From Pseudofulvimonas gallinarii (GTDB lineage: Bacteria; Pseudomonadota; Gammaproteobacteria; Xanthomonadales; UBA2363): a stretch of 64,000 bases of DNA. Made by a program: the position numbers and the translations under genes. Below the pieces are notes generated by a model, which was not told the origin of the DNA, made no database searches, and worked only from the letters and a program-made list of their open reading frames with translations. Below are positions 1 to 64,000 of the stretch, piece by piece (within the stretch, counting starts at the first letter, position 1; every line of letters starts with the position of its first letter). Location of the stretch: positions 62,001 to 126,000 of the forward strand of contig NZ_SMAF01000006.1 of assembly GCF_004343305.1 (NCBI RefSeq), written 5' to 3'.

Positions 1-558
1 CACGTATGGGGTCAGGGCGATTGCGCGGCCGCATTCGGCGCCGACATCGTTGCTGATGACGCCCCAGGCAGGGTTCCAGTTGTCCTCATGCAGGCTGGCA
101 TTGACAAACGCCCCGGCCTTGGAGCCGGGGACCGCCGGTTGCGTTGCCTCAGGACAGCCCAATGCCACGCGCGGCAGCTTCAGGGCGACACTGTGCCCGC
201 AGCGCGGGGCCGGCCCCCAGGGAAACCCGGTCACCCGGTGCCGGTATTCCCATTGCTGGCCATTGCGCTTGAACAGGAACACCGCACCCAGTTTCTCGCC
301 CGGCGGATTGCCCACCACCGTGCCAGGTGCGCCGACCGCCATCCAGTCTCCGTCGATGGCGATGCTGGCCCCGAATTCCGGGCCATCGCCGCTGTCCTGT
401 TCGGGCAGGCCGTGGTAGTTGCCGGTGAGCACGGCGATTCGTACCAGGCCGTGCTCCGGCGGCGTCCCGGCATCGGCCGTCACGGCGGCCATGGCCAGGC
501 TGACCATTGATGCAAGCAACGGAAAGAGGTGGTGCGGCGGGCAGGGTCGGCGGGTCAT
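1..558 (-). CDS. FG-GAP repeat surface/secreted protein, N-terminal fragment (runs off the left edge)
   Basis: The 186 visible codons are open to base 1, so the gene continues outside the window. The protein starts with a signal-peptide-like stretch: two arginines, then a hydrophobic run (LFPLLASMVSLAMAAVTA) ending near residue 29. Two units of the integrin-alpha type follow, with phrases such as FGASIAIDGDWMAVGAPG and GAVFLFKRNGQQWEYR, which are typical of bacterial FG-GAP proteins that fold as beta-propellers outside the cytoplasm. The first ATG (558) was chosen because it gives a charged n-region. An ATG at codon 18 is possible. No clear Shine-Dalgarno sequence is seen. Its function and ligand are unknown. 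Its C-terminus, which could carry the tag seen on other secreted proteins here, is not visible. Confidence 0.75.
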   Translation of the reverse strand, partial: MTRRPCPPHHLFPLLASMVSLAMAAVTADAGTPPEHGLVRIAVLTGNYHGLPEQDSGDGPEFGASIAIDGDWMAVGAPGTVVGNPPGEKLGAVFLFKRNGQQWEYRHRVTGFPWGPAPRCGHSVALKLPRVALGCPEATQPAVPGSKAGAFVNASLHEDNWNPAWGVISNDVGAECGRAIALTPYV

Positions 559-618
559 GTCGGCGGCATTCGTGGTGGGTTCGAATGCGAGAACAGCCGG
601 AATGCCGGAAAGCGCACG

Positions 619-650
619 CCGCGGACGGCGCTTCAATGGCGCCGCCGCGG
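619..650. terminator. GC-rich hairpin downstream of glnA
   Basis: Arms CCGCGGACGGCGC and GCGCCGCCGCGG pair with one bulge around a 7-base loop. It lies just past the glnA stop on the minus strand. There is no proper T-run, so it is at best a weak or factor-assisted terminator, or an RNA 3'-end stabiliser. Confidence 0.35.
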
Positions 651-663
651 CTGGACTGTCGCC

Positions 664-2070
664 TCAGATCGAGTAGTACATCGCGAACTCCAACGGATGC
701 GTGGCAGCGCGGAAGCGCGTCACTTCCTGCATCTTCACTTCGATGTAGGCATCGATGAAATCGTCGGTGAAGACGCCGCCGGCCTTCAGGAACTCGCGGT
801 CGGCGTCCAGGGCTTCCAGCGCCTGGTCCAGCGAATGGCAGACGGTCGGAATGCCCTTTTCCTCTTCCGGCGGCAGGTCATAGAGGTCCTTGTCCATCGG
901 TGCGCCCGGATCGATCTGGTTGCGGATGCCGTCAAGACCGGCCATCAGCAGCGCGGTGAAGGTCAGGTAGCCGGAGTTGACCGGATCCGGGAAGCGCGTC
1001 TCGATGCGGCGCGCCTTGCTGCTGGAGACCCAGGGAATGCGGCAGGACGCGGAACGGTTGCGCGCCGAATAGGCCAGCATCACCGGCGCCTCGAAGCCCG
1101 GCACCAGGCGCTTGTAGCTGTTGGTGCTTGCGTTGGAGAAGGCATTGATGGCGCGGGCGTGCTTGAAGATGCCGCCGATGTACCAGAACGCCAGCTGCGA
1201 CAGGCCGCCGTAGCCGTCGCCGGCGAACAGGTTCTTGCCATCCTTGCTCAGCGACTGGTGGACATGCATGCCCGAGCCGTTGTCACCGACCAGCGGCTTG
1301 GGCATGAAGGTGGCGGTGCGGCCGTTCTGGTGGGCGACATTGCGGACGACGTACTTCAGCGTCATCAGCTCGTCGGCCTTGGCGGTCAGGGTGTTGAATT
1401 TCGTCCCGATCTCGCACTGGCCGGCGGTGGCCACCTCGTGGTGATGCACTTCCACTTCCTGGCCCATCGCCTCGAGCACCTTGCACATCTGCGCCCGCAG
1501 GTCGTGCAGCGAATCCACCGGCGGCACCGGGAAATAGCCGCTCTTCGGGCCGGGGCGATGGCCGTGGTTGTGTCCGTCCTGGCTGTCGTAGGAGGACCAG
1601 TGCGCCTCGTCGGAACCGATCTCGAAACCGGCGCGGCCGATCTCGTTGCGCCAGCGCACCGAATCGAACACGAAGAACTCGGGCTCCGGCCCGAAGAAGG
1701 CGGTGTCGGCGATGCCGCTGGCCTTCAGGTGCGCCTCGGCCAGGCGTGCGATCGAGCGCGGGCAGCGGCTGTACGGCTGCATCGTCGCCGGTTCGAGGAT
1801 GTCGCAGGTCAGGATCAGCGTCGGGTGCTCGGAGAATGGATCGATGACGGCGGTGCTCGCGTCGGGCATCAGCACCATGTCGGACTCGTTGATGCCCTTC
1901 CAGCCGGTGATCGACGAACCGTCGAACATCTTGCCGTCCTCGAAAAGGCTTTCATCGGCGGCGCGGGCGGGGAAGGTGACGTGATGCTGCTTGCCGATCA
2001 TGTCGGTGAAGCGCAGGTCGACGAATTCGACGGCGTTGTCATGGATCAGCTTGGCGACGTGGTCGGACAT
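664..2070 (-). CDS. glnA: Glutamine synthetase type I
   Basis: This enzyme makes glutamine from glutamate, ammonia and ATP in the cytoplasm and is the main ammonium-assimilation enzyme. The start MSDHVAKL gives 468 residues, almost exactly the length of the E. coli enzyme. The open frame extends further upstream, but that sequence is not GlnA-like. Visible signatures include FDGSSITGW, the metal-site motif [21 protein letters not shown] and NRSASCRIP. Tyr397 lies in DLYDLPPEE, the position of the adenylylated tyrosine in enteric GlnA, so control by GlnE-type adenylylation is expected. A Shine-Dalgarno-like GGAG precedes the ATG. A near-perfect sigma-54 promoter and NtrC-like sites lie upstream. 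No glnL/glnG or glnK genes are in the window. Confidence 0.97.
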
Positions 2071-2110
2071 GGTGGCTCCGTGATGGCGGGAAAAAGGGCG
2101 CCATCCCGAT

Positions 2111-2126
2111 TGCAATTGCGGTGCCA
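2111..2126 (-). promoter_or_regulatory. Sigma-54 (-24/-12) promoter of glnA
   Basis: On the minus strand the sequence reads TGGCACCGCAATTGCA. This has the invariant GG and GC separated by ten bases and matches the RpoN consensus TGGCAC-N5-TTGCA completely. Transcription would begin near base 2100, giving a leader of about 30 nt before the glnA ATG. Location and match make this a strong call, although transcription itself is inferred. Confidence 0.85.
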
Positions 2127-2171
2127 GAACGAAAAACTCCGTACGGCCTTGGCCCCCAGGGCCGTTGACGG

Positions 2172-2206
2172 TGCACCTGCTGGCAGCAGTGCACCGGATT
2201 CGTGCA
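2172..2206 (-). promoter_or_regulatory. Probable NtrC enhancer sites upstream of glnA
   Basis: TGCACCGGATTCGTGCA (2190-2206) matches the NtrC dyad TGCACC-N5-GGTGCA with one mismatch. A weaker site, TGCACCTGCTGGCAGCA (2172-2188), lies 18 bp away. Both are about 70-105 bp upstream of the predicted sigma-54 start, a normal enhancer distance. The interval 2071-2479 between glnA and the divergent membrane-protein gene holds this control region and no gene that I can see. Confidence 0.65.
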
Positions 2207-2479
2207 GACTGTGCGCAGCGTGCGCGCATTCCGCGTGCACGATTGCGGCAACGGGACCTCGATGTCGGACATCGCTCACAAACGGCATGGGCCGGGCGCC
2301 CGCACGCGCGGCCTGCGACCCGGCGGCAGCAGCGTGCGTGCCGTGTGCCCGCGTGGCAGTAGCGACGGACGTGGACGACGTGAGGCGTCGATGTCCAGTC
2401 GCCATTGCCGGCTGCAGGCGCGGGGCGATCGGCATCACTGCATGGCCAGCCGCTGCGCCCCGCGTCCGGTTGCGCGGTC

Positions 2480-3919
2480 GTGAGCGTCATCCTGTCGCGC
2501 GCACATCCGGGCGCAGCCCCCCGGTCCTGGCTGGTCTGGCCGGTCGCCGGACTGTGCCTGCTTGCACTGGCCTGGCTGTTCTGGCCGGGCTTCATGAGTC
2601 CGGATTCCGCCTCGCAGTGGGCGCAGGCGCGCAGCGGGCGCTATACCGACGTCCATCCGCCCATCCTCGCGTTGACGTGGTCGCTGACGGAGCGCGTGTT
2701 CTCCGGTCCGGGTCCGATCCTGCTGCTGCACCTGGCCCTGTTCTGGATGGCACTGGCCTGGCTGGCGCAGGGCCTGTTCGCGCGTGCGCGCTGGCAGCTG
2801 CCATTCGTGCTGCTGGTCGGGCTGTGGCCGGCCGTCTCGGGCATTGCCGTGCACATCTGGAAGGACGTGCCGATGGCGGCCTTCGCGCTGCTCGCCGTTG
2901 CGGCGCTGGTGCACGAGCGCCGCCGGCCCGGGCCGGGACGCCTTCTGCTGGCGGTTCTTTTCTGCGCACTCGCCTGCGCCTATCGCCACAACGCTTTGAC
3001 GCTGGTCTTGCCCCTGCTGTGGTATGTCGCCGGCCGTTGGCCTTCGCTGGCGGACCGCCGGCCACCTGCCAGGGCCGTCGTCACGCTGCTGCTCGCTGGC
3101 GTGGTGGCGCTGCTGTCGACGCTGCCCTCGCTGCATTCCTCTGTCACGCGTCGCACCGTCTGGCCGGTCACCGCGCTGTGGGACATCGCCGCGGTGTCCA
3201 TCGCCCGGGACGAACTGCGCGTGCCGCCCTCTTGGCAGGCGCGTCCGCTGACGGTCGAGGCGCTGCGCGAGGTGTTCACGCCGTGGAGCAACACGTCGAT
3301 CTTCGCCACCGGCAAGCTGGAGATCAGCCTGTACTTCGATCCCTCGCCAGCGCAGATGACCGACCTGCATGCGGCCTGGGGAAGGCTGTGGCTGGACGCA
3401 CCGCTGGACCTGCTCCGGCACCGTGCCCGGCTGATGGCGATGCTGTTCGGCCTGGCGCGCGAAGGCGTGCCGGCCGGCCTGGTCCTGCAACCGGGCTGGC
3501 ACCGGCTGGACGTGAACCCGCCGCTGGAGGTCGCACCTTCCGCGCTGCGCGATCGGGCGGTCGCGGCCCTGGCAGCGCTGGTGCCGACACCGGTATTTGC
3601 CGGCTGGCCCTACCTGCTGGTCGTGGTCCTGCTGCTGGCGGCGACGTGGCGGCGTCGCGTCCATCCGCTGCTGCGGCCGCTGCTGTGTTCGGCGCTGTTC
3701 CTGTGCCTGCCCCTGCCGGTGCTGGCGCCCAGCGCCGAGTTCCGATACCTGTACTGGCTGGTGCTGGTGGCACTGGTCGCGCCATTCCTCCTGCGCGCGG
3801 AGATGCCGGGCGCGATGGCCTATGATGCCGTCCCCGTCCCCGTCCCCGTCCCCGTCCCCGTCCCCGTCCCCGTCCCCGTCCCCGTCCCCGACCTGCGGCC
3901 ACGCCACCTGCCACGATGA
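2480..3919 (+). CDS. GT-C-like integral membrane protein, possible lipid-linked sugar transferase
   Basis: This hydrophobic protein of about 479 residues has roughly ten membrane segments. After the first helix comes the loop [24 protein letters not shown], an acidic pair followed by a downstream His-Pro-Pro. That resembles the first extracytoplasmic loop of GT-C glycosyltransferases, which use polyprenyl-phosphate sugars, but I cannot assign a family. The GTG at 2480 is chosen because the earlier in-frame ATG (2405) adds 25 residues of low-quality sequence. No clear Shine-Dalgarno sequence is seen at either. The C-terminus is a (Val-Pro)10 tract encoded by a hexanucleotide repeat. The stop overlaps the uppP start in ATGA, so the two are translationally coupled. 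This supports a role involving undecaprenyl-phosphate, by inference only. Confidence 0.6.
3830..3889 (+). repeat. Ten perfect GTCCCC hexanucleotide repeats
   Basis: Ten identical 6-bp units lie inside the 3' end of the GT-C-like gene and encode (Val-Pro)10. Gain or loss of units keeps the reading frame, so it would change tail length rather than switch the gene off. The tract ends 26 bp before the uppP start codon. Confidence 0.97.
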
Positions 3920-4710
3920 CCGATGTGTTCGCCGCCCTCCTGCTTGGCGTGATCGAGGGCCTGACCGAGTTCCTGCCGGTGTCCAGTACGGGCCACCTGC
4001 TGATCGCGCAGCACTGGCTGGGTGCGCGCTCGGACCTGTTCAACATCGTCATCCAGGCCGGCGCGATCGTTGCCGTGTCGCTGGTGTTCCGCGAGCGGAT
4101 CTGGAGCCTGCTGACCGGCTGGCACGACCGCGCACAGCGCGACTATGCCTTCAAGCTGGCGCTGGCCTTCGCGGTGACCGCGATGGTGGGACTGCCGGTG
4201 CGCCTGCTCGGTTGGGAACTGCCGGGAACGGTAACGCCGATCGCCTGGGCGCTGGTGCTCGGCGGCATCTGGATCCTGTGCGCCGAGCGCCTGGCGGAAC
4301 GTCGGCCCGATCGCGGCGATGTCACCTGGACGATCGCCATCCTGGTCGGCCTGGCGCAGGTCGTCGCCGGCGTGTTTCCCGGCGTGTCGCGCTCGGCGGC
4401 GGCGATCTTCGTGGCCATGCTGGCCGGTCTCAACCGTCGCCCGGCGGCGGCCGAGTTCGCGTTCCTGGTCGGCATTCCGACGATGTTCGCGGCCAGCGGC
4501 TACGCCTTCCTTGAATACCTGCTCGACGAGCCGGCCCAGGCGGAGAGGTGGGGTGAACTGGCCGTGGCCTTCGTGGCCGCCATGGTCACCGGCTTCATCG
4601 CCGTGCGCTGGCTGCTGGGGTACGTCAAGCGCCACCGCTTCACGGGTTTCGCCGTCTATCGCATCGTGCTGGGCCTGGCGCTGCTGCTCGGCCTGCCCGC
4701 GGGTGCCTGA
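3916..4710 (+). CDS. uppP: Undecaprenyl-diphosphate phosphatase
   Basis: An integral membrane phosphatase that converts undecaprenyl diphosphate to the monophosphate, recycling the carrier lipid for peptidoglycan and surface polysaccharide synthesis. At 264 residues it has the usual UppP/BacA length. Both signature motifs are intact: EGLTEFLPVSSTGH at residues 14-27, with the catalytic acidic residues and His27, and PGVSRSA at 155-161, with the phosphate-binding arginine. About eight hydrophobic segments are visible. The ATG overlaps the stop of the upstream membrane-protein gene (ATGA), so translation is probably coupled. A GC hairpin follows the stop. Overexpression of this family is known to give bacitracin resistance. 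Confidence 0.96.
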   Translation: MTDVFAALLLGVIEGLTEFLPVSSTGHLLIAQHWLGARSDLFNIVIQAGAIVAVSLVFRERIWSLLTGWHDRAQRDYAFKLALAFAVTAMVGLPVRLLGWELPGTVTPIAWALVLGGIWILCAERLAERRPDRGDVTWTIAILVGLAQVVAGVFPGVSRSAAAIFVAMLAGLNRRPAAAEFAFLVGIPTMFAASGYAFLEYLLDEPAQAERWGELAVAFVAAMVTGFIAVRWLLGYVKRHRFTGFAVYRIVLGLALLLGLPAGA

Positions 4711-4711
4711 G

Positions 4712-4737
4712 CGCCGCGCCCCGTGGCGGGCGCGGCG
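4712..4737. terminator. Perfect GC hairpin between convergent uppP and the PEBP gene
   Basis: Ten-base arms CGCCGCGCCC and GGGCGCGGCG enclose a 6-base loop in the 42-bp gap between two convergent genes. There is no T-run on either strand. The position suggests a bidirectional RNA end or stabilising structure rather than a classical terminator. Confidence 0.45.
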
Positions 4738-4752
4738 GATGCGCGGCGGCGG

Positions 4753-5379
4753 TCAGCGCAGCGCCGGGTTCAGGGTATAGGTGCCGACCAGTTCGGCTTC
4801 CGCCAGCACGTGTCCTTCCATCGCCGCGTTGAGATCGGCGAGCGTGTAGTTGACCGGCAGCTCCAGCGTCTCCACGTCCAGCGCGAACAGGCGGAAGTGG
4901 TAGTGGTGCAGGCGCTCGTCGTTCCAGGGCGGGCAGGGGCCGTCATAGCCGAGGTAATCGCCGGCCATGTCGGCATCAGCGGCGAACCAGCCGGTGTAGT
5001 CGTTGATGCCCTGCAGGCCACCGGCCGCCGGCGCCGCGTCGCGCTTGCCGCGGGCGGTGACGCCGGCGCTGAAGGCACCGGCCTCGATGCTGCGCTGGCT
5101 GGCGGGAAGGTTGGCCAGCAGCCAGTGCACGAACTGGCCGCGGGGCTGGTCCGCCGGCACCACGCAGTCGGCGCGGTTGACGGTGTCCGGCACCGTCGGC
5201 ACGTCCGGGTCGAGGCAGGTCAGCGCGAAGGAGCGTGCGCCCTCGGGCACCTGCGACCATGCCAGGTGCGGATTGCGGTTGCCGGCGAGGATGCATGGAC
5301 TGTCCGGGCCCGGCTGGCCGAATGCGAATTCGGCCGGGATGGCGGCGCCGTCGGCGAAACTGTTGCTGGTCAGCTGCAT
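4753..5379 (-). CDS. YbhB/YbcL-type phosphatidylethanolamine-binding (PEBP) family protein
   Basis: A 208-residue protein of the bacterial branch of the PEBP/Raf-kinase-inhibitor fold. The ligand-pocket motif DPDVP lies at residues 57-61, VHW with His85 follows, and the C-terminal block GYDGPCPPWNDERLHHYHF is characteristic. There is no signal peptide, so it should be cytoplasmic. The biochemical role of this family in bacteria is not established. A strong GGAGG lies 5 bases before the ATG. The gene lies 11 bp downstream of the TPR/sulfotransferase-like gene on the same strand and may be co-transcribed with it. Confidence 0.9.
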   Translation of the reverse strand: MQLTSNSFADGAAIPAEFAFGQPGPDSPCILAGNRNPHLAWSQVPEGARSFALTCLDPDVPTVPDTVNRADCVVPADQPRGQFVHWLLANLPASQRSIEAGAFSAGVTARGKRDAAPAAGGLQGINDYTGWFAADADMAGDYLGYDGPCPPWNDERLHHYHFRLFALDVETLELPVNYTLADLNAAMEGHVLAEAELVGTYTLNPALR

Positions 5380-5390
5380 GGATGCCTCCG

Positions 5391-7463
5391 TCAGGAAAGG
5401 GGGGCGAACGCCTCGGCAAGCACGTTGCGATAGGCCTGCCAGCGGCCGTCGGGAAGGAAGGTTGGCAGGCCGCCGCGGGTGTGGCGGACGTCGACCTGGT
5501 CTGCGATCGCGAGCGAGGCGTTGTCAAGGAATCCGGCGATGCGCTGCACCAGCGCCTTGGGCTCGTCCAGTTCGCGCGCATGGATGCGCAGGACGCGATC
5601 CGCGGGCACACGTGCCAGGGCGGCCTTCAGGTGCGTGTCGAGCGCGGCAAGCCAGGCGCCGGCGGCGGCCTGCTCGGCAGGCATGGCGACGCCCTGGGCG
5701 ATGCCGTGCGACAGCCAGGCGAGCAGTGCGTCGCGCGGGTCCCGTTCGATGACCAGGTAGCGGGCTTTCGGGAACGCGGCGGCGATCAGCCCGAGGTAGC
5801 GCAGGTCGGGGAAAGGCAGGTTGTCGACCAGCGTCGGCTCGGGAGCCAGGCCGATGCCGCCCAGACCGGACAGGTAGCTGTCGCGGAACGCGGTGACCGC
5901 AGCCTGGTCCGAAGCGGCCTTTGCGGCCAGCTCGACGAACTGGCCGGTGCTGATCGCATCCTTCCTGGGCCTGCTGCCGAAGCGGTCGGACATGATCCGC
6001 ACGCCGGCCTGGGCCAGCAGGGAGGCCAGTCCTTCAACGCCCATTCCGGGCGTGCCGAGCAGGAAAGTCGGCTCCGACGGGTCGTCGGTCGTGCCGACGG
6101 CGGCGGGAATGCCGGCAACGCCGGGTGGCGTGACCGGTTTCACCAGGCCGCGCTGCAGCTGGTGGCAGACCGACCAGGCGTCGACCGCGCCGGCATGGTC
6201 GTCGAGCTGGTCCCGCGTGAAGCCGCGAAGCCGGTTGCGCTCGATGCGCAGCGCCGGTTCCAGGCCGGTTTCCGGCAGGCGGTTGATCTGCTCCTGGGCC
6301 TCGGTGGGGTTGTTGCGGCGCAAGGCCGAACGCACCATCAGCAGGCGCGAGAACGCGGCGCGGCTGTCGCGCTGGAGGACTTCGTTGGCGAGGGATTCGG
6401 CGCCCTCGAAATCGCCCCTGAGCTCCAGCAGGCTGGCCAGATGCTGCGTGGGCTCGAGGTTGTCGGGGTCCACGGCACTCCATTCCCGGCAGGCGGCGAG
6501 CGAAGCTTCGCCGTCGTTCCTGAGCATGCTCAGCTGCAGGCGGCGGAGCTCGGTGCTGGCCGGCTGCCTCTGCAGTGCGGCCAGCAGCACCTCCCGCGCC
6601 TGGTCGGCGTCGCCGGCCGCGCCCAGGCCCAGCACCAGCGCCGCGACGATTTCCGGGACATCCGGTGCGGTCGTGTGCGCCTGCCGGTAGTCCTCGACGG
6701 CGCCGGCCAGGTCCCCGCGCAGGCCGCGCAGGTCGCCACGGCCCACCAGCGCGAGCGGATGGCCGGGATGGACCTTCATGGCGCGCTCGAATTCCTGCCA
6801 CGCTTCGGCCGGCCGTCCTTCGCGCATCATCAACTGGCCCATCGAAATCCGCGCGTCGACGTAATCCGGATTGAGGCCGAGGGCATTGCGCAGCGCCTGT
6901 TCGGCGATGCCGATCTGGCCGAGCGCGATGAAGCTCTTGGCGGCATTGGCATGCAGGGCGGGCTCGTTCGGCGTCAGTTTCGCGAGGTCCAGGAACAGCT
7001 TCACGGCGAGCTGGTGGTTGCCCAGCGCCTGTGCCAGTTTCGCCTTCTGGTAACGCAACTGCGGGTGCTCCGGATCGATCCGTTCGGCGCGGGCCATGGC
7101 GGATCGCGCTGCGGCGAGATCGCCACGCGCAAGCCCCGCCTGGACCAGGCCCAGTGCGGCAGCGAGCATGTTGGGATTGATGCGCAGCGCGCTTTCGTAG
7201 TGCTTCAGCGCGGCGTCGTAATCGGGTTCGTCCAGGTGCAGTCCCGCCAGCGTCACCTGGTAGCGGGCCTGGTCGGGGGCGGTTTCGGCCGCCTTGCCGG
7301 CCAGTTCAAGTGCCTCGCGGAGGTCGCCGCGCTGGCGTCGCAGGACGGCCAGCCGGTGCAGGGCTTCCGGATCGGCCGGATTGGCGGCGAGCCATTCGCG
7401 GTAGCGCTGTTCGGCCTCGTCCAGTTGCCCGGACTGGTGGATCTTGAGGATCTCTTCAAGCAT
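5391..7463 (-). CDS. TPR protein with C-terminal sulfotransferase-like domain (degenerate PAPS loop)
   Basis: Starting at MLEEILKIHQSGQ the product has 690 residues. Residues 1 to about 450 are tetratricopeptide repeats with the usual small/aromatic pattern and aspartate-proline turns (NPADPEAL, NPDYVDA). Residues 465-690 resemble the sulfotransferase domain found behind TPRs in many bacterial proteins. The 3'-phosphate motif ERDPRDALLAWLS (from 573) is recognisable. However, the 5'-phosphosulfate loop, normally like VGxPRSGTTL, reads LLGTPGMGVEGL and lacks the Arg-Ser-Gly-Thr core. Catalysis is therefore doubtful, and it may be a scaffold. An upstream ATG at 7562 was rejected because a promoter-like extended -10 lies between the two starts. 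Confidence 0.8.
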   Translation of the reverse strand: MLEEILKIHQSGQLDEAEQRYREWLAANPADPEALHRLAVLRRQRGDLREALELAGKAAETAPDQARYQVTLAGLHLDEPDYDAALKHYESALRINPNMLAAALGLVQAGLARGDLAAARSAMARAERIDPEHPQLRYQKAKLAQALGNHQLAVKLFLDLAKLTPNEPALHANAAKSFIALGQIGIAEQALRNALGLNPDYVDARISMGQLMMREGRPAEAWQEFERAMKVHPGHPLALVGRGDLRGLRGDLAGAVEDYRQAHTTAPDVPEIVAALVLGLGAAGDADQAREVLLAALQRQPASTELRRLQLSMLRNDGEASLAACREWSAVDPDNLEPTQHLASLLELRGDFEGAESLANEVLQRDSRAAFSRLLMVRSALRRNNPTEAQEQINRLPETGLEPALRIERNRLRGFTRDQLDDHAGAVDAWSVCHQLQRGLVKPVTPPGVAGIPAAVGTTDDPSEPTFLLGTPGMGVEGLASLLAQAGVRIMSDRFGSRPRKDAISTGQFVELAAKAASDQAAVTAFRDSYLSGLGGIGLAPEPTLVDNLPFPDLRYLGLIAAAFPKARYLVIERDPRDALLAWLSHGIAQGVAMPAEQAAAGAWLAALDTHLKAALARVPADRVLRIHARELDEPKALVQRIAGFLDNASLAIADQVDVRHTRGGLPTFLPDGRWQAYRNVLAEAFAPLS

Positions 7464-7512
7464 GTCGGTGACGTCCAGAGTCGGTGCCGCGCGGGTCGCG
7501 GCAAAGCGCTCT

Positions 7513-7518
7513 AGTGTA
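7513..7518 (-). promoter_or_regulatory. Possible extended -10 promoter for the TPR gene
   Basis: On the minus strand TGG-TACACT forms an extended -10 element, with the TG one base ahead of the hexamer. The predicted start is near 7506, about 43 nt before the MLEEIL start codon. No good -35 is visible. Confidence 0.35.
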
Positions 7519-7590
7519 CCATTCACCCTGATTTCGCCGGTTCCGCGGTGACCGCTCCACACCGCCAGGCCACAGGGTCCGATTCAAGCG

Positions 7591-8907
7591 ATGCCTTCCG
7601 CCGCTTCCTCCAAAGCCCGCGCGCCGGTTGCGCGCCCGCAACGTCCGGTCGCCATCGTTGGCGGTACGCGCATTCCTTTCTGCCGCAGCAACACCGCCTA
7701 TGTCGATGTCGGCAACTTCGGCCTCGGCCTCAAGGCCGTCGCAGGCCTCGTCGAGCGCTACAACCTGCACGGCTTGCGCCTGGGCGAGCTCACTTTCGGC
7801 GCGGTGATCAAGCACAGCGCCGACTGGAACCTGGCGCGGGAGATCGTCCTGTCCTCCGGCCTGGATGCCGGCACGCCGGGACTGACGCTGCAGCGCGCCT
7901 GCGGCACCAGCCTCGACGCCGCCATCGTCATCGCCAACAAGATCGCAACCGGTCAGATCGACGCCGGCGTGGCCGGGGGTTCGGATACGACCAGCGACGT
8001 GCCGGTGGTGTTCGGCAAGCGCTTCTCGCGCCGCCTGCTCGACGTCGGCCGTGCCCGCAGCCTGCGCGAGCGCCTGCGTGCGTTCCGCGGATTCCGTCCA
8101 GGCGAACTGAAGCCGCAGTTTCCCGGCGTCGGCGAGCCGCGCACCGGCATGAGCATGGGCCAGCATACCGAGCGCATGGCGCGTGAATGGGGCATCACCC
8201 GACAGGAACAGGACGAACTGGCGCTGGCCAGCCACCTGAAGGCGGCGGCGGCCTACGAGCGCGGCTTCTTCAGCGACCTGGTCGTGCCGTTCCGTGGCGT
8301 CCAGCGCGACAACAACCTGCGTGCCGACAGCACGCTGGAAAAGCTGGCGACGCTGAAGCCGGCGTTCGACAGGTCCTCCGGCCACGGCACGCTGACGGCG
8401 GGCAATTCGACGCCGCTGACCGATGGCGCCAGCGCCGTCCTGCTGGCGGACGCCGACTGGGCCGAGGACCGTGGCCTGCCGGTGCGGGCGTGGCTGCGCG
8501 ATGCGCGCGTCGCCGCCGTGGATTTCGTGCACGGCCAGGGCCTGCTGATGGCACCGACGATCGCCGTCGCCGAGCTGCTCAAGGCGAACGGCCTGGCGCT
8601 GCAGGATTTCGACATCTACGAGATCCACGAAGCCTTCGCCGCCCAGGTTCTGTGCACGCTGCGCGCCTGGGAATCGCCGGAATACTGCCGCGACGTGCTC
8701 GGCCTGGACGCGCCGCTGGGTGCCATCGATCCGGCAAAATTGAATCCCGTGGGCTCCTCGCTCGCGGTCGGCCATCCGTTCGCGGCGACCGGCGCGCGCC
8801 TGATCGCCACGGCAGCCAAGCAGCTCGAGGAGCGCGGCGGTGGTCGTGCCCTGCTGTCCGTCTGCACGGCCGGCGGCATGGGCGTGGCGGCCATCATCGA
8901 ACGTTGA
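7591..8907 (+). CDS. fadI: Acetyl-CoA C-acyltransferase (thiolase), FadI type
   Basis: This thiolase cleaves 3-ketoacyl-CoA with CoA in fatty-acid beta-oxidation. In the reverse direction, thiolases of this type can condense acetyl-CoA. The 438 residues contain all catalytic elements: nucleophile Cys104 in LQRACGTSLDA, the YEIHEAFAAQ block, His395 in GHPFAATGAR, and the second cysteine, Cys425, in VCTAGGMG. Length and the GHPFAATGAR form fit the FadI/trifunctional-beta-type group rather than biosynthetic PhaA. No fadJ or acyl-CoA dehydrogenase is adjacent. The gene is divergent from the TPR gene. The ribosome-binding site before the ATG is weak. Confidence 0.9.
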   Translation: MPSAASSKARAPVARPQRPVAIVGGTRIPFCRSNTAYVDVGNFGLGLKAVAGLVERYNLHGLRLGELTFGAVIKHSADWNLAREIVLSSGLDAGTPGLTLQRACGTSLDAAIVIANKIATGQIDAGVAGGSDTTSDVPVVFGKRFSRRLLDVGRARSLRERLRAFRGFRPGELKPQFPGVGEPRTGMSMGQHTERMAREWGITRQEQDELALASHLKAAAAYERGFFSDLVVPFRGVQRDNNLRADSTLEKLATLKPAFDRSSGHGTLTAGNSTPLTDGASAVLLADADWAEDRGLPVRAWLRDARVAAVDFVHGQGLLMAPTIAVAELLKANGLALQDFDIYEIHEAFAAQVLCTLRAWESPEYCRDVLGLDAPLGAIDPAKLNPVGSSLAVGHPFAATGARLIATAAKQLEERGGGRALLSVCTAGGMGVAAIIER

Positions 8908-8909
8908 GT

Positions 8910-8926
8910 GCGCGGCGAAGCCGCGC
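8910..8926 (+). terminator. Short GC hairpin after fadI
   Basis: GCGCGGC and GCCGCGC pair around a GAA loop directly after the fadI stop. It has no T-run and is weak as an intrinsic terminator. Confidence 0.3.
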
Positions 8927-8977
8927 CGCCGGTTCCATGCGTCCGGGTGACCGGCGCGTCTTCCAGGAAGTGCCCGA

Positions 8978-9862
8978 ATGAAACCGATCCGAAACCTTGC
9001 CCTGGCCCTGGTCCTGACCTCGCTGGTCGCCTGCGGCCACAGCCATGTCCGCGACGAGCGCCCGTATGCACCGGCGCCCGGTCGTCCCGTCGCCGCCGCG
9101 ACGCAGGTCGAGGCCCACAACAACCTCAATGCCGTCCTCTGGATGCAGGTGGCGGCCGAGTACGAGGCCAGCGTACGCAGCGTCTATGGCGCCGCCGCCG
9201 AGGTGCTCGATCGCGCCCTCGCCGATCGCAGCTGGGATGCGCTGCCGCGTGACGAGCGCGGCGGCCAGCGCGTCGAACACCTGCCGCCGGCCATCATCCT
9301 CGATGCCGACGAGACGGTGATCGACAACTCCGCCTACCAGGCGCGCCTGATCGACCGCGATGAAACCTTCGACGCGGCGACCTGGGAAGACTTCGTCAAC
9401 GAGCGCCGCTCGCGGGCGCTGCCGGGCGCCGTTGAGTTCCTGCGCGCCGCCGCCCAGCGCGGGGTGACCGTTTTCTACGTCACCAACCGCACCGCCGCGG
9501 AGAAGCCCGCCACTTACGACAACCTGCGTGCCCTGGGTTTCCCGATGTCCGATCCGGAGGATACGGTGCTGACCATCGACGAAGCGCAGGGCTGGAGCCC
9601 GGAGAAAGGTGCCCGCCGCCAGTTCGTCGGCGAGCGCTATCGCGTGGTGATGATGTTCGGCGACAACCTCGGCGATTTCCTCGACGGCCTGCGCGGCAAG
9701 GGCAATGACGAGCGCTCGGCGATGATGGAGGCCTATCGCAACTGGTGGGGCGTGCGCTGGTTCATGCTGCCCAACCCGAGTTATGGCGGCTGGGAAGGCG
9801 CGGCCACGCGTGGTGCCGACGACGCGACCGCGGCCAAGCGCCGCGCGCTGCGCACGCGCTGA
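8978..9862 (+). CDS. HAD-family acid phosphatase lipoprotein, e(P4) type
   Basis: A 294-residue lipoprotein with a clear lipobox LVAC (Cys19), which predicts attachment to the outer membrane or periplasmic face. The core motif ILDADETVIDN supplies the paired catalytic aspartates (Asp109, Asp111) of the class C/IIIB HAD phosphatases. VTNRTAAEK carries motif II, and FGDNLGDF is the C-terminal metal-binding acidic motif. In Haemophilus the e(P4) relative dephosphorylates nucleotides such as NMN outside the cytoplasm; a nucleotidase role here is inference. AGGAAG precedes the ATG at good spacing. The gene is followed after 9 bp by pyrF, and the pair may be co-transcribed. Confidence 0.9.
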   Translation: MKPIRNLALALVLTSLVACGHSHVRDERPYAPAPGRPVAAATQVEAHNNLNAVLWMQVAAEYEASVRSVYGAAAEVLDRALADRSWDALPRDERGGQRVEHLPPAIILDADETVIDNSAYQARLIDRDETFDAATWEDFVNERRSRALPGAVEFLRAAAQRGVTVFYVTNRTAAEKPATYDNLRALGFPMSDPEDTVLTIDEAQGWSPEKGARRQFVGERYRVVMMFGDNLGDFLDGLRGKGNDERSAMMEAYRNWWGVRWFMLPNPSYGGWEGAATRGADDATAAKRRALRTR

Positions 9863-9871
9863 GCGCCTGCC

Positions 9872-10597
9872 ATGGCCTGGCTGTCGGACAAGCCGATTCC
9901 CGTCGACGAGCGCCTGATCATCGCGCTCGACGTCCCCACGGCCGCCGAAGCGCTGGAGCTGGTCGACCTGCTTGGCGGGCACGGCCGCTTCTACAAGATC
10001 GGCATGGAGCTGCTGACCAGTGGCGACTTCTTCGACCTGCTGGCGAAGCTGCATGCGCGCGGCAAGAAGGTGTTCGTCGACCTGAAGTTCTTCGACGTGC
10101 CGGCGACCGTGGCCTCGGCGGTCCGCGGCCTGGGCCGCCATCCGGCGACGTTCTGCACGATCCATGGCAACGACGCAATGATGCGCGCCGCCGCCGAGGT
10201 GAAGGGCCCGTTGAAGCTGCTCGCGGTGACGGCGCTGACCAGCCTGGACCAGCGCGACCTCGACGACCTGGGGTTCCAGTGCGATGCCCGCGCCCTGGTG
10301 CTCTCACGCGCTAAGGCCGCGCTGGCGGCTGGATGCGACGGCGTGGTCTCGTCAGGCCTGGAAGTGGCGGACCTGCGCGAGCACGTCGATCACAGCCTGC
10401 TGGTGGTCTGTCCCGGCATCCGGCCGGTCGGCAATACCGGCGACGACCAGAAGCGCACGGTCGATGTCAGGCAGGCCTTCCTCAACGGCGCCGACCACAT
10501 CGTGGTCGGACGGCCGATCCGCGCTGCGGCGGACCCGCGTGCCGCCGCGGCCGACATCCAGGCGACGATCCGGTCGGTCTTCGAGAAAGCCAATTGA
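9872..10597 (+). CDS. pyrF: Orotidine 5'-phosphate decarboxylase
   Basis: Catalyses the last step of de novo UMP synthesis. The 241 residues carry the catalytic D-x-K-x-x-D array in FVDLKFFDVP (Asp70, Lys72, Asp75), the substrate-binding Asp20 and Lys42, and the phosphate-binding C-terminal run PGIRPVGNTGDDQKRT...VGRPI. Length and motif form fit the bacterial PyrF group I. The upstream phosphatase gene ends 9 bp earlier. An intrinsic terminator lies about 115 bp after the stop. Confidence 0.97.
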   Translation: MAWLSDKPIPVDERLIIALDVPTAAEALELVDLLGGHGRFYKIGMELLTSGDFFDLLAKLHARGKKVFVDLKFFDVPATVASAVRGLGRHPATFCTIHGNDAMMRAAAEVKGPLKLLAVTALTSLDQRDLDDLGFQCDARALVLSRAKAALAAGCDGVVSSGLEVADLREHVDHSLLVVCPGIRPVGNTGDDQKRTVDVRQAFLNGADHIVVGRPIRAAADPRAAAADIQATIRSVFEKAN

Positions 10598-10711
10598 AAC
10601 AGCGGTTTGCGTTTGATTGGCGATGTGTTGCATAAAGATGACGCCCCAAGTAGTATGGCGCTGCGCCAAGTGACGATGGCGTCCTGCAATCAGCGATCTC
10701 TACCAATCTCA

Positions 10712-10738
10712 CAGGCGGCCTCGGCCGCCTGTTTTTTT
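10712..10738 (+). terminator. Intrinsic terminator between pyrF and topA
   Basis: Perfect 8-bp stem CAGGCGGC/GCCGCCTG with a CTCG loop, followed by seven T residues. It would end the phosphatase-pyrF transcript. The 267-bp gap before topA otherwise shows a weak promoter-like stretch near 10609-10638 and no gene. Confidence 0.9.
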
Positions 10739-10864
10739 GCGCCCGGGCGGAACAGCTTGACAGGACCGGGCGGCTGCGCGATCACTAACCCTGTGTACGT
10801 GCGCGCATGCGCGCGAGGGGACGCCTGTGTGTCCGGGACGCGGCGGCACGTTAATGAGGAAGTG

Positions 10865-13432
10865 ATGGCCAAGAACCTGCTAATCGTCGAGTCGCCCGCC
10901 AAGGCGAAGACCATCAACAAATACCTGGGCAAGGACTTCGATGTCCTCGCGTCCTATGGCCATATCCGCGACCTCGTCGCCAAGGAAGGCGCGGTCGATC
11001 CCGACCACGACTTCGCGATGCGCTACGAAGTCGACAGCGACAGCGAGAAGCGCGTCGATGCGATCGCCAGGGCGGCGGCCAAGGCCGACGCCCTGTTCCT
11101 CGCGACCGACTTGGACCGCGAAGGGGAATCGATTTCCTGGCACATCGTCGAGGTGCTGCGCGAGCGCGGCCTGCTCGATGGCAAGCAGCTGCACCGGGTG
11201 GTGTTTTCCGAGATCACGCCCAAGGCGATCCGGGAAGCGGTCGCCAATCCGCGCGACATCTCCATGGACCTGGTGAACGCCCAGCAGGCCCGGCGCGCGC
11301 TGGACCACCTGGTCGGCTTCACCCTGTCGCCGCTGCTGTGGCGCAAGGTCGGCCCGCGACTGTCCGCGGGCCGGGTGCAGTCGCCGGCGCTGCGCATGAT
11401 CGTCGAGCGCGAGGAGGAGATCGAAGCCTTCGTGCCGCGCGAATACTGGACGATGGAAGCCCGGCTCAGCCAGGGCGGCCAGCGCTTCAATGCACGCCTG
11501 CTGAAACTGGCGGGCAAGAAGTTCGAGCAGTTCGACCTGACCAACGCCACCGACGCCCACGCCGCGCAGGCGAAGCTGCAGGCGGCAGCGGCGGCGCAGG
11601 GCAGGGCCGATGACGCCATCGGCCTACTCAAGGTGATGGAAGTCCAGCGCAAGCAGCGCCAGCGCAAGCCGGCGCCGCCGTTCATCACCTCGACCCTGCA
11701 GCAGGAAGCGGCGCGCAAGCTCGGCTTCTCCACCAGCCGCACCATGCGCCTGGCGCAACAACTGTACGAAGGCATCGCCATCGGCGACGAAGGCGTGCAG
11801 GGCCTCATCACCTACATGCGTACCGATTCGACCAGCCTCAGCAATGATGCGCTGACCGAACTGCGCGAAGCGATCCTGCAGCAGTACGGTGCCGACCTGC
11901 TGCCCGGTGCGGCGCAGGTGTACCGCACCAAGTCCAAGAACGCGCAGGAGGCGCACGAGGCGATCCGTCCGACCTCGGCGCTGCGCCGCCCCGAATCGCT
12001 GCGTCCCTACCTCAGCGACGAGCAGCTCAAGCTCTACGAACTGGTCTGGAAGCGCACCATCGCCTGCCAGATGAAGCCGGCGCTGCTCGACACGGTGTCG
12101 GTGGACATGGCCTGCGGACCCGACAACGCCTTCCGCGCCACCGGTACGACGGTGGCGTTCCCCGGCTTCCTCACCGTGTACGAGGAAGGCAAGGACAGCA
12201 AGGGCGAGGAAGACGAGGACGAGGGCCGCCGCCTGCCGGTGCTGCGCGAGGGCGAACTGGTGCCCTGCCACGCCATCGAGGCCGGCCAGCACTTCACCGA
12301 GCCGCCGCCGCGTTATTCGGAAGCCTCGCTGGTGAAGGCGCTGGAGGAATACGGCATCGGCCGTCCGTCCACCTATGCCTCCATCATCCAGACGCTGACC
12401 GGGCGCGAGTACGTCTATCTCGACAACCGCCGCTTCCGGCCGACCGATGTCGGGCGCGCGGTCGCCAAGTTCCTGTCCGGCCACTTCGACCGCTACGTCG
12501 ACTACGAATTCACCGCCCGGCTGGAAGACGAGCTGGATGCGATCTCGCGTGGCGAGGAAGACTGGAAGCCGCTGCTGGCGCGCTTCTGGAAGCCCTTCAA
12601 GTCGCGCGTGGAGGAGAAGGCGGAAACCGTCGATCGCGCCGAAGCCACCGGCGCCCGCGTGCTTGGCGTCGATCCGCGCAGCGGCCGCCAGGTCAGCGTG
12701 CGCCTGGGCCGCTACGGGCCGTTCGCACAGATCGGCCAGCGCGAGGAGGAGGAGCCGCCGAAGTTCGCCTCGCTGCGGCCGGGTCAGAGCATCCACACCA
12801 TCGAGCTGGCCGAGGCGCTGGACCTGTTCCGCCTGCCGCGCAGCCTGGGCACCGACGGGGATGGCACCGAGATCACCGTCGGCATCGGCCGCTTCGGGCC
12901 TTTCGTGAAGCGCGGTTCGACCTATGCCTCGCTGACCAAGACCGACGATCCCTACGAAATCGACCTGGCGCGGGGCCTGGAACTGTTGCGCCTGAAGGAA
13001 GAGGCGCTCGCCAACCGGATCATCGCCAGCTTCGATGACGGCCGCGTGCAGGTCCTGCGGGGTCGCTTCGGTCCCTACGTCACCAACGGCGAACTGATGG
13101 CCAGCCTGCCCAAGAACGCGGAACCCGAGAGCTACGATCTCGCCGCCGCCGAGGCGCTGCTCGCCGAGAAGGGCAAGCCCGCCAAGCGTCGTGGCGCCGC
13201 GAAGAAGGCGGCGAAAAAGACCGCGACGCGCAAGACGGCGGGCGCCACGGCGGATGCCAAGGCGCCGGCAAAGAAGGCGACGAAGAAGGCCGCCGCGAAG
13301 AAGGCGACGAAGAAAACCGCAACGAAGAAGTCGACCGCCGGGGCGGCGGCAAAGAAGACGGCAGCGAAGTCCACGACCGCGAGGACGTCGGCGGCGAAGA
13401 AGGCGCCTGCGAAGAAGGCCGCCAGGGACTGA
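10865..13432 (+). CDS. topA: DNA topoisomerase I with lysine/alanine-rich C-terminal tail
   Basis: Relaxes negatively supercoiled DNA through a 5'-phosphotyrosine intermediate. The start MAKNLLIVESPAKAK with GAGGAAG upstream gives 855 residues. Visible parts are the TOPRIM domain with DLDREGE at 82-88, the hinge motif SAGRVQSPALRMIVERE, and catalytic Tyr317 in ITYMRTDST. After the core come repeats of the GRYGPFAQIG / GRFGPFVKRG / GRFGPYVTNG kind instead of the cysteine zinc ribbons of E. coli TopA. Residues 774-855 are a histone-H1-like tail rich in KKA and KKT, probably aiding DNA binding. A longer open frame upstream lacks similarity and crosses the terminator. tsaC follows after 2 bp. Confidence 0.97.
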   Translation: MAKNLLIVESPAKAKTINKYLGKDFDVLASYGHIRDLVAKEGAVDPDHDFAMRYEVDSDSEKRVDAIARAAAKADALFLATDLDREGESISWHIVEVLRERGLLDGKQLHRVVFSEITPKAIREAVANPRDISMDLVNAQQARRALDHLVGFTLSPLLWRKVGPRLSAGRVQSPALRMIVEREEEIEAFVPREYWTMEARLSQGGQRFNARLLKLAGKKFEQFDLTNATDAHAAQAKLQAAAAAQGRADDAIGLLKVMEVQRKQRQRKPAPPFITSTLQQEAARKLGFSTSRTMRLAQQLYEGIAIGDEGVQGLITYMRTDSTSLSNDALTELREAILQQYGADLLPGAAQVYRTKSKNAQEAHEAIRPTSALRRPESLRPYLSDEQLKLYELVWKRTIACQMKPALLDTVSVDMACGPDNAFRATGTTVAFPGFLTVYEEGKDSKGEEDEDEGRRLPVLREGELVPCHAIEAGQHFTEPPPRYSEASLVKALEEYGIGRPSTYASIIQTLTGREYVYLDNRRFRPTDVGRAVAKFLSGHFDRYVDYEFTARLEDELDAISRGEEDWKPLLARFWKPFKSRVEEKAETVDRAEATGARVLGVDPRSGRQVSVRLGRYGPFAQIGQREEEEPPKFASLRPGQSIHTIELAEALDLFRLPRSLGTDGDGTEITVGIGRFGPFVKRGSTYASLTKTDDPYEIDLARGLELLRLKEEALANRIIASFDDGRVQVLRGRFGPYVTNGELMASLPKNAEPESYDLAAAEALLAEKGKPAKRRGAAKKAAKKTATRKTAGATADAKAPAKKATKKAAAKKATKKTATKKSTAGAAAKKTAAKSTTARTSAAKKAPAKKAARD

Positions 13433-13434
13433 GC

Positions 13435-13989
13435 ATGGCAGGGGCGGCGATCGACACCGCGGTCGCCGCCCTGCGTTCGGGCGGCATCGTGCTGCATCCG
13501 ACCGAGGCCGTCTGGGGACTGGCCTGTGACCCCATGGATGGCGCCGCCCTGGACGCCGTCTATGCGCTCAAGCAGCGGCCGACCGGAAAGGGCGTGATCC
13601 TGGTCGCCGATGCGTTTTCACGCGTTGCGCACTTGCTGGCGCCGGTGGCTGACGACAGAATGCGCGCCGTGCGCGAAAGCTGGCCCGGACCGCACACCTG
13701 GGTGTTCCCGGTGTCGCCGGCCTGCCCGGCATGGCTGACCGGTGATCGCGGCACGCTGGCGGTGCGGGTGAGTGCCCATCCGCTGGTACGTGCGCTGTCC
13801 GCCGCCTTCGAAGGCGCGCTGGTATCGACCAGCGCCAACCGCAGCGGCATGCCGGCGCCGCGCACGCTTGCCGAGGTCGAGCCCGGACTGCGTGCCGCAG
13901 TCGATGCGGTCGTGGAAGGCGAAACCGCCCACCTGTCCCGCCCGACCGTGATTCGAGACGTACTGACTGGAGAGTTGTTGCGTGACTGA
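13435..13989 (+). CDS. tsaC: L-threonylcarbamoyladenylate synthase (YrdC/Sua5 family)
   Basis: Makes threonylcarbamoyl-AMP from threonine, bicarbonate and ATP for t6A modification of tRNA position 37. The 184-residue protein is the short TsaC form without a Sua5 extension. Signatures are [16 protein letters not shown] near the N-terminus, the [12 protein letters not shown] nucleotide-binding segment, and the [10 protein letters not shown] motif. The ATG is 2 bp after the topA stop, which suggests co-transcription. Its 3' end overlaps the next start by 8 bp. Confidence 0.95.
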
Positions 13990-14572
13990 ACATGCCCCCG
14001 TGTCGCGCCCGCGCGACGTGCGCCTGCTGAAGACCCTCGGCGATTTCATTTTCTGGAGCCGCTGGCTGCAGGTGCCGCTGTACCTGGGCCTGATCGTCGC
14101 GCAGGCGATCTACGTGTACCAGTTCATGATCGAGCTGTGGCACCTCTCCGACTGCGTCCTGTTCAAGCACTGTCCCAGCAGCAGCGACCTGATGTCGGGC
14201 GAGACCTACATCATGCTCGCCGTGCTCGGCCTGATCGACGTGGTGATGATCGCCAACCTCCTGGTGATGGTGATCGTCGGTGGCTATGAGACCTTCGTTT
14301 CGCGCCTGCATCTCAACAACCACCCGGACCAGCCGGAGTGGCTCTCGCACGTCAACGCCAGCGTGCTCAAGGTCAAGCTCGCCATGGCGCTGATCGGCAT
14401 CTCGTCGATCCACCTGCTGAAGACATTCATCCATGTCGCCGACAAGAACAGCGGCCTGACCGACAACGCGATCATGTGGCAGGTCATCATCCACGTCACC
14501 TTCCTGCTTTCGGCGCTGGCGATGGCCTGGACCGACCGGCTGGTGATGGGCAAGCCGAAGAATGGCCACTGA
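13982..14572 (+). CDS. YqhA family inner-membrane protein
   Basis: A 196-residue protein with about four transmembrane helices ([81 protein letters not shown]). The conserved phrase YETFVSRL and the overall layout match the YqhA/TIGR00645 family, whose function is unknown. GTG at 13982 is preceded by GGAGAG and overlaps tsaC by 8 bp. It also overlaps the downstream ligase gene by 11 bp, making a four-gene run from topA to the ligase. Confidence 0.85.
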
Positions 14573-15863
14573 CGGGCTACCGCTGTTTCCCGGTCCCGGC
14601 ACCCGCGTGCTGCTGCACCGGGCGCAGGGGCGGCTCGACCGCGATGCCTTCCTCGCCCAGGCGCGGGCATTGGCCGGGCGGTGGCCGGCATCGCCCTACG
14701 TGATCAACCTGTGCGAGGATCGCGGGCATTTCCTGCTCGCGTTCGCCGCGGCACTGCTGGGCGGGCGCACCACCCTGCTGCCGCCCTCGCGCACGCCGAA
14801 GGTCGTCGCCGAGATTTCCGGCCAGTATTCGCCGGCGACGCTGGTCGACGACGACTGGGTCGGGCAGCACCTGGCCACGCAGCCTTCGTCGCCGGCGACA
14901 ACCGCCAACGTCGAGGCGCCGGGTGCCGCGCACATCGCGCTGATCGGCTTCACCTCCGGCTCGACCGGACAGCCGCGTCCGAACGCCAAGCGCTGGTCCA
15001 GCCTGGTCGGCAGCACGCTCCGCAATCTCGATGTGTTCCGGCAGCACGCGCCCGAGGCGACGATCCTCGCCACCGTGCCCAGCCAGCACATGTACGGCAT
15101 CGAGACCTGCGTGCTGCTGCCGCTGCTCGGTCCCTACGGCGTCGCCTGCGAGCGGCCGCTGTTCCCACAGGACCTGGCGGCGGCGCTGGATCGGCAGGAC
15201 GGCCCGGTCATCCTCGTCACCACGCCGGTGCACCTGCGCAGCTTCGTCGAGGCGCGGCTGGACTACCGGCCGCCGGCACTGATCGTGTCGGCCACGGCGC
15301 CATTGCCGCGCGACCTGGCGGTCGCCGCCGAACAGGTGTTCCGCGCGCCGCTGATGGAAGTGTTCGGCTCCACCGAGACCTGCATCATCGCCCACCGTCG
15401 CACCGCGACCGACGAGCGCTGGTCGCTGTATCCCGACCTGGGCCTGGTCCCGGTGGCGGAGGGGACGCGGGTGGAAGCGCCGTACTACGACGGCCCGGTG
15501 CTGATGCATGACCATGTCGAGATGTCGGGCGAACGCAGCTTCCAGGTCCGCGGCCGCAGCCAGGACATGGTCGACATCGCCGGCAAGCGCGCCTCGCTGG
15601 GTGACATCACGCTTCGACTGCAGGCCATTCCGGGTGTCGCCGACGCCGCCGTACTGCAATCGATCGAAAGTGGCTCGCTCGGCGTGCAGCGGATCATCGC
15701 CTTCGTCGTCGCGCCCGGTCTCGATGACGCCGCGATCATGGCGGCGCTGCGCGAAAGCCTGGATCCGGTCTTCCTGCCACGACGGCTGGTCCGCGTCGAC
15801 GCATTGCCGCGCAACGACACCGGCAAGATCCGCCGCGACGCGCTGCTGGCCCTGCTGGACTGA
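14562..15863 (+). CDS. Adenylate-forming acyl/aryl ligase, aryl-polyene (XanA2-like) type
   Basis: A 433-residue member of the AMP-binding superfamily, shorter than typical acyl-CoA synthetases. The ATP loop [14 protein letters not shown], the FGSTET motif, the hinge [15 protein letters not shown] and the final catalytic lysine in [10 protein letters not shown] are all present, so it should activate a carboxylate as an acyl-AMP. The Q-P-R-P-N-A-K variant and compact size remind me of the stand-alone ligases of xanthomonadin/aryl-polyene clusters, which load an aromatic starter onto an acyl carrier protein. No carrier protein, ketosynthase or other polyene gene is present in the window. The substrate is unknown. 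Confidence 0.65.
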
Positions 15864-15962
15864 CCGCGCCCGCGTTTGCCGGATCCCTCGGGCGATTCCC
15901 GCGGCGACCCCGTTGCCTGTGCGCCGATGCGAACCACCGCACCGCGTCGCCGCCGCGGGACG

Positions 15963-17711
15963 TCAGTGGCCCGGAATGTCCTGCAGGCGGCGCTGCGCCT
16001 TGCGCAGGTGCAGGCCACGCAGCTCGTCCTTGCCCGCGGCGTCGAGCTGGCCTGCGGCCAACAGGGCCTGCAGCTGCGCCAGCCGCTGGTCCTCGTGCAT
16101 GACGCCCAGCCGGGCGATGGCATGATTGAACACGGCCTCCCAGGTCGCCGGATCACCCGGCGGCTCGGCCACGGCCAATCGCTGCAGCGCGTCCAGCTCC
16201 GGCCGCTCCGCGAAATGTTCCAGGAGCATCGCGGTGGTCGTTTCCGGCCGTGCGCGGCAACGTTCAAGCAGTTCCACCAGCAAGGGCACGCCGGGACGGT
16301 CGAGGTCGCCGAAGGTGACCGGCCCGGTGATGCCGGCTGCCAGCACGGGGCGTTGCAGCAGCAGGGCGATGGCTTCGCGCACCAGGCTGCGTCGCGTCGA
16401 AGGGGTGCGCCGGCGCGTCGCCGCACGCGTGGTCCCCGGGTTCACGGGCGGCGGCGCCCGCGTGCTGCCGGTCAGCTCGGTCAGCGCTTCCAGCATGAGG
16501 TCGCGGAAGACGCCGTCGGGCAACTGGGCGAGCAGCGGGCGCGCACGTTCCGCCAGTCGCGCCTTGCCGTCCAGGCTGCCCAGCTGCACGTCCTGGCCGA
16601 GTTCGCTGAAGAAGAACGAGGACAGCGGTGTCGCCTGCGCCAGCCGCTGTTCGAAACCGGCGGCGCCCTCCTTGCGCACCAGCGAGTCCGGGTCCTCGCC
16701 ATCGGGCAGGAAGACGAACCACGCCTGGCGGCCATCCGTCATCCGTGGCAGGACCGACTCGACGGCGCGCCACGCGGCCTGGCGCCCGGCACGGTCGCCA
16801 TCGAAGCAGAAATACACATCCGGCGCATTGCGGAACAGCAGCTCGGCATGCTCGCGCGTCGTCGCCGTGCCCAGCGTCGCGACCGCCTGTTCGAGGCCGT
16901 GCTGGTGCAGGGCGATGACGTCCATGTAGCCCTCGACCACCAGCAGGCGCGCGAGCTTGCCCTGCGCCTGGCGCGCCTGCCACAGGCCGAACAGTTCGCG
17001 GCCCTTGTGGAACAGCGGCGTTTCCGGCGAGTTCATGTACTTCGGGCCGTCGTCGCCGCCGAGCACGCGGCCACCGAAGGCGATCGGCCGCCCGCGCCGG
17101 TCCATGATCGGGAACATCACCCGGTCACGGAACCGGTCATAGCTGCCGCTGCGCCCGCCCTCGATCAAAAGGCCGTGGCGCAACAGGCCGCGCACCCGTG
17201 CTTCGTTGTCGCCGATCGCGCGCTTTAGACCGTCCCACCCTTCGGGCGCATAGCCCAGGCGGAAGCGCTCGCGCAGCTCGGCGCTGACACCGCGCTGCTC
17301 GAAATACGCCTGTGCCACCGTGCTCGCGCGCAGCTGTGATTCGAACCAGCCGGTGGCCGCCGCCAGCAGCGCGTAGTCGTCGCTGTGGTCGGTCCGTTGT
17401 TGCGTTCCGCCCTCGTAGGGCACGCTCAGTCCGGCGCGCCTGGCCAGCTCCTCGACCGCGTCGACGAACTCCAGGCGGTCGTACTCCATCAGGAACTTGA
17501 TGGCGCTGCCATGGGCGCCGCAGCCGAAGCAGTGATAGAACTGCTTGGTCGGGCTGACGGTAAAGCTGGGCGTGCGCTCGTCGTGGAACGGGCAGCAGGC
17601 CTGGTGGTCGCGGCCGGCCTTCTTCAGCGGCACCCGCGCCTCGATCACCTCGACGATGTCGATGCGCGACAGCAGCTCGTCGATGAAGGTGGAGGGAATG
17701 CGTCCGGCCAT
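15963..17711 (-). CDS. dnaG: DNA primase
   Basis: Synthesises RNA primers for replication with DnaB helicase. The start MAGRIPSTFIDELL matches the family start MAGRIP exactly and gives 582 residues. An ATG three codons upstream is rejected. The zinc finger ligands are Cys40, His43, Cys61 and Cys64 (ACCPFH...YHCFGCG). The TOPRIM catalytic residues are in VVEGYMDVIAL and CFDGDRAG. The C-terminal helicase-binding region is present. Unusually for a gammaproteobacterium, neither rpsU nor rpoD adjoins it. It is convergent with the ligase gene, and its upstream neighbour is an unrelated secreted-protein gene. Confidence 0.97.
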   Translation of the reverse strand: MAGRIPSTFIDELLSRIDIVEVIEARVPLKKAGRDHQACCPFHDERTPSFTVSPTKQFYHCFGCGAHGSAIKFLMEYDRLEFVDAVEELARRAGLSVPYEGGTQQRTDHSDDYALLAAATGWFESQLRASTVAQAYFEQRGVSAELRERFRLGYAPEGWDGLKRAIGDNEARVRGLLRHGLLIEGGRSGSYDRFRDRVMFPIMDRRGRPIAFGGRVLGGDDGPKYMNSPETPLFHKGRELFGLWQARQAQGKLARLLVVEGYMDVIALHQHGLEQAVATLGTATTREHAELLFRNAPDVYFCFDGDRAGRQAAWRAVESVLPRMTDGRQAWFVFLPDGEDPDSLVRKEGAAGFEQRLAQATPLSSFFFSELGQDVQLGSLDGKARLAERARPLLAQLPDGVFRDLMLEALTELTGSTRAPPPVNPGTTRAATRRRTPSTRRSLVREAIALLLQRPVLAAGITGPVTFGDLDRPGVPLLVELLERCRARPETTTAMLLEHFAERPELDALQRLAVAEPPGDPATWEAVFNHAIARLGVMHEDQRLAQLQALLAAGQLDAAGKDELRGLHLRKAQRRLQDIPGH

Positions 17712-17727
17712 GGCCGGCATTGTCCCA

Positions 17728-17745
17728 CGCCGGCCAGAGCCGGCG
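17728..17745. repeat. Short GC inverted repeat upstream of dnaG
   Basis: CGCCGGC and GCCGGCG form a perfect 7-bp stem around CAGA in the 56-bp gap between the secreted-protein gene and dnaG. It has no T-run. It could be a REP-like unit or a weak RNA end for the upstream gene. Confidence 0.35.
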
Positions 17746-17767
17746 CGGGAGCGGATGGCTGTGCCGG

Positions 17768-19639
17768 CTACTGCCGGTCCATGGCGTACACGCGCGAGCT
17801 GGGCGCGAAACTGGCTGGCTCACCCTGTGCCATGTTCTCGATGATCCAGTAACGGTCGCCGACGACCTTGACAACTTCCCAGCCGCGGGACTGGACGAGG
17901 GTCGGGCCGGACATCCGGTCGATGCGCAGGCGACCGGCATCGGCGCCACCCGGCAGGGCCCAGGTCACGGCTGCCGGCGAGGTATTGGGCGCCTGGATGC
18001 CGGTGCCATCGGCGTTCAACTGGAAGCCGAACCAACCCTGGGTGCCGGTGCAGAATCCGTATTCCGACAGGACGTCAATGTCGCCCCAGGGGCCGTCACA
18101 GATGTGTCCATTGATCCGCGAGCGATACAGTCCGGGCACATTGGCGGCGCTCCAGGCCATCTGCGGCGCATCCACCTTGATCAGGATGCCGCTGGCGTAC
18201 GCCGTGCCGTCGGCTGAGGTGATGCGTACTTCGGTGCGCCAGATGCCCGGGTAGTCCTCGTTGGCCAGCCGCGTGGACATCTGGAAGTCGCCGTAGTCGA
18301 GGGTGAAGTCATCCGCGCCTTCATCCAGCACCGTAAAGGCGCGACCGCCGCGCTCGGTGACGCCGTTGCTGCCAGTGACTGGGTGGATGTCTGCATCCCA
18401 GTAGGCCGGGCCACCACTTCCGGCAGTGGGAACGCTGACCAGCCAGCGGCTTCCCGCAAGCGGGCCGCGGAGACCCGACTGCGAGTCGGCGAGCGCATTG
18501 CCGATCGACACCTGCGGCAGGGTCGGCTGCGCCGGCAGGTGCTCGGTGGGTATTTCCGGGTTATCCGGATGGCGGTAACGGATGGTGCCGGACTTCGAAT
18601 AGGCGGCGAGGTTGCCGACACTGCGGTCGAAGCGGACAAGCAGGCTCACGGTTTCGATCAAGGTCCGCACTTGCTGGCCATTGATGAAGCGCCAGGTTTC
18701 CATCGTCGACAACGGCTCGCCATCCTGACGGGTGAACAGGTAGCGCCCATCGCTTTCGATACTGGCGTCTATTGCGAACGGACCATCGCCGGAGGGGCTC
18801 CAGTACGACCAGGTGCTGCCGTACACGACCAGGGTCTCCATGAAACGTGCAGACCCGAAGTCAAAACCGCCGCCATTGGAAACGGCGTAGCGCAGGCCGG
18901 GCACAGGCTCGCCGGGCGGAAACACCGTGCTGTTGCCGGCGAGATCGCCGAAGATCGTGCAGATGGGCGCATCAGGTTGCGACGAGCAATTGGTCGCATA
19001 CCGCGCCGTGTACCAGTCGGCATACAGTTGCTGCGTTCCCGCCATGTCGGTGACCGCGGCCCAGGTGGTGTCGTAGCCGGCGGGAAGCGAGAGGTCGCCT
19101 TGCGCGGCAAAGGCGATGGCGTGGGCGATGTCGAAGACATGCACGACTTGTTGCGACCGAGCGGAACGCTCGAATGCCGCCAGCGACTGCAACGGGAGAT
19201 GACCGTTCTCCGCCCGCATGAAGGCACTGACCGCGGTGCTGTAAGGGGTGAGGTTGGCAAAGGCCTCCTCGTCGATATCCAGTACCTCGTCACTGCCGGC
19301 AGCGGTCAACAGGCGGTCGAATGGCCCCAGCTGGCCGGCGTATTCGATATGTGCCTGCGTACCGGTGCCGCGCGCGGTCAGTTCCACCAGCGGCGTGCCG
19401 CTGACATGACGGTGCTCGATGACCAGGCCGAAGCGGCCATCGGCGCGCGAGCTGGTGGTGGCGAGCTGGTCGCCGAAGCGCGCCGTCACCACGGCACCGG
19501 CAATCGGGCCAGGCCAGTAGACGCGGCCGTCGATGGTCAGGCCGGGCTCAATGCCGCTATGAAAGATCGTATCGGCATGGGCAACGGTAAACGTACCACC
19601 CAGGCCCAAGGTGGCCAGGATCAGCGAAATCGTGCGCAC
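17768..19639 (-). CDS. Secreted protein of unknown function carrying the D-x-IF tag at its mature N-terminus
   Basis: The GTG at 19639 is chosen because AGGGAGA lies just upstream and a good Sec signal peptide follows (RTISLILATLGLGGTFTVAHA, cleavage before Asp23). The 623-residue product begins its mature part with DTIFHSGIE, which fits the short tag seen at the C-termini of three other secreted proteins in this window. Next comes a carboxypeptidase-regulatory-like beta-sandwich segment (GRVYWPGPIAGAVVTARFGDQLATTSSRADGRFGL). The rest, with several aromatic-rich beta-like stretches and three pairs of cysteines, I do not recognise. A 24-bp dyad lies about 50 bp upstream. It is not obviously in an operon with dnaG. 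Confidence 0.7.
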   Translation of the reverse strand: MRTISLILATLGLGGTFTVAHADTIFHSGIEPGLTIDGRVYWPGPIAGAVVTARFGDQLATTSSRADGRFGLVIEHRHVSGTPLVELTARGTGTQAHIEYAGQLGPFDRLLTAAGSDEVLDIDEEAFANLTPYSTAVSAFMRAENGHLPLQSLAAFERSARSQQVVHVFDIAHAIAFAAQGDLSLPAGYDTTWAAVTDMAGTQQLYADWYTARYATNCSSQPDAPICTIFGDLAGNSTVFPPGEPVPGLRYAVSNGGGFDFGSARFMETLVVYGSTWSYWSPSGDGPFAIDASIESDGRYLFTRQDGEPLSTMETWRFINGQQVRTLIETVSLLVRFDRSVGNLAAYSKSGTIRYRHPDNPEIPTEHLPAQPTLPQVSIGNALADSQSGLRGPLAGSRWLVSVPTAGSGGPAYWDADIHPVTGSNGVTERGGRAFTVLDEGADDFTLDYGDFQMSTRLANEDYPGIWRTEVRITSADGTAYASGILIKVDAPQMAWSAANVPGLYRSRINGHICDGPWGDIDVLSEYGFCTGTQGWFGFQLNADGTGIQAPNTSPAAVTWALPGGADAGRLRIDRMSGPTLVQSRGWEVVKVVGDRYWIIENMAQGEPASFAPSSRVYAMDRQ

Positions 19640-19687
19640 ATCGGTCTCCCTGTGGTTGTGACAGGCCGGATTGTGCGTCAATTCCGG

Positions 19688-19711
19688 TTACAAATGCGAT
19701 ACAGTTTGTAA
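19688..19711 (-). promoter_or_regulatory. Inverted repeat operator candidate upstream of the secreted-protein gene
   Basis: Perfect 7-bp arms TTACAAA and TTTGTAA separated by ten bases, in an AT-rich patch 49-72 bp upstream of the GTG start. Its size and symmetry suit a dimeric regulator. No partner regulator is identifiable. Confidence 0.45.
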
Positions 19712-19781
19712 AAATTCGTGAACCTTGCCTCGATTCCTGCAGTCGGTTCTTGTTATCTGGTGTTGCCGTGTTGTCTTGTCG

Positions 19782-20249
19782 TCAACAGGCCGGCTGGCCT
19801 TCGGGTGCGCCGCGCCGCAGGCGGTCCGGCAGCGGCTGGCCGCGCGCAATAAAGGCCAGCGATACCGAGTTCAGGCAGTGGCGCTCGCCGGTGGGTGGCG
19901 GGCCGTCCGGGAAGACATGGCCGAGGTGGCCACCGCAGCGCGCGCAGACGATTTCGGTGCGGACCATGCCGTGGCTGCTGTCCCGGATGCGGCGGATGTG
20001 GCGCTCGTCGAACGGCTGGAAGAAGCTCGGCCAGCCGGTGCCGGAATCGAACTTGTCCGACGAACGGAACAGCGGCAGGCCGCAGCAGCGGCAGGTGTAG
20101 ACGCCGTCCTGCTTGTTGTCCAGGAACAGGCCGCAGAAGGGCGCCTCGGTGCCGTGCGCGAGCAGGACGCGGCGTTCCTCGGCACTGAGGTCGGCTTCCA
20201 GCGCGGCGCGCTGCCGCGGGTCCGGTGGCGTCAGGTCGAAATCGCTCAT
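19782..20249 (-). CDS. msrB: Peptide-methionine (R)-S-oxide reductase
   Basis: Repairs methionine-R-sulfoxide in proteins. The 155 residues include two zinc-binding CxxC pairs (Cys53/Cys56 in TCRCCG and Cys102/Cys105 in VCARCGG), the conserved [11 protein letters not shown] and [11 protein letters not shown] blocks, and the catalytic Cys125 in RHCLNSVSL. There is no signal peptide, so it is the cytoplasmic form. It begins 4 bp after the CoA-transferase stop, and the two are probably co-transcribed. Confidence 0.96.
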
Positions 20250-20253
20250 GGCC

Positions 20254-21768
20254 TCAGGTCCTCATGCTGCCGGTGTCCAGCCAGCGCTGGTGCCACGCCA
20301 GCGACTCGGCGAGCAGGTGCGGCGTGTGCTTGCCGTAGCTGTCGCGGCTGGCGCGGTCGAAGTAGTCCTTCAGCATCGCACGATAGTCCGGATGCGCGCA
20401 GCGGTCGATGATGACCTGTGCGCGCTGCTTCGGCGCCAGGCCGCGCAGGTCGGCCAGGCCCTGCTCGCTGACCAGCACGCCGACATCGTGTTCGGTATGG
20501 TCGACATGGCTGACCATGGGCACGAACGAGGAAATGCTGCCGTTGCGCGCCGTGCTCGGACTGACGAATACCGAAAGGAATCCATTGCGCGCGAAGTCGC
20601 CGGAGCCGCCGATGCCGTTCTGCACGCGCGAGCCCATGATGTGCGTGGAATTGACGTTGCCGTAGAGGTCGGCCTCGACCATGCCGTTCATGCAGATGCA
20701 GCCGAGGCGGCGCACCAGTTCTGGATGATTGGAGATCTCCTGCGGACGCAGCACGATGCGCTCGCGGAAGAAGTCGATCTTCTGCTTGAAGCGTTCGTTC
20801 GCTTCCGGCGACAGCGAGAAGGCCGTTGCCGAGGCGGTCGCCAGCACACCCGCTTCGAGCAGGTCGAGCATGCCGTCCTGGATCACTTCGGTGAACGCCG
20901 TCAGGTCGCGGAAGCCGCCTTCAGCCAGGCCGGCGAGCACCGCGTTGGGGATGTTGCCGACCCCGGACTGCAGCGGCAGCAGGTTCTTCGGCATCCGCCC
21001 GCGCGCCACTTCATGCTTGAGGAAATCGACGAGGTGGCGGGCGATGTCGATGCTCGCCTGGTCCAGCGCCTTGAACGGACTGTTGCGGTCCGGCCCGTTG
21101 GTTTCCACCACCGCGACGATCTTTGCCGGATCGCAGCGCAGGATCGTTTCGCCGATGCGGTCGCCGGGTGCCAGCAGCGGGATCGGCACGCGGTCCGGCG
21201 GCAACGCCGTCCCGTAGTAGACGTCGTGCATGCCTTCGAGGCCGGCCGGCTGCCACTGGTTGACCTCGATGATCACCTGGCGCGCCAGGTCGAGCCAGGT
21301 CTTGTTGTTGCCGATCGACGTCGACGGAACCAGCGCGCCGTCCTCGCGGATGGCGGAGACTTCAATGATCGCCGTGTCGATGTCGCCGTAGAAACCGAAC
21401 CACGCATGGGGCGCGACATGGCTCAGATGCGTGTCGATGTAGTTGAGCGTGCCGTCGTTGATACGCTGTCGCGCTTCAGGATCGGACTGGTAGGGCAGGC
21501 GCAGCTCGATGCCGTCGACCTTGGCCAGCGCGCCATCGAGCTCGGGCGCCGTCGAGGCGCCGGTCAGCACGCGGATGCGGAAGCGCTCTCCGGCCGCGGC
21601 GACCTGTTCGATCCGGCGCGCCAGCGCCATCGGCACCACCTTGGGATAGCCCGAGCCGGTGAAGCCGCTCATGGCCACGGTGCTGTCCGGACGGATCAGC
21701 TCGGCGGCCTGTTCGGCCGTGGTCAGGCGGGCGCGCAGCGCCTCGTTGCGGATGCGGGAGTCTGGCAT
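20254..21768 (-). CDS. Acetyl-CoA hydrolase/transferase family protein, probable succinyl-CoA:acetate CoA-transferase
   Basis: A class I CoA-transferase of about 504 residues. It moves CoA between acyl donors through a glutamyl-CoA intermediate, probably linking acetate or acetyl-CoA to succinyl-CoA. The N-terminal motif [12 protein letters not shown], the middle block [23 protein letters not shown] and the C-terminal [20 protein letters not shown] with [12 protein letters not shown] are typical of the Cat1/AarC/Ach1 group. I have not pinned the exact catalytic glutamate. The [12 protein letters not shown] start was preferred. An ATG nine codons upstream (21795) is equally possible, since neither has a good Shine-Dalgarno sequence. 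msrB follows 4 bp later. Confidence 0.85.
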
Positions 21769-21890
21769 GGCGGGAGTACCGTTGTGGACGGCCATTATTG
21801 CCGAGCGGGCGCTACGTGGCTGGACGGGAGGTGTCGGCCTGCGCCGGCCGGCGTACCATGCGCGGCGAAACGTCAACCCGGGGAGCCCAC

Positions 21891-23999
21891 ATGCGCGCGT
21901 CGTTCATCCTGATTCTGGCGGGATTGCTGCACCATGGCCTGGCCACGGCGCAGGAGCCCGATTCCACGGCGACGCCAGCCGGGCCGATGGTGATCGCGCC
22001 TGCGCAGCTGACCGGCGCCGAGGCGCCTTTCACGCCGGCTCCGGCAGCGATGGAATGGCTGCGCAGGCCGACCCCCGACACGGTGGTCTGTCCCTTCCGC
22101 GGCGTCATCGAGTACGAACCGGGTGCGATCGAGTGCGGCCTGATCCAGGTGCCGGAAAACCGCGAGGTCGCCGGCAGCCGCAGCATCGAACTGCATTACG
22201 TGCGCATTCTCGCCACCGGCAAGGACGCCGACGGCAATGCCGTGGAAAAGCGCGACGACCCGGTGGTCTACCTTACCGGCGGCCCGGGCATGGGCGCCGA
22301 ATACTACGTCGGCAAGCTCAAGGACCACGGCATCGTCGCACAGCGCGACCTTTACATCCTTGAACAGCGCGGTATCGGCGCCTCGACGCGCTTCTGTCCG
22401 TTTTTCAACGTCCGCAACCGCGCCGACCAGGTGCACGAGAAGTTCACCGACCACCAGCGCAACGTGTTCGCGCACGCGCGTGCCTGCGTCGACCTTGCGC
22501 GTGGCCAGGGCATCGACCTGCGCGGCTACAACACCTTCGAGAACGCGCGCGACGTGCGCGCGTTGCGCCAGGCGCTCGGTTTCGAGCGCTGGAACGTCTG
22601 GGGCATTTCCTACGGATCGGTGCTGGCGCAGGCCTACGCCAAGGTCGATCCGGACGGCATCAAGGCGCTGGCCATCGACGGCATCGTGCCGCTCGACATC
22701 GGCGACCTGATGCGCGTGGCGAGCTGGTACCAGCGCGACCTCGACCGCCTGGCTGCCGCCTGCGGCGGGCAACCGGCCTGCGCTGAAGCCTATCCGGACC
22801 AGCCGCGGCGCTATCTCGCCGCGATCCGCTCGATGCTCGACGAGCCGGTTGGCCTCACCGTCAGACCGAACGAGACCTGGCCGACCGGACGCGCCTTCCT
22901 GTTCGCCGACATCGTCGCCGGCATTCCCTTCAGCCTGCTCTACGACGACAAGGCCCATCCGGCCATTCCGGCGGTCATCGACGGGTTGACGCGGGCGGTG
23001 GAGACGCGTGACCAGCGGCTGTTCCGCGCGCTGGCGCTGGCCGACTCGATGGAACAGGTCGAATCCCGTTTCGGCGCCGGCATGTCGCTGGCGATCCGCT
23101 GCCAGGACGGCTATGTCGATGGCCTGGTCGAGGTGGCCGAAGACGAACGCCGCAAGCATCCCGAGCTGGCCCAGGCGATGCTGGGCGAGGACGCTCTGTT
23201 CGTGGAGATGGCCGAGGCCTGCGCCGCCGCGGGACTGCCGACGCGCGACGCGGCCGACTATGCGCCGCTGCAGACGACGCTGCCGGTGGTCGTGACCAAC
23301 GGCGCCTGGGACCCGGTCACGCCGACGCCGCTGGCCGAATACATCATGCCGGGCCTGGGCAACGGCCGGCTGCTGGAATTCCCGCATGCCGGCCACGGCG
23401 CGACGCGTTCGGCCAAGTGTGGTGGACGCTTCCTCAACCGCTACTTCGACGACCCGGGCGCGCCGCTGGACGAAGCCTGCGCCAGCGAGGCGAAGGCAGC
23501 CACCTATGTGGCGCCCTATTTCGCCACCGGTGCCTTCGCCAAGCTGGTGGCGCAGGCGGCCGAGGACCGCAAGGCGCTGGCGCCCTACGGTGTCTGGATC
23601 GGCACCTCGCTGCTGGTACTGGTGACCGGCCTGCTGTCGCTCGTGTTCGGCTGGCTGGGCCGCATCATCGACCGGGCGCCGCGACGTCCCGGCACGATCC
23701 TGCGCTGGCTGGCCGGCCTCACCGCACTGGCCGGCACGTTGCATGCGGCAGGCCTGGCGGTGGCCGCGTCCGTGAGCTTCAAGATGACGCCGGTGTTCCT
23801 GCTGTTCGGAATGGTCGGCTGGGCACGCTGGTTCGCCTGGCTGGGCCCGGTGGCCGGGGTCCTCGGCGTGCTGACGCTGCTGTGGGCGGTGTTCGGATCG
23901 GTGGCCGGACCAGCGCGCCGCATCGCTGCGACGCTGGTCGCGCTGGCCGCGATCGGACTGGCGATCTTCGGATGGCTCTGGGACCTGTGGCCGCTGTGA
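21891..23999 (+). CDS. Secreted/membrane alpha/beta-hydrolase (TAP-like peptidase fold) with C-terminal membrane domain
   Basis: ATG at 21891 follows GGGAG and a signal peptide (ASFILILAGLLHHGLATAQ). The 702-residue product has the oxyanion segment YLTGGPGMG, ILEQRGIGAS, the nucleophile elbow GISYGS (Ser240), the acid in NGAWDPVTP and the histidine in FPHAGHGATRS. This order is typical of proline-iminopeptidase/TAP-like serine hydrolases acting outside the cytoplasm. After residue about 562 there are four hydrophobic helices, an unusual tail for this family that should hold the catalytic domain on the periplasmic side of the inner membrane. The substrate is unknown. Confidence 0.85.
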   Translation: MRASFILILAGLLHHGLATAQEPDSTATPAGPMVIAPAQLTGAEAPFTPAPAAMEWLRRPTPDTVVCPFRGVIEYEPGAIECGLIQVPENREVAGSRSIELHYVRILATGKDADGNAVEKRDDPVVYLTGGPGMGAEYYVGKLKDHGIVAQRDLYILEQRGIGASTRFCPFFNVRNRADQVHEKFTDHQRNVFAHARACVDLARGQGIDLRGYNTFENARDVRALRQALGFERWNVWGISYGSVLAQAYAKVDPDGIKALAIDGIVPLDIGDLMRVASWYQRDLDRLAAACGGQPACAEAYPDQPRRYLAAIRSMLDEPVGLTVRPNETWPTGRAFLFADIVAGIPFSLLYDDKAHPAIPAVIDGLTRAVETRDQRLFRALALADSMEQVESRFGAGMSLAIRCQDGYVDGLVEVAEDERRKHPELAQAMLGEDALFVEMAEACAAAGLPTRDAADYAPLQTTLPVVVTNGAWDPVTPTPLAEYIMPGLGNGRLLEFPHAGHGATRSAKCGGRFLNRYFDDPGAPLDEACASEAKAATYVAPYFATGAFAKLVAQAAEDRKALAPYGVWIGTSLLVLVTGLLSLVFGWLGRIIDRAPRRPGTILRWLAGLTALAGTLHAAGLAVAASVSFKMTPVFLLFGMVGWARWFAWLGPVAGVLGVLTLLWAVFGSVAGPARRIAATLVALAAIGLAIFGWLWDLWPL

Positions 24000-24514
24000 C
24001 CTGAGGGCTGCGTGTGCACGCGCAGCCCGGCCGATGGCCGGCGGTGCGCGGAAGGCCGCGCCTTGCGCTGATGCAACGGGCATGCGCACGGGTCATCCTT
24101 GCAGCCTTGGGGGACCTGCCGTGCCACCCGCCCGCAGCCGCACCCGCCCCTTGCGGGTCAGTACGCGAACAGGCGACCAGGTGAACCGTCCCGCAGGCGA
24201 CAGTCACGCAGGCGAGCAGTCACGCAGGCGAGCAGGCGCGAATGCGTCGTGTGCCCGACGTTGGCGCCCTTCTTCGTGCCGGAAGCAGCCACGCGGTCAT
24301 GGCGTTGGCGCCGCCAACGGGTGGCCAGGTCGATCCAGTGGCCGCGACCGGGGCGGCGGTACGACCGCGGCCCGCCCGGACACGCCGGTGTTTCCGACGC
24401 GGGGCGGAGTGACCGCCGCGCGCCTGGGCAGCACGGCGGCGCCAGGGTCCTGGTGGACGACTGCAGGCGGGCCGGCACCGGGACGGTCCATCCCGATGCC
24501 GGCCCGCTGCGTGA
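24000..24514. other. Intergenic region without a recognisable gene
   Basis: Between the hydrolase gene and the convergent TonB-dependent receptor gene there are about 515 bp. Short open frames here lack plausible start signals and resemble nothing I know. The only structure I see is a small direct repeat at 24192-24236. Confidence 0.6.
24192..24236. repeat. Short imperfect tandem repeat, about three units of 15-16 bp
   Basis: CGCAGGCGA(G)CAGTCA occurs twice in tandem and is followed by a third unit CGCAGGCGAGCAGG. Neither a gene nor a palindrome is associated with it. Confidence 0.7.
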
Positions 24515-27376
24515 TCAGAACTTGATCTCGGCGCGGGCGTAGATGAAGCGTCCGGCCGGCAGGTCGTAGTTCGACGGGTCGTAGCCGTTCAACGAGCAGG
24601 ACAGGCACACCGGCGGTTCCTTGCCGAACACGTTGTTAACGCCGAGCGTGAACGAGGTGCCGCTGAACCAGTCGGTGTTCCACGTCGCCTGCAGGTCGTG
24701 ATAGGTGGTCGAACCGAAGCGGTTGGTCCCGGACTCGCTGGCTGCGTCCGGATTCGAACACAGCTCGAAACTCCAGGCATCGCCGCAGTCCTCGACCATG
24801 TCGCTGATGTGGCGCACGGTCCAGCCGGCGGAGAAGTCGCCCAGACGCCAGGTGAGCGACAGGTTCGAGGTCCACTCCGGGATCGCGCTGTCGTTGACCT
24901 CGATGCCGACGCCGCGCGGTTCCAGGTCACCCACTTCGTTCCGGGCTTCGAAATCGTTGACCCAGGTGTTCTGCCAGGCCAGGCGGAACTGGCCCCAGTC
25001 GAACGCCGGGAAGGTCCAGAAGACGTCGAAGTCCAGGCCGTCGGTTTCAATGGTGCCGAGGTTCTGCAGCTGGTTGGCAAAGCCGTTGATGCCGCCGGTG
25101 CTCGCACGCGTGATGCCGTCGCAGTAGAACGGATCCAGCGTTTCCACGCAGCGGTTGAGCTGGGTCTGCGCGTCCGGCGCCTGGATCGCGTTCTCGATCT
25201 TGTGCCGGTACCAGGTCAGCTCGATGTCGAAGCGCTCCGACCACGAGGTGTTGGCGCCGAAGGCCGGGCTCCAGACCAGGCCCAGCATGGCGCTGTCGGA
25301 GGTTTCAGGATTCAGGCTGGCGTTGCCGCCGGTGTTCACCGAAATCTGGCTGTTGGCCTGCTCGGCGCCGACTGGCACCCCCAGCTGGGCGCAGTTGGCT
25401 GCGTTGCCGCCCGGCGGAGAACCGTCAAGGCCGATCAGGCAGGGATCGGTGATCGTCGCGTCGAAGCGGTTGGTGGAACCGAACAGTTCGCCGATGGAGG
25501 GCGCGCGGAAGCCTTCGGCGACGCTGCCGCGGAACACCAGGTCATCGCCGAACTGCCAGCGGAAGCCGAGCTTGCCGGTACTTTCGCCGCCGAAGGTCGA
25601 GTAGTCCGAATAGCGGCCGGCGGCGCTCAGGTTGAGCTGGCTGGAAGCGGTGGCGTAGACCGGGATGTTGAACTCGAGGAAATACTCGCTGACGTCGTAC
25701 TCGCCGGACGTCGGCAGCGAAGGCACGCCGTTGTACTCGCCGGCCACCGTGAGCGCGTCCGGCGTGTAGCTGCCATCGAGCTTGCGGTGCTCGATACCGG
25801 TCGCGAAGGCCAGTGGACCGGCCGGCAGGTCGAACAGGTCGCCGGACAGGTTGGCCGAGACCTGGCGCAGGCTGTTCTCGCTGCCGTCGCGGACGATCGG
25901 CTGGATGTAGCCCAGCATGGCCGGCGTGATCGAGCCGACGCCGTTGAAGATGTCCAGCGGCACGCACTGCGGATCGGCCTCGCAGGCCGCCAGCGGTCCC
26001 AGGGCCATGTTGATGCGGCGGATGTTGTAGCTGCCATGGTTGGTCTGGTCGGCCTTGTTGTCGCTGGCGACGAAGTTCAGGTCCCAGAAGAACGAACGGT
26101 CGCCGGCCTCGAATGCGCCTTCCAGCCCGGTGGCGACATACCAGGTGTCGACATCCTGGTAGAAGCGGCGGGCTCCGCCTTCGACCGGACGCCGGCCGAT
26201 CATGATGAGGTTGGCCCCCGGACCGGAGGAAATCAGGTCGAAGCCGAACGGGTTGTAGGGGTTGCTGGCCGAGATGAAGATGTCGTCCGCGTACGGATTG
26301 CCGGTGCCGGCGTCCGGGCCGAGGAAGATCGGTTCCGGCGCCGCCTGGTTGAGCGACTTGCGGTTGTTGAACAGCGTGCGTACGTACCAGGTGACGTTGT
26401 CGGTGACATTGAAGCGCGCCTGCCCGAACACGCCCTTGCGTTCGCTCGGCGTCAACATCAGGTTGTATTCGGCGAAGTTGAAGCGGTTGGCGGTGCCGAA
26501 GCCGATGAAGTCATCGGGGTAGCTGGCACCGTTCGGGAAGAAGCTGCCGTTGGGCGTGGTGATGCTGCGCACGTCGCCGTCCGGATCGACGAAGATGAAA
26601 CGGCCGTTCGGCGTCGCCGAGGAGCCGAAGGTCAGGCCGGTGCCGGGAACCGGGACGGCGGCGTGGCGGTAGCGCGTGGACGAGATGCCGCTCTGTTCGG
26701 TGTAGCTGCCGCCGAGGAAGAAGCTGTAACGGTCGCCGGAGCCGCCGATGGCGAAGTCGCCCGACCTGGTGTCGCCGCCCTCCTGGTATTCGCCGTAGTA
26801 GACCGACACGGAAGCGCCATCGAACTGCTTGCGGGTGATGATGTTGACGACGCCGGCGATGGCATCGGAGCCGTAGATCGACGAGGCGCCGTCCTCCAGC
26901 ACCTCGATGCGTTCGATGATGGCAACGGGGATCGTGTTGAGGTCGGTCGCGGCCGATACGCCGGAGGCCGAGGCCTCGTTGACCCAGCGGATGCCGTCGA
27001 CGAGGACAAGGACGCGCTTGGCGCCCAGGTGGCGGAGGTCGACCGTCGCCGAGCCGGCGCCGACGCCACCGCCGTCCGGCGCGAAACCGAAGTTGCCGCT
27101 GGAGTTGAAGCGGGTGTTGAGCGACGAGCCGGATCCGGTCAGCTGCTGCACGATGTCGCCGACCGAGGTCAGGCCCGAACGCGCGATGTCCTCGCGGGTC
27201 AGCGTCATCACCGGTGTCTGGCCTTCGATGGCCGCTTTCTTGATGCGCGAACCGGTGACCTCGACGCGGTCGAGGATGACTTCGTCGGACTGGGCCAGGA
27301 CGGGCGCGGCGGCGAAGACGCCAAGGAGTGCGGTATGGACGGCGAGCGACAGCCGCCTGACGCGGATCTGCGACAT
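24515..27376 (-). CDS. TonB-dependent outer-membrane receptor
   Basis: Starting at MSQIRVRRL, with AGGGGAA upstream, the product has 953 residues. A signal peptide ([21 protein letters not shown]) is followed by the plug domain: [32 protein letters not shown], the region [12 protein letters not shown], and [28 protein letters not shown]. The remaining roughly 750 residues form a beta-barrel ending in aromatic Phe (YARAEIKF), the usual Bam signal. This class takes up large nutrients such as siderophores, vitamins, peptides or sugars. The sequence does not show which, and no Fur box is visible. The nearby amn gene is divergent. A sigma-70-like promoter lies upstream. Confidence 0.93.
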
Positions 27377-27463
27377 GGAATTCCCCTGTGTGGTGTGCAT
27401 GTGGATGGGCCGGATCTCCCGCGCGGGCGGCCAACTGTTCCGACGGCCGCGAGGGCTGCGACG

Positions 27464-27492
27464 TTTATGACTGAAACGTGGCACTTTTCCAA
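27464..27492 (-). promoter_or_regulatory. Putative sigma-70 promoter of the TonB-dependent receptor gene
   Basis: Minus strand: TTGGAA (-35, 27492-27487), a 17-bp spacer and CATAAA (-10, 27469-27464). Each hexamer matches the consensus at four of six positions. The expected leader is about 80 nt. Confidence 0.45.
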
Positions 27493-27546
27493 GTTGACTG
27501 CATCACAGAAGGAATGCCAACCCTGCACCAGTCGGTGGGGCGGGAT

Positions 27547-27552
27547 TACAAT
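27547..27552 (+). promoter_or_regulatory. Possible -10 element of amn
   Basis: TACAAT matches TATAAT at five of six positions and would start transcription about 27 nt before the amn ATG. No convincing -35 is seen. Confidence 0.35.
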
Positions 27553-27585
27553 GCGCGGTTACTCCTCCCTGATACTGGAGCGCCC

Positions 27586-28356
27586 ATGCGCACGAAGTCC
27601 GAGATCGTCGGCAACTGGTTGCCCCGTTACACCGGCACGCCCCTCGACGGATTTGGCGATTACCTGCTGCTGACGAACTTCAGCAACTACGTGGAATGGT
27701 TCGCCGCCTGGCACCAGGTCGAGGTGGTCGGCCGCGACAAGGCGATGCCGAACGCCCACGCCGACGGGCTGTCGATCATCAACTTCGGCATGGGCAGCGC
27801 CAACGCGGCGACCATCATGGACCTGCTGTCGGCGATCAAGCCGAAGGCGGTCCTGTTCCTTGGCAAGTGCGGTGGCCTGAAGAAAAAGAACCAGCTCGGT
27901 GACCTGATCCTGCCCATCGCCGCCATCCGTGGCGACGGCACCAGCAACGACTACTTCCCGCCGGAAGTGCCGGCGCTTCCGGCCTTCACCCTGCAGCGGG
28001 CGGTGTCCTCGACGATCCGCGACGCCGGCCTCGACTACTGGACCGGTACGGTCTACACCACGAACCGCCGCGTCTGGGAGCATGACGAGGCATTCAAGAC
28101 CTACCTGCGCCGGACCCGCTGCATGGCCATCGACATGGAGACGGCCACGCTCTTCAGCGTCGCCTTCGCCAACAAGATCCCGATCGGCGCGCTGCTGCTG
28201 GTGTCCGACCAGCCGATGGTGCCGGAAGGCGTGAAGACCGAGGCCAGCGACCAGAAGGTCACCAGCAGCTTCGTGGAGACCCATATCCGGATCGGCATCG
28301 ATGCCCTGAAGGAAATCCGGGACGAAGGCCAGTCGGTGCGCCACCTGCGCTTCTGA
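27586..28356 (+). CDS. amn: AMP nucleosidase (short form)
   Basis: Hydrolyses AMP to adenine and ribose 5-phosphate, a purine-salvage and adenylate-level control step. The start MRTKSEIVGNWLPRYTG, preceded by TGGAG, gives 256 residues. The nucleoside-phosphorylase fold is recognisable from INFGMGSANAATI, VLFLGKCGGLKKK, the ribose/phosphate site CMAIDMETATLFSVAF, and LLVSDQPM. The protein equals the catalytic half of E. coli Amn and lacks its N-terminal regulatory domain. I know such short forms from other bacteria. The gene is divergent from the receptor gene. Confidence 0.9.
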   Translation: MRTKSEIVGNWLPRYTGTPLDGFGDYLLLTNFSNYVEWFAAWHQVEVVGRDKAMPNAHADGLSIINFGMGSANAATIMDLLSAIKPKAVLFLGKCGGLKKKNQLGDLILPIAAIRGDGTSNDYFPPEVPALPAFTLQRAVSSTIRDAGLDYWTGTVYTTNRRVWEHDEAFKTYLRRTRCMAIDMETATLFSVAFANKIPIGALLLVSDQPMVPEGVKTEASDQKVTSSFVETHIRIGIDALKEIRDEGQSVRHLRF

Positions 28357-28412
28357 GTGGATGGCGGAACATCCCGGGATCTGGCGCAAACACGGCGCTT
28401 TTCGCGCTTTTT

Positions 28413-28425
28413 CGGCATAATGCCG
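28413..28425 (+). promoter_or_regulatory. Palindrome overlapping a -10-like element before the barrel-OmpA gene
   Basis: CGGCATAATGCCG is a perfect 13-bp palindrome and contains CATAAT, which could be a -10 hexamer. It lies 38 bp before the ATG. It could be an operator or a hairpin ending the amn transcript; it has no T-run. Confidence 0.3.
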
Positions 28426-28462
28426 GAAAATAATCCAATTCTGAAAACACAGGGGTAGGCCC

Positions 28463-30799
28463 ATGAACCGCAGCATCCTGTCCGCCGCCGTCTCGCTGGC
28501 CCTGGCCGGCGGTGCCACCGCGCAGGACATCGCCACGGCACCGGAACCCGATCGCTCCGGCGGCGTCGTTCCGATCACCTATACCGGTGACAAGGGCCGG
28601 ATCGGCCTGGGCATCGACCAGGACGGGGACGTGCTGGGCGAGATCCTCGGCGTCTTCGCCTATGACGGCACCCGCGCCTTCCTCGGCGAGGGCTGGTTCG
28701 GACAGGGTGGCGCCGGCGGCCTGAAGTTCGCCTACAACTGGCTGTGGGGTGGAAGGACGGTGGACGACACCATCAACGCGCCCGACAGCGTGCTGGTCAG
28801 CAAGGTGTTCCTGGCCGCCGACCGGAACGTGTTCGACGACCGCAAGGCCACCATCGGCTTCGGCCTGGAAAAGCGCAACACCTCGTTCGACCTTTACTAC
28901 TCGCGCGCCTTCAGCGACGAGCGCCTGGTGGCGAGCCGTACGGACATCTTCACGGAGATCGTCACCGGCGTGGAAGGCGGTCGTCCCTGGCGCCAGGAAC
29001 TGACCACCGAAACCGTGACGAAGCTGTTCGAGCACCCGTACGAGGACGGCATCGGCTTCCGCGTCGGCCACTTCTTCGAGGATGCGCTGCTGCGCGTGCG
29101 CGGCGGCCTCGACTACGAGCGCGGCGACGCGATGCTCGGTGATGAAACCGCCAGCCAGACCTCGGCATCGGTGGGCGTGGAGAAGTTCTTCCGCGGGTCC
29201 AGCCACAGCCTGGCGCTCAATGTCTCGCATCATCGCAAGGAGGGTCCCTTCGACCGTCCGGCCTATGGCGGCGACCGCAACGACACGCGTGCGAGCCTGC
29301 TCTGGCGTTATGACTTCGGAACGCCCTACCGCCCGGTGGAGCCCTACCGCGACGTCGAGATCAGCCGCGAGATCACCGAGGCGGCACCGCTGGCCGAACC
29401 GCAGGTGATCCGCAACGAGGTCTCGCTGAGCGGCGAAGCCCTGTTTGCCTTCGACAGCGCCATGCTGACGCCGGCCGCCCAGGCGGAACTGGCCCCGCTG
29501 GTGCAGCGCCTGCGCGAGAGCAACGTCGGCGCCGTCGAGATCGTCGGCCACACCTGTGACATCGGCACCGAGAACTACAACCAGGGCCTGTCCGAGCGCC
29601 GCGCCGCGGCCGTCCGTGACTGGCTGGCCGGCCAGGGCGTGCCCGCCGGCATCCTCCATGCCAGCGGTCGTGGCGAGCGGTCGCCGCGCTTCGCCAATGA
29701 CAGCGCCGACAACCGTTCGCGCAATCGCCGCGTCGAGCTGTCGTTCGTCACCGTCGAGGAAAGCACCGCGCCGCCGCCGCCGCCGGTCACGCGCACCATC
29801 ACCGAATGGAAGCGCGAGCCGGTGCCGGCACCGGCCGCATGGATCGAGCGCGCCCTGCGCAATCCGCCGGCGCACAAGCGCGAAGTGGACACCTACCGCA
29901 TCCAGCGCGAGGAAATCACCACCCACGTCGGGCCCCGCGAGTACATCAACCAGGCCCCGGTCGCCGTGGACGACAGCGCGGTCACGCCGGTCAATACGGC
30001 CGTTACCGTCCCGGTCCTCGCCAACGACAGCGATCCGGATGGCGACAGCCTGGCCATCACATCGACCTCGCAGCCGGCCAACGGCAGCGTGACGGTGTCG
30101 GGCGACAGCATCGTGTACACGCCGGCCAGCGGCTTCACCGGGACGGACACCTTCACCTATACCGTGACCGATCCGGAAGGACTGACGGCGACGGCGACCG
30201 TCACCATCACCGTCGACATGCCGGCCAACCTGCCGCCGGTCGCCAACCCCGACTCGGCACAGACTTCCGTCGGCACGCCGGTGTCGTTGAACGTGCTGGC
30301 CAATGACAGCGATCCGGAAGACGACGAGCTCAGCGTCACCGCCATCGGCCAGCCCGGTAACGGCAGCGCGACGTTCGATGCCAACGGACAGGTGCAGTAC
30401 ACGCCGGCGGCCGGCTTCATCGGCACCGACACCTTCACCTACTCGGTCGTCGACAGTGCCGGCAACAGCGCCACCGGTACCGTCACCATCACGGTGGTCG
30501 ACGGTCCGGCCAATCGCCCGCCGGTGGCCGTGGACGATACTTCGCGCGTGTTCAAGCTGGATTACGTCGTCATCAACGTGCTGCACAACGACAGTGATCC
30601 CGATGGCGATCCGCTGACCATCACCCAGGTGATCAACAACAGCGGGCGTGCCGACATCACCATCAATCCGGATGGCACGCTGACGTACGTGCCGGTTCCC
30701 GGCTATGTCGGGTCCGACAGCTTCGAATACGAGATCTCGGACGGTCGCGGCGGCACCGGTCGCGCCACCGTCACCGTCATGGTCCACCTGCCCTGGTAA
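28463..30799 (+). CDS. Outer-membrane protein: beta-barrel, OmpA-like domain and three C-terminal Ig-like repeats
   Basis: The 778-residue product has a signal peptide (MNRSILSAAVSLALAGGATAQ). Residues 23 to about 310 are rich in alternating hydrophobic/aromatic strands, as in a barrel. Residues about 325-425 form an OmpA-like peptidoglycan-binding domain (EALFAFDSAMLTPAAQAEL, VGHTCDIGTENYNQGLSERRA, RNRRVEL). A proline-rich linker follows. Three Ig/cadherin-like repeats then start near 495, 589 and 684 with the signature (N)xPPVAxxDS...VLANDSDPDGD, whose Asp-rich turns suit calcium binding. In ordinary OmpA proteins the barrel and the peptidoglycan domain are the whole protein; the extra repeats after the periplasmic domain are unusual. 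AGGGG precedes the ATG. Confidence 0.8.
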   Translation: MNRSILSAAVSLALAGGATAQDIATAPEPDRSGGVVPITYTGDKGRIGLGIDQDGDVLGEILGVFAYDGTRAFLGEGWFGQGGAGGLKFAYNWLWGGRTVDDTINAPDSVLVSKVFLAADRNVFDDRKATIGFGLEKRNTSFDLYYSRAFSDERLVASRTDIFTEIVTGVEGGRPWRQELTTETVTKLFEHPYEDGIGFRVGHFFEDALLRVRGGLDYERGDAMLGDETASQTSASVGVEKFFRGSSHSLALNVSHHRKEGPFDRPAYGGDRNDTRASLLWRYDFGTPYRPVEPYRDVEISREITEAAPLAEPQVIRNEVSLSGEALFAFDSAMLTPAAQAELAPLVQRLRESNVGAVEIVGHTCDIGTENYNQGLSERRAAAVRDWLAGQGVPAGILHASGRGERSPRFANDSADNRSRNRRVELSFVTVEESTAPPPPPVTRTITEWKREPVPAPAAWIERALRNPPAHKREVDTYRIQREEITTHVGPREYINQAPVAVDDSAVTPVNTAVTVPVLANDSDPDGDSLAITSTSQPANGSVTVSGDSIVYTPASGFTGTDTFTYTVTDPEGLTATATVTITVDMPANLPPVANPDSAQTSVGTPVSLNVLANDSDPEDDELSVTAIGQPGNGSATFDANGQVQYTPAAGFIGTDTFTYSVVDSAGNSATGTVTITVVDGPANRPPVAVDDTSRVFKLDYVVINVLHNDSDPDGDPLTITQVINNSGRADITINPDGTLTYVPVPGYVGSDSFEYEISDGRGGTGRATVTVMVHLPW

Positions 30800-30859
30800 T
30801 CCGGGTGGCGCGACGGCGGTCACGTCGTCGCGCCACTACCTCCTGACAAGGACATCCAC

Positions 30860-32635
30860 ATGCGCATCGTCGTCATGCTGCTTGCGGGCCTGCTTGGTGC
30901 CTGCAGTACCTCGAAGAAAGACCTGTCATCGCCGCTGGCCTACGTGCCCGCCGAGACGCCTTACGTGTTCGCGAACCTGGAGGCGATGCCGGAAGCCACC
31001 GTCCAGGCCTACGAAGAAATGCTCAAGCCGGTGGGGGAGCTTTACGGCACGATGCTCGACGAGTTGCGCGCCGAGGTCGGGAAGGTCGGCGAGACGGAGG
31101 AAGAGCAGCGCCGGATCATCGGCCTGATCGACCTGGCACGCGACAAGATGTCGATTGAAGGCTGGGAGCGCATCGGCTTTTCGCGCCGCGCGCGTGCCGC
31201 CATCTACGGCGTCGGGGTGATGCCGGTGGTCCGTATCGAACTGGGTGATGCCGCGAAGCTTCGCGCTTTCATGGGCGAGATCGAGGCGGTTGTCGGCAAG
31301 GCGATCCCGACCGCGGAAGTCGACGGCCAGACCTACTGGCGGATGGCGCCGGATGAAAGCGGCTCGTTCGCGGTGGTGATGGCCATCATCGACCAGCACC
31401 TGGTCCTGACCCTCGACGCCGGACCGGAAGTTGCCGCGCTGCCGGACCTGCTCGGCTTGCGCCAGCCCGCCAGGAGCCTGGCCGATGCCGGCACGCTTCA
31501 GCAGCTCAACCGCGAATTCGGCTACACGCCCTATGGCACCGTGCTGCTCGACAACCGGCGGCTGGCGACGGCGCTGCTGGGCACCGACGGCAACGACACC
31601 TGGTTCAGCCGCAAGCTCGGCCGTGACGGCGCTGCGCTGAGCAGTGTCTGCCGCGCCGAGTTGATGGGCATGGTCGAACACCTGCCGAGGATCATCGGCG
31701 GCTATACCCGCATCGACGGCACCGGCATGGACAGCCACAGCCTGATCGAACTCAAGCCGGCGGTCGCCCAGGCTTTCAAGGACATGGTGGCGCCCGTGCC
31801 GGGACTCGGCGGTTTCGACGGCCGCATGCCGACCGAATTCGGCTTCGGCCTCAAGCTCGACAAACTGGCCGAGTTCATCCAGGTGCAGGCGAATGCGGTG
31901 GCCGCGGAGCCGTATCGCTGCCCGGAACTTGCCGATCTCAACGCGAGTGCGCGCGACATCGGCCGGCAGACCGCCGGCCTCTACGCGGCCGCCGGCTGGT
32001 TCACCGGCATGCGCGTCGTGTTGCAGCGGCTGGACTGGCTCGACACGACGCCCGACACGCAATCCATTGAAGGTGCGGTGGTCATCGCTTCGCCCAGCCC
32101 GCTAGGCCTGATCGGCATGCTGAAGAGCTTCGTGCCGCAGCTGTCGAGCCTGGAACTGGCACCGGGCGCCGCGCCGCAACGTCTGCCCGCAGACGGTCTG
32201 GAGGATGCGCCGCCATCCTGGATCGGCCTGAACGACGTGGCGCTGGCCATCGGCGTTGGCGAAGGGGCGGAAGCGCAGGTACCCGCTTTCCTTGGCGCTG
32301 CCGCACCGGCACGTCCGCCGTTGCTCCATTTCAGCTACCAGGGCGCCTTCTACGGCGGACTGATGCGCAAGTACAGCGAGATCGTCAACAGCATCACCGA
32401 GTCGGCCCTGGACCAGATCTGGGACGGCGATCCGGGGGCGATGAACGACGAGGACAAGGCGCGCAAGCTGGAACGCCAGCGCGGCCGTGAACGCTCCGAG
32501 ACGGTGCAGCGCTACATACAGCGGTTCGGCGATGCCTTCAATTCGATGTACGATGCCGTCGATTACACCGCCGGCAGCCTGGTGCCGGTCGATCGCGGCT
32601 TGGAGTTCCTGCAGGTGATGCGCGTTCGGCGCTGA
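30860..32635 (+). CDS. Lipoprotein of unknown function
   Basis: A 591-residue product with a clear lipobox LLGAC (Cys15) and no outer-membrane-avoidance Asp at +2, so it is probably outer-membrane anchored. The mature part is a soluble alpha/beta protein with many acidic residues. I recognise no family with confidence; overall it recalls DUF3352-like surface lipoproteins. It starts 60 bp after the barrel-OmpA gene on the same strand and ends at a strong terminator, so the two are probably one operon and could work together in the envelope. Confidence 0.7.
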   Translation: MRIVVMLLAGLLGACSTSKKDLSSPLAYVPAETPYVFANLEAMPEATVQAYEEMLKPVGELYGTMLDELRAEVGKVGETEEEQRRIIGLIDLARDKMSIEGWERIGFSRRARAAIYGVGVMPVVRIELGDAAKLRAFMGEIEAVVGKAIPTAEVDGQTYWRMAPDESGSFAVVMAIIDQHLVLTLDAGPEVAALPDLLGLRQPARSLADAGTLQQLNREFGYTPYGTVLLDNRRLATALLGTDGNDTWFSRKLGRDGAALSSVCRAELMGMVEHLPRIIGGYTRIDGTGMDSHSLIELKPAVAQAFKDMVAPVPGLGGFDGRMPTEFGFGLKLDKLAEFIQVQANAVAAEPYRCPELADLNASARDIGRQTAGLYAAAGWFTGMRVVLQRLDWLDTTPDTQSIEGAVVIASPSPLGLIGMLKSFVPQLSSLELAPGAAPQRLPADGLEDAPPSWIGLNDVALAIGVGEGAEAQVPAFLGAAAPARPPLLHFSYQGAFYGGLMRKYSEIVNSITESALDQIWDGDPGAMNDEDKARKLERQRGRERSETVQRYIQRFGDAFNSMYDAVDYTAGSLVPVDRGLEFLQVMRVRR

Positions 32636-32664
32636 TCGACCCGACAGTCCCTGCGTCCCGGATG

Positions 32665-32696
32665 GCCCCGCTGCAAATGCCGCAGCGGGGCTTTTT
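32665..32696 (+). terminator. Intrinsic terminator after the lipoprotein gene
   Basis: Perfect 10-bp stem GCCCCGCTGC/GCAGCGGGGC, 7-nt loop, then five T residues. The following stretch to 32981 shows no gene I can support. Confidence 0.93.
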
Positions 32697-32981
32697 CATG
32701 GGCGCGCCAAGCCTGGCCGGATTCCGGTGAGCCGGGGTTCGTCCCGCGCCGGCCATGCAATCGCTGCCCGGCTGGCAGCGCGGCCATGGCCGGCGCGACA
32801 GGAACCGGACCGAAGGCCGGCGTGGTGATGGTGAAATCGCCGGATCCGGGATTCGGCCGGTCTGGTCCTGCTGGCACGCATGGGTGCAGCGATGCCCGTG
32901 GCACGACCGCTGCGTCCGGTGCATCGAGTAATCGATGCGGATGGCGGGGAAGCGGGCTCCGCTTGCGCCAATCGGCGGCGC

Positions 32982-33014
32982 AAAAAAACCGGCGCAGGGG
33001 AGGCTGCGCCGGTT
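32982..33014 (-). terminator. Intrinsic terminator of the phasin gene
   Basis: On the minus strand an 11-bp stem AACCGGCGCAG/CTGCGCCGGTT with a 6-nt loop is followed by a T-run (seven A residues on the plus strand, two of them in the stem). It lies about 100 bp after the phasin stop. Confidence 0.9.
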
Positions 33015-33112
33015 GCGAAAAGGTGCCGCGGTCTTACAGGTCGAGGGAGGATCGACCGATCCGCGACACCCTGGGATTGAGCGGCGCCAAGCGACGCCAT
33101 CCCCAGCTTGAA

Positions 33113-33517
33113 TTACTTGCCGGCGGTCGCCTTGCGGACCTTGGCCGACACGTCCTTGGCCTGCGCCTCGAGGGTCGAGGTCGCGGCTTCAACGTCGCTG
33201 GCGTACAGGGCGCCGATGGCTTCGTTGGTCTTGACGGTCACGGCGATGACTTCCTGGCCGACGGCGACCAGCTTCTCGGCCGATTCCTTGGCCAGGCTGA
33301 CGCCCTTCGGCCACAGGGCCTTGACGTCCTCGAAGGCACGGGCGCCGGAGAACTCGCTGATGAAGCCGACGGTGGCTTCGACGCGGTCTTCCAGGGTCTT
33401 CAGGTTGAGGTTCAGGGTCTTCTCGAATCCTTCGACGGCCAGGCCGTGCGCCTTCAGGGCGGTGTCGGCGAAGCGCTTGCCAAGATTGACCCACTGGGTG
33501 TTGATCTGCTCGAACAT
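33113..33517 (-). CDS. Phasin family protein
   Basis: A 134-residue, mostly helical, amphipathic protein without signal peptide. It has the look of a phasin: FEQINTQWVNLGKRFADTALKAHGLAVEGFEKTLNLNLKTLEDRVEA followed by alternating Ala/Lys/Glu helices and a Lys/Ala-rich end. Phasins coat polyhydroxyalkanoate granules. No PHA synthase gene is nearby, and some phasin-like proteins act in granule-free settings, so the role is open. GGAGG lies upstream of the ATG. It has its own terminator and is probably monocistronic. Confidence 0.8.
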   Translation of the reverse strand: MFEQINTQWVNLGKRFADTALKAHGLAVEGFEKTLNLNLKTLEDRVEATVGFISEFSGARAFEDVKALWPKGVSLAKESAEKLVAVGQEVIAVTVKTNEAIGALYASDVEAATSTLEAQAKDVSAKVRKATAGK

Positions 33518-33670
33518 GGTTGCTTGCCTCCATAGGCACTGCGGGGTGTGGTCAACACTTTACCAGCGTCCATTGTGCGGCGCAACATCGTTGATCAGAT
33601 TTCATTCAAGCAGGCGATAAGCACCTTGTGAAACAACAGGATAAGATCCTCGCCTGGATATTGCGGCGCG

Positions 33671-34024
33671 TCAACCGCTGCGGATGGCGCCGGAGGTGCA
33701 GGTCTCGTGGACGACCACCCGGGCCAGTCCGGGCAGGCGTGGCTGCAGGCGCTGCCAGATCCAGTCGGCCAGACGCTCGCTGGTCGGATTGTCCAGTCCC
33801 TCGATGTCGTTGAGGTAGTGGTGGTCGAGCTGGTCGTAAAGCGGCTGGAACGCACTCTTCACGTCGGCGAAGTCCATGACCCAGCCCGATTCCGGCCCGG
33901 GCTCGCCGCTGACATGGATCTCGACGCGGAACGAGTGCCCATGCAGGCGTGCGCACTTGTGCCCCGGCGGGACGTTGGGCAGCCGGTGTGCCGCCTCGAT
34001 GGTGAAGATCTTGAAGATGTCCAT
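33671..34024 (-). CDS. queD: 6-carboxy-5,6,7,8-tetrahydropterin synthase
   Basis: Catalyses the second step of queuosine/7-deazaguanine synthesis, converting dihydroneopterin triphosphate to 6-carboxytetrahydropterin. At 117 residues it has the usual compact T-fold size. The zinc ligands are His13 (AAHRL), His28 and His30 (LHGHS). Catalytic Cys24 lies in [10 protein letters not shown], and DHHYLND and HET motifs follow. No other queuosine genes are in the window. It lies downstream of the REC-GGDEF gene, separated by 70 bp. Confidence 0.95.
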
Positions 34025-34094
34025 CGCGGAAGTTTAGCCGGGCGGCGCCGCGGCCGTCGGGCGATCCGGCCGCGTACCGGCCAGGACAGGCGGA

Positions 34095-35039
34095 TCAGGC
34101 GTTGTCGTCCATGTACTGGCGTGCGCGGACAAGCATCTGCTCGAAGGAGGCCTCCGGATCCGCGGCCACCGCCACGCCGATACGGGCGCAGAGGGCGACG
34201 CCATCAAGGCCGCTGCCGACATCGATCGGTGATTCCAGGGCGCGGCGAATGCGAAGGATGGTCCCGTCCAGGGCGGCGGTATCGACATCGGGCAGCAGGA
34301 TGCCGAATTCGTCGCTGCCGATGCGGGCGAGCAGGGCGTCGTCGGCGATCGTCGCCGCAAGGCGCCTGGCGATCACGACCAGGACGCGGTCGGCCGCGCC
34401 CAGTCCGTGCCTTGCGTTGACGTCGCGTAAGCGGACCAGATCGACGAGGACCACCGCCGCGGTATGCGCCGCTTCCAGCCTGGCGAGCACTGCGGCGCCG
34501 CGTTCGGTGAACAGGCGCCGGTTGGCCAGCCCGGTCAAGCCGTCGTGGCAGGCCAGATGCATGGCGTGCGCCTCGCTGCGGCGGCGCTCTTCGGCCTCCT
34601 TCTCGCACTGGTGCGCACAGGCCGCAAGCGCCTCGCGGACCTGCCGGAGTTCGGTCCGGACCCGGTGCAGCTCGAGGTACACCTGCACCTTGGAGAGCAG
34701 GATGCGCTCGTCAAGCGGCTTGGTGATGTAGTCGACGGCGCCGGAACGGTAACCACGCGCTTCATGCAGTTCGTCAGCGTGGGTGGCGGTGACGAAGACG
34801 ATCGGTGTCTCGCGCGTGCGCTCTTCCTGGGCAAGGAAGGCGGCGACCTCGAAGCCGCTCATGTCCGGCATGTGCAAGTCGAGCAGGATCAGCGCGAAGT
34901 CGTGGTCCAGCGTCGCCGCCAGTGCCTCGTTGCCGGTCCGTGCCTCGACGATTTCGACGCCGTCCACCTTCTCCAGCAGGCGGCGCACGCCGATCAGGTT
35001 GGCGGGGTTGTCGTCAACGGAGAGGATCTTCGCTTTCAT
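34095..35039 (-). CDS. Response regulator with receiver and GGDEF-like (GSDEF) domain
   Basis: A 314-residue protein. Residues 1-125 are a receiver domain (ILSVDDNPANLIGVRRLL, phospho-acceptor Asp in ILLDLHMPDMSG, Lys in YITKPLDE). A helical linker is followed by a GGDEF fold starting CHDGLTGLANRRLF. The active-site signature reads RIGSDEFGILLPD, so the second glycine is replaced by serine. No RxxD inhibitory site precedes it. It may be a weak cyclase, a c-di-GMP sensor or a non-enzymatic output. The start MKAKILSVDD overlaps the cheB-like gene by 26 bp, indicating coupled expression. Confidence 0.85.
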   Translation of the reverse strand: MKAKILSVDDNPANLIGVRRLLEKVDGVEIVEARTGNEALAATLDHDFALILLDLHMPDMSGFEVAAFLAQEERTRETPIVFVTATHADELHEARGYRSGAVDYITKPLDERILLSKVQVYLELHRVRTELRQVREALAACAHQCEKEAEERRRSEAHAMHLACHDGLTGLANRRLFTERGAAVLARLEAAHTAAVVLVDLVRLRDVNARHGLGAADRVLVVIARRLAATIADDALLARIGSDEFGILLPDVDTAALDGTILRIRRALESPIDVGSGLDGVALCARIGVAVAADPEASFEQMLVRARQYMDDNA

Positions 35040-35616
35040 CTCGGGGCCCGCAGAGGGAGTTGACGAGGGTGGCCATCGACCGGAGGTCAAGGCAATGGTC
35101 GGCGCCGGCAAGCTCGAGCGCGGCGCGCGGCATGGTGTCGATCTCGGCGTCATCGGGGTCCTGGACGATGGCCAGGCCGCCCAGTTCACGCACCCGCAGC
35201 AGGCCGGCGGCGCCATCGCTGTTGGCGCCGGTCAGCACGATCGCCGCCAGCGTCGGTCCGAAGGCCTCGGCGGCCGACTCGAACAGGACGTCGATGGAAG
35301 GGCGGGAAAAGCCGATCTTGGAATCGACTGAAAAGCCGAAACGGCCATCCGGTTCGAACAGCAGGTGATAGCCGCTGGGCGCGACATAGACGTGGCCGGG
35401 CTGCGGTCGCGTGCGTTCGCAGGCTTCCTCGATGGGCAGGGCGGACTGCTCGGCCAGCACGTCGCAGAAATTGCGCATGTCCGTTGAGCCGGTGTGGCTG
35501 ACGATGACGATCATCGCGCAAAGACGCGGGTCCATTCGCGACAGCAGGATGCGGAGCGCGCCGATGCCGCCCGCCGACGCGCCGATGACGATGCAGGTGG
35601 GGCGCGGCGAATCCAT
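35014..35616 (-). CDS. Stand-alone CheB-type protein-glutamate methylesterase
   Basis: A 200-residue protein that equals the C-terminal catalytic half of CheB, without a receiver domain. The catalytic triad is visible: Ser14 in IGASAGG, His41 in VSHTGS and Asp134 in LTGANSDGAAG. The segment VYVAPSGYHLLF is also typical. CheB enzymes remove methyl groups from, or deamidate, glutamate residues of receptors. The start MDSPRPTCIVIG was chosen because the longer frame overlaps cheR. It lies between the CheR-like and REC-GGDEF genes with almost no spacing. Confidence 0.88.
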   Translation of the reverse strand: MDSPRPTCIVIGASAGGIGALRILLSRMDPRLCAMIVIVSHTGSTDMRNFCDVLAEQSALPIEEACERTRPQPGHVYVAPSGYHLLFEPDGRFGFSVDSKIGFSRPSIDVLFESAAEAFGPTLAAIVLTGANSDGAAGLLRVRELGGLAIVQDPDDAEIDTMPRAALELAGADHCLDLRSMATLVNSLCGPRDESEDPLR

Positions 35617-35618
35617 GT

Positions 35619-36446
35619 TCAGTGCGGCATCCGGCGATAGATGCGGCTCTGCCGGTCGATCGCCATGAAGTCGGTGGCGCTCGCGGAGAACTGGATGTTC
35701 TCGCGGTTGCCGATGCACAGGTAACCACCACGAACGAGGCTGTCGCTGAACAGCTTGAGCACATGGTCCTGCAGTTCGTCGTTGAAGTAGATCAGCACAT
35801 TGCGGCAGATGATCAGGTGCGCCTCGCAGAACACGCTGTCGCAGACCAGGTTGTGGTTGGCGAAGGTGATCCGCTCCTTCAACGATTCATCCATTTTGAT
35901 GAACTCGTAGCGGGCGTGGTAATAGTCCGACAGCGAACGCGTGCCGCCGCCCTCCTGGTAATTGCGCGAATACAGCTTGGCATCACGGGCGGCGAAGATG
36001 CCTTCCTGTGCGCGCGCCAGCGCCACGTCGTTGAAGTCGGTGGCGTAGATGTGGCTACGCTCGTACAGCCCGGCTTCCTTGAGCAGGATGGCGAGTGAAT
36101 ACACCTCCTGCCCGAAGGCGCAGCCGGCCTGCCAGATGTTGATCTCGGGATACGAGGCCAGACGCGGCAGCACCTCGTCACGCAACGCCCGGAACACCGG
36201 CGGGTCGCGGAACATCTCCGAGACCGGTACCGACAGCCCGGCGATGACGTCGGGCAGCAGCTGCGGGTTGTGCAGCACCTTGGAGGCCAGGTCGGAGATG
36301 TGGTCGCACTTGAACTGGCGCGCCAGCAGGCGCACGCGCCGCTTCAGCGACGCCGGCGCGTAGTTGCTGAAATCGTGTCCGAAGCGACGCTTGAGGGCGT
36401 GCACGAACAGTTCGATCTCGATGTCCTCGATGCTGGAACGGAACAT
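35619..36446 (-). CDS. CheR-type protein-glutamate O-methyltransferase
   Basis: A 275-residue SAM-dependent methyltransferase of CheR type: N-terminal helical domain (FVHALKRRFGHDFSNYAPASLKRRV), SVPVSEMFRDPPVFRAL, SAM loop WQAGCAFGQEVYSLAILL and the end block LIICRNVLIYFND...GGYLCIGNRENI. The usual GCSTGEE loop reads GCAFGQE, a mild departure. It methylates glutamates on signalling proteins. It sits 2 bp before the CheB-like gene and 4 bp after the hybrid kinase gene. The window has no chemoreceptor, cheA or cheW. Confidence 0.9.
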   Translation of the reverse strand: MFRSSIEDIEIELFVHALKRRFGHDFSNYAPASLKRRVRLLARQFKCDHISDLASKVLHNPQLLPDVIAGLSVPVSEMFRDPPVFRALRDEVLPRLASYPEINIWQAGCAFGQEVYSLAILLKEAGLYERSHIYATDFNDVALARAQEGIFAARDAKLYSRNYQEGGGTRSLSDYYHARYEFIKMDESLKERITFANHNLVCDSVFCEAHLIICRNVLIYFNDELQDHVLKLFSDSLVRGGYLCIGNRENIQFSASATDFMAIDRQSRIYRRMPH

Positions 36447-36450
36447 GGCC

Positions 36451-40089
<3,639 letters not shown>

Positions 40090-40256
40090 TCGCGGTTTCT
40101 CCCGGAACTTTATGATGTCTTGGCGGCAACGGTGAGACCGCGTGAGGATCGCAGGCAGGGCTGCCCATATCGACGTCCTTCGGCAAGCCCCGGATGCGAC
40201 GAGGTTACACCCTGGCCGTGCAGGCGCCCCGGTGGCGTGGCGCCCGTGCCGGGCAT

Positions 40257-40964
40257 TCAGCCCTGGACGGTGGTAAACAGGTAACCAATACCGCGGACGG
40301 CACGCAGCGGTAACTCGGCCCCGAACGCGCCGCTGGCGCGCCGGCGCAGGCGATGGATGATCATTTCCAGGCGATGGGGATCGAAGTCGGCATCATCGTC
40401 GTTGCGAAGCAGGTTGATCAGCGTTTCGCGATCGACGGGGGTGCCGGCGTTCTTCAGCAGCTCCGCGATCAGCAACCGCTCCAGTGCCATCAGGTCCAGG
40501 TTCCGGCCGGCCGGCGACACCAGGCGCCAGCCATCGGCATCGGTATGCCATTGGCCCACCGGTCCCTGTTCGGGCGCGTCCAGGCGACGGACCAGGCTTT
40601 CCACGGTGGCGACCAGCAGGTCTTCCGGCACCGGCTTGGAGAGATAGGCGTCGGCGCCGTTGGTCAGTCCGCGGATGTGGTCCGGCACTTCGCGCAGGCC
40701 CGTCAGCATGAGGATGCGCATGGACGGATCGACGCGCAGGCGGCGTGCGACCGCCAGCCCGCTCTCGTCAGGAAGGCCGACATCGAGAATCACGATATGC
40801 GGGGTATAGCTGCCGAGGTTCGCATACAGCGACCCGGCATCGGGAAAACCGGCCACTTCATAACCATTCTTGCGCAGAATGGGAATCAACACCTTTTCAC
40901 GGAAGATTTCGTCATCCTCTGCAACGGCGATGCGCACCGGCGAAGGAATGGCGTTTGTCTTCAC
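40257..40964 (-). CDS. OmpR-type response regulator
   Basis: The frame is open further upstream, but the GTG at 40964 (KTNAIPSPVRIAVAEDDE) gives a normal 235-residue regulator. The receiver has the acidic pair EDD, phospho-acceptor Asp61 (VILDVGLPDESG) and Lys110 (YLSKPVPED). The C-terminal half is a winged helix (ALERLLIAELLKNAGTPVDRETLI ... MIIHRLRRRASGAFGAELPLRAVRGIGYLF). It is 168 bp upstream of the kinase gene on the same strand and may be its partner. Several strong palindromes precede it. Confidence 0.9.
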   Translation of the reverse strand: MKTNAIPSPVRIAVAEDDEIFREKVLIPILRKNGYEVAGFPDAGSLYANLGSYTPHIVILDVGLPDESGLAVARRLRVDPSMRILMLTGLREVPDHIRGLTNGADAYLSKPVPEDLLVATVESLVRRLDAPEQGPVGQWHTDADGWRLVSPAGRNLDLMALERLLIAELLKNAGTPVDRETLINLLRNDDDADFDPHRLEMIIHRLRRRASGAFGAELPLRAVRGIGYLFTTVQG

Positions 40965-41077
40965 GGATGTCTCTGGACGGTGTTCATTGCCCTTGGGGCA
41001 AACGGGACTTGTCGGAATCGTTCCCACTTTCCGGATGGGCCAGGCCCGCCGCCGGTGGAAGTATGCTGGCAAGGACG

Positions 41078-41110
41078 CCTGCAGCACCTGTGCTGCAGGT
41101 AAAGTTTACC
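41078..41110 (-). promoter_or_regulatory. Two adjoining palindromes upstream of the OmpR-type regulator
   Basis: Arms CCTGCAGCAC and GTGCTGCAGG form a perfect 10-bp inverted repeat with a 2-bp centre (41078-41099). It is joined to GGTAAAGTTTACC (41098-41110), a 6-1-6 palindrome. They lie 114-146 bp upstream of the GTG and could be operators or leader hairpins. Confidence 0.5.
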
Positions 41111-41156
41111 AATACTTATTGAAAAACAGACGGCCTTTTCATAAGAAATAACCAGT

Positions 41157-41184
41157 GAATACGCGTGATTATCGGTGCGTATTC
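41157..41184. promoter_or_regulatory. 8-bp inverted repeat with 12-bp spacer between argH and the regulator gene
   Basis: GAATACGC and GCGTATTC are perfect arms with centres 20 bp apart, about two helical turns, in AT-rich DNA. They lie 34 bp after the argH stop and about 193 bp upstream of the regulator start. No T-run follows, so an operator is more likely than a terminator. Confidence 0.5.
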
Positions 41185-41217
41185 GCAAGGTGTCGGGTAC
41201 CTGTCGCTGCCCACGCA

Positions 41218-42516
41218 TCAGTCGCCGGCAAGTCCCTGGAGGCGGGCCGCGAGCATGTCCAGGCGGAGGGCGCCACAGGCACCCGCCGACACCCGCTGTT
41301 CGATGCTCGATCCAGCGCTGCGCTCGCCAGTCTGTTCCACGGCGTCGGCGACCTGCCGATAGGCATCGCGGAACGGTACGCCCCTTGCCGCCAGCTCGAT
41401 GGCCAGGTCGGTGGCGAACATGGAGGGTTCGATGGCGGCGTCCAGGCGTGCGGTCTGCCAGTCAAGATGGTCGATCAGCGCCGGCAGCAACGCCAGCGCG
41501 CGCAGGCCGTGCCCGAATCCGTGCACCAGTGCGCCCTTGCCCAGCTGCAGGTCGCGCTGGTAGCCGGAGGGCAGCGACAGCAGCTGCTCGATCTCGCTGC
41601 GCGACGCGGCCACCGCCGCGTAGCTGGCGCGCATCAGTTCGACCACATCCGGGTTGCGCTTGTTGGGCATGATCGAACTCCCGGTCGTGTACTGCGCCGG
41701 CAAGGCGACGAAGGCGTACTCCGACGTCGTGAACAGCGACAGGTCCCAAGCCAGGCGGCGAAGGTCCAGCATCGCGCTGGACAGGGCTTCCAGTGCCGCC
41801 ATTTCGAACTTGCCGCGTGACAGCTGCGCATAGGCCGGATTGACCTGCATGCGCGCGAACCCCAGCGCCTGCGTGGTGTACTCCCGGTCCAGCGGCAGGT
41901 TGACGCCATAGCCGGCGGCGGTGCCGAGCGGGTTGCAGTCGATCCACGCCAGCGTGTCGCGGGCACGGCGGGCATTGTCGATGAAGGCTTCCGCGTAACC
42001 GGCGTACCAGTGGCCGACGGTGCTGACCACCGCGCGCTGGAGGTGGGTGTAGCCGGGCATGGCGGTCTGTTCGTGGCGCGCGGCCTGCGTCAGTGCGATG
42101 CGCGCGGTGTCGGTGCAGACGTCCGCCAGCTGCCGCAGCCGTGCCTTCAGCCACAGGCGGGTCGCCGCCAGGATCTGGTCGTTGCGGCTGCGTCCGGTAT
42201 GGATCCGGCGGCCGGTGTCGCCGAGCCTTTCGGTAAGCCAGGTTTCAATGGCCGAATGGCCGTCCTCGAAGCGTTCGTCGAGCACGAAGTCGCCCGCGGC
42301 GAAGGCATCCGCCAGCGCCGCAAGTTCGCGTTCGATGCTGGCCAGCTCGTCTGCCGTCAGAAGGCCGATGCGCTGCAGGCCCTGCGCGTGTGCGCGGCTG
42401 GCCTCGATGTCGAAGGGCAGGAACTCGCGGTCGAGGATGACGTCGTCACCGGCCAGGAACTGCATGATGCGGGGGTCGATGCGCACGCCGTCCTTCTGCC
42501 AAAGCGGCTGGCTCAT
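41218..42516 (-). CDS. argH: Argininosuccinate lyase
   Basis: Catalyses the last step of arginine synthesis, splitting argininosuccinate to arginine and fumarate. The 432 residues carry the superfamily signature [16 protein letters not shown], the early motif [11 protein letters not shown], and GYTHLQRAV with the catalytic histidine. It is the last gene of the arg run, overlapping argC by 4 bp (ATGA). No terminator with a T-run follows. Confidence 0.96.
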
Positions 42517-43469
42517 GTCGGGATTCCTTCACATTCCGGTCGGCCGAAGGCCAGGTTGAGGTTCTGCACGGCCTGCGTGGCCGCACCCTTGAGCAGGTTG
42601 TCCAGCGTCGCGACGACCACGGCGCGGCGCCCGCCGGGCGCGATCGTGAAGGCACCGATCTCGGCGTGATGGCGGCCGGCGATCGCGCTCACCCAGGGCG
42701 CGTCATCGACGACGCGCGCCAGCGGCTCGCCCTCGTATCGCTGGCGAAAAAGCCGCACCAGCGTGTCCCGGTCCAGTGGCTCGCGCAGGTGCACGTTGGC
42801 GGTCAGGGTGATGCCACGGAAATGCGGCGCCACATGCGGCATGAACTCGACGGCGTGCGCCAGCTGGCGGCTGACCTCGCGTTCATGGATATGGTCGGCC
42901 AGCGCGTACGGCATCAGGTTGTCACGCAGTTTGTCGACATCGTTGCGGTCCGACGGCGTCGTGCCGGCGCCGGAATAGCCGGAAACGCCGAAGCACTGTG
43001 CCGGGCCGTCGAGCAGCGCGACGACGGGCGCCAGTGCCAGCTGCATCGCGGTGGCATAGCAGCCGGGGTTGCTGATGCGCCGCTCGCCGCGATAGCGCGC
43101 GCGCGTCAGTTCGGGGAGGCCGTAGAACCAGCGGTCATCGAAGCGGTAGTCGGCCGACAGGTCGATGATGACCACATCGGTGCCGGCACCATCGAAGGCC
43201 GCGACGAAACCGGCGGCCTTGCCGTTCGGCAGCGCCAGGATCACGGCATCGGCGCCGAGCGCCGGCAAGGCGGCGGGATCCGGCGCGATGTAGCGCAGGT
43301 CGCCGCGGTAGGCGTCGGCGTGATCGGCCAGCCGCTGTCCGGTCAGTTCACGCGAACAGATCCAGGCCAGCTCGAAGGCCGGATGGTTGGCGAGCAGGCG
43401 GACCAGTTCGCTGCCGGTATGGCCGCGCGCGCCGACGAGGCCGACGCGCAGCCGGGGAGTTGTACTCAT
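42513..43469 (-). CDS. argC: N-acetyl-gamma-glutamyl-phosphate reductase
   Basis: NADPH-dependent reductase that makes N-acetylglutamate semialdehyde. At 318 residues it has the N-terminal nucleotide loop [18 protein letters not shown] and the active-site Cys137 in [12 protein letters not shown]. The histidine-containing block [14 protein letters not shown] is also present. It overlaps argH and the GNAT gene by 4 bp on each side, so translation is coupled along the operon. Confidence 0.96.
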
Positions 43470-44095
43470 GACGGGATGCTTCCTTCATGTCGTGCCAGCC
43501 GCGCCTGCAGGTGCTGTTTCACGGCGGGCCATTCGCTGTCGATGATCGAGAACACCACGGTGTCGCGCACGCTGCCATCCGGATGCCGCTTGTGCCGTCG
43601 CAGGATGCCTTCCTCGCGCGCGCCGATCCCCGCCAGCGCCTTGCGCGATGCCAGGTTGAGCGTACTGGTCTCGAAAGCGACGCGCTGGCAGCGCAACACC
43701 TCGAAGGCATGGCCGAGCAGCAGCAGCTTGCACTCGCTGTTGACGCCGCTGCGGCGTACGCGTGGCAGGTACCAGGTATAGCCGATCGTCAGCTTCGGGA
43801 TGCTGCGGTCGATGTCGTAGAACCGCGTGCTGCCGATGACGTCGCCGTCGGTATCGATCACTACGAAAGGCAGCGACGAGCCTGCCGCCGCGGCTTCAAG
43901 GGCACGTTCGACATGGCGCTCCAGGGTCTGCGCCGTCGGCATGGCCGTATAGGGCAACGCATCCAGCTCTGTCACGGCGCGACGCAATGACGGCAGGTGC
44001 CCGGTCGACAGCGCCTGCAGGCGGACATGGCGACCGCTCAGCCCGACGGCGCCATTCCAGGTTTGCTGCGCCGGATCGGCGGACATGGCGATCAT
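43466..44095 (-). CDS. GNAT family acetyltransferase within the arg operon
   Basis: A 209-residue GNAT protein of RimJ/RimL-like shape: [18 protein letters not shown] at the start, [37 protein letters not shown] in place of the usual acetyl-CoA pyrophosphate loop, and [20 protein letters not shown]. The start ATG at 44095 overlaps the argB stop (ATGA) and is preceded by a G-rich run. A second ATG three codons later is possible. The same gene order occurs in xanthomonads as far as I recall, but its substrate is unknown; a link to arginine metabolism is inferred from position only. Confidence 0.8.
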
Positions 44096-45414
44096 CCCCC
44101 CAGCGTCGCCTGGCGGACACCGCAGTGCTCGACGCAGCGCTGCACCGACGCCCAGTCGTCCATTCCGTACCAGAACGCCTTCCAGTGTGCCTGCTTGAAG
44201 CAGCCGTCGGACTGCGCGTAGTAGAAATGGTTGGCCGGGTTGCCATGCCGCGAGCGCCAGAACAGGCTCGGCGTCTGCGCGCGCATCACGTCCCACACGG
44301 CGCGGCCCAGGCCTTCGCCCTGCGCATCCTCGAGGACGGCGAACTTGTCCATGTAGGTCTGGCCGTCAACGTCGTACAGGATGATCGCCGCGCGGTAGTT
44401 CTCGCTGACATAGGCACGCAGCAGCGGCGCGCGCTCGAAGTAGTCGGCAACCAGCTTGCGGCCGAAGCTGTCCTCGATCAGCTCGCGCAGGCGCCCGAGG
44501 TCCAGCTGCGACCAGCGGTCGGCCACCATGACCTTTTCGCCGCGGCGGACCAGCGTGCCGGAACCCTTGTGCGTGAACAGTTCCTTCGCCAGTTCCGACG
44601 GACGCGTGATCGACACCGAGGAAGAAAGCGGAAGGTGGTCGAGCAGGTGCTTGATCTGCTCCAGCTTCACGCGCATGCCGCCATTGATCCACGGCTGCGC
44701 GCACAGGTGGTCGAACTCGGTGGACAGGTTGATCGAATCGATGATCCTGCCCTGCTCGTCGAGGAGGCCGCCGGTGCCGGTCAGGAAAATGATCTTGTAC
44801 GGCTGCAGCGTCTGCACCAGCTCGTTGGCGGCGAAGTCGGCATTGATGTTGAGGATCTGGCCGCCGGCGGTTTCACCCAGGCTGGCGATCACCGGAATCG
44901 AACCGGCGCGCAGGCTGGCATGGATCGGCGCCAGGTCCACGCGCGTCACGCGGCCGACCAGGCCCAGGCGCTCCTGGTCGAGCAGCGCCGCCTCGAAGAC
45001 GCCGGAAACGATCGACGTCGCGCGCGCGTCGGCGCCCTGCAGTGCCTCGACCAGCGCCAGGTTCTGGGCGTGGAAGACGCGACGCACGATGGCCAGGGCT
45101 TCCGGCGACGTCACCCGCAGGCCGTCGACGGTCTGCTTCGCGATGCCGGCTTTGGACAACTCCTCGTCGAGCTGCGGCCCGGCGCCATGCAGCACGATCG
45201 GCGTCAGGCCGACATCCTGCAGGAAGGCCAGCGACGAAGTCAGGTCCTGCAGCTCGTCGCGCAGCACCGCGCCGCCGACCTTGACAACGGCGAAGCGCGC
45301 CGCATCCAGCTGCGAGAAGCGCTTGAGGTATTGCGAGATCTCCTTCGCGCTGGCCATGCTGGAGAGCAGGCGCACGATGGTCTGGCGGGTTTGCGGATCG
45401 TGGACTTTGATCAT
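44092..45414 (-). CDS. argB: Bifunctional N-acetylglutamate kinase / synthase (NAGS/K)
   Basis: The 440-residue protein joins an amino-acid-kinase domain (about 1-285: [51 protein letters not shown]) to a C-terminal NAT/GNAT-type acetyltransferase domain (about 290-440: [51 protein letters not shown]). In xanthomonads this fusion makes N-acetylglutamate and phosphorylates it. The start [11 protein letters not shown] overlaps the argE-like gene by ATGA. Arginine feedback is known for this enzyme family and is likely here. Confidence 0.93.
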
Positions 45415-46496
45415 GACAGGATGGCGGTGACCCGCTCGGCGTAGTGTTGCAGTTGATCCAGGGCGACCCATTCGTCGGCGCTGTGGGCCTGGGCGATGTC
45501 ACCCGGACCGTAGACCAGCGCGGTGTAGCCGGCCTGCGAGAACAGCGACGCTTCAGTCCAGAAGTCGACGGCGTTGCCGATGCCCAGGCCGAGTGCATCG
45601 GCGACGTCGCGGGCGGCGAGGCGGCGTTCCTCGGCGGTGGCGATGTTGCCGGCCGGCAGCGAAGGTCCACGGAAGGTCTCGGTGAACGCCGCGGCGGCGG
45701 GTTCGGCCAGCGAGGCGAATTCCTGCAGCAGCACGTCGATGTCGTTCGACGGCAACGGCCGGAAGCCGAAGCGCACTTCGCAGTCCGGTGCGATCACATT
45801 GCCCTTGATGCCGCCTTCGACGCGGCCGATGTTGAAGCGCAGGCCGGTGAGCCCGCCGAAGCGCTGGTGCGCATAGCCCTCGACATGGTCGAGGGCGCGC
45901 TGGCCCCAGCGGATGGCCTGGTGCACGGCGCTGTCGGCAGGGGCCTGCGTGCCGGAGGCATGGCCGGCGCGACCGGCGAAGCGCAGCAGCACCGAGCTGA
46001 TGCCGCGATGCGCGAGCACCGCTTCGCATCGCGTCGGCTCGGCGACCAGCACCGCCTCGTAGGGAATGCCGCGCGCCAGGAAGGCGGCGATGCAGCGCGG
46101 GTCGTTGGCCTCCTCGTCGGAGGAGAACAGGAAGGCGGCATCGCCTTCGGTGACTTCCGCTGCCGCGACCAGCGCCGCCGCGGCGCCCTTGATGTCGCAG
46201 GCGCCCAGGCCGATCGCCCGGTCCGCCGTCAGCCGCAGCTCGAACGGGCTGGCGGTCCAGTGCGGCGAATCCGGCACTGTGTCCAGGTGCACGTTGAACA
46301 GGTATCGCGGTTGGCCGCGAACGGCGTACAGCGACACCGCGCCGGCGCCGTGATCGGCCACGTCGACATTGAAGCCGCGCGCGGACAGCGCTTCGCGCAG
46401 GTAGGCGAAGATGCCGCCGCTGTCCATCGCCCGCGGTGGATTGCGGGTGTCGAAGGAGACCAGCGCTTTCAGGTGGCGCAGCGTGGCCTCAAGCAT
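45411..46496 (-). CDS. argE': N-acetyl-L-citrulline deacetylase (ArgE-like, M20 family)
   Basis: A 361-residue zinc-dependent M20 deacylase: metal ligands in [21 protein letters not shown] and SSDEEAND, with VAEPT and a C-terminal AHSADEW histidine. Because the pathway uses N-acetylornithine carbamoyltransferase, the expected substrate is acetylcitrulline rather than acetylornithine, as shown for the Xanthomonas enzyme. That assignment rests on operon context. It overlaps argG by 8 bp and argB by 4 bp. Confidence 0.88.
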
Positions 46497-47721
46497 GGTC
46501 GCCGTTGACCTGCGCCCACAGCGTCGAGCTCATGCCGAACAGCTTGATGAAACCCTCGGCCTCGGCAACGCCCCAGTCGGCGCTCTGGGCATAGGTTGCG
46601 CCGGCACTGGCCAGGATGTGTGGCGAACGCACGGCGACCGCGGACACGCTGCCGCCATGGGTTTCCAGCGTGACCTCGCCGTTGACGCAGCGCTGGCTGC
46701 TGGCCAGGAAGGCTTCCAGGTCGGCCTTCAACGGGTCGTGGTAGAACCCTTCATACACCAGCTCCACCCACTTGCGCGCCACCTCGGGCTTGAAGCGGTT
46801 CTGCTGCTTGCTGAGCACGGCTTCCTCGAGCGCGCGATGCGCCGCCAGCAGCGCGGTCAGGCCCGGCGCCTCGTAGACGATGCGTCCCTTTAGGCCGATG
46901 GTGGTGTCGCCGGTGTACATGCCGCGACCGACGCCATACGGCGCGAACAGGCGGTTCAGTCCTGCCAGCAGCGAATGACCTGCCATCTTCTCGCCGTTGA
47001 GCGACACCGCTTCGCCCTTCACGAAGCCCAGCGTCGCGCGCAACGGCTGCGTCGGCCACTGCGCTCGCGCGGCGCACCAGCCGCGCGCCCCTTCGCCGGG
47101 GGCTTCCCAGGCATCGATCTCGCCGCCGGACAGGGTCACGCCGAGCAGGTTCTCGTTGATCGTGTAGTGCTTCTGGCTGCTGCGCACGGTGAAGCCGCGC
47201 TCTTCCAGATAGGCCTGTTCGTAGGCGCGCGTCTGCGTGTGCTCCTTCTGGATCTCGCGGATCGGCGCGACGATGCGGTAATCGCCACGCGACTTCACGG
47301 CGAGGTCGAAACGGACCTGGTCGTTGCCCATGCCGGTGCAGCCGTGCGCGATGGCGCGCGTGCCAAGCTCGGCGGCGCGCTCCAGCGCCGCGTCGACAAT
47401 CAGGTAGCGGTCGGACACGAGCAGCGGATACTGGCCCTGGTAGGGTTCGCCGGCCCAGACGAACGGCTTGACGAAACCGTTCCAGATCGCCGGACCACCG
47501 TCGATGGTGACGTGGCTGGCGACGCCCAGTTCCTTGGCACGCGCTTCGATGTAGGCACGTTCCTCGTCATCGACACCGCCGGTGTCGGCGAACACGGTGT
47601 GCACGGCCCAGCCGCGTTCCTGCAGCCAGGGAATGCAGAAGCTGGTGTCGAGACCACCGGAGAAGGCCAGGACGATGTCTTTGCTGCCGTCGGCAGCAGG
47701 GGGAGCGGAACTGGTGGACAT
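46489..47721 (-). CDS. argG: Argininosuccinate synthase
   Basis: Joins citrulline and aspartate using ATP. The start [15 protein letters not shown] gives 410 residues; the longer open frame upstream is unlike the family. The N-type ATP pyrophosphatase loop is [26 protein letters not shown] and the C-terminal [19 protein letters not shown] are typical. It begins 56 bp after the carbamoyltransferase stop, the only real gap in the operon. The intervening sequence has no terminator that I can see. Confidence 0.95.
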
Positions 47722-47777
47722 GGCGGGAACCTGCTGGATCTGGATCGGAGTCGGAGGATGGATGTGTCGTGCGCGGC

Positions 47778-48797
47778 TCAGGCCGGCGCTGGGCCGGCCA
47801 GCCAGGCCATCACCGCTTTCTGCACATGCAGGCGGTTCTCGGCCTCGTCGATGGCGCCGCAGTAGTCGGCGTCCATCACCGCGTCGGTGGCCTTGATGTT
47901 CCGGCGCAGCGGCAGGCAATGGCTGAAGACGGCATTGTTGGTGAGCGCCATCTTCGCCTCGTCCACCATGAAGTGGCGGTGGGCGTCGCGGATCGGCTTT
48001 TCCGGGCCCCAGTTGCCGAAGTAGGGCAGGGCGCCCCAGCTCTTCGCATAGACGACGTCGGCACCGCCGTAGGCCGATTCGATGTCATGGCTGATGCTGA
48101 GCGAGCCACCGGATTCGGCGACGTTGCCGCGCGCCTGCTGCATGAACTGTTCGTCAAGCACATACTCGGGCGTCGGGCACAGCAAGGTGACATCGAAGCC
48201 CAGGCGGGTGGCGATCAGCAGCGCCGAGTTGGCGACGGCGGTGTTCAGCGGCTTGGGGTGATACGTCCAGGTCAGCACGTACTTGCGGCCGCGGAAGTCC
48301 TTCGTTCCCAGCCGGTCGCGCAACATCATCGCGTGCGCCAGTTCCTGGCAGGGATGCAGGATGGTCTCCATGTTGATGACCGGCACGGCCGCGTGGCGTG
48401 CGAACGACTTCAGCACCTTGTCCTGGCGGTCCTCCTGCCAGTCGACGAACTTCGGGAAGGCGCGCAGGCCGATCAGGTCCACGTAGCGCGACAGCACGCG
48501 CGCGACCTCGGCGATGTGCTCCTCGGCGTCGCCGTCCATGACCGCATTCGGTGCGAACTCGATGCCCCAGGCGTCCTTGCCCGGCTGCAGCACCACGGCA
48601 TGGCCGCCGAGCTGCCAGGTGCCCAGCTCGAACGAGGTGCGCGTGCGCATCGACGGGTTGAGGAACAGCAGCGCCACCGACTTGCCGCGCAGGGCGTCGC
48701 CGAACTTCGTGTTGCGGTAGCCGTCGGCGGCGTCGAGCAGGCGCTCCAGTTCGTCGCGGCTGAGGTCCTGGGTGCTGAGGAAGTGTCGGATGGCCAT
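47778..48797 (-). CDS. argF': N-acetylornithine carbamoyltransferase
   Basis: Transfers a carbamoyl group to N-acetylornithine, making N-acetylcitrulline. The 339 residues contain the carbamoyl-phosphate loop [11 protein letters not shown]. Three features distinguish this enzyme from ordinary OTCase in the Xanthomonas structure: Trp77 (KDAWGIEF), Glu92 (DGDAEEH) and Lys302 ([14 protein letters not shown]), which is carboxylated there. All fall at the same residue numbers here. It is the first gene of the arg operon. The region just before the ATG is pyrimidine-rich without a clear Shine-Dalgarno sequence, and a terminator hairpin lies 33 bp upstream, consistent with attenuated transcription. 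Confidence 0.95.
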
Positions 48798-48830
48798 GGC
48801 GGTAGGTTTGGGGAGGCAAGGGCGGAAACG

Positions 48831-48858
48831 AAAAAACCCGGCACGGGGGCCGGGTTTT
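48831..48858 (-). terminator. Terminator/attenuator hairpin upstream of the arg operon
   Basis: On the minus strand a perfect 10-bp stem AAAACCCGGC/GCCGGGTTTT with a 6-nt loop continues into a total of six T residues. It lies 33 bp before the first arg gene, in the same direction, with no upstream gene on that strand for it to terminate. An upstream GGCCGG (48893-48888) can pair with the terminator's own 5' arm and could serve as an antiterminator. Confidence 0.8.
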
Positions 48859-48881
48859 CATGCAGACGCGTGCGGACGCGC

Positions 48882-48932
48882 TCAGGACCGGCCGGACAGG
48901 TTCGGTTCCAGTCGACGCGCGCGCGAGGTCAT
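48882..48932 (-). CDS. Candidate arginine leader peptide (16 codons)
   Basis: The short frame MTSRARRLEPNLSGRS ends 24 bp before the terminator hairpin. It has four arginine codons, three of them in the run CGC-GCG-CGT-CGA. A 5-bp hairpin (CGCGT/ACGCG, 48880-48867) lies between its stop and the terminator and can also pair with the arginine-codon region. The same frame is open further upstream from 48998, so the true start is uncertain. There is no good ribosome-binding site. Translation is a hypothesis based on position and codon content. GC-rich DNA is arginine-rich by default, which weakens the case. Confidence 0.45.
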   Translation of the reverse strand: MTSRARRLEPNLSGRS

Positions 48933-48996
48933 ACCGGACGCCAGACGGGCGCCGGAAAGGCCATTCGCGATCGCTGCGGTGCACAACATGCCGGGC

Positions 48997-49025
48997 ATGC
49001 TAGCGCCGGCCCGGCCTGGCCGCAA
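48997..49025 (-). promoter_or_regulatory. Possible promoter of the arg leader
   Basis: Minus strand: TTGCGG (49025-49020), a 17-bp spacer and TAGCAT (49002-48997). The -35 is weak (three of six); the -10 matches four of six. Transcription would begin about 55 nt before the leader ATG. Confidence 0.35.
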
Positions 49026-49113
49026 CCGGGACGCCAGCGCCGTTGCCGCAGCGTCAGCCTGGCTTTGCCATGATCGGGGCAAGCCTCACCAAGCGCTTGC
49101 CGAAGGAGTGCCC

Positions 49114-49980
49114 ATGCGATCCATCCTGCGTCCGATCATCAGTGGCTTCAGCGAACACGAGCTGATGACCCGAGCCGCCGCCCTGGCGTTCTATTCGGCG
49201 CTGTCGTTCGCGCCGATGCTGGTGTTGTCGCTGTGGCTGGTCAGCCTGTTCGACCCCGGCATGCGCGACCAGGTCACCGGCGGCCTGGCCGACATCGTCG
49301 GCAACCAGGCGGCGGTCACCGCCGAGCTGGTGATCGAGAACGCCCGCTCGCGGCCGGACATCGGCAATGTCGCCGGCATCATCAGCATTTTCGTCACCTT
49401 GTTCGCCGGCTCCGGTGCGCTGGCGCAGCTGCAGGCGGCACTGAACCGGGTCTGGGACGTGCGCGCCAGACCACGACGCGCCTGGCTGGGCTGGCTGTGC
49501 TCGCGGGCGCAGGCGGCGGCGCTGCTGGTGACGCTGGTGTTGCTGGTGGTGTTGTCGTTTGCCATCAGCGGCCTGATCGCCTTGTACGTGCCTGGCGACG
49601 CGCTGGCCTGGCGCGGCATCGAGGCGGCGCTGACGCTGGTGGTGTTCATCGGCGTCTTCGCCTGCGTGTTCAAGGTGCTGCCCGATGTCATCATTCCCTG
49701 GCGCGAGGCGGTGACCGGCGCCCTGATCACCACGCTGCTGTTCGCCATCGGCAAGTTCGGCATCGGCCTGTACCTGGACCACAGCAATGTCGGAGGCGCC
49801 TACGGTCCGGCCGGCGCGGTGGTGGTGCTGCTGGTGTGGATGTACTACGCGGCGCTGATCCTGCTGCTGGGTGCGGAGGCGACGCGGGTGCTGGCGCAGG
49901 TGCGCGGCGTACGCATCGCGCGCAGTCCGCATGCCGAAGCGTTGCCGGTCGACGGCAGCAGCCAGACCCGGCACCAGTGA
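49114..49980 (+). CDS. YihY/virulence factor BrkB family membrane protein
   Basis: A 288-residue inner-membrane protein with about six helices. The family hallmarks are the N-terminal RAAALAFYSALSFAPMLVLSL and the C-terminal YGPAGAVVVLLVWMYYAALILLLGAEATRVLA. Between them lies SGALAQLQAALNRVWDV. The start at 49114 has AAGGAG at ideal spacing; the longer upstream frame overlaps the arg leader on the other strand and is rejected. The family's function is unsettled. It is divergent from the arginine operon. Confidence 0.9.
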   Translation: MRSILRPIISGFSEHELMTRAAALAFYSALSFAPMLVLSLWLVSLFDPGMRDQVTGGLADIVGNQAAVTAELVIENARSRPDIGNVAGIISIFVTLFAGSGALAQLQAALNRVWDVRARPRRAWLGWLCSRAQAAALLVTLVLLVVLSFAISGLIALYVPGDALAWRGIEAALTLVVFIGVFACVFKVLPDVIIPWREAVTGALITTLLFAIGKFGIGLYLDHSNVGGAYGPAGAVVVLLVWMYYAALILLLGAEATRVLAQVRGVRIARSPHAEALPVDGSSQTRHQ

Positions 49981-50083
49981 CGCGGCGCGACGCATTTGCC
50001 GCCGCCGTCACCGCCCGCATCCGCGCCATTGCGAAACTTCCGGGGTAAGCTTCCCCGGTGGCTGGATCAATCACGGGGGCAGG

Positions 50084-53000
50084 GTGCAGTTTCGCTTCGA
50101 CCGGTTTGTACTGGATGACCAGACAGGGACGTTGACCGCAGACGGTGAATCCGTTGCCCTGCGCCGCCGCGCCTTCGACCTGTTGCGGGTGCTGCTGGAG
50201 CAGGCGCCGGCGCTGGTCGGTCGCGACCAGATCCTCGATCAGGTCTGGGGCCATGATGCGCTGACGCCGAATGTGTTGCCGCAGACCATCAGCGAGATCC
50301 GCCATGCCCTGGGCGACAGCGCCCAGTCACCACGCCTGATCGAAACCCTGCACCGTCGCGGCTACCGCATCCTGGTACCGGTGGAGCGCGTGGCCGACGC
50401 GCCACGGGCGGCGGTGCTTCCGGCCGAAGAGGTGCCTTCGGTAGCAGCCGAGATGTCGCCGGCAGCAAGTGGCTCAACCGCTGCTGTGGTGGACAACGGT
50501 GGTCGCTGGCGCTGGCCGCTTGCGGCAGCGGCGCTGCTGTTGTTGCTGGCACTGCTGGCGGCCTGGGCATGGCGCACGCCAGCGCCATCGCCGACGCCGC
50601 CGACGGCGGTGAGCGCCAGCGCGCGGCCGTCGATCGCCTTGATGATCCAGTCCGATCCACAGGCGCCGGCATGGCTGTCCGGCGCCGGCAGCGAGCTGCT
50701 GGCGGTGGCGCTGGGCGGTGACGACCAGGTACGCCTGCTGCGCGGTGACGGCCGCAGCGATGTGCCGCCGGTGGGCGATGCACGCTGGCAGTCGTGGTTG
50801 CGTGAAGTGCTCGGTGCCGATTACGCGCTGACCGGCCTGTGGCGACTGGAAAACGGCCAGCCGCAGCTGAGCTGGTCGCTGCTGCGCCTGGCCGACAGCC
50901 AGGTCACGCACAGCGGGCGCGCCGGCGACGAAGACCTCGGCGCGGTGAGCCGGCATGTCGCCGATGATCTGCGCCGGCATCTGCAACTGGTCGCCGTCGA
51001 CGCCGCGCAACTGGCCGGCCTGCCGCGCGAGCGCGGCGCCCGCGATGCGTATTACCGTGGACTGGCGGCGCTGGCCGACGGTCGTTCCGGTGCCGCGGTG
51101 ACCGAGCTGGAAAGCGCGGCCGCCGATGCCGGCGCCGGTGCCCGTGTGCACCTGGCGCTGGCCCGCGCCTGGCGGGCCGCTGGCCATGTCGGCAAGGCGC
51201 GGCAGCAGTTCGAGGCCATCCTCGGCGGTCGCCACGGCTTGACCGCCGTCGAGCAGCTGCGCCTGGAAGCGGAACTGGCGCGCGCCAACAACCGTCCGGC
51301 CGATGCCGCCGCCTCGTTGCTGGCCCTGCACCGCATGGTGGCCGACGATGTCGAGGTCGCCTACGACCTGGTCGACGCGCAGATCCAGGCGCGCCAGGCC
51401 GGCGCCGCCGAGACGGTGCTGCGCGGCCTGGATACGCTGTCCAGCGAAGGCAGCCGCGACCCGCGCTGGCATCTGGCGCAGGCGCAGCTGGCGATCATGC
51501 AGTTCAAGCTCGATGAGGCGGCGGCGGCGACCGCGCGGGCGCAGGCGCTGGCCGAACGCTACGGTCTGGACGAACTGGCGGCGCAGGCGCAACTGGTCGG
51601 CGTTGCCGTCGACCGCAGGCGCAACGATCCGCAGGCCGCCGGCCAGCGTCTGCAACAACTGCTGGCCGGCAACCTGACACCGGCGCAGCGCGTGCGCAGC
51701 CTGCTGCAACAAGGCAACCTGTTGCGCGATACCGGCGACTTCGACGGCGCCGAGCAGGCCATCGAACAGGCCATCGCCCTGGCCGGCGACCTCGGCAACG
51801 AAGCGCAGCAGATGCTCGCGCATGTCGAGCTGCACACGGTGAAGTCGCTGCGCAGCCACAGTGACCAGACGCTGGCCGATCTGGAGGCGCTGGAGCCGCG
51901 CATCGCCGTGCTCGAAGATGCCGGCCTGCTGGCGCGCTACTTCAACACCCTGGGCGTGCAGGCGACGTTGAACAAGGAGATCGACAAGGCCGAGGCCTAC
52001 CTGCGCCGCGCCGCCGCCGAGGCGCGCAAGGCCGGGCAGATCGACAACGAGGCCGGCGTCTACAACAACCTGGGCAACGTACTGTTCCGCAATGGCCGCA
52101 CCGATGCCGCCGTGAACGCCTGGGAACAGGCGTTGCGCGTGTTCAACGAAGTGGACAACGGGCTGGGCGCGGCGATCACCCTCAGCAATCTGGGTGGCGT
52201 CGCCGTCAGCAGCGGCGACCTGGTGCTGGCCAGCGAGCAGTTCCAGCAGGCGCTGGACCGCTTCATCGAGCTGGACTCCGGCCAGCACATGGCGCGCACG
52301 CGCTACGACCTGGCGCAGGTCGCCGAGCGCCAGGGGCGCCTGGCCGCTGCCGCCGGGTTGTACCGGCTGGCGCTGGATGCGCAACGCGAGGCCGCCGGCG
52401 ACCGCGCGCTGCATTCCGCGGCGGCGCTGGCGCGGGTGCAGCTGGCGATGGCGCAGCTTGACGATGCGCGCGCGGTACTCGACGGCGTGGCGGCGCAACT
52501 GGCGTCCTCGTCCGATGCCGGAACGCAGGCGCGCATCCATGCCGCCGCCGGCCACATCGCCTTGCTGGCCGGCGATCCGCAGGCGGCGCGCTCGGCATTC
52601 GACCAGGCACGCAGCCTGCGCGAAACCGCCAGGGGTGCCGCCGACAAGGTCGCCTACAGTGACCTGGACCTGCTGCGGGTCGACCTGGCGGAAGCGCGCC
52701 CGGCCGGGCAGATCCGCGCTCGTGCCGAGAGCCTGTACCGGCAATTCGTCCGCGACAGCGATGTCCACGGCCAGCTCATGGCGGTGCTGGTGCAGGCGCG
52801 GGCCTTGCTGGCCGCCGAGCGGCCGCAGCGCGCCGCACCGCTGCTCGACAAGGCCGAGACGCTGCTGGCGGCCTGGCCGGATGCCGCTTTGGCCTACGAG
52901 CTGGGCCGCCTGCGCATCCTCGCCGACGCACCGCTGGAATCGCCCGGGCGCGTGCGGCTGCAGGAGCTGGCCGGCCAGGCCGAAGCCGAAGGTTTCCAGG

Positions 53001-53101
53001 TCCTGGCGCTGCGCAGCCGCCTCGATGCCGATCCGGCCGATGCCGCAGCGCTGGCACAGGTCGCCTCGCTGGGCCTGTCCGGACTGCGCGCCGCGCCCTG
53101 A
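50084..53101 (+). CDS. CadC/ToxR-like transmembrane regulator with periplasmic TPR domain
   Basis: GTG at 50084 follows GGGGGC. The 1005-residue protein has an OmpR-type winged helix at residues 1-100 (FRFDRFVLDDQTGTLTADG, ALRRRAFDLLRVLLEQ, QTISEIRHALGDSAQSPRLIETLHRRGYRIL) with no receiver domain. A single membrane helix follows at about 142-165. The rest, about 840 residues, lies outside the cytoplasm and is mostly tetratricopeptide repeats. Such regulators bind DNA while anchored in the membrane and sense periplasmic signals. The next genes downstream on the same strand, 328 bp away, encode three tagged secreted proteins, which are reasonable target candidates. Confidence 0.88.
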   Translation: MQFRFDRFVLDDQTGTLTADGESVALRRRAFDLLRVLLEQAPALVGRDQILDQVWGHDALTPNVLPQTISEIRHALGDSAQSPRLIETLHRRGYRILVPVERVADAPRAAVLPAEEVPSVAAEMSPAASGSTAAVVDNGGRWRWPLAAAALLLLLALLAAWAWRTPAPSPTPPTAVSASARPSIALMIQSDPQAPAWLSGAGSELLAVALGGDDQVRLLRGDGRSDVPPVGDARWQSWLREVLGADYALTGLWRLENGQPQLSWSLLRLADSQVTHSGRAGDEDLGAVSRHVADDLRRHLQLVAVDAAQLAGLPRERGARDAYYRGLAALADGRSGAAVTELESAAADAGAGARVHLALARAWRAAGHVGKARQQFEAILGGRHGLTAVEQLRLEAELARANNRPADAAASLLALHRMVADDVEVAYDLVDAQIQARQAGAAETVLRGLDTLSSEGSRDPRWHLAQAQLAIMQFKLDEAAAATARAQALAERYGLDELAAQAQLVGVAVDRRRNDPQAAGQRLQQLLAGNLTPAQRVRSLLQQGNLLRDTGDFDGAEQAIEQAIALAGDLGNEAQQMLAHVELHTVKSLRSHSDQTLADLEALEPRIAVLEDAGLLARYFNTLGVQATLNKEIDKAEAYLRRAAAEARKAGQIDNEAGVYNNLGNVLFRNGRTDAAVNAWEQALRVFNEVDNGLGAAITLSNLGGVAVSSGDLVLASEQFQQALDRFIELDSGQHMARTRYDLAQVAERQGRLAAAAGLYRLALDAQREAAGDRALHSAAALARVQLAMAQLDDARAVLDGVAAQLASSSDAGTQARIHAAAGHIALLAGDPQAARSAFDQARSLRETARGAADKVAYSDLDLLRVDLAEARPAGQIRARAESLYRQFVRDSDVHGQLMAVLVQARALLAAERPQRAAPLLDKAETLLAAWPDAALAYELGRLRILADAPLESPGRVRLQELAGQAEAEGFQVLALRSRLDADPADAAALAQVASLGLSGLRAAP

Positions 53102-53166
53102 TTCGCATGGTCCGCGATTGTTCCGCTGCGGCCGCCATGCGGCGTCTCCGCGCCCTTGCAGGCGGG

Positions 53167-53244
53167 TAGCTTGCTGCCCGCTGCGGCCGCAAGGCCGCTG
53201 TCGAATCTGCCGCAAACCCAACCAAGAGCGTGCGCAGCAAGCTA
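53167..53244. repeat. REP-like inverted-repeat element with GTAG ends
   Basis: TAGCTTGCTGC (53167-53177) and GCAGCAAGCTA (53234-53244) are perfect 11-bp inverted arms preceded on each strand by G, giving GTAG at both ends. Inside is a GCGGCC-GCAA-GGCCGC hairpin (53183-53198). GTAG-headed palindromes are known as REP elements in Stenotrophomonas. The interval 53102-53428 contains no gene that I can see. Confidence 0.55.
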
Positions 53245-53294
53245 CGGACCTACAAAAAGCAAAGACGTCCAGACAAATCAATGACTTGATTGTC

Positions 53295-53308
53295 ATTCGC
53301 CGGCGAAT
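53295..53308. promoter_or_regulatory. Perfect 14-bp palindrome upstream of the delta-60 gene
   Basis: ATTCGCCGGCGAAT is fully symmetric and lies 121 bp before the ATG of the next gene. It is a candidate operator, perhaps for the CadC-like regulator encoded upstream; that link is a guess. Confidence 0.35.
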
Positions 53309-53428
53309 CGAAGGATTTTCGAAGAACTCCGGCAGGCATTGCGCAAGTCTTCACCGACCTCCCGGCGCACCTTGGCCACGACGCCGATCGCAAGCACGCG
53401 GCGCGGCGACCGCAACGAGGAGGCGACG

Positions 53429-56038
53429 ATGAACACGAAGCGCAGTTCCCGGAAATCCGCCCGCGGCCGGCTGGCCTGGCTGGCCTGGCTGCTGTGGTGC
53501 CCGCTGCTGGCGGCGCAGAGCGTCGACGACGGTTTCGCGCCGGAAATCGACAACGGCCTGGTCCGCGTCCTGCACGAGCAGGGCAATGGCCTGCTGCTGG
53601 TCGGCGGCAACTTCACCAGCGCCGAAGGCGCCACCCACAACCGGCTGGTCAGGGTGCTTCCCGATGGCACGCTGGACAGCGGCTTCGCGCCGGATATCAG
53701 CAGTGGCACGGTGCCCACCATCTGGGCCCTGCACCAGCAGCCCAGCACCGTGCCGGGGCAAGGCAAGGTCCTGATCGGTGGCCAGTTCCAGCAGGTCAAT
53801 GGCCAGCCGCGTTCCAACCTGGCCCGGCTGAACGTCAACGGCACCCTGGACACGGCCTTCAATGTCAGCGTCGACGGCCAGGTGCGCAGCTTCGACTCCA
53901 CCATGTCGCCGGACGGCAGCGCCGGCATCATCTATCTGGGTGGCCTGTTTTCCAATGTCGGCGGCATACCGCGGCCACGCCTGGCCGCCATCCAGGCCAA
54001 TGGCAACGTGCTGACCACCTTCAACCCGCCGCTGATCTCCGGCGGCCTGGTCAGCGCCATTCGCCTGCACCGCGACCAGACCGGCGCCACCCACGGCCTG
54101 CTGGTTGCCGGCGCCTACAACATGGACGGCGAGGTGGCGAGGCTGCGCCGCGTGCACCAGGGCACCGGTGCGCTTGATACCGGATTCAACGTCACCGTCT
54201 CCGGCGGCACCACCTTCGGCAACATCATCAATGCCCTGGCTGTCCAGCCGGACGGCAAGATCCTGATTGCCGGTGACTTCGATGTCGTCAACGGCCAGAC
54301 CCGGACGATGATCGCGCGTCTGAACGTCGACGGCAGCCTCGACGACAGCTTCGTGCCGCCGACCCTCGACGGCGGGATCATGGGCGTGAGCCTGCAACCC
54401 GATGGCCGGATGCTGATCGCCGGCGACTTCACCCTCGGCGCGGTGCGCAGCCGCATCGCGCGACTCAACGAGGACGGCAGCCTGGATGCCACCTACGCGG
54501 CGCAGATCGATCCGGACCAGCCCGTCGGGGCGGTGCTGGCGCATACGGATGGAACGGCCACCTTTGCCGGCGGTTTCACCATTGTCAGCGGCCTGCCGCG
54601 GGCCCGGGTGGCGCGGCTCAACACCAGCGGCACCATCGACCAGAGCCTGATCACACCCGGCTCGACCAATGGTGGAGTGATGGCCATTGCCGTACAGGAT
54701 GACGGCAAGATCCTCGCCGGTGGCGTGTTCACCGAGTTCAACGGCCACGAGCGCCACCGCATCGTCCGCCTGCATCCCGGCAACGGCGCGGTCGACAGCG
54801 GATTCACCCCCGGCTTTGGCATCTCCGTGTATGCCATCGCGGTCATGCCGGACCGGCGCATCCTGGTCGGCGGAGCATTCAACTCCGTCAGCGGCGTCAC
54901 CCGCCGCCGCCTGGCCATGCTGCACCCCGACGGCAGTGTCGACGTCAGCTTCAATGCGCAGATCGCCGATGGCAACGTGGTCGCCATCGTGCCGCAAAAG
55001 GACGGCCGCATCCTGATCGGCGGCGATTTCACCGAGATTGCAGGAGTCATCCGGCAAAGCGTGGCCCGCCTGCACCCCGATGGCTCGCTGGACACGTCCT
55101 TCCTGCCGCCGACCAGCAACGGCATGGTGCGCGCAATCGCCGTACAGGCCGATGGCCGGGTGGTGATCGGCGGCGACTTCACCACCATGGGAGGCGGCTG
55201 GACACGCAACCACCTCGCCCGCCTCAAGGCCAACGGCAACATGGACAGCGTCATCGCCGGCACCGCCGGCGCCAATGGCGCGGTGCGTGCAATCGCCCAG
55301 GACCGTGACGGCAACCTCATCATCGGCGGTGCCTTCACCCAGGTGGACGGTTCGACCCGCAACCGCATCGCTGCCCTGGATGCCGACGGTGAACTGCTGG
55401 CGACGTTCAGCAGCGGCGCCAACAACACGGTATGGAGCATCGTGCCGCGCATCGATGGCAGCGTCTACGTCGCCGGTGCCTTCACCAGCATCGGCGGCAC
55501 GGCGCGCGGCCGGGTCGCCCGCTTGAGCAGCACCGGCGCACTGATGCCCGATTTCGATGGCAACGCGGACAACCTGGTGCGGGCGATGACCGTGCAGCCC
55601 GACGGCAAGGTGCTGATCGGCGGCACCTTCGAAACCGTGGACGGCCAGTCGCGGGACTACCTGGCGCGGCTGGCCGTGCCGCAGGCGGTGCGCCACGAGT
55701 TGCGCATCGTCGGCACCGTCCCGGTCCTGCAGTGGCTGTGGCAGGGGCCGGCCGCCGAGATCCTGCATCCGCCGCAGCTGCAGGTGTCGATCGACTGCTG
55801 TGATCACGACAGTTTCATCCCTTTCCCGGGCACCTCGGAAATGAGTGGCGGTGCGCTGGGCAACCAGCGCGTGTACTCGCTGGCCGACTTCACCGGACTC
55901 AGCGGCGTCTACTACCTGCGCACCGCCACGGTCACCGGTGATGCCCGCGGTGCCGGCACGCATGTGCAGTATTCGCCGGCCTGGCGCTTCGACGGCGGCC
56001 CTGCCTCCGACATCATTTTCGCCAACGGCTTCGACTGA
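53429..56038 (+). CDS. Secreted delta-60 repeat beta-propeller protein with C-terminal D-x-IF tag
   Basis: The ATG at 53429 has a strong GAGGAGG upstream. A basic n-region and a hydrophobic core ending PLLAAQ form a signal peptide. The 869-residue protein holds about fourteen delta-60-type repeats (DUF5122-like), each with a core like DGKILIAGDF..NGQ.R..IARLN.DGSLD..F, which fold as beta-propellers. After residue about 760 a different beta-rich region with two vicinal cysteines (SIDCCDHD) leads to the end DIIFANGFD. The same style of ending occurs on the next two proteins. Ligand and location are unknown; a surface position is inferred from the signal peptide and tag. Confidence 0.88.
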   Translation: MNTKRSSRKSARGRLAWLAWLLWCPLLAAQSVDDGFAPEIDNGLVRVLHEQGNGLLLVGGNFTSAEGATHNRLVRVLPDGTLDSGFAPDISSGTVPTIWALHQQPSTVPGQGKVLIGGQFQQVNGQPRSNLARLNVNGTLDTAFNVSVDGQVRSFDSTMSPDGSAGIIYLGGLFSNVGGIPRPRLAAIQANGNVLTTFNPPLISGGLVSAIRLHRDQTGATHGLLVAGAYNMDGEVARLRRVHQGTGALDTGFNVTVSGGTTFGNIINALAVQPDGKILIAGDFDVVNGQTRTMIARLNVDGSLDDSFVPPTLDGGIMGVSLQPDGRMLIAGDFTLGAVRSRIARLNEDGSLDATYAAQIDPDQPVGAVLAHTDGTATFAGGFTIVSGLPRARVARLNTSGTIDQSLITPGSTNGGVMAIAVQDDGKILAGGVFTEFNGHERHRIVRLHPGNGAVDSGFTPGFGISVYAIAVMPDRRILVGGAFNSVSGVTRRRLAMLHPDGSVDVSFNAQIADGNVVAIVPQKDGRILIGGDFTEIAGVIRQSVARLHPDGSLDTSFLPPTSNGMVRAIAVQADGRVVIGGDFTTMGGGWTRNHLARLKANGNMDSVIAGTAGANGAVRAIAQDRDGNLIIGGAFTQVDGSTRNRIAALDADGELLATFSSGANNTVWSIVPRIDGSVYVAGAFTSIGGTARGRVARLSSTGALMPDFDGNADNLVRAMTVQPDGKVLIGGTFETVDGQSRDYLARLAVPQAVRHELRIVGTVPVLQWLWQGPAAEILHPPQLQVSIDCCDHDSFIPFPGTSEMSGGALGNQRVYSLADFTGLSGVYYLRTATVTGDARGAGTHVQYSPAWRFDGGPASDIIFANGFD

Positions 56039-56102
56039 TCCAGCCCAAGCCGGCGCGGCAACACGCCGCGCCGGACTTCCCACCTGTGGAATGACATCAC
56101 AC

Positions 56103-57257
56103 ATGAAAGCCAACATCGTTGCATTCACCACACTGGCATTCGCTGCCGCCATCGCGACGCCGGCGTTCGCCGCCGAAGCGTCGGCGTTCGAGCGCGGCGC
56201 CACCTGGTCCACCCACAACCACGGCTGCAACGGCGGCAACCGCACCGATGCCCTGCATCGTGACCCGGATGGCACGCTGTGGGCCGGCTGCGGCACCAAC
56301 GCCACCGGCTACGGGCTGTTCCGCAGCCTCGATGGCGGCGTCACCTGGGCGGCGGCGCCGGTGTCGCCGGCCGATGCCTTCCACGAGTTCCGCGTCAACT
56401 CGATTTCGCGCGGCCACGACAATGCGCTGTACGTGGCCGGCTTCAAGCCCGGCGTGGTGCAGATGGTGCGGCGGGTGGCGACGACATCCTCGCCGCATCC
56501 GGTGACCGACACGCTCACCGGTGTCGCGCAGACCGGCCGCCAGTTCCACGTCGGCACCTATCGCGAGCTGGGCGACGGTCGCGCCATTGCCGAGGCGCTC
56601 ACCAGCACCAACCTGCTGTACCGACCCAATGCCACGGTGGGCAGCAGCGCCAGCAACTGGGTGCGCGAACTGGGCACGGTGCAGATGCTGGATATGACCG
56701 TCTACGGCGACCGCTTCTACGGTGCCGGCAGCCGCAATGTCGAGCCGCCACGGCTGTTCCTGCCGCCGCGAACCACTGCCGATCCCTACCAGTTCGAAAC
56801 GCTGGAGCTGCAATCGGGCACCGGCTGGCGTGGTGAGCTGTGGGGCATCGCCGTCAACAACCGGCGCCTGGTGGCGGTTGGCATGGACCAGGACAACAGC
56901 GTCGGCAAGATTTTCGTCGGCACGGGTGACTACTACTTCCCCGGCAGCTACGTGGAATCGTCGATGTCGTCGATCACCGGCGACGCCACCACCTGGGCGC
57001 GCGGCGCGTGCATCGCCCGCAACCGCGTCGTCGTGGTCGGCGAGCGTCATCCCATGGGCGCCGGAAGTGGCCGCGTGCTGCTGTCCAACAACGACGGTGC
57101 CAGCTTCACGGTGATCACGCCGCCGGGTGCACCGTCCAGCATCAACAAGTGCGTGATCGAGCCGGATGGAACGATCATCGTCGCCGGTGCTGGCGGTTTC
57201 GTCGGCATTCGTCAGGATCCGGACTGGATCTTCCGCAACGATTACGAGCGCCCCTGA
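56103..57257 (+). CDS. Secreted beta-propeller-like protein with variant D-x-IF tag
   Basis: A 384-residue product beginning with a clear signal peptide (MKANIVAFTTLAFAAAIATPAFA). The mature part has repeats of the BNR/Ycf48-like kind, for example DALHRDPDGTLWAGCG, GYGLFRSLDGGVTW, GRVLLSNNDGASFTVI and CVIEPDGTIIVAGAGGFVGI, which suggest a propeller. The C-terminus DWIFRNDYERP is a looser version of the neighbouring DIIFANGFD. It starts 64 bp after the delta-60 gene and precedes the heptanucleotide repeat. No enzymatic motif is visible. Confidence 0.75.
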   Translation: MKANIVAFTTLAFAAAIATPAFAAEASAFERGATWSTHNHGCNGGNRTDALHRDPDGTLWAGCGTNATGYGLFRSLDGGVTWAAAPVSPADAFHEFRVNSISRGHDNALYVAGFKPGVVQMVRRVATTSSPHPVTDTLTGVAQTGRQFHVGTYRELGDGRAIAEALTSTNLLYRPNATVGSSASNWVRELGTVQMLDMTVYGDRFYGAGSRNVEPPRLFLPPRTTADPYQFETLELQSGTGWRGELWGIAVNNRRLVAVGMDQDNSVGKIFVGTGDYYFPGSYVESSMSSITGDATTWARGACIARNRVVVVGERHPMGAGSGRVLLSNNDGASFTVITPPGAPSSINKCVIEPDGTIIVAGAGGFVGIRQDPDWIFRNDYERP

Positions 57258-57265
57258 TCGTCATC

Positions 57266-57335
57266 TGTTGCCTGTTGCCTGTTGCCTGTTGCCCGTTGCC
57301 TGTTGCCCGTTGCCTGTTGCCCGTTGCCTGTTGCC
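57266..57335 (+). repeat. Ten tandem heptanucleotide repeats (TGTTGCC/CGTTGCC)
   Basis: Seventy bases of YGTTGCC in ten uninterrupted units: four T-type, then C and T types alternating. They fill the gap between the propeller gene and the beta-helix gene and end two bases before the GGAGG ribosome-binding site of the latter. The unit length is not a multiple of three, but the array is untranslated if the ATG at 57348 is used. Confidence 0.98.
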
Positions 57336-57347
57336 CGGAGGCTTGAC

Positions 57348-58748
57348 ATGAACCCAGCGCGTTCCCGCGTTCTGCCCCTGATCCTGGGCCTGGCGCTGTC
57401 GGCGGGCAGCGCATCGGCTGCGACCATCGTTGTCGCAGCCGGCGAAACGGGCATCGCCGCCAACGGCCATTGTTCGCTGATCGAGGCGATGGAAAACGCG
57501 CAGACCGATTCCCGCGTGCATGCCGACTGTGTTGCCGGCAGTGGTGCCGATGTCATCCGCCTTTCGCCCGGCGACTACGTTCTGGCCCAGCCGCTGTCAC
57601 CGGGATCGAACACCGCGTTGCCGCATATCTCCACGCCGATGACGATCCAGGGCAACGGCAGCACGCTGCGTCGCTCCGCACATCCCTCCACGCCACCGTT
57701 CCGCTTCATGACAATGAGCGCGGCCAGCCTGACGCTGGAAGGCCTGACCTTCCGCAACGCCCGGTTGCAGACGACGTACTACTTCGATGGTGGCGCGGTG
57801 ATCTCGCAAAGCGGCGGCTCGCTGCTGGCGCGCGATGTGCGGTTCATCGACAACGGGGCCAGCAGCAACGGCCGCGGCGGCGCCGTGTTCATTGCCAATG
57901 CCAGTGGTGGTATCGGCGCCCATGCCGTCTTCGAGGATTGTCTGTTCGAAGGCAACTTCACCGATACCCTGCCGGGCCAGCACGGAAGCGGCGGCGGCGC
58001 GATCTGGATCGAAGGCGGCGAGCTGGAGATCGAGCGCTGCGCCTTCATCGACAACCGTACGCAACCGGTCGATGTGCCGCAGGCCGGCAATGGTGGTGCC
58101 CTGCACATCAGCGACCTGGGCGCCGAGGCGGGTGATGTGCCCGATGGACTCGTCAGCCAGGTGTGGGTGCGCAACAGCACGTTCAGCGGCAATCGCGCCG
58201 ACACCGCCGGCGGCATTGGCCTGCAGGTCGGCCAGGGGTTCGTCCTGTCACTGGGCCTGGAGCAGGTGACGCTGGTCGACAACCGTGCCCGCACGTCGGC
58301 AAAAGGCATTGGTGCCCATGCCGGCATGGACGCAGGGCAGGTGTTCATCCACTACGCCCGCAGCATCCTGCACGGCAATGGTGCTGGCGCCAATGACAAG
58401 GACTGCGTGAGTCTGGGCGGAATGCCGCGCGTGTACTGGGAGAGCGGCGGCGCCAACCTTCTGGCGCCGGATCGTGGTTGCACGCTCGACGCCTTCGGCG
58501 AGGATTTCGTCGACGCCGATCCGTGGGCGCACATCCAGCCGCTGCTGCATGACCACGGCCACGACCTGAAGGCCGGAAGTCCGCTGGTCGACGCGCTGGC
58601 GCTCGCCCACTGCGGCCATGGGCAAAGCCGCGACCAGCGCGGCCGCCTCCGCGGTGGCGGTCCGGGTGCCGGCGGTGCGCATTGCGATGTCGGCGCGGTG
58701 GAGTACTACGGAGACGGTGATGTCATCTTCGCCCACGGTTTCGATTGA
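57348..58748 (+). CDS. Secreted right-handed beta-helix protein (CSLREA-like / choice-of-anchor type) with D-x-IF tag
   Basis: ATG at 57348 follows GGAGG; an in-frame TTG inside the repeat array is rejected. The 466-residue product has a signal peptide (LPLILGLALSAGSASA). After it comes the phrase GHCSLIEAMENAQ, equivalent to the CSLREA motif that opens many surface beta-helix proteins. The middle is made of parallel-helix turns (LTLEGLTFRNA, FEDCLFEGN, IERCAFIDN, VRNSTFSGNRAD). The segment SRDQRGRLRGGGPGAGGAHCDVGAVE matches the choice-of-anchor block that in other phyla sits just before a sorting signal. Here it is followed by GDGDVIFAHGFD at the extreme C-terminus. This supports an anchoring role for the tag. 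Confidence 0.85.
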   Translation: MNPARSRVLPLILGLALSAGSASAATIVVAAGETGIAANGHCSLIEAMENAQTDSRVHADCVAGSGADVIRLSPGDYVLAQPLSPGSNTALPHISTPMTIQGNGSTLRRSAHPSTPPFRFMTMSAASLTLEGLTFRNARLQTTYYFDGGAVISQSGGSLLARDVRFIDNGASSNGRGGAVFIANASGGIGAHAVFEDCLFEGNFTDTLPGQHGSGGGAIWIEGGELEIERCAFIDNRTQPVDVPQAGNGGALHISDLGAEAGDVPDGLVSQVWVRNSTFSGNRADTAGGIGLQVGQGFVLSLGLEQVTLVDNRARTSAKGIGAHAGMDAGQVFIHYARSILHGNGAGANDKDCVSLGGMPRVYWESGGANLLAPDRGCTLDAFGEDFVDADPWAHIQPLLHDHGHDLKAGSPLVDALALAHCGHGQSRDQRGRLRGGGPGAGGAHCDVGAVEYYGDGDVIFAHGFD

Positions 58749-59271
58749 GCGCCGGGTCATGGTGCCGGCACGGATGCGCAGCATGGCCTGGTCCCGGACA
58801 CTTGCACTGGCCGGTGTGGCGACGCTCATCGCCGCCCTGGTCATCGCCGCGCTGTCGGTGCGCGGCGGCTACATCACCGACCTGCCACCGCCCAGCGGCC
58901 GCGAAACCTATGCCGAAGTGATGCCGGCGCGCGTCGCCGGCCTGGATGCACAGATCAGCGCCTGGCCGCCCGACAGCACGGTGTTGCGCGGCGCCCGCGC
59001 GCGCTACGGCATGCAGGCAAAGCTGGAAATCGTGCATGCCGGATCGGTTGCCGAGCTGGACGCCTACGTCGAGCAGCAGGTGCGGCCACGTCTGGCCGAC
59101 TACGCGCGGCGCATCGACGGCAGGGTCGACGGCCGCTGGCAGTTGCATGGCCGTGGCGAAGGCCGCCTGTTCGCCTGGCAGAACGACACCTGGCTGTTCC
59201 TCATCCAGGCGCAATCCGACGAGGTGTTCGACGAAGTGGTGGAGCGTTTCGCCTACATCCGCCACCGCTGA
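58720..59271 (+). CDS. Small membrane-anchored protein of unknown function
   Basis: The ATG at 58720 is preceded by GGAGAC and overlaps the end of the beta-helix gene by 29 bp; ATGs at 58759 and later are alternatives. The 183-residue product has one hydrophobic helix near residues 27-47 (LALAGVATLIAALVIAALSV). A soluble domain of about 135 residues follows, with a conserved-looking Trp/Phe-rich end (GRLFAWQNDTWLFLIQAQSDEVFDEVVERF). I recognise no family. The overlap suggests it is made together with the tagged protein, so it may be a partner or handling factor. Confidence 0.65.
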   Translation: MSSSPTVSIERRVMVPARMRSMAWSRTLALAGVATLIAALVIAALSVRGGYITDLPPPSGRETYAEVMPARVAGLDAQISAWPPDSTVLRGARARYGMQAKLEIVHAGSVAELDAYVEQQVRPRLADYARRIDGRVDGRWQLHGRGEGRLFAWQNDTWLFLIQAQSDEVFDEVVERFAYIRHR

Positions 59272-59351
59272 GCGCCACACCGCCGCCGCACCGTCAGCCA
59301 CCCCGACGCGACCCGGCAAAGATCGTGTGCACCGGCTGCGCCCGTCGCCGC

Positions 59352-60659
59352 TCAGTCCAGCGGAATGCGCCGCAGTGCCCGCACCTCGTCGAGACTGACC
59401 GGCGGTGCGCCGTTGCCCCAGGCGGCGCGGATGTACGACACCACGGCGGCGATCTCGTCGTCGGCAAGGCGACCGACATACGGCGGCATCGAATACGGTC
59501 GCGGGTTGCCCTCCGTCGTCGGTGCCGCGCCGCCGAACAGCACCAGGCGCACGCTGTTGACGGCGCTGGCACTGGCAACCAGCGGATTGCCGGCCAGCGG
59601 CGGATAATCCAGGCCGCGACCGCGGCCGTCGTCACCATGGCATTGCGCGCAATGGTTCTGGTAGATCAGCAGGCCGTTCGCCGAGGCCGGGCCCGTCGTC
59701 ACCAGATCGCCGCGGTTGCGCGCGCGTGCCCGCCGCGACAGCGACGGCTCGATGGTCTTGATGTAGGTGGCGATCGCCAGTGCGTCACCTTCGTCCAGGT
59801 ATTGCAGACTGGTGTAGATGACCTCGGCCATCGAGCCGTAGGCGGAGCCGTGCCGCGACACGCCGCTGCGCAGGTAATCGGCAAGTTCGGCCGTGTCCCA
59901 GCGTTCCAGGCTGATCCGGTCCAGCGGCGGCGCGTACCAGCCCAGCCCGGTGATGTGGCCGCCGGCCATGTACTGCTCCACCGGCAGCGACTGCATGGCG
60001 CCGCGTCCGCTGTGGCACATGTCGCAGTGGCCGAGTCCGTCCACGAGGTAGCGGCCGCGGTTCCATTGCGCCGGTTTCGACGGATCGTCGGCCTGCGTCC
60101 GCGGCCGATGGAACAGCATGCGCCAGGCAAGGACGGCGCCATGGCGCCAGCTGGCCGGGAAGGTGAGGACGTTCTCGGGCGCTGCCGCCTTCACCGGTGG
60201 CAGCGTGCCCAGGAAGGCGAACAGCGCGTCGAGGTCGTGATCGGTCAGGTGCGCGAAATTCGCGAACGGGAAGACCGGATAGAGTGGACCGGTGCGGCTG
60301 ACACCATGGCGCATGGCGTGGCGGAATTCCTCCAGCGTCCAGTCACCCAGTCCGGTCTCCGGATCGGGCGTGAGGTTGCCGGCATGGATGCTGCCGTACT
60401 CGGACTGGAAAACGCGGCCGCCCGAGTAGGGCGTGCCGCCGCGCGTGGTGTGGCAGGTCACGCAGTTGCCGATGCGGGCCAGATAGGCGCCGTGTTCGAC
60501 CTGGGCGTCGTCGAGTGCCGCCGGACGGCTGCCTTCCTCCGGCACCTTGAAGGGGGCGAAGCCACCCTGGGCGCGGAACATCAGCACGCCCACCAGCAGG
60601 ATCGCCAGCAAGGGCAGCAGCAGGGCAAGCCGGCCCCAGCGGATGCCACGGCGGTTCAT
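59352..60659 (-). CDS. Membrane-anchored triheme cytochrome c (alcohol-dehydrogenase cytochrome-subunit type)
   Basis: A 435-residue protein with one N-terminal hydrophobic helix (LALLLPLLAILLVGVLMF) that could be a signal anchor. It carries three CxxCH heme sites: CVTCH, CDMCH and CAQCH, each in a separate cytochrome c domain with its own downstream methionine region. The spacing and phrases such as GNLTPDPETGLGDWTLEEFRHAMRHGV and GRYLVDGLGHCDMCH match the triheme subunits of membrane alcohol, gluconate or aldehyde dehydrogenases. No dehydrogenase gene is adjacent, so the electron donor is unknown. It overlaps the upstream cytochrome gene by 4 bp (ATGA). Confidence 0.88.
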   Translation of the reverse strand: MNRRGIRWGRLALLLPLLAILLVGVLMFRAQGGFAPFKVPEEGSRPAALDDAQVEHGAYLARIGNCVTCHTTRGGTPYSGGRVFQSEYGSIHAGNLTPDPETGLGDWTLEEFRHAMRHGVSRTGPLYPVFPFANFAHLTDHDLDALFAFLGTLPPVKAAAPENVLTFPASWRHGAVLAWRMLFHRPRTQADDPSKPAQWNRGRYLVDGLGHCDMCHSGRGAMQSLPVEQYMAGGHITGLGWYAPPLDRISLERWDTAELADYLRSGVSRHGSAYGSMAEVIYTSLQYLDEGDALAIATYIKTIEPSLSRRARARNRGDLVTTGPASANGLLIYQNHCAQCHGDDGRGRGLDYPPLAGNPLVASASAVNSVRLVLFGGAAPTTEGNPRPYSMPPYVGRLADDEIAAVVSYIRAAWGNGAPPVSLDEVRALRRIPLD

Positions 60660-61468
60660 GGCGACGCCTCCGTCGTGACAGCGGGGTCGTGCGCGGCGGT
60701 CAGCGATCCACAGGGCATGGGCGGCTCCACGGAGCCGGCCGGCAGTGGCCGCTCGCCGGGTGCGGCCGACTGTCCCGCCAGCCAGGTGGACACCAGCCGG
60801 ATATCGACCGGATCGATGCGCCGGGCGATGTCCGCCATGCAGTCGGGCGCCTTGCTGCTGCGCGCGCCGGTGATCCAGCCGCCGAGCTGCGCGATCAGGT
60901 AGTCGGTGGGCAGCCCGACCAGTGCGGGAATGCCCGGCTCGACGCCGGTGAGGCGATCGCCATGGCAGGCCGCGCAGGCCGGCAGTCCGCGCTCGGGGTC
61001 GCCGGAATACACCAGCGTTTCGGCGCGCGCGCGTGCGGCCGCATCGAGGGCGGTGGATTCCACGCGCTGCGTATGCGCCGGCTGCGCGGCGTACCAGTGC
61101 GCGATCTCGCCCAGCCAGCCGTCATCCATGTACTGCATCAGGTACACCATGCGCGGATACAGGCGGCGGCCGTCGCGGAAGGCCTGCATCTGGGCCAGCA
61201 GGTAACCAGCGGGTTTGCCGGCCAGGTGCGGGAAGTATTCACCGCCTTCCGTGGCGCCCTCGCCGTGCTCGCCATGGCAGATGGCGCAGGCGGCCAGCTG
61301 CTCGCGCAGGTCGGGGACAGGCACGGCGGCCGGCTGGGCATCGGCCGCGGGGATTTCGATGGCGTCAGTCCCGGATGCGGTCGCGCCCACCTGCGCAGAT
61401 GCGGGTGCGGCGAGCATCAAAAGGATCAGAACCGGCAGGCGATGCAGGAAGGATGGGGAGGTAGGCAT
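60656..61468 (-). CDS. Periplasmic diheme cytochrome c (c4-like)
   Basis: A 270-residue product with a signal peptide (LPVLILLMLAAPASAQ) and two cytochrome c domains marked by CAICH and CAACH. Phrases such as FPHLAGKPAGYLLAQMQAFRDGRR and IPALVGLPTDYLIAQLGGW are typical of cytochrome c4/class I diheme proteins that shuttle electrons in the periplasm. It is translationally coupled to the triheme cytochrome gene downstream, and the two probably form one electron-transfer chain toward a terminal oxidase. Confidence 0.9.
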   Translation of the reverse strand: MPTSPSFLHRLPVLILLMLAAPASAQVGATASGTDAIEIPAADAQPAAVPVPDLREQLAACAICHGEHGEGATEGGEYFPHLAGKPAGYLLAQMQAFRDGRRLYPRMVYLMQYMDDGWLGEIAHWYAAQPAHTQRVESTALDAAARARAETLVYSGDPERGLPACAACHGDRLTGVEPGIPALVGLPTDYLIAQLGGWITGARSSKAPDCMADIARRIDPVDIRLVSTWLAGQSAAPGERPLPAGSVEPPMPCGSLTAAHDPAVTTEASP

Positions 61469-61873
61469 GTCGATGGCGATTATGCGCCCAACGTCGGTAC
61501 CGGTTCCAACCGGTTCGGCCGCTTAGCGTCCCGTCCCCCTGACTGGAACGGGATGCGGTCGCAGCGGACGGCACGATCGGGAAAACAGGACGTTGCCCGC
61601 GCCGTCTGTCCGCGGAGGGCAGGTCAGTGTGACAGTCGTCCAGTCCGCCGACGCCCGGGCTTGCGTGCGGCGGACGGGTATGGCCATCGAGAGCCAGGCA
61701 TGACGGACGGTGGCGACCGGGTTCACGATTCGCGCGCAGGCGTGACGCCTGGCTCCGGCCCCGCCAGGCACGCCATGCCGGAGACCGCGCCTGCCGTTGC
61801 GGGAAAAGCGTACTCGCAGTGAAGTTGGAAAAGGCGCCGCGGCCGACCATCGCGCGTGCGGTGGCATACTTGC
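61469..61873. other. Intergenic region between the cytochrome operon and the second TPR regulator
   Basis: About 405 bp between divergent genes, expected to hold both promoters. I see no convincing -35/-10 pair, no hairpin with a T-run and no supported gene. CCGGTTC occurs twice, three bases apart, near 61501. Confidence 0.5.
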
Positions 61874-64000
61874 GTGACGTTTCTCCAGCCCGCCACGCCA
61901 GTGCATCCGCGTCCCGACCGCTACAGTTTCGATGCGTTCCAGCTCGATGTCCGGGCCCGGCAACTGCTTCATGGCGGCGACCCCGTGCCTGTGCAGGGTC
62001 TCGTTTTCGATCTGCTGCTGTACCTGGCCAGCCATCCGGGCGAAACGCTTTCCAAGGAGCGCCTCCTCGCGGAGGTCTGGGGCAACCGGCATCTCACGGA
62101 CGCGACGATCGCCCAGGCCGTCCGCAAGGCGCGCGCCGCGCTCGGCGACGATGGCCGCACCCAGATGTATATCCGCACTGTCCACGGCCGCGGCATCCGG
62201 TTCGAGGCCGACGTCACGTCAGGCGATGCAGCCGCCCCGCCACCCGCCGCGGCGTCCACGCCCGGCTTGCCGGTCGCGGCCGCTGGCCCCGGGCCTGCGT
62301 CCGGCTGGCGCGTCGTTGCCATCCTGTTGCTCCTCACAGGCGCCTGGGGGCTGTGGCTGGCATTCCCTGGGCCCGGCGTCCGGGAGGCACCTGCCATCGC
62401 CGCTGAACCGCTTCCGGCAGCGACGCGGATTGCCGTGTTCCCGTTTGAAAACGCAACCGGCGAAGTCGATTACGACTGGTTGCGTCACGGCCTGCCCGCC
62501 GCCGCGCGCGACCTGCTGGCCTTGGCCGAAGGCGTCGAAGCGCTTGGCCCGCGGGAACTGGAGGACGTCCCGGAAGGTGATCTCGACCACCGCAGCGCAT
62601 ACGTCGGCGCGCGCTTCGGTCTGACCGCGACGGTGGCAAGAAAAGAGGGCAGGTTCGCTGTCGCCTGGCTTCTGGTCCGCGATGACGGTGGCCGCCACCA
62701 GGGCCAATTCACCACCGCAGAGGCGACACTGATCGCACGGGAGCTGGTGCGACAGGTCCTGGCCTCGGCGCGTGGCGTCGCTCCGGTGATGGTGTCGGAC
62801 GCAATCGATGCCGGTGACCCGCTGGCACTGGAACTTTATTCGCGCGGCATGGAGGCCGCGATGCGCAACGAGCGCGCCCAGGCGGTCAAGCTGCTCGAGG
62901 CGGCCCTGGCGCGGGCACCGGGTTCGACGCAGTTGAAAGTGGCGGTGGCTCAGGTTGCGTTCGATCCGGCGAATGTCCAGGGTTCCATCCAGCGCCTTCG
63001 CGAAGTGATGGACGGCCTTCCGGCTGACGCGTCGCTGGCCCGCGCGACGCTCCGCTTCGAGGTCGGGAAGCTGCTCTGGTTCGTGGGCGAGATGGAGCAG
63101 GCGGAAGGGCTCCTGCGCGACGCACTGGATGACCCCGGCATCGACAGGCTGCTGCGCGCACGCGTTCTCAACAGCCTGGCCATGGTCGAACAGTCCCTGT
63201 TGCGGTTCGATGTGGCCTGGGAGCATGCGCGCGCGGCGGAATCGCTGCTGCGGCAACTCGACAGTCCCTACTTCCTGGCGATGGCGCTGACCAACCTGGG
63301 TTACCTGGCCGAAGACATGGGGCGTCTGGCCGAGGCGCAGCAGTATCACGAGGAGGCGCTTGGAATCCGTGAACGGTCCGGTTTCCCCACCCTCGTGGCG
63401 GCTTCCCGTTACGGGCTCGGCAGGGTATTGCGGCGAAGTGGCCGGTTCGAAGAGGCCGAGGAACTGGTGCGCATGGCCCTGGACACCGCGATCGCGCACG
63501 ACGTTCGGCACGACGTCTTCGACAACTGCGAGGAGCTGGCTGAAATCGCGATGCGCCTGGAGAAGTACGAGGATGCCGCCACATGGCTGGAGCAGGCGCG
63601 GGCGGTCGCGGAAAGCAATGACGACGCGCTCGGCCTGGTCTGGGTCCGGCAACTGCAGGGACGGCTGTCCCTGCGCAGTGGCTCGGTGACCGCGGCCACG
63701 GTAGCCGGGCATGAAGGCGTGGTGCGCGACCTTGAGGCGGTCGGCGAGCGCCAGGACGCACAACTGGCGCGTCTGGAGCTGGCGCAGATGCACCTGGCTC
63801 TTGGGCGGCCCGACGCCGCCTACGGCCTGCTACGGCGGGTCGCCGACGATCTCGATGCTGCGGGGATATCCGGCGTCGCCCTTGGCCACGAGGTTGTCAA
63901 TGCGCAGTGGCTTGCAGCTCGCGGAGAACGCACCGGGGCCCTGTCGGCGTTGCTGGAAACCATCCGGCACGCCCGCGCCAGCGGGGCATGGGACATCGAA
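61874..64000 (+). CDS. Second CadC-like winged-helix/TPR transmembrane regulator (runs off the right edge)
   Basis: The 709 visible codons are open to the last base. The N-terminus is an OmpR-type winged helix (YSFDAFQLDVRARQLLHGG, LVFDLLLYLASHPGETLSKERLLAEVWG, ATIAQAVRKARAALGD, YIRTVHGRGIRFEAD) with no receiver. A membrane helix near residues 145-165 (VVAILLLLTGAWGLWLAF) follows, then an AMP-binding-independent sensor segment (TRIAVFPFENATG) and TPRs. The design matches the regulator at 50.1-53.1 kb, although the sequences differ clearly. GTG at 61874 is taken as the start; GTG at 61901 is as plausible. It is divergent from the cytochrome genes. Confidence 0.82.
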   Translation, partial: MTFLQPATPVHPRPDRYSFDAFQLDVRARQLLHGGDPVPVQGLVFDLLLYLASHPGETLSKERLLAEVWGNRHLTDATIAQAVRKARAALGDDGRTQMYIRTVHGRGIRFEADVTSGDAAAPPPAAASTPGLPVAAAGPGPASGWRVVAILLLLTGAWGLWLAFPGPGVREAPAIAAEPLPAATRIAVFPFENATGEVDYDWLRHGLPAAARDLLALAEGVEALGPRELEDVPEGDLDHRSAYVGARFGLTATVARKEGRFAVAWLLVRDDGGRHQGQFTTAEATLIARELVRQVLASARGVAPVMVSDAIDAGDPLALELYSRGMEAAMRNERAQAVKLLEAALARAPGSTQLKVAVAQVAFDPANVQGSIQRLREVMDGLPADASLARATLRFEVGKLLWFVGEMEQAEGLLRDALDDPGIDRLLRARVLNSLAMVEQSLLRFDVAWEHARAAESLLRQLDSPYFLAMALTNLGYLAEDMGRLAEAQQYHEEALGIRERSGFPTLVAASRYGLGRVLRRSGRFEEAEELVRMALDTAIAHDVRHDVFDNCEELAEIAMRLEKYEDAATWLEQARAVAESNDDALGLVWVRQLQGRLSLRSGSVTAATVAGHEGVVRDLEAVGERQDAQLARLELAQMHLALGRPDAAYGLLRRVADDLDAAGISGVALGHEVVNAQWLAARGERTGALSALLETIRHARASGAWDIE

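Follow-up and report, generated by a model that had tools for sequence, protein, structure and literature searches.

The arginine biosynthetic operon that begins with argF' in Pseudofulvimonas gallinarii is very likely controlled by a ribosome-mediated transcription attenuator, located directly upstream of argF', that senses charged tRNA-Arg. This reading comes from a comparative analysis of a 64,000-nucleotide stretch of contig NZ_SMAF01000006.1, which we refer to as the window, and of the corresponding regions of related genomes. The anatomy of the leader, its conservation, the preservation of its pairings and its predicted fold switch were all established by computation.

Anatomy of the argF' leader

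The operon lies on the minus strand (Table 1). Its last two genes were named by sequence knowledge, and we take them to encode acetylglutamyl-phosphate reductase (argC) and argininosuccinate lyase (argH). An open reading frame for a GNAT-type acetyltransferase (43466..44100, minus strand) lies between argB/A and argC within the operon and gave no NCBIfam equivalog match.

An initial annotation of this DNA had placed a terminator 33 bp before the first arg gene, on a strand with nothing upstream to terminate, and both observations hold. The terminator reads CCCGGC-CCCCGT-GCCGGG-TTTTTT (48854..48831), folds with 11 pairs, A-U pairs included, and has its end 33 nt upstream of the argF' start codon (ATG at 48797), which places an intrinsic terminator between the leader reading frame and the first structural gene. 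Since the upstream neighbor of the leader is a divergent YihY-family gene on the plus strand, the terminator ends no gene. The 16-codon frame reported in the same annotation, MTSRARRLEPNLSGRS (48932..48882, minus strand), is present with its Arg codons CGC, CGT and CGA, but its proposed start codon did not stand, and the frame is the 3' half of a reading frame that is open further upstream. The GGCCGG element was likewise found to pair as had been suggested, its partner being CCGGCC (48853..48848) in the 5' arm of the terminator, and the 5-bp intermediate hairpin that had been described is also found and falls inside the predicted antiterminator.

The frame is open upstream in the 147 relatives as well, and an ATG (in some, a GTG) nearly always occurs 18-20 codons before the peptide motif MTSRARR. 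Judging from these relatives and from the likely -10 box, the leader in the window probably starts at the ATG at 48989 and spans 35 codons; a second ATG in the same frame, at 48998, shares bases with the -10 box. The candidate promoter is weak, with 7/12 consensus matches, which is under the threshold of the promoter scan. It predicts that transcription starts near 48990, where the leader ATG lies. Since the promoter ends 7 nt before the ATG at 48989, the leader transcript is predicted to be leaderless or nearly so, and the leader of the window probably is. The predicted start agrees with the 5'-RACE end of Xoo5, an RNA of Xanthomonas considered below, which lies 2 nt before the leader ATG.

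Table 1. Features of the argF' leader and the arg operon in the window.
Feature	Coordinates	Strand	Basis or remark
Candidate promoter: TTGCGG (49025-49020), 17 nt, TAGCAT (49002-48997)	48997..49025	-	Direct reading
Leader peptide reading frame, probably 35 aa, MLCTAAIANGLSGARLASGMTSRARRLEPNLSGRS	48989..48882	-	Start position common to nearly all relatives
Control codons CGC GCG CGT CGA (Arg-Ala-Arg-Arg)	48912..48923	-	R-A-R-R in 147/147 leaders
Predicted antiterminator 5' element GGCCGG, last codons before the leader stop	48888..48893	-	Pairs with terminator
Intrinsic terminator, hairpin and U-tract	48831..48858	-	5' arm 48853-48848 shared with antiterminator
arg operon, order argF'-argG-argE'-argB/A-(GNAT)-argC-argH		-	argF' first
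argF', N-acetylornithine carbamoyltransferase	47778..48797	-	NF003384, E 2e-174, exceeds cut-off
argG, argininosuccinate synthase	46489..47718	-	NF003385, E 1e-227; start approximate
argE', acetylcitrulline/acetylornithine deacetylase	45411..46496	-	NF006439, E 3e-191
argB/argA, fused acetylglutamate kinase/synthase	44092..45417	-	NF003386, E 1e-241; start approximate
argC (presumed)	42513..43469	-	Translation
argH (presumed)	41218..42516	-	Translation

Conservation of the leader across the order

The argF' upstream regions of the order were gathered by protein search, by pattern and by region. The core MTSRARR, sought as a 20-base pattern, occurs in 263 of the 266 genomes of four families (f1, f2, f3 and f12). 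Two of the three genomes that miss it are incomplete assemblies, and the third, a Xanthomonas-type genome (L145), has MASRARR instead. Outside the order, matches in 2 of 364 genomes were taken as chance. Within it, L038 (family f9) and L079 (the second match in G223) were set aside as lacking a leader context. Given that the same layout is found in the 147 leaders examined, and that each genome of the four families has roughly one copy of the pattern, which is seen in 2/364 genomes outside the order, the layout is far beyond chance. A contig scan with the core pattern returned at least 120 stretches, and the matches listed include Xanthomonas, Stenotrophomonas, Lysobacter, Luteimonas, Pseudoxanthomonas, Dyella, Rhodanobacter, Frateuria, Luteibacter, Dokdonella, Tahibacter, Arenimonas and other Lysobacterales. 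In all 146 loci that could be placed, the leader is on the argF' strand and 121-738 nt upstream of the gene. Most of the 147 leaders, all of which encode R-A-R-R, were picked by pattern; in a non-circular subset of 62 loci picked by argF' alone (L001-L030, L119-L150), R-A-R-R is found in 61, as is the exact MTSRARR.

The Thr, Arg, Ala and Arg codons of the core vary at their third positions while the amino acids stay constant, which argues that the leader frame is translated. The residues near the Arg codons are also nearly fixed (A at -6 and -3, G at -1, MTS, the A between the Args, and the P that follows), so that the core of these four families can be written A..A.GMTSRARRP; the codons TCG, CGA and CCG within it are nearly fixed. 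Conservation at the peptide level extends well beyond the Arg codons and exceeds what plain attenuation requires. Over 120 gap-free leader sequences, neither a conserved RNA helix or consensus secondary structure nor a conserved 1:2 protector hairpin was found.

Families f4-f10 lack MTSRARR. At 62 of their 88 argF' loci, an unrelated leader peptide with a run of Arg codons occupies the same place, for example IRRRRRRDPALAG, or NPRRRRVSQSTAG, LRRRRRLSQRRAG and VVVRRRRPLRQMELFG, the last three written through to the stop, and is followed by a pairing element and a terminator. All 62 contain Arg-Arg, and the 60 nt that precede the element hold 4.9 Arg codons on average; a translated reading frame with clustered Arg codons is accordingly present in 147/147 leaders of the four core families and in 62/62 of the others. 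Two script matches (L305 and L355) were discarded as unconvincing leaders. Codon-dependent attenuation finds its strongest evidence in this comparison, in which different peptides with the same Arg codons share one layout. The element is missing from many f9 genomes that have argF', which indicates that the attenuator can be lost. At the f9 loci L167, L173, L301-L303 and L306-L312 no recognizable leader or terminator was seen at argF', and no ArgR match was found in f9; here the attenuator seems to have been lost or the gene context changed. Several f7 leaders (L163, L170, L344, L350-L353) share another semi-conserved peptide, GF(R)HLRR(S/P)...PGWVAV, which is likewise more conserved than the Arg codons alone require.

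The choice of Arg codons was compared with codon usage in the genes of the window. None of the 441 core Arg codons is CGG, a codon that makes up 16% of Arg codons in window genes, whereas CGA accounts for 142-143 of the 441 (32%) compared to 13 of 354 (4%) in window genes. CGA occupies the last core Arg position in 142 of the 147 leaders, and it makes up 99 of the 301 Arg codons of the leaders in other families. A single isoacceptor, tRNA-Arg(ICG), reads CGU, CGC and CGA, the last of them poorly. Since no core Arg codon is CGG, the standard reading of tRNA-Arg(ICG) has all of them read by this one isoacceptor, and the leader appears from its codon choice to read the charge of a single tRNA. 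Among 151 genomes of the order, 8 gave a match to the ArgR domain (PF02863), all of them from f11, the family without a close argF', and the domain is absent from the other 143; within these 151 genomes the attenuator families gave no match. A regulon survey describes ArgR as conserved in many gammaproteobacterial groups (PMC5343134). We infer that attenuation replaced repression in the attenuator families.

A predicted fold switch and the proposed sensing of arginine

A GCYGGGT element at +38 or +39 from the core ATG is found in 133 of the 147 leaders of f1, f2, f3 and f12, where it pairs with the 5' arm of the terminator. It overlaps or nearly overlaps the leader stop and usually spans the last two codons and the stop itself. 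The pairing in these families is kept through sequence change, as GCCGGGT/ACCCGGC and GCTGGGT/ACCCAGC. The f8 leaders pair as GCCAGGTT/AACCTGGY, or as GCTCTTTGG/CCAAAGAGC extending into the loop, and those of f7 also as GTCGG/CCGAC. The mean energy of the leaders' own duplexes is -15.6 kcal/mol, a value reached in 0 of 200 permutations with kinship ignored, versus -14.0 kcal/mol for permuted partners. On the argF' tree the C/T-G/A site shows 6-8 changes, nearly always in step when both sides changed and hardly ever in the opposite direction, the supported independent pairs being too few for significance. An antiterminator that shares an arm with the terminator has been preserved through sequence change, with few independent single-site changes. 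The leader-peptide attenuation layout first read from the window DNA is supported by these comparisons: relatives conserve the frame and its Arg codons, the hairpin pairings persist, other families keep Arg runs, and the leader precedes the hairpin, where a start 3' of it would have spoken against the layout.

We modeled the effect of a ribosome by masking its footprint, assumed to reach about 13 nt to the 3' side of the A site, and folding the remainder of the leader. For the window, this model gives the antiterminator a probability of 0.95-0.96 with the ribosome at Arg5 or Arg6, and the terminator a probability of 1.0 both when the ribosome is at the stop codon and when there is none. Terminator formation without a ribosome is expected of attenuators that default to off in the absence of translation. 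With the ribosome at Arg3, the terminator of the window is still favored at equilibrium (0.92). Across 143 leaders, the mean probability of the terminator is 1.0 at the stop, 0.24 at Arg5, 0.36 at Arg6 and 0.78 without a ribosome, and shuffling the linker raises the value at Arg6 to 0.88. When leaders are folded by free energy without a ribosome, the antiterminator remains in about a fifth of them. By secondary-structure computation, a ribosome at the stop codon masks the antiterminator and one stalled at the control codons does not.

In the mechanism that we propose, RNA polymerase would transcribe the leader and a ribosome would start at once on the nearly leaderless mRNA. When arginine is plentiful, the ribosome would reach the stop codon and cover GGCCGG in the last codons, the terminator hairpin would form, and transcription would end 33 nt before argF'. 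When arginine is scarce, the ribosome would stall at CGC-GCG-CGU-CGA and leave the downstream element free to pair with the 5' arm of the terminator, so that polymerase would continue into argF'-argG-argE'-argB/A-argC-argH. The enzymes of arginine synthesis are thus probably made only when arginine is short. Ribosome stalling, dependence on arginine and premature termination in vivo are what we infer from the computed features.

The frozen core invites a different view of the sensor, in which the leader peptide itself would contact the ribosome tunnel and arginine or another molecule of the pathway, and the ribosome would be halted by nascent-chain arrest and not by uncharged tRNA-Arg. Conservation past the Arg codons in 263/266 genomes with third positions free, the lack of a conserved RNA helix at the core, its nearly fixed TCG, CGA and CCG codons, and the recurrence of Arg-Arg-Pro in 24 of the 62 leaders of other families, in otherwise unrelated peptides, are all consistent with such a sensor. 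However, the layout is kept in these other families although their peptides are unrelated and have nothing in common but Arg runs, which speaks for reading of codons, and a ligand-induced stall at the core would turn the operon on at high arginine, the wrong direction for biosynthetic genes, unless the stall were at the stop. We consider arrest in place of tRNA sensing unlikely, and judge a contribution of the nascent chain to stalling to be improbable to the same degree. That A..A.GMTSRARRP acts as a regulatory nascent peptide, tuning or sensing arginine in the ribosome on top of codon-dependent stalling, is doubtful; if true, it would make the leader a combined tRNA-charge and nascent-chain arginine sensor in a bacterial biosynthetic operon.

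Relation to sRNA-Xoo5 and to known leaders

The putative attenuator leader of argF' has a described counterpart. In Xanthomonas oryzae, sRNA-Xoo5, described in 2011 and verified by Northern blot, lies between PXO_00354 and PXO_00353, the latter named N-acetylornithine carbamoyltransferase (PMC3039613). The available parts of that report treat Xoo5, which was cloned and whose Northern signal changes with growth phase, as a small RNA, and they do not mention attenuation for it. The Rfam model of Xoo5 (RF02242) matches several relatives at 98-148 bits, full length and exactly on the leader; scores of 51-148 bits were obtained for L012, L013, L014, L019, L022, L024 and L027. Like the leader in the window, Xoo5 sits directly before argF' and contains a homologous leader with the shared MTSRARR core. 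The 5' end of Xoo5 has been mapped by RACE. Judged by sequence and position, the Xoo5 RNA is the argF' leader. The window copy scores 23.4 bits (E 0.014), under the gathering score of 50, and its homology to Xoo5 therefore rests on place, peptide and layout. The 3' end of Xoo5, taken from clones, falls about 10 nt before the terminator hairpin, and the Northern bands are of about 130 and 100 nt versus the approximately 158 nt expected; trimming is a possible account of the short sizes. The Xoo5 paper also lists that in a mutant of the unrelated sRNA-Xoo1 of X. oryzae, the up-regulated protein spots include the products of argF' (PXO_00353) and argG (PXO_00352), and there may be a second layer of control on the arg operon besides the leader.

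In contrast to our reading of the window leader, Xoo5 was described as a small non-coding RNA with no function assigned to it, and is so filed in Rfam. That filing, together with its cloning and its growth-phase-dependent Northern signal, would suit a trans-acting small RNA with its own terminator that stands before argF' by chance and has no control over it. We regard this as very unlikely, given that argF' follows the RNA directly, and on the same strand, in every case (146/146), that the best-conserved part of the RNA is a translated frame containing the amino acid of the pathway itself, that its terminator pairing is preserved, and that unrelated sequences elsewhere keep the layout. The Xoo5 RNA could have an additional, second role. 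GC-rich DNA often gives hairpins and short frames, and 0.8 terminator-like sites are expected by chance in the region, but a terminator or insulator that acts constitutively, or a hairpin that arose by chance beside a spurious frame, is highly improbable in view of the absence of anything upstream to terminate, the order-wide layout, the codon-level conservation and a fold switch that depends on where the stop codon lies. A riboswitch that binds arginine directly would share the 5' leader and the choice between terminator and antiterminator, but with a translated frame as the conserved part, no consensus structure over the 120 gap-free sequences, and an Rfam scan of the window and relatives for known attenuators and riboswitches that returned only Xoo5 and chance matches, its probability is close to negligible.

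Leader-peptide transcription attenuators control the his, trp, thr, leu, ilv and phe operons of Gammaproteobacteria. The putative argF' attenuator resembles them in its short leader rich in codons for the end product, in a stop codon placed at the antiterminator, and in having, ahead of biosynthetic genes, an antiterminator and an intrinsic terminator that exclude each other. It differs in that its amino acid is arginine, in being a simpler, two-way switch for which no conserved 1:2 protector hairpin was found, in its probable nearly leaderless start and in a peptide core that is frozen in part of the order.

Two other leaders invite comparison. Ribosome pausing at consecutive Arg codons of orf34 in the Salmonella speF leader switches mRNA folding with arginine, but there the target is ornithine decarboxylase, acting through Rho, RNase G and the speF ribosome-binding site (PMC6386406), whereas the argF' leader precedes an arginine biosynthetic operon and has an intrinsic terminator. 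The Pseudomonas carA leader also combines a leader peptide with proposed attenuation, at a gene common to arginine and pyrimidine synthesis; attenuation there is ascribed to pyrimidines and arginine acts at transcription, as cited in PMC4997734, and both the gene and the order are different.

According to the initial annotation, arginine attenuation is not known to be established in this order, and we found no account of it for the Xanthomonadales in the searchable literature, a weak negative in that most subscription journals lie outside the search. The argF' leader is apparently an arginine member of the leader-peptide attenuators, order-wide and unreported in that literature. Arginine would thereby join the amino acids for which leader-peptide attenuation seems to control the operon of synthesis, and the orphan sRNA Xoo5 and Rfam family RF02242 would gain an assigned function. 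The frozen peptide core beyond the Arg codons, a feature that plain attenuation leaves unexplained, poses a testable question. For the order, which includes the plant pathogens Xanthomonas and Xylella and the opportunist Stenotrophomonas, the attenuator would provide a mechanism for controlling arginine synthesis where ArgR was not found.

Follow-up and report, generated by a model that had tools for sequence, protein, structure and literature searches.

How the type II secretion system (T2SS) selects folded, unrelated proteins is an open question. According to recent papers, its substrates have yielded no conserved signal and have no linear sequence in common (PMC11981180, PMC7949064). The recognition elements that have been described, such as loop 3 of the PelI Fn3 domain and the VesB Ig-fold, involve the PDZ domain of GspC (PMC7949064, PMC12369372); certain T2SS substrates require this domain, and the canonical ligand of a PDZ domain is an extreme C-terminus (PMC12369372). 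These elements are structural and substrate-specific, whereas the C-terminal tag described here is a common linear sequence that may be the missing address label. The tag has several features in common with GlyGly-CTERM, which rhombosortase (TIGR03902) cuts: both end many unrelated exported proteins, their cargo is of surface type, and both are co-distributed with T2SS-bearing species. GlyGly-CTERM differs in consisting of a glycine/serine motif, a transmembrane helix and a basic tail; the present tag has neither helix nor basic tail. IPTL-CTERM and PEP-CTERM, which in sister genomes adjoin the same choice-of-anchor Q domains as the tag, are likewise transmembrane tripartite tails. The C-terminal domain of type IX secretion, a folded domain of ~70-100 residues with its own machine, is a helix-free signal for crossing the outer membrane; the present tag is also helix-free, but only about nine residues long. 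No T9SS sorting-domain model is among the 25 most frequent families of tagged proteins, and inspection of the tag does not reveal the LPXTG motif, helix and basic tail of sortase signals.

The tag was noticed in three adjacent genes of the window, a stretch of 64,000 nucleotides of Pseudofulvimonas gallinarii DNA (Table 1). Translation of these genes yields exactly the three endings given in a preliminary description of the locus, and the folds differ, as that description held. The first protein scores 223.5 bits against TIGR02608 (cut-off 76.5), which makes it a member of the delta-60 repeat family, with 10-13 stretches of delta-60/DUF5122 propeller repeats; BNR/Reg_prop-like matches of the second to NCBIfam and Pfam profiles are weak and sub-threshold. 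The third had been credited with a block that elsewhere precedes sorting signals, and such a block does lie immediately before its tag: a choice-of-anchor Q domain, scoring 25 bits at a cut-off of 25 and a borderline 24.9 if a longer start is used. AlphaFold models of the propeller-like protein (poor over its whole length) and of the beta-helix protein (poor from residue 311 onward, tag region included) are uninformative about the conformation of the tag because both are poor at the C-terminus. Some tagged beta-helix proteins resemble the N-terminal part of Rhombotarget A, far below the cut-off.

Table 1. Tagged genes and their parts in the window (feature, position, strand, basis of assignment)
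Exported delta-60 repeat/DUF5122 beta-propeller protein, 869 aa, Sec signal peptide, tagged	53429..56038	+	translation; TIGR02608; PF17164; crude signal-peptide test
C-terminal tag DIIFANGFD plus stop	56009..56038	+	translation; genome-wide pattern
Exported propeller-like protein (weak BNR/Reg_prop), 384 aa, signal peptide, tagged	56103..57257	+	translation; sub-threshold profile matches; crude signal-peptide test
Variant tag DWIFRNDYERP and stop codon; D replaces G, Y replaces F, tail of two residues	57222..57257	+	translation; own-genome variants
Exported beta-helix protein, CSLREA-like start, choice-of-anchor Q domain, 466 aa, tagged	57348..58748	+	translation; NF041518; PF02415, PF13229
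Choice-of-anchor Q domain (residues 405-453), immediately N-terminal of tag	58560..58706	+	NF041518 profile
C-terminal tag DVIFAHGFD plus stop	58719..58748	+	translation; genome-wide pattern

The consensus of the tag is D-x-[IV]-F-x-[DNHS]-[G, less often R/D/S]-[F/Y]-[ED], about 7-9 residues followed by 0-8 trailing residues. The motif first proposed, D-x-I-F-x-(N/H)-(G/D)-(F/Y)-(D/E), is real, but its limit of two residues from the stop was too tight; D does occur at the glycine position, which has to be widened to S and, in one family, to R. Since D, S and R can replace the glycine, the consensus covers the ending of the propeller-like protein, and the host genome holds comparable variants (RIFADDFEP, RIFADDFEQ, VIFADSFE). 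The strict pattern [IV]FxxGF[DE]-stop ends 13 genes of the 3.45 Mb host genome, all encoding large extracytoplasmic-type proteins, and none in a reversed control. Within a sample of 825 kb of this genome (578 genes), the strict motif is found 12 times at the exact C-terminus, where composition predicts 0.0008 occurrences, 6 times within 5 residues of it and twice internally, both times between domains. The occurrence of the tag far above chance is thus confirmed. Codon choice at the tag is unconstrained (GGC/GGT/GGG/GGA 88/47/26/24; TTC/TTT 115/70); this free synonymous variation places conservation at the level of protein rather than DNA and rules out a DNA-level repeat as the source. The consensus positions are invariant in alignments of tagged proteins with a mean identity of only 6-24%.

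The tag is limited to proteins exported by Sec or Tat. A crude signal-peptide test is passed by 22 of 28 tagged host proteins, as against 30% of other proteins, and of the six that fail, one has a Tat-type RR signal while most others have misplaced starts. An equal presence in cytoplasmic proteins or at random positions, which would have spoken against the preliminary description, is not what was found: apart from the two inter-domain copies, the tag is C-terminal and on exported proteins. A genome that bears it has dozens of such exported proteins, unrelated in fold; 96 tagged proteins from many genera matched 58-59 distinct Pfam/NCBIfam families, with no family common to them. Among choice-of-anchor Q relatives, the slot after the domain holds an IPTL-CTERM-like helix, nothing, or the present tag, which thus takes the IPTL-CTERM slot in related proteins. 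This diversity of folds, the mode of export and the sorting-signal slot lend strong support to the proposal that the exported proteins carry a portable signal at the C-terminus. Scans of the 96 proteins also turned up no Pfam or NCBIfam family that describes the tag. Among 5.39 million PMC papers, tag strings matched in just 18, whose titles and abstracts place all of them on unrelated subjects, and topic searches of PMC gave no description, so that the earlier statement that no named family exists holds within the databases and literature searched.

Taxonomically, the tag is restricted to the host's order, many of whose genomes bear it, with as many as 43 strict tags in a single genome; among 274 genomes from the rest of the class it occurs at background only. 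Within the order it co-distributes almost perfectly with one of two types of T2SS, the canonical (Out/Eps-like) rather than the Xps-like. Two full GspD genes are present in every one of the 25 tag-positive genomes tested, and in a GspD tree the canonical copy falls among secretins of other members of the class, apart from the Xps-like copy, with 100/100 support. Scores against a canonical-GspD profile are sharply bimodal across 250 genomes; the host genome, G000, has the canonical T2SS at C8:66383-68302. With at least 4 tags taken as tag-positive, 50 of 51 genomes of the order with a canonical secretin have the tag, as against 1 of 110 without (161 genomes at least 97% complete), figures in which 16 tagless f2 genomes whose canonical-like secretin is divergent (370-490 bits) and the likewise tagless G229 (637 bits) are counted as secretin-negative and which become 50/68 and 1/93 if these are counted as positive. 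At a completeness of at least 90% the corresponding figures are 74/78 and 4/122. The contrast is repeated within each of four families (f2, f12, f7, in its genus g56, and f8); in f8 the single tagless complete genome, G019, is without any GspD. Exceptions run both ways: G006, G017, G081 and G088 have the secretin and no tag, and f7 genomes without canonical GspD keep 1-6 genuine tags. The presence of the secretin in apparently tagless genomes of family f9 predicted a variant tag, which was then found: their endings read IFxDRFE, and with a G/R pattern most of the well-assembled genomes in the f9 genus, where almost none had been seen before, have 7-43 tags.

This co-occurrence favors a role in secretion or recruitment, or else anchoring after type II secretion. 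The link between tag and T2SS is correlative, and co-loss could also reflect lost substrate families or another partner that was lost with the T2SS. Canonical T2SS are common elsewhere in the class without the tag, and the tag is accordingly not generally needed for their function. We think it somewhat probable that the tag serves the canonical T2SS of this order as a linear signal for recruitment or sorting. Tagged proteins would be exported to the periplasm through Sec or Tat and fold, after which the tag would act as an exposed peptide on unrelated folds, marking them for the canonical T2SS; the T2SS machinery itself, or a step that depends on it, would presumably read the tag. One might speculate that GspC reads it through its PDZ domain. 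In all 17 cases aligned, the GspC encoded at a canonical locus combines a T2SSC with a PDZ domain, and no PDZ-bearing GspC was matched at any Xps-like locus. The trailing residues and the two inter-domain copies fit poorly with a classical carboxylate-dependent PDZ ligand, for which a terminal E is also unusual. That GspC PDZ recognizes the nine-residue peptide as a common T2SS signal, with recruitment modular and predictable from sequence across the order, is a tentative proposal and on balance doubtful. If the tag does direct T2SS selection, such selection becomes testable by simple tag deletion and grafting, the T2SS secretome of these bacteria can be read from sequence, and the tag offers a small, portable handle for export or display.

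Dependence on the T2SS could instead be indirect, the tag being a surface-anchoring or processing signal for a putative enzyme or receptor, on proteins whose sole route to the surface is the T2SS; GlyGly-CTERM and rhombosortase in Vibrio offer a parallel. The GlyGly-CTERM proteins described in the literature are surface proteins that depend on the T2SS (PMC6219818, PMC13393428). The slot after choice-of-anchor Q, which is that of known sorting signals, and the few tags retained by f7 genomes without the canonical system also point this way, and an anchor of this kind would be a helix-free sorting signal. Against it, no partner gene recurs beside tagged genes when the proteins of 40 neighborhoods, each at most 20 kb long, are clustered. 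Rhombosortase exceeds the TIGR03902 cut-off in 2 of 48 genomes, both tag-negative, so that no tagged genome tested has one above it; the host has no exosortase (PF09721), nor do 11 of the 25 tag-positive genomes tested. Neither enzyme can thus be a necessary partner, and the tag itself lacks an invariant nucleophile as well as a transmembrane helix and a basic tail. Anchoring is unlikely, though to be taken seriously. The signal for "surface-sorting or attachment" initially suggested is partly supported: a portable signal stands, whereas surface sorting or attachment is no more than possible, no sortase-like partner having been found; the co-occurring processing gene that was to be sought gives way to a co-occurring machine, the canonical T2SS.

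A periplasmic quality-control or chaperone handle, guarding against or feeding a tail-specific protease or holding substrates until export, is improbable. A hydrophobic-acidic C-terminal peptide of this length would suit PDZ proteins, the periplasmic DegP, DegQ and DegS have PDZ domains, and related folds were seen in the analysis; such proteases are, however, nearly universal, which leaves unexplained why the tag is confined to one order and, there, to genomes that have a canonical T2SS. It is more improbable still, to the point of being hardly credible, that the tag is a functionless relic of shared ancestry or of recombined gene ends. Tagged genes are clustered in places, for example on host contig C6, and some tagged proteins are paralogues; yet the folds have the tag alone in common, its codons vary freely while its consensus residues stay fixed in otherwise dissimilar proteins, and the whole f9 genus has switched together to the R variant.

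The three adjacent plus-strand genes tabulated below translate to exactly the endings ascribed to them in the preliminary description, and family-model matches bear out its statement that their folds differ (propeller, weakly propeller-like and beta-helix). All three products pass a crude signal-peptide test. The choice-of-anchor Q domain of the beta-helix protein (residues 405-453) lies immediately upstream of the tag; structure predictions for two of the proteins were of too low a quality to place the tag.

Tagged genes of the window and the endings of their products
Gene	Coordinates	Strand	Ending	Basis
delta-60/DUF5122 propeller	53429-56038	+	DIIFANGFD	family-model matches
weakly propeller-like protein	56103-57257	+	DWIFRNDYERP	
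beta-helix with choice-of-anchor Q domain	57348-58748	+	DVIFAHGFD	

The spacer between the second and third genes (57250-57345) holds a short repeated DNA unit that gives the third ORF a spurious N-terminal extension (LLPVACCLLPVARCLLPVACCPLPVARR). The window spans C6:62001-126000 of the host genome (G000). Two more tagged-gene triplets (L273, L274) flank it on the same contig, one just past its end (C6:127337-134348) and one just before it (C6:53562-62636), reaching across window positions 1-636. These 81 kb thus hold nine tagged genes; the remaining ones are single and scattered.

The strict form of the tag, [IV]-F-x-x-G-F-[DE]-stop, occurs as a DNA pattern 13 times in the 3.45 Mb host genome and 0 times in a reversed control, and each of the 13 matches closes a long protein of exported type, among them choice-of-anchor Q beta-helices and DUF11-like and Kelch-like proteins. 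Among the 578 genes read with a simple gene caller in an 825 kb host sample, which was partly picked for known tagged genes and whose tag frequency is therefore not the genome average, 12 strict motifs stand at the exact C-terminus (0.0008 expected), 6 more within 5 residues of it, and just 2 internally. Confinement to the C-terminus is thus nearly complete, broken by these two inter-domain copies, each at a domain junction in a large secreted protein, with a new domain after it (L249, G000:C1:208235-210397, and L268, G000:C2:189500-192760; boundary sequences GGPDPIFANGFEGAGAS and GQPDLIFANGFEDPTPP). Synonymous codons vary freely in tag-coding DNA, so selection acts on the peptide. Loosening the motif brings the sample to 28 tagged genes, including the window's second gene and such endings as RIFADDFEP; 22 of the 28 pass the crude signal-peptide test, compared with 165 out of 550 untagged genes. 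One of the six failures has a Tat-like start (MNRRDFLRT), and in most others the start was called too far upstream, leaving the signal peptide internal; the peptidase-like protein at C2:89736 shows no signal peptide.

An alignment of 96 tagged proteins from many genera has a mean column identity of 6%, its only invariant columns being the tag's F, G and F. Between them, its members match 58 families in NCBIfam and 59 in Pfam, among them choice-of-anchor Q (19), beta-helix (11), reprolysin-like (7), delta-60 (6), GSDH (4), FG-GAP (4), LRR (3), endonuclease I (2) and subtilase (2). The consensus of 93 proteins, chosen without the narrow pattern by a search still demanding F, G, F and an acidic end, is D(53%)-x-I/V/L-F-[A/R/G]-[D/N/H/S]-G-F-[E/D], at the exact end in 74. 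A portable signal, carried on unrelated folds of exported proteins, is well supported. Scans of the 96 proteins against NCBIfam and Pfam turned up no family that includes the tag, and no description was found in the PMC literature searched, which covers few subscription journals; within that scope the earlier impression that the signal has no named family is supported.

Strict tags occur in 98 of 250 genomes of the host's order (up to 43 per genome), with whole genera devoid of them; a scan of the class (274 genomes, about 180 families) gave only single matches, close to the control rate. The enriched tag therefore belongs to the host's order, where carriers include Dokdonella, Tahibacter, Rudaea, Marinicella and Wenzhouxiangella, as well as some metagenome bins labelled otherwise. 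The co-occurring processing gene that had been envisaged did not emerge: comparison of neighbourhoods found no gene recurring beside tagged genes, and neither rhombosortase nor exosortase fits as partner by its distribution.

What does co-occur with the tag is GspD, the secretin of the type II secretion system (T2SS). When 25 tag-rich and 24 tag-free genomes were compared, all 25 of the former had two full GspD copies, and tag-free members of families f12 and f7 mostly had just one of the two kinds. The extra copy is part of a gspC-D-E-F cluster that commonly has rho/trx/rhlB as neighbours at one end and ftsE/ftsX at the opposite end (names assigned from sequence). A tree built from 44 GspD proteins places it among secretins from throughout the class (100/100), separate from the other copy, which is of the type of Xanthomonas-like relatives and appears to be Xps-like. 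Profile scores for this canonical GspD are bimodal over the 250 genomes. Genus g9 of family f9 has the canonical secretin, with strict tags almost absent; tags had been expected in advance for secretin-bearing f9, and this held. After choice-of-anchor Q domains its proteins read IFNDRFEQP, VFQDRFEQP, IFRDRFEEP, VFSDRFEQP and IFSDRFDSAR, and a widened pattern (G or R at the variable position, any tail) finds 7-43 tags in most well-assembled g9 genomes, and none to a few in secretin-negative ones; the host has 31.

With at least 4 tags by either pattern counted as tagged, and partial secretin matches at contig ends scored present, 50/51 secretin-positive genomes are tagged against 1/110 others at completeness of at least 97%, 74/78 against 4/122 at 90% or more, and 100/111 against 11/139 overall. 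Scored absent here are G229 (637 bits) and 16 f2 genomes whose secretin is canonical-like but divergent (370-490 bits); scoring these untagged genomes present changes the first comparison to 50/68 and 1/93. Fisher p-values for these tables take no account of relatedness, and recurrence of the contrast inside families f2, f12, f7 and f8 is the stronger point. A tagged gene adjoins, or lies a few kb from, the canonical cluster at L286 (G109), L299 (G056), L300 (G049) and L302 (G035).

The match has exceptions. In 12 f7 genomes (secretin absent in 11, full-length in 0) there are 1-6 tag matches each, mostly genuine tags on protein ends, which may be relics or may be read by something else. G006, G017, G081 and G088 are secretin-positive with 0 or 1 tag by either pattern; the draft bins G122, G181 and G047 have tags and no secretin match, for which incompleteness may account. 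G019 (two contigs, 4.7 Mb), the sole tagless genome of the tag-rich family f8, has no GspD of any kind, a natural loss pair. The f2 divergent secretin, perhaps of a separately acquired T2SS, occurs in untagged G023, G039, G046, G060, G080, G085, G130, G154, G174, G214, G227, G230, G240, G242, G246 and G248; the single such locus read has no PDZ-bearing GspC.

The best-supported reading, which we consider somewhat favoured, links the tag to the canonical T2SS as a linear signal. Tagged proteins reach the periplasm via Sec or Tat. Since the T2SS transports proteins in folded form, and the tag is a short terminal peptide shared by unrelated folds, reading of the exposed peptide there by the T2SS would fit. 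GspC, through its PDZ domain, would be the natural candidate reader. All 17 aligned canonical-locus GspC proteins have T2SSC and PDZ domains and are related to the solved EpsC, PulC and OutC; a PDZ profile matches at 19 of 23 canonical loci read in the order, against 0 of 17 other loci, the four without a match probably being gene-call faults or contig ends. VesB secretion requires the EpsC PDZ domain, and a VesB domain grafted elsewhere gives PDZ-dependent secretion (PMC12369372); loop 3 of PelI contacts GspC and GspD (PMC7949064), and XpsC is without a PDZ fold (PMC11981180). The acidic last residue, tolerated tails and internal copies are unlike a classical PDZ ligand, and the full claim, a linear T2SS signal recognized by PDZ, is a tentative and rather doubtful one. 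The surface attachment originally proposed is possible and ranks second to the T2SS-linked signal. Nearest in logic is GlyGly-CTERM, a C-terminal signal on T2SS-dependent surface proteins (PMC3237569, PMC6219818, PMC13393428); its helix and its enzyme are both missing with the new tag.

The beta-helix block had been said to precede a sorting signal elsewhere, and across relatives choice-of-anchor Q does precede either the tag or an IPTL-CTERM-like tail. In the scan of choice-of-anchor Q proteins that gave the g9 endings, other members end in IPTL-CTERM-like helices (e.g., IPTLSRWGLVLLGGLMGLLGWFGFRRR) and two from f2 in neither; the tag thus sits where relatives have an established sorting signal. 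IPTL-CTERM-like tails are found on choice-of-anchor Q and similar proteins of sister genomes (L342, L329, L331, L332, L336, L345, L347, L350 and L351), and some genomes, such as G103, use both endings.
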